From a bacterium (lineage in GTDB: Bacteria; SM23-31; JAUVVT01): a stretch of 30,514 nt of DNA. Positions 1-30,514 of this stretch are shown piece by piece (the stretch's first letter is position 1; each line of letters begins with the position of its first letter). The notes beneath the pieces are model-generated. The model searched no databases, was not told where the DNA came from, and saw only the letters and a list, made by a program, of their open reading frames with translations. Both the position numbers and the translations under genes were made by a program. The stretch lies in assembly GCA_030616165.1 (NCBI GenBank), contig JAUWXV010000015.1:1-30514 (forward strand). The letters are read 5' to 3'.

Positions 1-315
1 GAAATTTATACCAATTAACAAAATAATTATAAAAAGATTGTAAAATTATCTAACCGTTTTAACGGTTTTAGAATTAATTTAGAAAGTGTCTATTTCAATC
101 ATAATAAATAAATTATAAATTATTTAAATAGTGTAAATAAATTAAAAAATATTAAATAGTTATAATTCTACTTTCTTATATATTTCTTCAACTAATTTGG
201 AGAAGAACCAAAAAAAATTGAGTCATATTCCTTATACTCTTTCTGTTTATAGGAAAAAATTCTCATCCTCTTTTAATAATCAGGCGAAAGCATATACAAG
301 TATTACGGAGTAAAA
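1..315. other. AT-rich intergenic region with one short inverted repeat
   Basis: I see no gene here. The only clear structure is the inverted repeat AACCGTTTTAACGGTT at 52-67 (7-bp arms AACCGTT and AACGGTT around TT). No T-run follows it, so it looks more like an operator or a chance palindrome than a terminator. The 3' end supplies the ribosome binding site of the next gene (GGAG at 307-310). No convincing -35/-10 pair was found. Confidence 0.5.
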
Positions 316-993
316 ATGCAATATAACGATATTCTAAAGAAATTGAAAGCATTGTCTAATCCTGAAGCAGTTGAGGGTATGGCGCGGTTTGGAATAAACC
401 CAGAGAATACCTATGGTGTTTCAATCCCTAACTTGAGAAAGATTGCCAATGAAACAGGAAAAACCCATACTCTTGCTCAAAAACTTTGGGCGTCAGGAAT
501 CCATGAAGCCCGAATACTTGCCAGTATGATTGATGAACCTACAGCGGTGTTTGAGGAGCAAATGGAAAGATGGGTAAAAGACTTTGATTCCTGGGATGTC
601 TGTGACCAGTGTTGTATGAATCTCTTTGAGAAGACTAAATTCGCATATCATAAGTGTGTTGAATGGAGTTCAAATAAACAGGAATTTGTTAAGAGAGCAG
701 GATTTGTATTGATGGCTCGCTTGGCTGTTAGCGATAAGAAAGCGAGAGATGAACAATTTGTGAATTTTTTTCCAATCATAAAAAGGGAGTCGGTTGATAA
801 CAGAAACTTTGTCAAGAAGGGAGTTAATTGGGCTTTGAGACAAATCGGAAAAAGAAACCGCAATCTGAATAAGATTGCTATCAGAACAGCGAAAGAGATT
901 CAGGAAATAGATTCAAAAAGTTCCAAATGGATTGCTTCTGATGCCATTCGAGAATTAACAGATGAAAAGATTCAAAAGAGGTTGAGTAATTGA
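316..993 (+). CDS. DNA alkylation repair protein, AlkD-like HEAT-repeat glycosylase
   Basis: 225-residue all-helical protein of the AlkC/AlkD superfamily (DNA_alkylation). Known members excise N3- and N7-alkylated purines in the cytoplasm by trapping the lesion in a HEAT-repeat groove instead of flipping the base. Residues matching the AlkD active site are visible: W93 and D97 in SWDVCD (same W-x3-D spacing as W109/D113 of Bacillus cereus AlkD), R127 in VKRAG (R148) and W172 in VNWALR (W187). The length is typical. The start is supported by GGAG at 307-310, five bases upstream. It stands alone; hairpins at 1090-1131 follow and may end its transcript. The family call is firm; the alignment to AlkD is by eye. 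Confidence 0.9.
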   Translation: MQYNDILKKLKALSNPEAVEGMARFGINPENTYGVSIPNLRKIANETGKTHTLAQKLWASGIHEARILASMIDEPTAVFEEQMERWVKDFDSWDVCDQCCMNLFEKTKFAYHKCVEWSSNKQEFVKRAGFVLMARLAVSDKKARDEQFVNFFPIIKRESVDNRNFVKKGVNWALRQIGKRNRNLNKIAIRTAKEIQEIDSKSSKWIASDAIRELTDEKIQKRLSN

Positions 994-1089
994 AAGGCTA
1001 CAATACACTGAGCATAGATTTGCCTTTTGCAATTTCTATAATTAAAAATAATATATTTATGATTTATTCAATACCATCAATGTTTCTAC

Positions 1090-1184
1090 CCCCTGACTAA
1101 AGTCAGGGGTTAATAAGCCTGAGGCTTATTAATGAAAGGTTTGCCAATTACAAAATATCATTAACCCCTCGATAAATCGAGGGG
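1090..1184. repeat. Cluster of three hairpins (REP-like)
   Basis: Three near-perfect inverted repeats lie in 95 bp. 1090-1109: arms CCCCTGAC and GTCAGGGG, loop TAAA. 1111-1131: arms TAATAAGCC and GGCTTATTA, loop TGA. 1165-1184: arms CCCCTCGA and TCGAGGGG, loop TAAA. The first and third share the TAAA loop, and the third shares the CGATAAATCG core, with the REP2 family around 26.1 kb. No T-runs follow, so they are more likely dispersed repeats than ordinary terminators, although they could still affect alkD mRNA ends. Confidence 0.7.
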
Positions 1185-1224
1185 ATTATAAAACGGCATT
1201 AAAATTATTAAAGGAGAAAAGCGG

Positions 1225-2676
1225 ATGAAACAAACAAAAAACACTCTTAGAAAGAAAATATCTCGTCGTAAGTTTCTTTCCGAAATAACATCAGCAGGGA
1301 CAATGGCGGGGATTTATGGGTTTGGAAGAAAATATAATAGTCCTTTGAAAAATAAGAGAGAAGCACCACCTAAAAATGGAAGTTTAAAAAACATTCGCAT
1401 AAAATCGGTTGACTCAAACTTTGAAAGAGACCCATTAATCCGACCGTTTGGCTTTAAAGGCGGATATATGACTGAAATATGGCAGACCGCAGCATTACTG
1501 GAAACAGATTCAGGTTATAAAGAAATAGGACTCTGCACACAAAGCGTATTATGGTCTGATGCAGAAGTGTTTGCTGCCCATACAGAATCTGCGGGAAACG
1601 CAATAATGTATTTAATGCTTGAATATGCTCTCCAAAAATCAAAAGGTTCAACATTTAAAAACCCGATTGAACTTATGGAAAATCTTTTACCAGATACGTA
1701 TGAATACGGCAAAAAAATAACTCAAAATAAAAATTTGCGAAAAACTTTTGCCTTGAATGCTCTATTAGCATTAGATAATGCTGCATGGCTGGTCTATGCA
1801 AAGGAAAATGAATTTAAAAGTTTCGATGAAATGATTCCGGAATTTTATAGAGATGGTCTATCATACAAACACAAAAAAATTGCCAGCATTCCGTTAATGT
1901 CTTATGCTGTACCTATAAGTGAAATAAAAGAGGCGGTGGATGATGGATATTTTGTCATGAAGATTAAAATTGGTCAGCCTGGAACACAGGAAGAAATGCT
2001 CGAAAAGGATAAAAATAGAATAGAAGAAATCCATAAGGCAATTGGAGATAAAGAGATACCACATACAAAAGATGGAAAGATTCCATACTACTTCGACGCT
2101 AATGGGAGATATGAAAAGAAAGAAACACTATTGAGACTTTTAGACCATGCTGAAAAAATCGGAGCATTAGACCAGATTGTTATAATAGAAGAGCCTTTCC
2201 CTGAAGAATACGAAGTTGATGTAAGCGACATTGGAGTCCGCATAGCTGCCGATGAAAGTGCACACACAGATGAAGATGCCGAAAAAAGAATTCAAATGGG
2301 ATATAGTGCAATCGCTGTTAAGGCTATCGCAAAGACCCTAAGTATGACTCTAAAAATAATAAAAGTTGCCCACAAGCATGGTATCCCCTGTTTCTGTGCA
2401 GACTTAACGGTTAATCCTATTCTTGTTGATTGGAATAAGAATGTAGCGGCAAGACTGGCACCATTCCCGGAACTCGGATTAGGTCTGCTCGAAACAAACG
2501 GTCACCAGAACTATGCCAACTGGGATAAAATGCGAAGTTATCACCCCTGCACCGGTGCATCCTGGACTATTACAAAAAAGGGCGTTTTTAATTTAAATGA
2601 TGATTTCTACAAAGAGAGCGGTGGTATTTTTAGGCAGTCAGACCATTACATGAATTTGTTTATTAAGAAAAAATAA
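1225..2676 (+). CDS. Tat-exported enolase-superfamily protein (mandelate racemase/muconate lactonizing type)
   Basis: 483 residues. The N-terminus carries a twin-arginine signal (SRRKFL at 13-18 followed by a small-residue stretch), so export as a folded protein is predicted. The C-terminal half is an enolase-superfamily TIM barrel: KIK at 246-248 (candidate catalytic lysines), D291 in DANGRY, E322 in IEEP and D343/E344 in ADES as the three metal ligands, and K366 on the opposite side. Such enzymes abstract a proton alpha to a carboxylate under Mg2+ control (sugar-acid dehydratases, racemases, cycloisomerases); the substrate cannot be read from sequence. AAGGAG at 1211-1216, eight bases before the ATG, fixes the start. 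Monocistronic by position. The Tat signal on an enolase-type enzyme is unusual because characterised relatives are cytoplasmic. Confidence 0.85.
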   Translation: MKQTKNTLRKKISRRKFLSEITSAGTMAGIYGFGRKYNSPLKNKREAPPKNGSLKNIRIKSVDSNFERDPLIRPFGFKGGYMTEIWQTAALLETDSGYKEIGLCTQSVLWSDAEVFAAHTESAGNAIMYLMLEYALQKSKGSTFKNPIELMENLLPDTYEYGKKITQNKNLRKTFALNALLALDNAAWLVYAKENEFKSFDEMIPEFYRDGLSYKHKKIASIPLMSYAVPISEIKEAVDDGYFVMKIKIGQPGTQEEMLEKDKNRIEEIHKAIGDKEIPHTKDGKIPYYFDANGRYEKKETLLRLLDHAEKIGALDQIVIIEEPFPEEYEVDVSDIGVRIAADESAHTDEDAEKRIQMGYSAIAVKAIAKTLSMTLKIIKVAHKHGIPCFCADLTVNPILVDWNKNVAARLAPFPELGLGLLETNGHQNYANWDKMRSYHPCTGASWTITKKGVFNLNDDFYKESGGIFRQSDHYMNLFIKKK

Positions 2677-3117
2677 AGTGCGGTCGGTTTTTCTAATTCA
2701 CAATTAATAAATTAAAAAATATGCTTTTTAATTAGCATCCCTTATTTCTTTTAGCAAGAAATAGAAAAATCGCTTCCTTTGATAATTAAAAATAAGAGTA
2801 ATAATTAATGAGATTGCTTCGTTACTTCGTTCCTCGCAATGACAATTTATACTTTTCATTCCGAGCGATGCCGAAAAATTTCATTCTTTATGTTATAGAT
2901 AATACTTTAAAAAACGAGATTTCTCGATTCCGTCCTCTCTCGCTGAAAGCGGGAGAGAAATACGCTCGAAATGACAGATTGTTTTTTTTATATTATCATT
3001 TGTAATATTGAAACTCAATTAACTTTTTGTACATACAAATTTACTAAAGAACATTATTTATATTTATTCTATAAATCTGTTTATTTATTTTAATAATATT
3101 AAAAAAGGGAGAAAGAA
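2677..3117. repeat. Intergenic region with degenerate hairpin repeats
   Basis: No real gene seen. 2811-2844 carries an element with ATTGC (2813-2817) and GCAAT (2836-2840) arms around TTCG-rich DNA and ending in AATGACA, a type of dispersed repeat common in many bacterial genomes. 2935-2957 is a second hairpin (CTCTCTCGC against GCGGGAGAG). The last 30 bases hold the ribosome binding site of the next gene. The small open frame across this repeat DNA is judged spurious. Confidence 0.55.
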
Positions 3118-3615
3118 ATGGTACCAAAAAATAATAATGAGGGAAAAAATGAATTATCTGCCAAAGAAATATATAGTGACCTAGTCCAATTAGTTAAACA
3201 TTCAGAGTTGCTTAGATGGAACCGCTTCCATAATTATCTTATGATAAATTCTATATTAGTTGTTGCTTGGGCAATAATATATGTATCTGAACAATGTTCT
3301 CCTATAAAAATATTTGTTTTAATAGGAATTTGCATTCTTGGTGGTATCAGCGGTATAGTATGGTCAGGCTTGGGCTACCGTAGTTGTAAGTTTCACAATA
3401 GATTTCTTAAAATGGCAAAAGAACTAGAAAATAAGCACATTACATTTCCAAAAAAACTAAATGAAAAATACAAAATTATGAATGAAACTGATGAAATGAG
3501 AGAGAGCTTAAAGTACAAAATATTCAGTTCATGGAATATTCTAAGAATTGGTCCATGTTGTTTCACAGTTTTCTACATTCTATTATTATTCGTCAATTTG
3601 CCAACTGTAATGTAA
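3118..3615 (+). CDS. Small predicted membrane protein of unknown function
   Basis: 165 residues, not recognised with confidence. A soluble N-terminus with an amphipathic stretch (about 14-38) is followed by two hydrophobic segments at about 40-56 and 64-86, a charged cytoplasmic-type loop (90-137), and a third hydrophobic segment at about 142-162. The arrangement resembles small three-to-four-TM hypothetical proteins with a basic 'LLRWNRFHNY' lead-in to TM1. GGGAG about six bases upstream supports the ATG. It converges with the SDR gene, 71 bp away. No motif suggests enzymatic activity; a structural or defence-linked membrane role is possible but not shown. Confidence 0.75.
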   Translation: MVPKNNNEGKNELSAKEIYSDLVQLVKHSELLRWNRFHNYLMINSILVVAWAIIYVSEQCSPIKIFVLIGICILGGISGIVWSGLGYRSCKFHNRFLKMAKELENKHITFPKKLNEKYKIMNETDEMRESLKYKIFSSWNILRIGPCCFTVFYILLLFVNLPTVM

Positions 3616-3686
3616 AAAGTTCATAATTGATATAAAGTTTATGAAAGATAAAGTAATATTGATAACTTTATTAATTTGATTTATTT

Positions 3687-4475
3687 CTATTTTTTAGGCA
3701 GAGCACGTGTTGCTCCGGTTGTAATACCTCCATCAACTAAAATAGTCTGACCTGTAATATATTCACTCTCGTCAGAGGCGAGGAAAACAATAGTTCCATC
3801 AAGGTCGTTCGGCTTACCAGGACGTTTGAGAGGAATACGGTCACAGATATATTCCACCCATTCCTTATCTTCATACAGCACAGCGTTTAGTTCAGTTTTA
3901 AACCATCCCGGAGCAAGACAGTTGACCGTAATCCCGTACTTACCAAATTCATCCGCAAGACTCATAGTAAGTTGTTTCGTTCCGCCTTTACTTGCACAAT
4001 AAGGCGCCATTCCAGCATAACCAAACACGCTCGTAACTGAACCGATATTAATGATTCTCCCATATTTTCTCGGTATCATCTTCCGTGCAGCCGCCCGGGC
4101 AGTAAAAAATGTTCCCCGCAAATTTGTGTCAAGAATAAGATTCCAGTCATCCCATGTTACATCCAAAGAGGGCTTACGGACGTTACAGCCGGCACTGTTG
4201 ACGAGTATATCAATTTTACCATAGGTATTGTATGCGTCTTCAACCATTCTTTGAATACTATCATAGTCACGAACATCCAATTGCAGTGGAACAGCCCTGC
4301 GACCAAGTCCTTCAATTTCTGTTTTAAATGATTCAAGTGATTCCGGATTACGGCTTGTAATAATAAGGTCAGCCCCAGCCCGCGCCAGGGCTCTTCCAAA
4401 ATACTGTCCGAGCCCGCGACTTGCACCGGTTATAATAGCAACTTTTCCGCTTAAATCAAAAAATTTATTATTCAT
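3687..4475 (-). CDS. Short-chain dehydrogenase/reductase (classical SDR, gluconate 5-dehydrogenase-like)
   Basis: 262 residues, full classical SDR length. Visible signatures: NAD(P)-binding TGASRGLG at 16-23, LDVRD at 67-70 (adenine-ring Asp), NSAG at 93-96, catalytic S146 in IGSVTS, and Y159/K163 in YCASK; it ends with ITGQTILVDGG typical of sugar-acid and 3-oxoacyl SDRs. Closest family feel is 2-deoxy-D-gluconate/gluconate 5-dehydrogenase, a cytoplasmic NAD(P)-dependent oxidoreductase of sugar-acid catabolism; the substrate is inference. It lies downstream of the zinc alcohol dehydrogenase on the same strand, separated by a REP array, so the two may serve one carbohydrate pathway. Confidence 0.9.
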   Translation of the reverse strand: MNNKFFDLSGKVAIITGASRGLGQYFGRALARAGADLIITSRNPESLESFKTEIEGLGRRAVPLQLDVRDYDSIQRMVEDAYNTYGKIDILVNSAGCNVRKPSLDVTWDDWNLILDTNLRGTFFTARAAARKMIPRKYGRIINIGSVTSVFGYAGMAPYCASKGGTKQLTMSLADEFGKYGITVNCLAPGWFKTELNAVLYEDKEWVEYICDRIPLKRPGKPNDLDGTIVFLASDESEYITGQTILVDGGITTGATRALPKK

Positions 4476-4609
4476 TGTTTTTCCACCATCTGATTAATTT
4501 ATGTTATGACTAATTTTACAACAAAAATAGAAAAACCCACACACACAATAATAAATCCTAAATCCTAATATCTAAATAAATACAAGATTCAAATTTCAAA
4601 TTTTATAGA

Positions 4610-4848
4610 CAATTCGACAGACAGGAATGTCTGTCCTACCAGCTAAATATAGCCAATTCGACAGACAGGAATGTCTGTCCTACCAGCTAAATATAGCCAA
4701 TTCGGCAGACAGGAATGTCTGTCCTACCAGCTAAATATTGCCAATTCGACAGACAGGAATGTCTAACCTACCAGCTAAATATAGCCAATTCGACAGACAG
4801 GAATGTCTGTCCTACCAGCTAAATATAGCCAATTCGGCAGACAGGAAT
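4610..4848 (-). repeat. REP3 tandem array, 44-bp unit, five full copies plus a partial
   Basis: Units begin at 4610, 4654, 4698, 4742, 4786 and 4830 (truncated), an exact 44-bp period. Each has a hairpin with arms GACAGACA and TGTCTGTC around GGAA on the + strand. Read on the minus strand, the tetranucleotide GTAG directly precedes the hairpin (CTAC on + at 4636-4639 in the first unit), the hallmark of REP elements recognised by RAYT proteins. Unit 4 has a damaged arm (TGTCTAAC). The array sits 3' of the alcohol dehydrogenase. A single copy in the opposite orientation occurs at 20253-20276. No RAYT near the array is an obvious partner. Confidence 0.9.
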
Positions 4849-4939
4849 TTGTTTAGAATTTAGTATTTAGAATTTAGAAATTAAACCATATTCTTTTCAA
4901 TTTCAATTTAACAGAACCTTAACTTATTTGTATTCAGGC

Positions 4940-5971
4940 TCACGGCTTAAGAATGACTTTCATTAATCCTGGCTCACGCTTATATAAACGCTCAAACCAC
5001 GATGCGCCCTCAGCAAGAGGTGCGGTCGCACTAATCAATGCATCAACATTTATTACGCCGCGTTCAATCATATCCATACATGCAGAATATTCCCCTTTAG
5101 ATGCACAAGACCCATAAAGCGAAAGCTCTCTTGTCACAACCATCTGGAGCGGCAATTCAACCGCAGATGATAGATTGCCAATTAGAGTGAGTGAACCACC
5201 CTTCTTAAGACTTGTAACAGACGTTTTAATCGTTTGTGGAATACCGACAACTTCAAAAACACAATCCGCACCCCTATTTCCGGTTCGCTCATAAACTTCG
5301 GATTGGATATCGTTTGTGTCCGCTCTAAGTCCTTCATCAGCACCAAGTTTACACGCTAAATCGAGCCTATCCTGCTCAATATCCACCGCTATTATCTGCC
5401 CACAATCAGCAGTTCTCAGCAATTGGATGACAAGCAGACCAATCACGCCAGAGCCAATTACCACCGCAGTGTCATTTAAAGAAATGTGTGTTCGATTAAC
5501 AGCATGAAAGGCAATAGAGAGTGCTTCAACCATTGCCGCTTGTTCGAAACTGAGCCCTTCGGGTAAACGGTAGAGAATATGTTTGGGAACCACGACATAC
5601 TCTGCAAATGCACCATTTTGATGATATTCCTCACAGGAGACACCCAATACTCGACGATTATCACAAAGATTAATTAATCCAAGTTGGCAATAATAACATT
5701 TTCCGCAATAGATTGTTGAATCGAATGTCACACGGTCACCTTTTGAAAAACCTGCAACATATGCTCCCACCCCAGCAATGATACCAGATGCCTCGTGCCC
5801 CATAATAATTGGCGGTATACGCCGTCCTGTACTTCCATCCATACCATGGACATCACTTCCGCATATACCGCATGCTTTCACCTCTATGAGAACGTCATCA
5901 GAACCCATCTCTGGCATTGGGACATCTTCATAATTAAAATGATTGTATTCCTTCAGAATCAAAGCCTTCAT
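4940..5971 (-). CDS. Zinc-dependent medium-chain alcohol dehydrogenase (polyol/threonine dehydrogenase-like)
   Basis: 343 residues, standard MDR length. Catalytic zinc ligands C37, H59 and E149 (with E60) and the structural zinc quartet C89, C92, C95, C103 are all present; the Rossmann motif GSGVIG is at 173-178, followed by D197 ending beta-2, which favours NAD+ over NADP+. The family includes galactitol-1-phosphate, L-iditol and L-threonine dehydrogenases, cytoplasmic enzymes oxidising a secondary alcohol to a ketone; which one applies here cannot be settled. The same-strand SDR downstream suggests a sugar or polyol oxidation pathway. It is divergent from the radical SAM gene, with 182 bp between them. 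Confidence 0.9.
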   Translation of the reverse strand: MKALILKEYNHFNYEDVPMPEMGSDDVLIEVKACGICGSDVHGMDGSTGRRIPPIIMGHEASGIIAGVGAYVAGFSKGDRVTFDSTIYCGKCYYCQLGLINLCDNRRVLGVSCEEYHQNGAFAEYVVVPKHILYRLPEGLSFEQAAMVEALSIAFHAVNRTHISLNDTAVVIGSGVIGLLVIQLLRTADCGQIIAVDIEQDRLDLACKLGADEGLRADTNDIQSEVYERTGNRGADCVFEVVGIPQTIKTSVTSLKKGGSLTLIGNLSSAVELPLQMVVTRELSLYGSCASKGEYSACMDMIERGVINVDALISATAPLAEGASWFERLYKREPGLMKVILKP

Positions 5972-6115
5972 AATCTCACCATTTTTCCAATTTCTTTATA
6001 CCGGAAAATTGCATCCTATTTGCAAATTTTCTTGCTTCTTCCGTATTTAATCCATTAATTAAATCTATTGGTCCATTTTATTTCACCCAATAGATTGAAA
6101 TTCGACAAATCAAAC

Positions 6116-6140
6116 GGGTTCGGTAAATCGAACTCCTACA
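6116..6140 (-). repeat. REP2 single copy
   Basis: Hairpin with the CGGTAAATCG-type core (GGGTTCG arm and CGAACTC arm) followed by CTAC, so GTAG precedes the hairpin on the minus strand. Same family as the elements flanking the RAYT at 26.1-26.6 kb. It lies 14 bases before the radical SAM start codon, within its probable leader. Confidence 0.7.
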
Positions 6141-6153
6141 ATCTTCATAATAA

Positions 6154-6882
6154 ATGAATATCAAGACAGTAGAAGTAAAAAGTATTCTTTCACGTTCAAA
6201 GATTCCGGGAGTAACCTACTGCATAAATCCATATATTGGCTGCTGTCACGGGTGTATATACTGTTATGCCGATTTTATGAAAAAATACTCTAACCATACT
6301 GAACCCTGGGGAGAATTTGTTGACATAAAAATAAATGCAGCGGAAATTCTTAAAAAACAAATTAAAAAAGCAAAAAAGAAGACTGTTATTATAAGCAGTG
6401 TTACTGACCCATATAATCCCCTTGAAATTAAATATCAAATAACAAGGGAATGTCTCAAAATCCTTCTTGAATGTCAGTTCCCCATCTCTATTTTAACAAA
6501 ATCTCCACTCGTTGTAAGGGATATAGACCTATTTACAAAGTTTAAAGAATGTGAAGTTGGACTTACAATTACTACCGATAATGAACAGATTAGAAAGATT
6601 TTTGAACCAAATTCACCACCAATAGAAAAAAGAGTCGAAGCACTCCAAAAATTAAAGGAACATAATATTAAAACTTATGTATTTATCGGACCTGTTCTGC
6701 CGATGAATCCAGAAAATTTAGGGAAAAAGGTAGCGCCTTTTGTTGACCACTATCTTATCGATAAAATGAATTATCCAAATAAAATTTTTAAAATCCTTCA
6801 AAAACATAAATATGAATTTATCCTTTCCGAAAAATACTTCCAGAATATTGAAAATAAACTCGAATCCCTGTTAGAGAAATAA
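6154..6882 (+). CDS. Radical SAM protein, SplB-related
   Basis: 242 residues. The C-x3-C-x2-C cluster motif that binds the SAM-cleaving [4Fe-4S] is C30, C34 and C37 in the stretch around CHGCIYCYAD. The N-terminus (VTYCINPYIGC) and TDPYNPLE at about 90 are typical of the SPL family (COG1533), related to spore photoproduct lyase. Most such stand-alone bacterial proteins have no assigned substrate, so only the radical SAM chemistry is claimed. No strong Shine-Dalgarno precedes the ATG; a REP2 element lies directly upstream. Monocistronic, convergent with the hydrolase gene. Confidence 0.88.
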   Translation: MNIKTVEVKSILSRSKIPGVTYCINPYIGCCHGCIYCYADFMKKYSNHTEPWGEFVDIKINAAEILKKQIKKAKKKTVIISSVTDPYNPLEIKYQITRECLKILLECQFPISILTKSPLVVRDIDLFTKFKECEVGLTITTDNEQIRKIFEPNSPPIEKRVEALQKLKEHNIKTYVFIGPVLPMNPENLGKKVAPFVDHYLIDKMNYPNKIFKILQKHKYEFILSEKYFQNIENKLESLLEK

Positions 6883-7015
6883 AACAGCGAAATTTTGCAC
6901 TTTTAAAGCATACAATTACTCAGCAAATCCGATTAAAGACAAAGCATTCAGAGTATCAATCAATAATTGAATTGAAACTTTGGTAATTTTTAAAATATTG
7001 ATATAAAAATATCGC

Positions 7016-8146
7016 CTACTTAAGAAACCTCTCCAGCCATTCTACTGCCAATTTTACCCCTTCCATTGTCACTTTATGTCCCTGTTTATGATTGAACCAG
7101 GCTAAATGCTCACTTTCCTGATACAAACGGTATACACTCTCTGCATGATGCAGGAAAGCATAACTTCGGTCTCCATCAGAACCTTCTCCGGCAATCAACA
7201 AAAAGGGCCCGGGAGCAATAAAAGATAGAACTTGATGCGATTCCATCCCGGGCATTCGGGAGCGCTGATTTCTAATATACCACGGGTCAAACCAATTTGT
7301 AAATGTCAATCCAATTCCCCCCTCAATACTGACTGCCGCTTTCACCCGACTGTCAAACGCTGCCTGAAAGAAAGCCTCCTTGCCGCCCAATGAATGACCA
7401 ATAACTCCAATTTTTTCTTTTTGCACAACCGATAGTGATTGAAGAAAATCGATGCATCGACTTCCATCCCAGACCATCTTTCCCAATCCTGTCCATCCGG
7501 GATACCGCCTCAGCAGTCTGATAGTATTTTCTATAAATCGATTACGTTTGAGTATTTCAGGATATTCCTTTTGTATTTCTTTAATTTCCTCATCCCCAAC
7601 AGGTTCTTCTGTGCGATAGTCAAAAATGAAATTCCGGGGCATAAGGGCAACAAATCCATTCTCTGCCAGGTATTTCCCGAAATGCTTATCCTCCTGGTCA
7701 GCCAACCCCGCCGGCTGGTCAATTGTATTATCGCTGGTAGAATGAAAACACACCACTCCAGGAAATGGTCCCCTTCCATCCGGCACCAATAAATAGGCTT
7801 CGGCTTTTGAACTTGCTTCAGTCAAAAATCTGAGGCGAAAGCGAGTATAGTTTGCCTCTTGAACTATCTCCAATGTATCAGCATGGGGAGAGGGTATTAT
7901 TTCCGGACCAATTCCTAAAATTTCTTCCCATCGCTGTCTTATTACACGTCTCTGTCTTTCCCATCCTTCAACTGTCCGTATTTTCCGCATTTCACCATCC
8001 ATTAACAATGTCTCAATGCTATCAGATAGTGCAATCCAGGTAGATGCGGGAGGAGGAGGACTACCAAACGGCTTATCGAAATTACAGTTAATAACAATAA
8101 AAGCATTAAAAAACAACACAAATAATAAAACGAAAAGACGATTCAT
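7016..8146 (-). CDS. Exported alpha/beta hydrolase (acetyl-xylan esterase/dienelactone hydrolase-like), possible lipoprotein
   Basis: 376 residues. An N-terminal signal peptide (MNR, then hydrophobic 4-19) ends at C21; the preceding IVIN is a poor lipobox because of Asn at -1, so lipidation is uncertain. The catalytic triad can be proposed: S252 in GHSLGG, D326 near GSDGD, H357 in QGHKVT. Related proteins de-esterify polysaccharides or cleave small esters outside the cytoplasm; the substrate is unknown. AAAGGATT just upstream supports the start. Sixty bases separate it from the larger hydrolase upstream on the same strand, so the two are probably co-transcribed and act on related substrates. 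Confidence 0.85.
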   Translation of the reverse strand: MNRLFVLLFVLFFNAFIVINCNFDKPFGSPPPPASTWIALSDSIETLLMDGEMRKIRTVEGWERQRRVIRQRWEEILGIGPEIIPSPHADTLEIVQEANYTRFRLRFLTEASSKAEAYLLVPDGRGPFPGVVCFHSTSDNTIDQPAGLADQEDKHFGKYLAENGFVALMPRNFIFDYRTEEPVGDEEIKEIQKEYPEILKRNRFIENTIRLLRRYPGWTGLGKMVWDGSRCIDFLQSLSVVQKEKIGVIGHSLGGKEAFFQAAFDSRVKAAVSIEGGIGLTFTNWFDPWYIRNQRSRMPGMESHQVLSFIAPGPFLLIAGEGSDGDRSYAFLHHAESVYRLYQESEHLAWFNHKQGHKVTMEGVKLAVEWLERFLK

Positions 8147-8206
8147 AAATCAATCCTTTCAGTGAAAACGGTTTTACTCTCTATCATTATCCATTAACAA
8201 AATAGC

Positions 8207-10378
8207 TCACTTAAGCAACCAATCAATAATTGAATCAATACTATCATAAGACCTATAATCGGTAATTTTTAGATTTTCGATAGAGTTTTTAAAAGAATAA
8301 ACAGAACGAGGAAATTTGAGTTCCTTCTCAATAAGTTCTCTTGATGCAGGTTGTTTCACCTGGTTTTTCAATTCTGTTAGAAAGATTTTTCTGGGAGCAA
8401 TGCATCCAACAAGGTCTGGCAAATCATAGGCTGTTAATGCGCCCGCCACAGCACAGGAAAAACTAATTTCATAAAATTTGTTCATAACTATAGATTTATA
8501 GGATATAGGAGACCCCATAAGTGCGATTCCGCTTATTGATTTATCAAAAACTGCGGCGTGAAGAAGTGCAGGACACATCTCATCGACAGCAACTGCGCCA
8601 ATTTTTTCAGTTTCAACATCATTTCGATTTTTCAACATATTTACAACTCTCACAATATCACCAGCCTGAATGCCAACTATGCTCCTGCCTATTAAAACAG
8701 CAGCATAATTAGTACTCTGTGATTTATCCTCAGTCTCACCAGTCCCTATCACGTCGGGTGCCACTACTATGAAGCCTTTTTTAACTAATTCTTCAATTTG
8801 ACCACCCGGAGACGCTTCAGCGGATTTTCCTCCAGGATGAATATAAATGACAGCCGGAAATTTTCCGGAACCATCAGGAACCATCACCAAAAGGGGTATA
8901 ACATAATTACCTTCACCATGGAGAGCATACATCTCTATTGAATAATCATCCCTGCGATATCTCCCCCGAAAAATCGTCTCATTTTTTATACTTGGAGCAA
9001 CATATCCTGAAAGTTCCTTTGCCATCTTTTGAACCTCATCTAAATGTCCCTGGATATTCTTTCTCGATTCCTCTAATTTTTCAATCAATTTCTGTGTTTC
9101 TTTTTTATTGATGCTGAATACTGTCTCGCCGTTTAAAAAGGTTGAAATCTGACCGGTTGTGGTAATGTTTAATTCTTCTGGTTTTAATATTTCGACATCC
9201 TCTTCAATTGGGCTTCCCGGAAGGTTGAGAGATTTCTGAAAAAATGCATAAACTGCCTCTCTATTTTTACGTGTAGATGTATGTATATCATCATCTTCAA
9301 TCATATTCAGATTTTCTTCTTTACCGAATGCTTTATAAGCCTTCATAACCTCCCTGAAAGTTTCGCGTGCTCCTTGTATGCTGAAGTAATCACGTGTTGT
9401 TGTGACTATAAGTGTGGGTTTCGGGGCTCTTACCTCGAGAAGGTCGGCGTGGGTTATCCCGTTCAATATCCCATGATAGAAATTCTGTTCAGCATCCTGC
9501 GGCATAATAGATTCAAGAAGTTTTCTAAATCCTGTAATATAACATTCAGGGGCAGCTGCCTTCACTCTTTCGTCAAAAGCAGCAATATATGCTGTTTGTG
9601 TTCCACCCCCAGAGCGGCCAGTTAATCCAATCCTTTCAGGGTCAACCTCACTGCGAGTCAAAAGATAATCTATTCCCCTTATGCCGTCCCAGATGAAATA
9701 TCTCGACAATGAAACACCGGATATAAAACACTGTTTTCCAACGTAAGAATGCTCCCCTGTGGGTCCTCCAACTGCAGAAGCCTTCTTTTCCGGCTCGTAA
9801 TATTGAAGCCTTTCCCCCTGACCGATAGGGTCAATTGCAAAAACTATAAAACCCTTCTTCACAAGATTATGAATCAATGTCTGATATGGAATACTCCTGA
9901 ATGCCTCATTTGAATGCCCGCTGACATAGATAATTACAGGCCTATTTCCTATAATTCCGTCAGGAATAAAAAGACATCCCGTAACATAAAAATTTGGCAT
10001 AGATTCATAGATTATCTTTTCAATTCTGTATCCCTCCTTTTTCACCACACCTGTAATCCTTGAATTTAGCGGAGTTTTTTCCGGAAAGGGACCTACTATC
10101 TCCATAAATATATCTTTTACCTTTTTCTGCCTTTTCTGCCAGTCAACTTTTGTTTTTAAATTCAAAATTTCCTTATCCCTAAGGTCAAGATAACCGAAAG
10201 CCTGCTTGTTAAGATGATGAATTAGCATATTTTCCCCATCGCTCCATTCTATCCATCGGCTGAAGACATTTAGATTTTCCTCCTGAGCAGCAGAAAAGTC
10301 ACTCTTAAAGAAAAGAAAAACAAGAAAAAGCAAAATATAAATTAAGATATTTGTTTTAACATTTTTTGATATGCTCAT
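8207..10378 (-). CDS. Exported double-domain alpha/beta hydrolase with one apparently inactive domain
   Basis: 723 residues, about twice a single esterase. A signal peptide covers about 1-31 (hydrophobic 11-24, AA-Q cleavage region). Domain 1 (about 80-385) has a full triad: S256 in GRSGGG, D330 in TTTRDYF, H366 in DDIHTST. Residues about 420-460 are helical and charged and may link the domains. Domain 2 (about 465-723) repeats the fold (VPDGSGKFPAVIYIHPGG, then FIVVAPDVIGTGET), but the nucleophile elbow reads AVAVDEMCP at 596-604, with no G-x-S-x-G, so it is probably non-catalytic. Tandem AXE1-like hydrolases occur in polysaccharide-degrading lineages. It lies between the DUF6807 gene and a second hydrolase, all on one strand. 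Confidence 0.85.
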   Translation of the reverse strand: MSISKNVKTNILIYILLFLVFLFFKSDFSAAQEENLNVFSRWIEWSDGENMLIHHLNKQAFGYLDLRDKEILNLKTKVDWQKRQKKVKDIFMEIVGPFPEKTPLNSRITGVVKKEGYRIEKIIYESMPNFYVTGCLFIPDGIIGNRPVIIYVSGHSNEAFRSIPYQTLIHNLVKKGFIVFAIDPIGQGERLQYYEPEKKASAVGGPTGEHSYVGKQCFISGVSLSRYFIWDGIRGIDYLLTRSEVDPERIGLTGRSGGGTQTAYIAAFDERVKAAAPECYITGFRKLLESIMPQDAEQNFYHGILNGITHADLLEVRAPKPTLIVTTTRDYFSIQGARETFREVMKAYKAFGKEENLNMIEDDDIHTSTRKNREAVYAFFQKSLNLPGSPIEEDVEILKPEELNITTTGQISTFLNGETVFSINKKETQKLIEKLEESRKNIQGHLDEVQKMAKELSGYVAPSIKNETIFRGRYRRDDYSIEMYALHGEGNYVIPLLVMVPDGSGKFPAVIYIHPGGKSAEASPGGQIEELVKKGFIVVAPDVIGTGETEDKSQSTNYAAVLIGRSIVGIQAGDIVRVVNMLKNRNDVETEKIGAVAVDEMCPALLHAAVFDKSISGIALMGSPISYKSIVMNKFYEISFSCAVAGALTAYDLPDLVGCIAPRKIFLTELKNQVKQPASRELIEKELKFPRSVYSFKNSIENLKITDYRSYDSIDSIIDWLLK

Positions 10379-10585
10379 ATTATTACTCTATTAGTTTATA
10401 AATTTTTCTGCATTTTTATTTTTATTTAGCAGTTTTTCCAAAAATAGAACTATTTATTTAAATGCCAGCAATATTACAGTGATTCATTAATTCAGAAAGA
10501 CGCTTTTTATAAAAACACATCCCTTGCAAATATTTTGGTTATTTTTATCAATGCGACTTTGCCTGCTTAAGCGAAAATAGTTCTT

Positions 10586-11593
10586 TCATTTTAAACTTGC
10601 AGACTGCTGGAGATATTTATTATACTGCAGTTCAATCTGCTCTTTTGTCAATTCACCAGAGTAAATAAGAACTCTGTATTTCAACTTAATAGAATCTCCA
10701 GGATACATTGAAGTGATTAATGGAGGCTCTTTTCCTAAAGAATACGCTGCTCTTCCACTGAATGGATTAACTGCAAAGCAACCATAGCCTCTGGCGTGCC
10801 AGAAAGGAGGACTGTTATGACTATCAGGTCTAAACATAAATGCGATAATAATAGGCTCATCTCCAATTTTACTGCGGAGTGCCACCCATTTCGACCTTTT
10901 ACCCCAGACATTTGCTTCCGTTTTGAAACCTTCAGCGTTAATATACTCCCCACCGCCAAATTGTTCTGTCATATCACGATGAACACGGAGTCCTATTGCA
11001 CCTTCTTTTGTATCTTCAAAGGTCACAGGAACTTTAAGTGCCTTTAATGTTATGTCGAAATCAATTATCCTTGAATCTTCATCATATCTGAAAATATTCT
11101 TTTGAGTTTGCTCGAGTATTGGACCGGTTTCAGGAGATTCCCACAAAGAAACGGTTTCAAGCAACCCATACTCTTCACCACTTTTATAATCTTTTATTTC
11201 TATTGGTCTTATTCTTTCTCCTTTATTCCTGCCAGCCCAGAAATTCAAATTTTTTACATCTCCTGCAGTTACAACACCATGAGTTATAAATAAGCCGGTA
11301 TGATGTGGATGGTCATTTTGTTCATTTGGAATATCAGTTACCAGTGCCCAACCTCTATTTACTATCGTTCCTTTTGCACTGTAAATTGGCCAAAAAATCG
11401 GTTTTCCAATATCAAGTACTCTTATCTTGCTTATAAATGAAGTAAACGGCTTTCCATCAACGGTAATAACTACATCTCCTGCATGCCCACCTCTTGAGGG
11501 CTTTACCTCTACACCTTTTTGTTGAGAATAACTCAAACTCACGAAAAATAAAAAAAACAATAACAATGCTGTTATACTTATCCTCTTTTTCAT
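10586..11593 (-). CDS. Exported DUF6807 (PmoA-like) family protein
   Basis: 335 residues from the chosen start. An upstream in-frame ATG at 11623 exists, but GGAGGTG (complement of 11597-11603) lies ideally before the ATG at 11593, and that start gives a clean signal peptide (MKKR, then a hydrophobic core, then SYSQQ). Family hallmarks visible: NDHPHHTGLF, LNFWAG and DTKEGAIGLRVH with conserved His/Asp/Glu. The family was named for linkage to methane monooxygenase in annotation, but most members sit in carbohydrate-utilisation loci of Planctomycetes and relatives, and no enzymatic role is established. It heads a same-strand run with the two hydrolases (gaps of 207 and 60 bp), suggesting a shared extracytoplasmic carbohydrate function. 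Confidence 0.85.
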   Translation of the reverse strand: MKKRISITALLLFFLFFVSLSYSQQKGVEVKPSRGGHAGDVVITVDGKPFTSFISKIRVLDIGKPIFWPIYSAKGTIVNRGWALVTDIPNEQNDHPHHTGLFITHGVVTAGDVKNLNFWAGRNKGERIRPIEIKDYKSGEEYGLLETVSLWESPETGPILEQTQKNIFRYDEDSRIIDFDITLKALKVPVTFEDTKEGAIGLRVHRDMTEQFGGGEYINAEGFKTEANVWGKRSKWVALRSKIGDEPIIIAFMFRPDSHNSPPFWHARGYGCFAVNPFSGRAAYSLGKEPPLITSMYPGDSIKLKYRVLIYSGELTKEQIELQYNKYLQQSASLK

Positions 11594-12030
11594 ATTCACC
11601 TCCATATTTTTAAATTTACACATTTTAATTAAAAAGATTTTCCCCCACTTTTCTAATTAAGAAAGTATATCTTCTTCTTTTGAAAACCCGAAGGACCCGC
11701 CTATAGCGGGGAAAACTCACTATTATCCCGAATATTCGGGATATGTCTAAAGCGTCTATTCTACCTTAGATAGATTTGCTATGGCGAACTTAAGCGGAGC
11801 TTATTTTATTTACTAAGAATGTAGTTTATTTTAACCAAAAATTAAAGAAATTTTGATTTTTCAATTTAAACTATAAATTTGATATTTTCAAGACAATATT
11901 GATTCAGATAGAAATTTTATCAAATTAATAATGATTTCTCGATTCTTTATCATATTATGAAAATATGTTCATCGTACTTTTTGTTTTCACAAAAAATCAG
12001 AATCAAACAGTTTTATTTCAATTATAAACT
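11594..12030. other. Intergenic region with palindromes
   Basis: No gene seen. A perfect 20-bp palindrome, TATCCCGAATATTCGGGATA, lies at 11724-11743. A smaller hairpin (CCCGC/GCGGG) is at 11696-11710. Degenerate REP-like text continues to about 11810; the rest is AT-rich. The region is upstream of the DUF6807 gene and downstream of citrate synthase, so it should hold the promoter of the exported-protein run, but no clear -35/-10 pair was recognised. Confidence 0.55.
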
Positions 12031-12063
12031 AAAAACCCGGACCAAAAATTTGACCCGGGTTTT
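12031..12063 (-). terminator. Intrinsic terminator of citrate synthase
   Basis: Arms AAAACCCGG (12032-12040) and CCGGGTTTT (12055-12063) with a 14-nt loop; on the minus strand the hairpin runs into TTTTT. It begins 23 bases after the citrate synthase stop codon. The symmetrical A and T runs would let it work in both directions. Confidence 0.85.
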
Positions 12064-12085
12064 ATTAATAAGATTGAAATTATAA

Positions 12086-13366
12086 TTAAGCAGCCCCAAC
12101 AGTTTTTTTAAGCCATTTTGTTCCAACAGATTTTGGCCGAGTAATCGGTATTCCAAGAGACCTGTTGTAAATATTGTGCGCACACATACCAAGTGCACGG
12201 GAGACTCCAAAAAATACTGTATAATACTGGAATTCTGTAAGTCCAAAATGATAAAGAAGCGCACCGGAACCCGCATCAACATTGGGATAGGGATTTTTTG
12301 CTTTACCGTGTTCAATTAGTATAGGTGGAACAACTTCATACATAATATCAACTGTTTTAAACACATCATCATCAGGGCATACCCTTTTACCAAAGTCATT
12401 AAATGCAATAAATCTTGGGTCAGTTTTTCGCAGAACTGCATGTCCGTATCCGGGTATAACCTTACCGCTGTTCAACGTATCCCAGGTAAACTCTTTCAAT
12501 TGTTCAGTAGTTGGAACACCACCATATTTTTCATTCACAGCGAGCACAAATTTCAGGCACTCTTGATTTGCAAGCCCATGGAGAGGACCGGCTAATCCGT
12601 TCAAACCAGCAGATACAGCATAATACAAATCAGAAAGAGCAGAACCAACAACATGACAGGTATGTGCACTGACATTTCCACTTTCGTGGTCGCAGTGCAG
12701 GACAAGATACAGTTTTATCAGATTTGCAAACTCACCTGATGGGTCTTCAATTCCAAGCATTCGAGCATAATTTCCGCCCCAATCAAGATTAGGGTCTGAA
12801 TCAATCAGGTCGCCCTTATCAAACCTTATTCTATAAACACCTGCGGCTACAGCGGGCAGTTTCGCAAGAAGCTGAAGTGAATCCTCAAGGGCAGGCACCC
12901 AATACTCATCCCTTTTCATCCCTTCATCATATCTCTTTCTAAAAACTGATTCCCTCTCCAGAACAAGAATTCCAGTATCAAGCATTGCCATAGGATGTGA
13001 ATCTTTAGGCATCGCTCTGAGAACATCGAAGACGTATGAAGGAACTTCACTCCGCTCCGCTAAATCATTCTGAAGGGATTTCAAAGTATCTGCATCAGGC
13101 AGTTCAGCCGTAGACAATAAATAGAATATCTCCTCTGGAAGTTTTTCTGTCAATTCACTTACAGGAATATCGCGAATAATTAAACCTTTCTCGGGATCTA
13201 CTAAAGATGTATCAGAAACAAGCCCCTTTACACCACGCATTCCTCCGTATGCCTGGGCGACTGATACCTCTGAAATCTGCTTATTTCCATGTTCTTTTAT
13301 CAAGGACTTAACATCATTCCTCAGCCCGGGTATGATTTCTGTTAGTTTTTCTTTTAATGTTGCCAT
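12086..13366 (-). CDS. gltA: Citrate synthase (mitochondrial-like bacterial type)
   Basis: 426 residues. Condenses acetyl-CoA and oxaloacetate to citrate at the entry of the TCA cycle, in the cytoplasm. Active-site residues are clear: H263 in GPLHG, H309 in PGYGHA and D364 in NVDAGSG, plus H227 in HCDHESGNVS and R390 in the substrate pocket. The HESGNVSAHT and LRKTDPR segments match the eukaryote-like citrate synthases found in Bacteroidetes and several candidate phyla more than the hexameric proteobacterial type. AAAGGAG eight bases before the ATG supports the start. It is followed by its own terminator at 12031-12063, so it is probably monocistronic. The gene symbol is assigned by function only. 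Confidence 0.95.
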   Translation of the reverse strand: MATLKEKLTEIIPGLRNDVKSLIKEHGNKQISEVSVAQAYGGMRGVKGLVSDTSLVDPEKGLIIRDIPVSELTEKLPEEIFYLLSTAELPDADTLKSLQNDLAERSEVPSYVFDVLRAMPKDSHPMAMLDTGILVLERESVFRKRYDEGMKRDEYWVPALEDSLQLLAKLPAVAAGVYRIRFDKGDLIDSDPNLDWGGNYARMLGIEDPSGEFANLIKLYLVLHCDHESGNVSAHTCHVVGSALSDLYYAVSAGLNGLAGPLHGLANQECLKFVLAVNEKYGGVPTTEQLKEFTWDTLNSGKVIPGYGHAVLRKTDPRFIAFNDFGKRVCPDDDVFKTVDIMYEVVPPILIEHGKAKNPYPNVDAGSGALLYHFGLTEFQYYTVFFGVSRALGMCAHNIYNRSLGIPITRPKSVGTKWLKKTVGAA

Positions 13367-13653
13367 AATCGTTCTCCTTTGTTTTTTATTTATTAAAATT
13401 TAATGGATATTTAGTTATTAGTTTAACTTTTTATACATTTTGCCGTTAATGTTATAAACTTAAGACAAATTTGAAAAGCATATTACGGCGAAAATGATAA
13501 ATGAAATAGAGCAAAACGAATTTTTTTAAAGTAAGAAAATACTTTGTGAGAATTGTTTAAATATAAAATATAAAAATAAAATAACTAAATTCCAAGAAAT
13601 TATTTTGGAATAATAACGATTATAAAATATAAAAATTATAAAAGTTATAAAAA

Positions 13654-14301
13654 TTATATATACTTTTTATCAAAATTGCATAATTTTTCTATCCTACATT
13701 TTCGACATTCTAACGAGCGAGCAGTGCAGGTCTTCCTGCCGTGGTCTATCAACATAAAAGAAAAATTTGTCCATTCTTTTTTAGGAACTATTTCCATAAG
13801 TTCAAATTCAATCTTTTCCGGATTGCTCTCACCGCTCAATCCAAGCCTATTCGAAACTCTTTTCACATGTGTATCTACCACAATTCCCGGAATATCGAAT
13901 GCCATTCCCAGAATTACATTAGCAGTCTTCCTGCCAACTCCTTCAAGCTGAACAAGTTCATCAAGGGTGGAAGGCATTTCTCCATTGAATTTCTCTACTA
14001 CTTGTTCACAGCATTTCTTTATCTTTTTTGATTTGTTTTTATAAAAGCCGGTTGAAAATATTTCTTTCTCTAATTCATCAAGGCTTGCATCTGCATAATC
14101 CTTCGCATTTCTGTATTTTTTAAACAATTCCAAAGTTACCTTATTGACTCGTTCATCTGTACATTGAGCGGAAAGAATTGCAGCAATTAAAAGTTCAAGC
14201 GCATTCGAATAATTCAATGCAGTTCGCGCATTCGGAAATTCTTTTTTTAATACCGATATAATCTTTTCTACTCTAATCTTTCTCTTAATTTTGTCTTCCA
14301 T
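13654..14301 (-). CDS. nth: Endonuclease III (DNA glycosylase/AP lyase)
   Basis: 215 residues, normal length. Removes oxidised pyrimidines and nicks the abasic site in base-excision repair. The helix-hairpin-helix LEGVGRKTA carries catalytic K125; D143 in VVDTHV is the second catalytic residue. The [4Fe-4S] ligands C192, C199, C202 and C208 keep the C-x6-C-x2-C-x5-C spacing. It is read in the same direction as polX, from which it is separated by a RAYT and two REP arrays; gap-filling PolX and Nth act in one repair pathway, so an ancestral neighbour relation is plausible. The 287 bp upstream of citrate synthase (13367-13653) hold only AT-rich DNA. Confidence 0.95.
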   Translation of the reverse strand: MEDKIKRKIRVEKIISVLKKEFPNARTALNYSNALELLIAAILSAQCTDERVNKVTLELFKKYRNAKDYADASLDELEKEIFSTGFYKNKSKKIKKCCEQVVEKFNGEMPSTLDELVQLEGVGRKTANVILGMAFDIPGIVVDTHVKRVSNRLGLSGESNPEKIEFELMEIVPKKEWTNFSFMLIDHGRKTCTARSLECRKCRIEKLCNFDKKYI

Positions 14302-14406
14302 AATGTTCTTCTTTGTTAATGATAATTATATTGCTGGTGCAATAAATTGTACCATCACTATTTATTTGGGTCAGATATAAGATTGTTATAATACGTTTAT
14401 CTTTTT

Positions 14407-14716
14407 CGAGCCTGAGGACAGGCCCGGTTACGAAAATTCTTTTTCCCCGAGCCTGGGGACAGGCTCGGCTACGAAAATTCTTCTTTCCCCGAGCCTGGGG
14501 ACAGGTACGGCTGCGGAAAATCTTTTTTCCCGAGCATGGGGACAGGCTCGGCTACGGAAATTCTTTTTTCCCGAGCCTGGGGACAGGCTCGGCTACGGAA
14601 AATCTCTTTTCCCGAGCCTGGGGACAGGTCCGGCTGCGGAAAATCTTTTTTCCCGAGACTGAGGACAGGCCCAGCTACGGAAAATCTTTTTCCCCGAGCC
14701 TGAGGACAGGGTCGGA
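14407..14716 (-). repeat. REP1 array, left: seven full units plus a degenerate eighth
   Basis: Units start at 14407, 14448, 14490, 14531, 14572, 14613, 14654 and 14695, a 41-bp period (one of 42). Consensus on +: arm CCGAGCCTG, loop GGGA, arm CAGGCTCGG, then CTAC and an A/T-rich linker. On the minus strand GTAG sits directly 5' of the hairpin. Unit 8 is cut short: its GTAG position reads TAAT on the minus strand and holds the stop codon of the RAYT gene. Arm substitutions differ between units, so the array has aged since amplification. Confidence 0.93.
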
Positions 14717-15205
14717 TTAATATAAGGATATTAAATTTTCAATGCAATCAATCTTAAAAATAGAATTATCGTTCAAATAATAATTTAAATAACTTGACCA
14801 TTTATACTCTTCTAACTTTTTTGCTAAACCATGTTTTAATGGATTCTTGTGAATATAGTCTAATCTAATTTTAAAATCAATATCATCTCTTATAATATGA
14901 TCATAAAATCCTTTTTGCCATACAGATTCTTTTTTATTAGAAATTTTTCGTGATATATATTGTTTTACAACTTGAGTAATTTTAGAAATGTTAATCGATG
15001 TTGGAATATACATAATAAGATGTAAATGATCCGGAATAATAACATATCCATATATTTTAAATTTATATTTTTCCCTATAAAAATTTATTGTTTCCAAAAC
15101 TATTTTTTTATTATTTTCGTCATTAAAAAAAGAATACCTATTTTTGCATGTCCAAGTCACAAAAAAAATCCTATTGTGTGTTATAATACGTCTATTTTTT
15201 GTCAT
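14717..15205 (-). CDS. REP-associated tyrosine transposase (RAYT1, Y1_Tnp family)
   Basis: 162 residues. HUH-type single-strand nuclease: the HxH metal site is H60/H62 in PDHLHLIM, the candidate nucleophilic tyrosine is Y117 in DYIHKNPLKHGL, and VWQKGFYDHIIRDD at 95-108 is typical of the family. Known RAYTs bind and cleave REP hairpins at the GTAG tetranucleotide and are thought to spread REPs; they are usually single-copy and domesticated. Here it is bracketed on both sides by arrays of one REP family (REP1), which are its likely substrate. The N-terminus starts in AT-rich DNA 26 bp from the first right-array unit. No TnpB partner is present, so this is not an IS200/IS605 element. Confidence 0.92.
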   Translation of the reverse strand: MTKNRRIITHNRIFFVTWTCKNRYSFFNDENNKKIVLETINFYREKYKFKIYGYVIIPDHLHLIMYIPTSINISKITQVVKQYISRKISNKKESVWQKGFYDHIIRDDIDFKIRLDYIHKNPLKHGLAKKLEEYKWSSYLNYYLNDNSIFKIDCIENLISLY

Positions 15206-15230
15206 ATTTCCATTTATTAATTTTTTTTCC

Positions 15231-15630
15231 CGAGTCTGGGGACAGGCCCGGCTACGGAAAATCTTTTTCCCCGAGCCTGAGGACAGGCTCGGCTACGGAA
15301 ATTCTTTGTTCCCGAGCCTGGGGACAGGCTCGGCTACGAAAATTCTTTTTCCCCGAGCATGGGGACAGGCCCGGCTACGGAAATTCTTTTTTCCCGAGCC
15401 TGGGGACAGGCCCGGCTACGAAAATTCTTTTTTTCCGAGCCTGGGGACAGACTCGGCTACGGAAAATCTTTTTCCCCGAGCCTGGGGACAGGCTCGGCTA
15501 CGGAAAATTCTTTTCTCCCGAGCCTGGGGACAGGCCCGGCTACGGAAAATCTTTTTTTCCGAGCCTGGGGACAGGCCCGGCTACGGAAAATCTTTTTCCC
15601 CGAGCCTGAGGACAGGCTCGGCTACGAAAA
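15231..15630 (-). repeat. REP1 array, right: ten units
   Basis: Units start at 15231, 15272, 15313, 15354, 15395, 15436, 15477, 15519, 15560 and 15601, 41 bp apart (one of 42), with the same orientation and consensus as the left array. The last unit overlaps the 3' end of polX: its CTAC at 15622-15625 contains the polX stop codon on the minus strand, and its linker encodes the last residues KEFS. All three + frames stay open through the array, which creates long but meaningless reading frames. Confidence 0.93.
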
Positions 15631-17328
15631 TTCTTTCATAATTTCTTGATAAGAAAATGTATTAATAACATTATCCGGCACCGACCATCCTTTTCTTGCA
15701 ATTCCAACGCCATATTTTACATCCATAATACCATTAATTTTATGTGCATCCGGGTTAATGCTGATTCTAACATTTTTTTCATATGCATACTTCAAATCTC
15801 TCCAGTCCACGTCAAGTCGGTGAGGGTTTGCATTAAGTTCAAGAATCACACTATTATTAGAAGCCTCGTCAATTATTTTTTCAATATCAACCTTGTAAGA
15901 CTCCCTTGCAAGGAGAAGTCTCCCTGTGGGGTGTCCAAGGATATTTACATACCTATTCTGCATTGCTTTTATTATCCTTTCTGTCATCTCATCTTCACTC
16001 ATACCAAAATTTGAGTGAATCGAAACAATAACAAAATCAAAAGTCTTGAGCACCTCATCAGAATAATCCAATTCACCATTCGGAAGTATATCTACTTCAA
16101 TCCCTTTCAATATCCTTATGTTTTTAAGCCTTTTATTCAGTTCGTCAATTTCTTCGTGCTGTTCAATAATCCTTTTTTCCGATAATCCATTAGCATAAAA
16201 TGCAGATTTACTGTGGTCTGCAATTCCGAGATACGAATAACCCATTTTTTCTACTGCTTTCGCCATCTCTTCTATTGTAGAAACTCCATCGCTGTATGTA
16301 GTGTGAACATGAATTATTCCTTTTATGTCCTTTTCCTCTATAAGTCTTGGTATTTTACTATTTTCAGCATAATCAACTTCATCAAGCCCTTCTCTTATCT
16401 CAGGAGGAATGAAATAAAGTTTAAGTGTTTTAAATATCTCCTCTTCATCTCCGCAGATTATAAGTTCATTTCCTTTAAAAACGCCGTATTCATTCATTTT
16501 CATCCCCATCTTCTTTGCTCTTGACCTCATTAAGGTATTATGGTCTTTACTGCCGGTAAAATGATGAAGAGCATACGGGTACTGGGTATCTGAAACAATC
16601 CTTAAATCCGAATTAATACCAGCATTCAAGATTATACTTATTTTTGTCTCCCCTTTTGCAGTAACAGTATTTACATCCTCAAGTGAAGCAAAAAAGTCCA
16701 TAACATCTTTACTGTTTTTAGAACTTGCAATAAAATCAATATCTTTAACAACCTCTTTTTTTCTTCGGAGACTGCCTGCAATACTTATTCTAATAATATC
16801 CTTATGATTTTTTAATTCTTCATAAATTTTTTCTGCAGCGCTGAGGGCTTCGCTGAAAAGATGCTGTTCACTATATTTTTTTAAATATTCAATCCCTTTT
16901 AAAATCTTCTCCTGTGATTTTAAGCCAAATCCATCGAGTTCTATAAGTCTATTTTCCTTACAGGCATATTCAAGTTCACCAACTGATTTAATCTCTAATT
17001 TATCATGAACTGCTTTAATCCTTTTCGGACCAAGCCCGGGTATCTTCAGCATCTCGAGATGACCAGGTGGTATCGACTCTTTTAAATTATCATAGTATTT
17101 GAGTCTGTTAGTTTTAACAAGTTCTGTTATCTTTTCACTAAGTCCCTTTCCTATTCCTTTAATACTCGACAACTTTCCCGATTCAACAAGTTCGTTTATA
17201 TCCCCTTCAACATGCTCAATTACCCTTGCAGCATTCAAATAGGCACGGCATTTAAACGGATTTTCACCCTTAAGTTCAAGCAAAACGCCTATCTCTTCTA
17301 ATACCTCTGCCAGTTCTTTTTTATCCAT
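15622..17328 (-). CDS. polX: DNA polymerase X family protein with PHP exonuclease domain
   Basis: 568 residues, full length for bacterial PolX. N-terminal helix-hairpin-helix 8-kDa-like and finger regions (GIGKGLSEKI at 58-67, IPGLGPKRI at 96-104). The polymerase palm has GSLRR at 185-189 with metal ligands D196 and D198 and a third at D241. The C-terminal PHP phosphoesterase domain from about 337 has H340, H342, D347, H372, E411, H438, H466, D527 and H529. Bacterial PolX fills short gaps in base-excision repair and its PHP domain gives Mn2+-dependent 3'-5' exonuclease and AP-endonuclease activity. The final four codons and the TAG stop lie in a REP1 unit, so the original C-terminus may have been slightly different. 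Confidence 0.95.
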   Translation of the reverse strand: MDKKELAEVLEEIGVLLELKGENPFKCRAYLNAARVIEHVEGDINELVESGKLSSIKGIGKGLSEKITELVKTNRLKYYDNLKESIPPGHLEMLKIPGLGPKRIKAVHDKLEIKSVGELEYACKENRLIELDGFGLKSQEKILKGIEYLKKYSEQHLFSEALSAAEKIYEELKNHKDIIRISIAGSLRRKKEVVKDIDFIASSKNSKDVMDFFASLEDVNTVTAKGETKISIILNAGINSDLRIVSDTQYPYALHHFTGSKDHNTLMRSRAKKMGMKMNEYGVFKGNELIICGDEEEIFKTLKLYFIPPEIREGLDEVDYAENSKIPRLIEEKDIKGIIHVHTTYSDGVSTIEEMAKAVEKMGYSYLGIADHSKSAFYANGLSEKRIIEQHEEIDELNKRLKNIRILKGIEVDILPNGELDYSDEVLKTFDFVIVSIHSNFGMSEDEMTERIIKAMQNRYVNILGHPTGRLLLARESYKVDIEKIIDEASNNSVILELNANPHRLDVDWRDLKYAYEKNVRISINPDAHKINGIMDVKYGVGIARKGWSVPDNVINTFSYQEIMKEFS

Positions 17329-17805
17329 AATGCTTTTTTATAAATGTAATTTAAATGCGGACTTTTTGGTTCTTCAGGAATTTTGTTTGATATGAGTAAG
17401 GGCAAAGCATTTTTTTGTATATACTGTAAATTTTTCGAAAACTCTTTATTTGAATGCTTCGCCCCCACTCTTCCGCTCCTCGCAGCGATTTATGTTAATT
17501 TCAGAATTTACAAAGGTTAAGTTTTTCTATTAATCTTTTCCTAACAGAAATATAATTATTCATTACGAAATGCTTTAGATATAGAAATGGGAATAACCGA
17601 ACCAGAAGGAACAGTCTTTAGAATATAAAACATATTATAAAATATATTAAAAATATCTTATATATGCAAATTTAAAACTAAATTTTTCCTTTTAAATAAA
17701 AAAAGTAAATATATTTAATCGTTAATCGAACATTCAAAATTAAAATAACGGGAAAAGAGAGGTGTATAAAAAGGATAATGCAGATTATTGGTAAGAAATT
17801 ATATT
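17329..17805. repeat. Intergenic region with a spaced inverted repeat
   Basis: No gene seen. Inverted arms lie at about 17395-17413 (AGTAAGGGCAAAGCATT) and 17449-17469 (AATGCTTCGCCCCCACT), imperfect over about 20 bp and separated by about 35 bp. This looks like two opposed copies of a GGGC-AAGCATT repeat (a BIME-like pair) rather than a transposon end pair. The remainder is AT-rich. Confidence 0.5.
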
Positions 17806-17846
17806 AAAAAGGCAAAGAGTATAAAAACTACACTCTCTGCCTTTTT
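17806..17846 (-). terminator. Intrinsic terminator of the ferredoxin gene
   Basis: AAAAAGGC-type arm at 17806-17820 pairs with ACTCTCTGCC plus TTTTT at 17832-17846, with one mismatch. On the minus strand the hairpin ends in a T-run and lies just after the ferredoxin stop codon. The A and T flanks make it potentially bidirectional. Confidence 0.8.
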
Positions 17847-17851
17847 AATAT

Positions 17852-18100
17852 TTATTCTCCATGCAGTTTTTTCTTTTTTTCTAAAAGCTGTTCCTCAGTT
17901 TCTCGATGGTCTGGGTCGGGAACACAGCAATCAACGGGACAGACAGCCACGCATTGCGGCTCATCAAAAAATCCAACACATTCTGTACACTTATTTGAGT
18001 CAATTACATATATTGGGTCTCCCTCACTTATTGCTTCATTCGGGCATTCCGAGACACAAGCATCACAACTTATACATTCCTCTGTTATATGATAAGCCAT
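17852..18100 (-). CDS. 2[4Fe-4S] ferredoxin, YfhL-like
   Basis: 82 residues. Two cluster motifs: C9-x2-C12-x2-C15-x3-C19-P, and C38-x2-C41-x8-C50-x3-C54-P, the extended second spacing typical of the YfhL/Alvin-type ferredoxins. Two further cysteines (C58, C59) follow. It is a small cytoplasmic electron carrier; the partner enzyme cannot be read from this window. A strong AAGGAGG precedes the ATG, a consensus promoter lies at 18161-18189 and a terminator at 17806-17846, so it forms a complete single-gene unit. Confidence 0.93.
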
Positions 18101-18160
18101 TTCAACTCCTCCTTATTACTTTTTAAATTTACTTTTGATTCTATTTATATTTGAATTTTA

Positions 18161-18189
18161 ATTATAATAAAAATAAAAATTATAGTCAA
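18161..18189 (-). promoter_or_regulatory. Sigma70-type promoter of the ferredoxin gene
   Basis: On the minus strand: TTGACT (complement of 18184-18189), a 17-bp spacer, then TATAAT (complement of 18161-18166). Near-perfect consensus. Predicted start of transcription is about 18154, giving a leader of roughly 50 nt. Confidence 0.8.
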
Positions 18190-18201
18190 GAAAATAATTA
18201 T

Positions 18202-18381
18202 TTACAAAAAGTTATCAAAAAACCATCTTGCCATAAACCTTTTATGAAATATTATTACAAATAGAGCTGACATAAATGCACCTATAAAAATTTCCAATCC
18301 TATAAAAAATTTCCCGGCTTCAAATGGTAAAAAATCACCAAGCCCAGGTGTTGTAATAGGAACAATTTCATAATTAATTGT
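18202..18381 (-). pseudogene. Remnant of a K+ channel pore (Ion_trans_2-like C-terminus)
   Basis: An open frame of about 60 codons without a usable start encodes a fragment with TTPGLGDFLP, which matches the TxxGYGD pore-loop region of two-TM potassium channels. It is followed by a hydrophobic TM2-like helix (FFIGLEIFIGAFMSALFVII) and a basic end (HKRFMAR). An in-frame TAA (18382-18384) immediately upstream and no TM1 show that only the C-terminal part survives. Similar tails close pentapeptide-repeat ion channels. Assigned by eye, so moderate confidence. Confidence 0.55.
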
Positions 18382-18492
18382 TTATAAATATGTTATATGT
18401 GATAAAAAAATTTTTATATTTTTTCTGATTTTTCTTGACTTTTGAAATTTTATAGATTAAATTTCAAATCGGATTAAAAATCCCCCAAAAAT

Positions 18493-18535
18493 AAAAAAAA
18501 GCCGGCAATATTCCCACCCAGCCGGCTTTTTTTTT
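18493..18535. terminator. Strong orphan bidirectional terminator
   Basis: Arms GCCGGC at 18501-18506 and 18521-18526, extended by eight A (18493-18500) and nine T (18527-18535), loop 14 nt. No + strand gene lies upstream for more than 1 kb and no minus-strand gene reads into it. A TTGACT at 18435-18440 and a small hairpin (GGATT/AATCC at about 18471-18483) precede it, so it could end a short untranslated RNA. Confidence 0.75.
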
Positions 18536-18610
18536 GAATTAAAATAAAACTAATATTCAAAGTTTCAATTATATTTTCAACTTTTAAAAAAATTGCATAA
18601 AAATTTTATC

Positions 18611-18639
18611 TTGACATTATATATAAGGTTATATATATT
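18611..18639 (+). promoter_or_regulatory. Sigma70-type promoter of the cysteine synthase leader
   Basis: TTGACA at 18611-18616, 17-bp spacer, TATATT at 18634-18639 (an alternative TATATA lies at 18632-18637). Predicted transcription start is about 18646, about 30 nt before the leader peptide start codon. Confidence 0.75.
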
Positions 18640-18676
18640 TTATATAGATTGTATAAACTTTAAAAGAAATATTAAA

Positions 18677-18745
18677 ATGATGAGTATTTGCCCTATACAT
18701 TGCTGTATGTATTTCTGTATTTGTTGTATTAGACCAGAGCAATGA
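18677..18745 (+). CDS. Cysteine-rich leader peptide of the cysteine synthase attenuator
   Basis: A 22-codon ORF with two adjacent ATGs (18677 and 18680) and a TGA at 18743-18745. Six of 22 residues are cysteine, at positions 5, 9, 10, 14, 16 and 17, including Cys-Cys at 18701-18706 and 18722-18727. The ribosome binding site is weak (AAAGAAAT). It lies between a consensus promoter and an intrinsic terminator in the leader of a cysteine biosynthesis gene. Its stop codon overlaps RNA segment 2 of the attenuator. Inferred role: ribosome stalling at Cys codons when charged tRNA-Cys is scarce. The peptide itself probably has no function. The main doubt is that a short ORF can be Cys-rich by chance. 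Confidence 0.8.
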   Translation: MMSICPIHCCMYFCICCIRPEQ

Positions 18746-18826
18746 TAGTGGGTAAATTTTATTTATCCTAAAAAAGTAATTACTTATAATAAAGCCCACT
18801 ATCAAAAAAATAGTGGGCTTTTTTTT
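18743..18826 (+). promoter_or_regulatory. Transcription attenuator: antiterminator and terminator hairpins upstream of cysteine synthase
   Basis: Three segments. Segment 2 is TGATAGTGGG at 18743-18752, segment 3 CCCACTATCA at 18795-18804, segment 4 ATAGTGGGC at 18810-18818 followed by eight T. Segments 2 and 3 are perfectly complementary over 10 bp (antiterminator). Segments 3 and 4 pair as AAGCCCACTAT (18792-18802) with ATAGTGGGCTT (18810-18820), a textbook intrinsic terminator. The two pairings exclude each other. A ribosome paused at the Cys-Cys pair would leave segment 2 free; one reaching the stop codon would cover it and allow termination. Confidence 0.85.
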
Positions 18827-18846
18827 AATATCAAGGGAGTATAAAA

Positions 18847-19899
18847 ATGAAACCAGAAAATGTTATAGATATCCTTGCGAGAACAAAAAATAAATTAGAT
18901 ATTCTCGCTGAAAATGTATCAAGTGAGATTTATAAAATTGCGAGGGGTGAAGCCGAAGAGGATAAATTCAGACTTATAAGAAACAAGAATTATCTTTGCT
19001 ACAACCCGCTTCTGAGCAGGATTGGAAATACTCCACTTTTAAGGCTAAACAGAATATCAAAAGACTTAAAAAATATTGACATATACGCAAAAGCAGAATG
19101 GTTTAATCCTGGAGGCTCCGTTAAAGACCGGGCTGGTTATTTAATGGTTCAGGAAGCAATCAGAAAGAGTAAATTAAAAGAAGGAATAACCTTACTTGAA
19201 TCATCTTCAGGAAATACAGGTATAGCACTCGCAATGATCGGGGCTTTTTTAGGATTTAAAGTAACTCTTGTTGTGCCTGAAAATATGAGTCTGGAAAGAA
19301 AGAAAATATTAAGAGCATATGATGCAGAAATTATATTCACCGACCCCCTTGAAGGAAGCGAGGGCTCAAGAAAAATTGCAGAAGAAATTGCAAACAATGA
19401 TAAAAAATACTTTTATATTGACCAATACAACAATCCTGATAACCTACTTGCTCATTACCTTACCACTGGACAAGAAATAATAGAACAGACACAGGGAAAG
19501 GTGACACATTTTATTGCAGGTGCAGGAACAGGTGGAACTATTATGGGTACTGGAAAAAGACTTAAAGAATTTAATCCGAATATAAAAATATATGCAGTTC
19601 AGCCAGATAATCCAACGCACGTTCTGGAAGGATTAAAACATATGAAAACCGTTGTTGTGCCCAGCATTTATAAAGAAGAAGAACTCGACGGAGTTATAGA
19701 GGTGTCAACCGAAGAATCATTAGAACTGATTAAAAGGCTTGCTAAAGAAGAGGGTTACTTTGCTGGTTTCTCATCTGGAGCAGCACTTGCCGGCTCATTA
19801 AAACTTGCTAAGACTATTGATAAAGGGTTTATTGTTACTGTCTTTCCTGACGGTGGAGAAAAGTACTTAAGCAGTGGATTATGGGGCAGTGATTTATGA
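18847..19899 (+). CDS. Cysteine synthase (O-acetylserine/O-phosphoserine sulfhydrylase family)
   Basis: 350 residues, about 40-50 longer than typical CysK/CysM because of an N-terminal helical extension before the usual NPLLSRIGNTPLL start (53-65). PLP-dependent fold type II: Schiff-base K93 in PGGSVKDR, SGNTG at 121-125 binding the carboxylate, GAGTGGT at 225-231 binding the PLP phosphate, and SSGAA at 309-313. It makes L-cysteine from an activated serine plus sulfide; which donor (OAS or OPS) is not certain. GGGAG at 18835-18839 supports the long start. The gene follows a Cys-leader attenuator, independently supporting the cysteine role. Its TGA overlaps the ATG of a small frameshifted ORF. 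Confidence 0.93.
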   Translation: MKPENVIDILARTKNKLDILAENVSSEIYKIARGEAEEDKFRLIRNKNYLCYNPLLSRIGNTPLLRLNRISKDLKNIDIYAKAEWFNPGGSVKDRAGYLMVQEAIRKSKLKEGITLLESSSGNTGIALAMIGAFLGFKVTLVVPENMSLERKKILRAYDAEIIFTDPLEGSEGSRKIAEEIANNDKKYFYIDQYNNPDNLLAHYLTTGQEIIEQTQGKVTHFIAGAGTGGTIMGTGKRLKEFNPNIKIYAVQPDNPTHVLEGLKHMKTVVVPSIYKEEELDGVIEVSTEESLELIKRLAKEEGYFAGFSSGAALAGSLKLAKTIDKGFIVTVFPDGGEKYLSSGLWGSDL

Positions 19900-20094
19900 T
19901 TGGAATTAATAAATCTTCTATTGAAGCATTCAGAAAAGATTCCGAAAAAAAATATCAATCTATAAAAGAAAAAAGACGGTTATGAACTCAACTCCATCGA
20001 TTTTATAAATGCGTGGAGAAAAGCACCCAAAAATAAATTGAGCCTCGCAGGCTTTTATGAATTTGAGGAAATATCAATTAATAGAATCATATAA
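19896..20094 (+). pseudogene. Small ORF coupled to cysteine synthase, split by a frameshift
   Basis: An ATG overlaps the cysteine synthase stop (ATGA), the usual sign of translational coupling. The frame encodes MIGINKSSIEAFRKDSEKKY and a few more residues, then stops at 19983-19985. One base of shift at the A6 tract (19969-19974) would continue into a good-looking frame (DGYELNSIDFINAWRKAPKN and onward, from 19975) that ends at TAA 20092-20094, giving about 65 residues in total. The product is not recognised. A one-base indel (assembly error or mutation) is the simplest reading. Confidence 0.45.
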
Positions 20095-20346
20095 AATATA
20101 TTTCCCTTCCTCTTTAAAAAATCATAATAAAAATATATTTAAAATCCTTGATTATAGGAATAGTTTTTCTTAATTTTTAAGTGAATTTTTTTTATTAAAA
20201 TTACTAAATCAACATATCTCATTAAAACTATAGTTGCTCGATTTTAAGATTTGTAGAACAGACATTCCTGTCTGTTTAAACAATTAGCCTGGTCAGATAC
20301 GAATGTCTGGCATATACATGCAAACTTCTAAAAAGGAGATAGTTCA
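20095..20346. repeat. REP3 copy and inverted degenerate partner
   Basis: GTAG at 20253-20256 is followed at once by a hairpin with arms AACAGACA and TGTCTGTT and loop TTCC (20257-20276): the REP3 family in the orientation opposite to the 4.6-kb array, with a compensating end pair (A-T in place of G-C). A second, decayed hairpin in reverse orientation (CAGATA and TGTCTG around CGAA) follows at about 20295-20310, making a BIME-like pair. The rest is AT-rich, with AAGGAG before the sulfatase start. Confidence 0.75.
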
Positions 20347-21852
20347 ATGAATAAAGTTAAGAAATCTTCTCAACAGGGAAAAGAGTACAGTCGGAGAAAT
20401 TTTTTAAGAAAAGCTGGAGGTGCCGCGGTTGTTTCTCCCTGGATTATGCGATTCCCAAATAGTATTTCTAAAGCAAATAAGAAAAGGAATATTATTTTTG
20501 TATTTATTGATGATATGCGGTATGATGCGATGAGTTATCGAGGACATCCAGTCCTGCAAACACCGAATATCGACCGCCTTGCAAGAAATGGAATCCTGTT
20601 TAAAAATGCCTTTGTGACAACATCTCTTTGTTCACCGAGCAGGGCTTCCATACTGAGCGGTCTTTATGCTCACAAACATGGAGTTCTTGATAACAGTACT
20701 ATGCTTCCCGATGGGACTCCTACCTTTCCGGTTGAACTACAGAAATCGGGCTATAAGACCGCCTTTGTGGGAAAGTGGCATATGGGAGGAACAAGCGACC
20801 AACCACGACCCGGATTCGACCGATGGGTCTCTTTCCGCGGACAGGGACTATATTTCAACCCTTTGTTCAACATCGACGGAAAGCGTGTCAAAAGGGAAGG
20901 ATATACTCCAGATTTAACCACCGAATATTCTGTTGATTTCATAAAAGAAAATAAAGACCGACCTTTCCTTCTTTATATGTCTCATAAAGCAGTCCACGGC
21001 ATGTTCGAGCCAGCACCAAGACATAAAAACAAATATCAGAATATAGTAGTTCCAAAACCGAAATCAATGGCTAATACTGAGGAAAATTATAAAGGCAAAC
21101 CAGACTGGGTTCGGAAACAGAGGAACAGCTGGCATGGAGTTGATGGAATGTATAATCGTGCAATTAACTTTGACAAATTTTACCGAGATTACTGCGAATG
21201 CATGTTAGGTGTGGACGACAGCGTTGGTGTATTGTTAGATACTCTTGAAAAAGAAGGATTGCTGGAAGATACCCTAATAATGTTTATGGGGGATAATGGC
21301 TTCCAGTTTGGAGAACATGGATTAATTGATAAAAGAACTATGTATGAATCTTCTATAAGGGTTCCCTTAATTGCTCACTGTCCTGCTCTTGCAGATGGAG
21401 GTCAGTTCAAAGAAGAACTTGTTCTAAATATAGATATTGCCCCTACCATTATAGAAACAGCACAGATTTCAGTTCCGCCATCTATGCAAGGGCGCTCTTT
21501 CTTATCATTAATCAAGGGCAGTCCTATAGAATGGCGGAAAGAATTCCTGTATGAATATTTCTGGGAACGCGATTACCCACAAACACCAACTGTTCAGGGG
21601 CTCCGAACAGAAAAATACAGTTATATGCGATATCACGGTGTCTGGGACTTAAACGAATTATACGACATTGAAAACGACCCAGACCAAATGAATAACCTCA
21701 TGGCTGATGTTCGAATAACAACTCAAGGTGGGCGGTTAAATCGTCATATCAAAGACCCACAGTTAAAAGAACTTGTGGCAAAATTAGAAGAAAAACTTTT
21801 TAAAATCATTAGAGAAACCGACGGAATTATCGAACCTTCATGGAAAATATAA
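20347..21852 (+). CDS. Tat-exported type I sulfatase (formylglycine, Cys type)
   Basis: 501 residues. A twin-arginine signal (SRRNFLRKAGG, 15-25) precedes the sulfatase fold. Metal-binding D55/D56 in FIDDMRYD, the active-site signature C95-S-P-S-R (C95 must be converted to formylglycine), and GKWHMGG near 141-147 with the conserved lysine and histidine are all visible; GDNGFQFGEHG near 317 supplies further metal ligands. It hydrolyses sulfate esters, most likely on exported or environmental polysaccharides. The maturation enzyme is not in this window. AAGGAG lies upstream and an intrinsic terminator follows at 21866-21898, so it is probably a single-gene unit. Confidence 0.93.
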   Translation: MNKVKKSSQQGKEYSRRNFLRKAGGAAVVSPWIMRFPNSISKANKKRNIIFVFIDDMRYDAMSYRGHPVLQTPNIDRLARNGILFKNAFVTTSLCSPSRASILSGLYAHKHGVLDNSTMLPDGTPTFPVELQKSGYKTAFVGKWHMGGTSDQPRPGFDRWVSFRGQGLYFNPLFNIDGKRVKREGYTPDLTTEYSVDFIKENKDRPFLLYMSHKAVHGMFEPAPRHKNKYQNIVVPKPKSMANTEENYKGKPDWVRKQRNSWHGVDGMYNRAINFDKFYRDYCECMLGVDDSVGVLLDTLEKEGLLEDTLIMFMGDNGFQFGEHGLIDKRTMYESSIRVPLIAHCPALADGGQFKEELVLNIDIAPTIIETAQISVPPSMQGRSFLSLIKGSPIEWRKEFLYEYFWERDYPQTPTVQGLRTEKYSYMRYHGVWDLNELYDIENDPDQMNNLMADVRITTQGGRLNRHIKDPQLKELVAKLEEKLFKIIRETDGIIEPSWKI

Positions 21853-21865
21853 AAAATTCCTTTTG

Positions 21866-21898
21866 CTGCCTACCGCAAACAGGCAGGCAGTTTTTTTT
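21866..21898 (+). terminator. Intrinsic terminator of the sulfatase gene
   Basis: CTGCCT (21866-21871) pairs with AGGCAG (21885-21890), followed by eight T. It starts 14 bases after the stop codon. Confidence 0.75.
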
Positions 21899-21940
21899 GT
21901 AAAACGACACGGCAAAAAGTAAAAATTAAGGAGTTTGATA

Positions 21941-22051
21941 ATGAGTTCAATAAATAAATTCTATTGTAAATTAAGAACTTATACACCAGACTGTCATTCC
22001 CGCGAAAGCGGGAATCCACCTTTTGCCGCTTCGTCTTGTAAAAAAAGTTGA
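21941..22051 (+). other. Small ORF with good ribosome binding site, interrupted by a repeat
   Basis: AAGGAG about seven bases before an ATG at 21941 opens a 36-codon frame ending at TGA 22049-22051. The second half is read through a dispersed hairpin repeat (21996-22015) and gives the familiar spurious HSRESGNP translation. The start signal is much better than that of metH just downstream, but the frame is out of phase with metH by one base. It may be a relic start region or an unrelated truncated gene; I do not claim a product. Confidence 0.35.
21992..22020 (+). repeat. Dispersed hairpin repeat with GAAA loop
   Basis: Arms ATTCCCGC (21996-22003) and GCGGGAAT (22008-22015) around GAAA, preceded by TGTC and followed by CCACC. 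This type of element occurs in many unrelated bacterial genomes. Here it lies between a strong ribosome binding site and the start of metH. Confidence 0.75.
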
Positions 22052-22085
22052 AAATAAATATATATCATTTAAAAAACACAAAAAT

Positions 22086-25000
22086 ATGTATAATAATTTT
22101 TTAAAATTAGCCGAGGAAAAGATAATAATTTTTGATGGAGCAATGGGCACCAGTATACAGAACTTCGAACTAAATGAAGAAGATTTTAATGGAAAATTTG
22201 GCTGTAATGAATATCTTAATATAGTTAAGCCTGAAATAATCAAAGAAATACATCATAATTTTCTTAAAGTAGGCTGTGACGTAATTGAGACGAACACATT
22301 TGGAGCAAATATATTAAAACTTAGAGAATACAGCCTTGAGGATAAAGTTTATGAAATAAATTTCAATGGAGCAAGGATTGCCCGAAAGATTGCGGACATC
22401 TATTCCAAGCCTCGAAGACCAAGGTTTGTCGCTGGCTCCATAGGACCAACAGGAATGCTTCCATCATCTATAGATTCAGAACTGGGGAATATTTCTGTCG
22501 ATGACCTCATAGAAATATTTTATATGCAGGCAAAAGCACTCATTGATGGGGGAGTCGATATTCTCCAAATAGAAACCGGACAAGATATCCTTGAAGTAAA
22601 ATCTGCACTCCTCGGTGTAAAAAAAATTTCCGAAGAAAAAAATATACCAATTCCTGTTATTACATTGGTAACACTCGATTCTCATGGAAGAATGCTGCTC
22701 GGCACAGATATTGGCGCTGTAGTTACCACACTTGAATCCCTCGATTCAGATGTTATTGGAATAAATTGCGGAACTGGGCCCGAAGAGATGAAGGATGCAC
22801 TTCGAAACTTAAGTGAATTTTGCTCAAAAAAAATATTCTGTATGCCAAATGCCGGAATGCCTCAAATTTTTCAGAACAAAACTACTTACCCACTTTCACC
22901 TGAAGATTTCACATCTTTCATTGAAGATTTTGCTGCTGAATACGGCTTAAATATAGTTGGAGGATGCTGTGGAACAACGCCTGAACACATAAAATTGTTG
23001 GTTGAAAGAATATCTAATCTCCCACCGAAAAAACGAATATTTAAAAACCCGCAGTATATCTCAAGTGGTATAAAAAGCGTTTCGTTAATTCAAGAACCAA
23101 AACCTCTCATCGTGGGAGAAAGAATTAATACATTGGGCAGTAAAAAAGTTAAAAAGTTATTACTTGATGATAATTATTCCGCAATACTGCCAATTGCAAA
23201 ACTGCAGACAGAACAGGGAGCACAAATTCTTGATGTTTGCGTTGCTCTCACAGAAAAAGGAAACGAAAAAGAAAGAATGGAAAAAGTCGTGAAACTTCTT
23301 TCATCATCTATCGATACACCGTTGATGATTGATTCTACTGAGCCGGATGTAATTGAAAATGCTTTAAAAATATACCCCGGAAGAATAATCGTAAACTCGA
23401 TCAATTTTGAAAAATCAGAAGAAGATATAAATAAAATACTGAAAGCGGTCAAAAAATACGGTTCCTTAATCATTGCTATGACCATTGATGAAAATGGAAT
23501 GGCGAAAACTTCAGATGAAAAGTTAAATGTCGCTGAAAAAATTTATAACACTTCTGTTAACAAATTCAACATAAATCCTGAAAATATAATTTTCGACTTG
23601 CTTACATTTACACTTGCAGCAGGAAAAGATGAATATACCGCCATCGAGACTATAAACGGAATAAAAAAGATTAAAGAAAAATTTCCTAACACATTAACAA
23701 TACTTGGAATAAGTAATATATCATACGGTCTTGACAAAGATACAAGAAAAGTTTTGAATAGTGTATTCTTATACCACTCCGTTAAAGCAGGATTAGATCT
23801 GGCAATTGTGAACCCAAAAGATATTACTCCTTACTTTTCTATTTCTGAAAATCAGAGAAAATTATGTGATGATTTAATCTTTAATAGAAATAAAAATGCC
23901 ATTATTGAACTTGTTAATTTCTTCAAATCTCAAAAGCCCGAAAAGATTTCAAAGGATAAAATAACTGCATTTGAAAAATTAACCTACGAAGAAAAAATAA
24001 AATTCAAAATTTTAAACCAAGATTCAGAAAATATAGAAGATTTACTCAATGAACTATTAAAGAAATATGAACCATCAAAAATAATAAGTAAATTTCTTAT
24101 TCCTGCAATGAAAGAAGTTGGAGATAAAATGTCATCTGGAGAGCTTATTCTCCCTTTTGTGCTTCAATCTGCTGAGGTTATGAAAGAGTGTATCTTTCAC
24201 CTTGAAAAATTCTTTGACAAAAGTAAAAAAATAACTAAAGGAAAGATCGTTCTCGCTACTGTATTTGGAGATGTTCATGATATTGGGAAAAATCTCGTGA
24301 AAACAATTTTATCCAGCAATGGATATGAGGTATTTGATCTTGGTAAGCAGGTCCCGATAAGGACAATTATTGATAAAGCAAAAGAAGTTGATGCTGATGC
24401 CATAGGATTGAGTGCTCTTTTGGTCAGCACATCTCAACAGATGCATTATGCCGTGCAGGAACTTCACAAGAGAGGATTAAAATATCCCGTTATTGTTGGA
24501 GGAGCAGCAGTCAACCCTACTTTCGCTAAGAAAATTTCATTCATAAATGAAAATGAAGTATATCCAGCAGGAGTCTTTTATGCAAGCAATGCGTTTGAAG
24601 GTCTCGACTTTATGAATCAACTCTCACAATCTATTAAAAGAAATGCATTTATAGAAAAAGCAGTTGCCGACGCTATTAAATTTCATAATTCAACCTCAAA
24701 CAAAGATAAAACCACATCATCTAAAAAAGTAAAAACAAGATATTCCGTTCAGCCTGCTCAAATTATTCCAGAGCCACCTTTCTTGGGCGTTAAGGTTATA
24801 AATGATATCTCTTTAAATGATGTTTTTAATCTTCTCGACTTAAAGTCTCTATTTAAACTCTCCTGGGGAATCAGAGGAATTAACAAAGAAAAATATGAAT
24901 CATTAGTAAATAATAAATATTTACCTCTTTTAAATGAGTTAAAAAAAGAATGTATATTAAAGAAATACCTATTACCAAAGGCTGTATATGGATATTTTCG

Positions 25001-25517
25001 CTGTCAGTCTGATGAAAACAACCTTATAATATATTCACCCGATAACATAAATAATATAATAGCAGTCATATCTTTTCCAAGACAGAAAAGAAAAGAAAAG
25101 TTATGCATTGCAGATTATTTTTCATCAGTTGAATCAGCAATCCTTGATACGGCTGCATTTCAGGTTGTAACCATAGGACCAAAGGCATCCGAAATTACAG
25201 CCCAGTTAAACAAAGACCATGATTTTTCTAAAAGTTATTACTTACATGGACTCAGTGTTCAGACCACAGAAGCATTGACAGAATATACTCATAGATTAAT
25301 AAAAAAAGAACTAATACTCAATGAGAATCAAGGTAAAAGATTCAGTCCGGGTTATTCCCTATGGCGAGAACTTAAAGACCAGGAAAAAATATTTTCACTG
25401 TTAAAACCGGAAGAAAACATTGGTGTCAGCCTTACTTCAGGCTATCAAATGGTTCCCGAACAGTCAACGTCGGCAATTATTGTCCATCATCCCGAAGCAA
25501 AGTATTTCAATATATAA
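22086..25517 (+). CDS. metH: Cobalamin-dependent methionine synthase
   Basis: 1143 residues with all four MetH modules. Homocysteine domain 1-310 with zinc ligands C228, C294 and C295 (GINCG, GGCCGTTPEH). Methyltetrahydrofolate-binding barrel about 340-600 (GERINTLGSKK). B12 cap about 620-710 and B12 domain with D729-x-H731-x2-G734, H731 being the lower cobalt ligand. AdoMet activation domain to the end, with the R-x3-G-Y motif at R1085-FSPGY. It transfers a methyl group from methyl-THF to homocysteine in the cytoplasm. A TTG start at 22023 is possible but would translate repeat-adjacent DNA; the ATG at 22086, just before the conserved IIIFDGAMGT, is preferred, although it lacks a clear ribosome binding site. 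Confidence 0.95.
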   Translation: MYNNFLKLAEEKIIIFDGAMGTSIQNFELNEEDFNGKFGCNEYLNIVKPEIIKEIHHNFLKVGCDVIETNTFGANILKLREYSLEDKVYEINFNGARIARKIADIYSKPRRPRFVAGSIGPTGMLPSSIDSELGNISVDDLIEIFYMQAKALIDGGVDILQIETGQDILEVKSALLGVKKISEEKNIPIPVITLVTLDSHGRMLLGTDIGAVVTTLESLDSDVIGINCGTGPEEMKDALRNLSEFCSKKIFCMPNAGMPQIFQNKTTYPLSPEDFTSFIEDFAAEYGLNIVGGCCGTTPEHIKLLVERISNLPPKKRIFKNPQYISSGIKSVSLIQEPKPLIVGERINTLGSKKVKKLLLDDNYSAILPIAKLQTEQGAQILDVCVALTEKGNEKERMEKVVKLLSSSIDTPLMIDSTEPDVIENALKIYPGRIIVNSINFEKSEEDINKILKAVKKYGSLIIAMTIDENGMAKTSDEKLNVAEKIYNTSVNKFNINPENIIFDLLTFTLAAGKDEYTAIETINGIKKIKEKFPNTLTILGISNISYGLDKDTRKVLNSVFLYHSVKAGLDLAIVNPKDITPYFSISENQRKLCDDLIFNRNKNAIIELVNFFKSQKPEKISKDKITAFEKLTYEEKIKFKILNQDSENIEDLLNELLKKYEPSKIISKFLIPAMKEVGDKMSSGELILPFVLQSAEVMKECIFHLEKFFDKSKKITKGKIVLATVFGDVHDIGKNLVKTILSSNGYEVFDLGKQVPIRTIIDKAKEVDADAIGLSALLVSTSQQMHYAVQELHKRGLKYPVIVGGAAVNPTFAKKISFINENEVYPAGVFYASNAFEGLDFMNQLSQSIKRNAFIEKAVADAIKFHNSTSNKDKTTSSKKVKTRYSVQPAQIIPEPPFLGVKVINDISLNDVFNLLDLKSLFKLSWGIRGINKEKYESLVNNKYLPLLNELKKECILKKYLLPKAVYGYFRCQSDENNLIIYSPDNINNIIAVISFPRQKRKEKLCIADYFSSVESAILDTAAFQVVTIGPKASEITAQLNKDHDFSKSYYLHGLSVQTTEALTEYTHRLIKKELILNENQGKRFSPGYSLWRELKDQEKIFSLLKPEENIGVSLTSGYQMVPEQSTSAIIVHHPEAKYFNI

Positions 25518-25536
25518 ATAAAGGAGAATCAAATAA

Positions 25537-25920
25537 ATGAGCGGAAAGAAGAAAATTTTAATAACCATAGGCTCAATAGAAGCAGAGGCAGAACTTAACG
25601 AAAGCAAAACAGCAGAACTCATCTATAACTCACTCCCTATCGAAGCAAAAGGGAGTTTCTGGGGAGATGAAATATATTTTTCAATTCCAGTAAAAGCAGA
25701 ACCTGAAAACCCGAAAGGAGTTGTTGAACTGGGTGACCTTGGATATTGGCCTCCGGGGAATGCATTCTGTATATTTTTTGGTCCCACACCTGCAAGTTCT
25801 GGTGATGAAATTCGACCAGCAAGCGAAGTCAATGTTATCGGAAAAATTACCGGAGACCCAAAAATATTCAAAAATGCTTCTTTAAATGAATCAGTAAAAA
25901 TCGAAGTAGTAAATGAATAA
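25537..25920 (+). CDS. Cyclophilin-like fold protein (DUF369/TM1367 type)
   Basis: 127 residues of the Cyclophil_like family (structure known from Thermotoga TM1367). Diagnostic stretches: FWGDEIYFSIPV at about 42-53, GDLGYWPPGNAFCIFFGPTP at about 67-86, and EIRPASEVNVIGKI. The beta-barrel resembles cyclophilin but prolyl isomerase activity is not established and the function is unknown. AAAGGAG precedes the ATG, only 19 bp after metH, so the two are probably co-transcribed; a link to methionine metabolism is inference. Confidence 0.88.
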   Translation: MSGKKKILITIGSIEAEAELNESKTAELIYNSLPIEAKGSFWGDEIYFSIPVKAEPENPKGVVELGDLGYWPPGNAFCIFFGPTPASSGDEIRPASEVNVIGKITGDPKIFKNASLNESVKIEVVNE

Positions 25921-26146
25921 AAAAAAACAAATAAGCATAATTTTTTTAACAATCACTGTAGGGGCGCGATTTATCGCGCCCGTCGAATTCCCGAATTGTA
26001 ACATTGGTAATAAGGGATTTGATAAATCGAATCCATACAATTTTATTTTTTTCACAATAAAAATTATGAACATATAATAAATAACAACTTTATATCTATA
26101 TATTTAAAATTTACATTATAACGGATTCGATAAATCGAACCCCTAC
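25921..26146. repeat. REP2 elements, three copies in two orientations
   Basis: 25958-25981 (+): GTAG followed by arms GGGCGCGA and TCGCGCCC, loop TTTA. 26018-26040 (-): decayed copy with the GATAAATC core and CATAC in place of CTAC. 26123-26146 (-): arms GGATTCGA and TCGAACCC, loop TAAA, then CTAC, so GTAG precedes the hairpin on the minus strand. The CTA of the last copy is the stop codon of the RAYT gene. Stem bases covary (TTCGA/TCGAA versus CGCGA/TCGCG) while GTAG and the loop stay fixed. Confidence 0.85.
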
Positions 26147-26646
26147 ACATGTTGTAATCTTTTGGGATTATATTTATCTAATTCCCATTTTAGTGGATTA
26201 TCGATTATATATTTTCTCATTCTATTTAATTCTTTTTCATTTCGTATAATATGCTCATAATAATTACGCTGCCATGAAAATTCACTACTATTATTTTTTC
26301 TCATTATATGTGTAGTTCTTGCTTTGAAATATCTAATTATTTCACCTATAGTTGGTTTATGTTTCATATCAATATTTTTATTTAACTCATTAATCTGACA
26401 TAATTTTTTATCTATAATTAATAATCCATGCAAATGATTTGGCATTATTACAAATTCATCAATTCCTACATTTTTAAAATAATCTGGTATTTTTATCCAA
26501 CAGTTATGGACAATATCTTTAATTTCACAAGTTTTGAAATACAATTCTTTATTCTTTGTACAAACAGTAATGTAATAATAACCTTCTTTTGAATAATCAT
26601 ATTCCTTCAATCTAATCGATTTACGTTTAGGATATTCTTTATTCAT
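26143..26646 (-). CDS. REP-associated tyrosine transposase (RAYT2, Y1_Tnp family)
   Basis: 167 residues from the ATG at 26646; a GTG 30 bases upstream (26676) would add ten residues. The ATG is preferred because relatives begin shortly before RKSIRLKEYDYSKEGYYYIT. Numbered from the GTG, the HUH site is H81/H83 in MPNHLHGLL, the candidate catalytic tyrosine is Y156 in KYIIDNPLKW, and WQRNYYEHIIRNEKEL at 135-150 is family-typical. It belongs to a different subgroup from RAYT1 (longer insert between HUH and Tyr). REP2 elements lie on both sides (26123-26146 and 26697-26722), so REP2 is its likely substrate. The stop TAG is part of the 3' REP2 GTAG. Confidence 0.9.
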   Translation of the reverse strand: MNKEYPKRKSIRLKEYDYSKEGYYYITVCTKNKELYFKTCEIKDIVHNCWIKIPDYFKNVGIDEFVIMPNHLHGLLIIDKKLCQINELNKNIDMKHKPTIGEIIRYFKARTTHIMRKNNSSEFSWQRNYYEHIIRNEKELNRMRKYIIDNPLKWELDKYNPKRLQHV

Positions 26647-26696
26647 ATATTTTGCCAATGAGATATTTTTATGCACTTAATACAATATTTATAAAG

Positions 26697-26722
26697 GATT
26701 CGATAAATCGAACCCATGCAAT
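26697..26722 (-). repeat. REP2 copy on the 5' side of RAYT2
   Basis: Same stem as the 26123 copy (GATTCGA and TCGAAC around TAA), but the CTAC is replaced by CATGC, so the GTAG signature is lost. Same orientation as the 3' copy. Confidence 0.75.
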
Positions 26723-26781
26723 AAATTATTTTTTCCTTTTACATGAAAATTTTAATGAAAATTCATTCAATGATTTTTATT

Positions 26782-28047
26782 CTAAAAATAACCCTTTAAA
26801 CCGACAATACCAGTATAAGCCATAACAAGCGAAAATATAAAAGTAAGCCAGCATCCCAAATTCATCCAGAATCCAATTGTATGCTTGCCCATGATATCTT
26901 TACGATTCAGAAGAATAATCATAGTTATCGTTACCATAGGCATAATAGTAGCCTGAAAAGCCTGTGACGCAATCATAACCCACACAGGTCTTAGTCCAAA
27001 AATAGGAACAAATAGACCAAATAAAATACCAATCGCTCCCAGAATTCGAAATAGTGGGGAACGAATATTTCTCGGGATATTCATATAATCGCAAATCAGC
27101 CAAGGAGCAATCAGGATAATAGGAAACACCGTTGAAAGACCAGCACTTACAATGCCTGCGACGAAAACTGACATCGCAAACCTTCCTGCCAGCGGCTCAA
27201 GGATTGTTACCATATCTACTGCCCTATCTACTCCTATCCCCCTTGGGTAAAGAGTTCCAGCAGCGCAAGCCATCACAGCTGCACTTAAAATAAGCATCAT
27301 AGTCGCACAAACAAATGCATCCTTTACCTCTAATTTAAGGTTATCAACTCCCCAGCCTTTTTCACTAACAACAATACTCCTGATTATAAAAACTGCCGCA
27401 GATAAAGTAGTCCCTGCCATACCTGCTGCAATCAGATGAGCATTCGGATCATCAGGTAATCTGGGAACCAAGCCCTTTATTACAACGCTTGGTTCGGGTA
27501 TGACAAGTATCATACTCGTAATAAAACTTATACCCATAGTGATAACAAAAACAATAAGAACTTTCTCGAAAAAACTGTATTTTCCAACCCAAAAAATGTA
27601 ATACAAACCAACAATTATAACAATAGTAACAACTATTTGATTAAAACCTTCTCCACTTGGTGTGATAAATTTTGACCATTCTTTTATAAGGTCGGAAACA
27701 ATACCCACAACACCCATCAAAGCAGCAAGTTCTCCAATTATTAAAGCTATCATTATGAATATGCTTAATAAACTGCCAAACCTGAAATATATTCTGAAAC
27801 TATGAAGAGCGGTTTTTCCTGTTACCAATGTGTATTTACCATATGCCACCAACATTATAAATGTAAAGATACATGAAAATAAAAGAGCCCAAAATAGAGA
27901 CATCCCATATCGTGACCCGGATGCTGCCATAGTTGTTATACTTCCTGTCCCAATATTATATCCTATAAGGAATAAACCAGGACCAACAGCAGATAGCATT
28001 ATTGCTATCTTCTTAAATAGATTAATTCTCTTTTTTTCTTCTTCCAT
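26782..28047 (-). CDS. Nramp-family-related transporter lacking canonical metal-binding motifs
   Basis: 421 residues with about eleven hydrophobic segments, an inner-membrane protein. GPGLFLIGYN near 22-31 and ASGSRYGMSLFW near 41-52 align with TM1 of Nramp metal transporters, but the DPGN motif that binds Mn2+/Fe2+ is replaced by IGTG. In TM6 the MPH motif is replaced by SAA (GTTLSAAVFIIRS). Loss of these ligands argues against ordinary Mn/Fe import; the Nramp-related Mg2+ group or a non-metal substrate are possibilities. The ribosome binding site is weak. It lies downstream of the SSS symporter and its small membrane partner on the same strand, with a REP2-like relic between. Confidence 0.82.
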   Translation of the reverse strand: MEEEKKRINLFKKIAIMLSAVGPGLFLIGYNIGTGSITTMAASGSRYGMSLFWALLFSCIFTFIMLVAYGKYTLVTGKTALHSFRIYFRFGSLLSIFIMIALIIGELAALMGVVGIVSDLIKEWSKFITPSGEGFNQIVVTIVIIVGLYYIFWVGKYSFFEKVLIVFVITMGISFITSMILVIPEPSVVIKGLVPRLPDDPNAHLIAAGMAGTTLSAAVFIIRSIVVSEKGWGVDNLKLEVKDAFVCATMMLILSAAVMACAAGTLYPRGIGVDRAVDMVTILEPLAGRFAMSVFVAGIVSAGLSTVFPIILIAPWLICDYMNIPRNIRSPLFRILGAIGILFGLFVPIFGLRPVWVMIASQAFQATIMPMVTITMIILLNRKDIMGKHTIGFWMNLGCWLTFIFSLVMAYTGIVGLKGYF

Positions 28048-28228
28048 ATTCTTTTTTGTTTAAATTTTTTTGATTGGTTAATAATCAGGTTCAATACATC
28101 GAACCTATACAGTTTTTATATGAAATATATCAAAATGATTTATCGCGTTCGCAGTGTTATGTTTAATAAATTGACAAACAATTTTTTATGAAAAATTTGA
28201 AACATATATGTAAAAACAAACTTAATAT
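28048..28228. repeat. Intergenic DNA with decayed REP2 copies
   Basis: 28087-28112 contains AGGTTCAATACATCGAACCT followed by ATAC, a REP2 relic with the GTAG lost; 28138-28152 (GATTTATCGCGTTCG) resembles half of another. No gene seen apart from the small ORF that ends at 28229. Confidence 0.5.
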
Positions 28229-28372
28229 TCATTCAGTTTTTTCAACAGCATCCTTTCGCTCCTGTATCATCCTTTTGAATTCTTTAATTGGAATATAAAT
28301 CCAGATAACCAGAATTATAAATCCAATCAGCCAGATTCCCCAGGTAATTATATCTATTCCAAAGACCATCAT
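28229..28372 (-). CDS. Small one-TM protein next to an SSS symporter
   Basis: 47 residues. A single hydrophobic helix runs from about 5 to 28 (FGIDIITWGIWLIGFIILVI and onward), followed by a charged, basic then acidic tail with helix character (KEFKRMIQERKDAVEKTE). AAAGGAG eight bases before the ATG (complement of 28381-28387) is one of the best ribosome binding sites in the window. It lies 46 bp after the SSS symporter stop on the same strand. Small one-TM accessory proteins are known beside several sodium/solute symporters, which makes a subunit or stability role likely. The function is inference; the reading frame is well supported. Confidence 0.8.
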   Translation of the reverse strand: MMVFGIDIITWGIWLIGFIILVIWIYIPIKEFKRMIQERKDAVEKTE

Positions 28373-28418
28373 AATGAATTCTCCTTTAAATCATTGAAAA
28401 ATTAAAAGTAAAAAAATG

Positions 28419-30065
28419 TTATTCGAGTGAAAATTTCATAAATCCTCCAAGAAAATATATCAACATCCCAAGCACTGCAAGAAGAGAGGCAACCCATGTT
28501 CCGGTCATACCCAAAAATGTTCCCACTACAAAAAGTAAAAATCCAAAAAGATAAATTCCTATGCTTATTTTGCCAATATTAGTTTTCGGCATAATATGAT
28601 ATTCATCGCCAGATTCAATCTCTTCCTTACTTGGTTCTCTTGCCTTCCATATTTTTTCAGTCTTTTCTGATGAGAGAGGCTCGGTTAATAGACTCGCAAT
28701 GGGACAAGCAACCAAGGCTATTCCAGCAGATAAGAACGTGGTCAAATTATTGCTCAGCCCAAATCCAAATCTTGCAGTCCCTGCAACAATTGCCGCAATA
28801 AAATAAGCCCATAAGGCACCCTTTTCGTTAGCCCTTTTCCAGAGCAGTCCATAAACTATTGCAATAACAAAAAGGGGCATATCGACAATCCCGATAAGTG
28901 TTAAATATGCATTAACTGCACCCCCCAACTTTGGAACAGCATAAGCAAATACAATCATCATAATACCTGCAGCAACAGTTGCAATTCTTGTCACTCTTAA
29001 AATATCTTTTTTTGTCGCATCTTTCTTTAATATTGTTTTATAGACATCATTTGTAAAGAGTGTAGCAGAAGCGACAAGATTTGAATCAATGGTTGACATC
29101 TGTGAAGCTATTAATCCACAAATCGTAAATCCAAGAACACCGGGAACCATATAGTTAGCAAGAAGAGTAGGAACTGCAAGGTCAAAGTTTTCCAATCCTG
29201 GAATAAGAACTCTTGCACATAAACCCGGAGCAAAAATGAGAAAATTAAAAGCCGTCAAAGCAAGCCCGCCAAGAATCACACCTTTTGCAACGGACCTTAT
29301 ATTTTTTGCACAAAACGCTGCCTGAAGCATCCCCTGGTCTGTACAAGCCCATTGAAGACCCAAAACAAATATTGCAAACGTAAACTTCCAGCTAAATGGA
29401 CCAGAAGGAGCAACAATATACATATGACCCTCTGGAAGTTTCTCTATTAAACCAGGAAGCCATCCGCAGAGACTCATCACTATTGGAACCAATACCAATG
29501 AACCTGCAAGCATCATTAAAAATTGTAAAGTATTGGTTACAAATATTGCAAACATACCACCAAGACATGTGTATATTACAGTTACTATTGACAATACACC
29601 TAACCAGAATATGAAAGATTCTACACCAGTTATACCTTGCATTAGGGTAACTCCGGTATATATAACTACTCCCAGCCAGAAACTTAATCTCAATACCCAT
29701 AACACTCCAATAAGTATTCTCATCCTTATACCAAACCTCATTTCAAGATATTCCGGAATTGTCCTTATCTTCAGTCTTCTCAATATAGGAATAACAAAAA
29801 GCCCTGCAAAAACTAAAGCCATGTTACCGGTCCATTCATGCCAGATAATAGAAATACCATATTGATAAGCAGAACCCGCTTCACCAATAAAATTATATAA
29901 ATTCATATTTGTTGACATCATAGTAGCGGCAAGTATAAAAGGGGTGACTGTTCTTCCTGCTACCTGAAAATCATCTGATGAACCTATCCAGCGATAAAAA
30001 TATTTCCCAACTCCAAACATCAGAATTATAAAGAAAACAAGTATCAACCAATCTATTAAGTGCAT
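28419..30065 (-). CDS. Sodium/solute symporter, SSS family
   Basis: 548 residues with about 13-14 TM segments. The sequence starts in TM1 with IDWLILVFFIILMFGVGKYF and the amphipathic GSSDDFQVAGR loop typical of the SSS family (vSGLT, PutP, PanF relatives). The Na2-site helix is clear in SQMSTIDSNLVASATLFTND, near residues 321-340. Substrate cannot be deduced: the subgroup with TMMSTNMNLYNFIGEAG in TM2 is common among sugar or sugar-acid importers of polysaccharide-using bacteria. GGAGGTC just before the ATG supports the start. It heads an apparent operon with the small TM protein and possibly the Nramp-like gene. Confidence 0.93.
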   Translation of the reverse strand: MHLIDWLILVFFIILMFGVGKYFYRWIGSSDDFQVAGRTVTPFILAATMMSTNMNLYNFIGEAGSAYQYGISIIWHEWTGNMALVFAGLFVIPILRRLKIRTIPEYLEMRFGIRMRILIGVLWVLRLSFWLGVVIYTGVTLMQGITGVESFIFWLGVLSIVTVIYTCLGGMFAIFVTNTLQFLMMLAGSLVLVPIVMSLCGWLPGLIEKLPEGHMYIVAPSGPFSWKFTFAIFVLGLQWACTDQGMLQAAFCAKNIRSVAKGVILGGLALTAFNFLIFAPGLCARVLIPGLENFDLAVPTLLANYMVPGVLGFTICGLIASQMSTIDSNLVASATLFTNDVYKTILKKDATKKDILRVTRIATVAAGIMMIVFAYAVPKLGGAVNAYLTLIGIVDMPLFVIAIVYGLLWKRANEKGALWAYFIAAIVAGTARFGFGLSNNLTTFLSAGIALVACPIASLLTEPLSSEKTEKIWKAREPSKEEIESGDEYHIMPKTNIGKISIGIYLFGFLLFVVGTFLGMTGTWVASLLAVLGMLIYFLGGFMKFSLE

Positions 30066-30221
30066 TTAGACCTCCATTTAGCATATACTCTAATTCAAAA
30101 CTAAATCTTTGGTAAATTTTTAAAAAAATACGAACAAAGTTTTTTATATTGTGGAAATCAACGTGATGTAATAAGTAACATTTAAAAAAAGCTGCAAAAT
30201 TTAATAAATTAATTGATGTTA

Positions 30222-30249
30222 AATTTATTATTATTTTTTTATTTGTCAA
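30222..30249 (-). promoter_or_regulatory. Candidate promoter of the symporter operon
   Basis: On the minus strand: perfect TTGACA (complement of 30244-30249), 16-bp spacer, TAAATT (complement of 30222-30227, 4 of 6 matches). It would give a leader of about 150 nt. The A/T-rich context lowers confidence in the -10. Confidence 0.45.
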
Positions 30250-30315
30250 GATTTTTTATAAATACTTTAAAAAAGACAAATTATTTCTTTCATAAGTATT
30301 ATAAATAAAAAAAAC

Positions 30316-30345
30316 TTGACTTTAATAAAAATTATAACTTATATT
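30316..30345 (+). promoter_or_regulatory. Sigma70-type promoter of the last gene
   Basis: TTGACT at 30316-30321, 18-bp spacer, TATATT at 30340-30345. Predicted start at about 30352, giving a leader of about 50 nt before the ATG at 30401. It diverges from the symporter promoter. Confidence 0.65.
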
Positions 30346-30400
30346 AGTATTTTAAAAATTATTATTTTAAAAATCATTAAACTCTAATGGAATCAATATT

Positions 30401-30514
30401 ATGGAGTCAATAATAATCTATGAAGACGAAGGATATCGTAAATTACTTCCACTAACTTACAATCGTCCAGTTTTCGACTTACGGTGTGGTATTAATACTA
30501 TCATAGAAAAAATC
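30401..30514 (+). CDS. Sugar nucleotidyltransferase-like protein, N-terminus only (partial)
   Basis: 38 codons before the window ends. The segment IIIYEDEGYRKLLPLTYNRP followed by VFDLRCG matches the N-terminus of GlmU-like putative sugar nucleotidyltransferases (NTP_transf_4 family) found in Bacteroidetes and related groups, which begin with a short 'E/D-x3-LLPLTxxRPVxDLRxG' block. If so, the full protein would be about 400 residues with a C-terminal left-handed beta-helix and would make an NDP-sugar. No clear ribosome binding site; a good promoter lies 50-85 bp upstream. The call rests on one short motif. Confidence 0.7.
   Translation, partial: MESIIIYEDEGYRKLLPLTYNRPVFDLRCGINTIIEKI

Follow-up and report, generated by a model that had tools for sequence, protein, structure and literature searches.

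The cysteine synthase gene carried by a 30,514-nucleotide stretch of bacterial DNA, here called the window, is very probably controlled by a ribosome-mediated transcription attenuator that senses the supply of Cys-tRNA. Ahead of the gene lie a leader ORF with many codons for the product (six Cys among 22 codons), an intrinsic terminator and, at the stop codon of the leader ORF, an antiterminator that excludes the terminator. This arrangement is conserved in other phyla, and it is also found in a genome of the same class (G003), there with a weak antiterminator. Judged from the sequence, the attenuator of the window appears to be well supported and of a kind already known, and the wider set of its relatives is apparently undescribed.

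Anatomy of the Leader

The elements of the leader and of the controlled gene are the following, all on the forward strand.

18611-18639, +: sigma-70-type promoter, TTGACA-17-TATATT (consensus scan, 11/12 matches, which does not imply use)
18677-18745, +: leader peptide ORF, 22 codons, translated as MMSICPIHCCMYFCICCIRPEQ and followed by the stop codon
18687-18704, +: segment 1, which overlaps Cys5 and the tandem pair Cys9-Cys10 and has the predicted partner 18738-18756 (1:2 hairpin)
18743-18753, +: segment 2, the antiterminator arm, which starts at the leader stop codon and pairs with segment 3
18791-18804, +: segment 3, which supplies the 5' arm of the terminator stem (18791-18802) and the partner of segment 2 (18794-18804)
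18810-18826, +: segment 4 (18810-18821) and U-tract (18819-18826) of the intrinsic terminator, a 12-bp stem with a T run
18835-18839, +: GGGAG, a likely ribosome-binding site for cysteine synthase (sequence reading)
18847-19899, +: cysteine synthase of CysK/CysM type, 350 aa (TIGR01138, TIGR01136)

The two promoter boxes (TTGACA at 18611-18616 and TATATT at 18634-18639, with a 17-nt spacer) are where the first-pass annotation had placed them, as are all the other elements that it named, and translation bears out its description of the ORF: 22 codons, six of them for Cys, with two tandem pairs. The Cys codons start at 18689, 18701, 18704, 18716, 18722 and 18725. Of the window's 882 short ORFs, counted on both strands, the leader ORF alone has a density of at least five Cys in 12 codons, and a Cys-dense ORF appears in none of 3000 dinucleotide shuffles of the leader. 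No clear Shine-Dalgarno sequence is seen 5' of the leader ATG when the sequence is read directly, and no second copy of the leader was found in the window's own genome. Just 5' of the promoter, at 18493-18534, there is a GC-rich hairpin between runs of A and T, possibly a bidirectional terminator that insulates the unit of leader and gene.

The intrinsic terminator sits between the leader ORF and the gene, and its end is 20 nt 5' of cysteine synthase. Its stem has 12 bp (18791-18802/18810-18821) and a stability of about -16 kcal/mol, with an 8-T run at 18819-18826. It is the sole terminator-like site detected by scan in 18300-18900, where shuffled sequence has a mean of 0.2. The sequences TGATAGTGGG at 18743-18752 and CCCACTATCA at 18795-18804 are exact reverse complements of each other, in agreement with the claim that segments 2 and 3 are perfectly complementary over 10 bp; with one further G-U pair, the 2:3 duplex of ten Watson-Crick pairs reaches -19.1 kcal/mol, a value equalled in 0 of 1000 shuffles. 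When the leader is shuffled with its dinucleotides preserved, a perfect terminator stem of at least 8 bp occurs in 12 of 3000 cases, and such a terminator together with a 10-bp competitor in none of the 3000. The fold of the whole leader has a z score of -4.39, a figure that includes the terminator itself.

The first-pass annotation had seen no obvious 1:2 hairpin, and had proposed a compact two-state design. This part of it probably does not hold, since folding predicts a hairpin 18687-18704/18738-18756 with probability 0.95-0.98, as calculated from the partition function for a ribosome-free transcript that has not yet reached segment 3. Because this 1:2 hairpin is predicted, the design looks like that of a classic four-segment attenuator. 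The z score of the hairpin depends on the stretch that is folded (-2.65 for 18680-18768, -1.11 for a slightly different stretch), and a 1:2 hairpin containing the regulatory Cys codons is therefore suggestive only.

The enzyme encoded by the controlled gene is extended at its N-terminus by about 50 aa. Its best models are TIGR01138 cysM (1.5e-107) and TIGR01136 cysKM (343.9 bits), both scoring below their cut-offs, the latter (344.15) by a fraction of a bit. In the enzyme tree, the cysteine synthases of the window and of a related locus (L085) are on long branches.

Predicted Switching of the Leader

In the enterobacterial trp, his and leu attenuators, the regulatory codons are in segment 1, the stop codon is by segment 2, and pairing of 2 with 3 competes with pairing of 3 with 4. 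The predicted order in the window is the same, with the stop codon adjoining segment 2, and the differences are that the amino acid is Cys, the target is cysteine synthase, and the lineage is a small candidate phylum. The sequences show the elements, their mutual exclusion and the return of the arrangement in relatives; we infer that the leader ORF is translated, that ribosomes stall on it, and that transcription terminates behind it in response to cysteine. When Cys-tRNA is ample, the ribosome would reach the leader stop codon and cover segment 2; the 3:4 hairpin would then form and RNA polymerase would terminate near 18826. When Cys-tRNA is scarce, the ribosome would stall on the Cys codons. 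A stall at Cys9-Cys10 would be the most effective one: with segment 1 masked, segment 2 could pair with segment 3, and the polymerase would read through into cysteine synthase. In a leader that is not translated at all, the 1:2 hairpin would form and termination would win, provided that the first-formed 1:2 hairpin persists.

These states were modelled by folding growing transcripts with the positions of the ribosome blocked, where a footprint of about 30 nt is assumed and where neither kinetics nor the steric bulk of the ribosome is included. With no ribosome, the 1:2 hairpin dominates until segment 3 emerges (0.95-0.98), then 2:3 appears briefly (0.68-0.78, for transcript ends 18804-18812), and thereafter 1:2 is found together with the terminator. 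For a ribosome placed on Cys9 or on Cys10, the probability of 2:3 is 0.94-0.97 at the same transcript ends, when segment 4 is not yet made. With a ribosome at the stop codon, the probability of 2:3 is 0 and the 3:4 terminator forms, as expected from the earlier proposal that a ribosome finishing the peptide covers segment 2 and permits termination. The companion proposal, that stalling frees segment 2, is reproduced by the model for Cys9-Cys10; at the site originally suggested, Cys16-Cys17 (18722-18727), the 1:2 hairpin can still compete when a ribosome without bulk is placed on either codon. In the model, segment 2 is freed best by a stall at Cys9-Cys10 (18701-18706), where the ribosome would mask segment 1.

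For the full transcript at equilibrium, the terminator is favoured in every modelled state. From this follows that the switch must be kinetic, with antitermination taking place before segment 4 is made. In classic attenuators, too, antitermination acts before segment 4 is made.

Cysteine Synthase Leaders in Other Phyla

Related leaders were collected as a set of 160 distinct sequences, consisting of 80 loci from named genomes together with class-wide samples drawn around a single genome of Acidobacteriota and a single genome of Bacteroidota. A Cys-dense short ORF is present in 26 of these 160 cysteine synthase leaders, whereas their opposite strand has none; of 2712 control stretches, 9 contain one (odds ratio 58, p 1.5e-26). 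Cys-dense ORFs are, in other words, enriched about 50-fold ahead of cysteine synthase. Two of the nine control positives (L038 and L135) are themselves terminator-bearing leaders that head operons containing cysteine synthase. Their polyCys leaders are at 154-261 and 97-192, respectively, and the operons, identified by eye from translations, encode a sulfite/nitrite reductase-like protein, siroheme synthase and cysteine synthase in one case, and a sulfurtransferase and cysteine synthase in the other.

With slightly different limits from those that gave the 26 Cys-dense ORFs, 35 Cys leaders are counted, and a downstream terminator follows in 22 of these 35 as against 13 of the 125 other leaders. 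Cys leaders with terminators and competing antiterminators occur in Acidobacteriota and in Bacteroidota. The sequences of segments 2 and 3 vary widely among the leaders, yet they match inside each leader: the summed pairing of antiterminators with their own terminators went unmatched (0 of 100,000 permutations of partners between leaders). The permutation ignores phylogeny, and a thinned set of 16 leaders gives the same result. The comparison with relatives that the first-pass annotation had suggested supports its reading, with the reservation that for five leaders (L085, L125, L156, L158 and L161) the own pairing is no better than the swapped.

L036 and L066, which are inside the raw count of 26, were set aside as support for the mechanism because they have no detected terminator and because their opposite strand reads, by eye, as Gln-rich; L008 and L030, too, have no terminator. 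In three Blastocatellia (L110, L112 and L115), polyCys ORFs end 16 nt 5' of the matched start of cysteine synthase with no terminator detected, and these are possibly a translational variant. In another blastocatellian leader (L099), from a phylum other than that of the window, segments 2 and 3 hold the ten bases of the window's own (TGATAGTGGG and CCCACTATCA).

Taken over the three phyla in which similar switches are found (Acidobacteriota, Bacteroidota and the window's phylum), it is fairly likely that terminator-type Cys attenuation, with diverse stems, is a widespread and undescribed control of cysteine synthase and sulfite-reduction operons. Cysteine, seldom described as an attenuation signal, is suggested to serve as one in distant phyla. 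The collected leaders form a testable set, in which the amino acid that is sensed, the target pathway and the switching stems are legible from sequence.

Alternative Readings of the Leader

A Cys-rich ORF could also act by translation attenuation or coupling, as in mycobacteria, and gate the access of ribosomes to the gene, the hairpin being incidental. The three Blastocatellia leaders without detected terminator are of the form that such control would take, and mycobacterial Cys leaders also lack obvious terminators (PMC1262725). In the window, however, a strong terminator with its U-tract stands between the leader ORF and the gene, where a translational leader would be terminator-free, and the partner of segment 2 is the terminator arm, not the GGGAG site, so that this reading is very unlikely. 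Equally improbable is an ordinary intrinsic terminator, or a leader RNA that responds to another signal (as a riboswitch, a T-box or a protein-binding site), next to which the Cys-rich ORF would be a coincidence. Terminators are common ahead of genes, and the low z score of the leader fold, terminator included, would suit a structured element; against it are the approximately 50-fold enrichment of Cys-dense ORFs at this very site and the Rfam search, which matched no family, T-box and riboswitch included, in the window, and in 15 related loci nothing except a tRNA.

Cys-rich small proteins do exist, and the short ORF might then encode a functional peptide that binds metal or takes part in redox chemistry, rather than a sensor. 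The peptides of different phyla share little except their Cys runs, and terminators and antiterminators recur alongside them, which makes this explanation the least credible of all. Attenuation of transcription by Cys-tRNA supply accordingly remains the preferred reading, and the claim to this effect in the first-pass annotation is supported by the anatomy of the leader and by the Cys leaders of its relatives, and further by the polyCys leader with terminator in G003 and by the His and Trp leader attenuators of the same phylum, described below.

Relation to Known Systems

Proteobacteria and Actinobacteria are the groups in which leader-peptide attenuation is best known. Attenuators have been predicted in phyla like the Acidobacteria as well, almost none with an assigned function (PMC2965389). 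Cys-rich uORFs are known in mycobacteria, as the first-pass annotation stated: Cys leaders without obvious terminators are predicted for mycobacterial cys operons (PMC1262725), and the mycobacterial polyCys short ORFs are cysteine-responsive attenuators according to Canestrari 2020 as cited in PMC13236596. These leaderless polycysteine ORFs, like the ORF of the window, precede cysteine biosynthesis genes, and the citing account gives them as cysteine-responsive (PMC13236596), as is predicted for that of the window; unlike it, they have no obvious intrinsic terminator (PMC1262725) and are cited as cases of translation attenuation (PMC13236596). The cbs leader predicted in Bifidobacterium longum shares with the window a Cys run in a leader ORF before a related PLP enzyme, and differs from it in that no terminator is reported (PMC1262725).

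A Cys leader with terminator has been described for cysS in Rhodobacterales, the uORFC-8-2 motif (PMC8632094). As in the window, a short leader ORF has Cys codons in tandem and a terminator behind it, and ribosome-mediated attenuation was proposed; in contrast to the window, the target is cysteinyl-tRNA synthetase and the motif belongs to one proteobacterial order (PMC8632094). Rfam, which may lack this motif, gave no match of it to the window. Overlapping predictions may be contained in the comparative survey of Lopatovskaya, Seliverstov and Lyubetsky (2010), to which PMC4833913 refers. No description of a Cys attenuator on cysteine synthase in Acidobacteriota, Bacteroidota or the window's phylum was found in the searched literature, in which subscription journals are sparsely covered; this is in line with the earlier statement that none was known in such a lineage.

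Probable Attenuation Leaders in the Same Phylum

The phylum of the window was sampled by six genomes. Among the genomes examined there is no close relative of the window's leader, and one other of the six has a counterpart: G003, of the same class, with 45% identity, a leader reading MKNILRNLCCNMIMCCCICCCNSAFIDTQPMSE and a strong terminator. The antiterminator of G003 is weak (-7.0 kcal/mol), and with 111 of 1000 shuffles equalling it, it is not significant.

In G003, G004 and G005, his genes are preceded by His-rich leaders, each followed by a terminator-like hairpin (L193 251-322; L194, reverse complement, 330-410; L195 258-329; for example MKINITINNSQHHHHHHHHSISG). Trp leaders with WWW or WW..W lie ahead of trpE in G005 and G004, each again followed by a terminator-like hairpin (L186 1246-1308; L188, reverse complement, 1244-1336). 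Because of these Trp and His leaders with their hairpins, leader-peptide attenuation is probably used in the window's phylum. No His leader was seen at the his genes of G000 and G001.

The genome to which the window belongs showed neither a His nor a Trp leader, its trpE leader (L187) included, and neither its cysE nor its two other cysteine synthase genes (contig C56) have a convincing Cys leader. The same genome carries, before ilvB (L197 1187-1369), an ORF with a Leu/Ile/Val-rich end, FFLLLSLLFILFLGNLSVVVLN, and a hairpin without an immediate U-tract.
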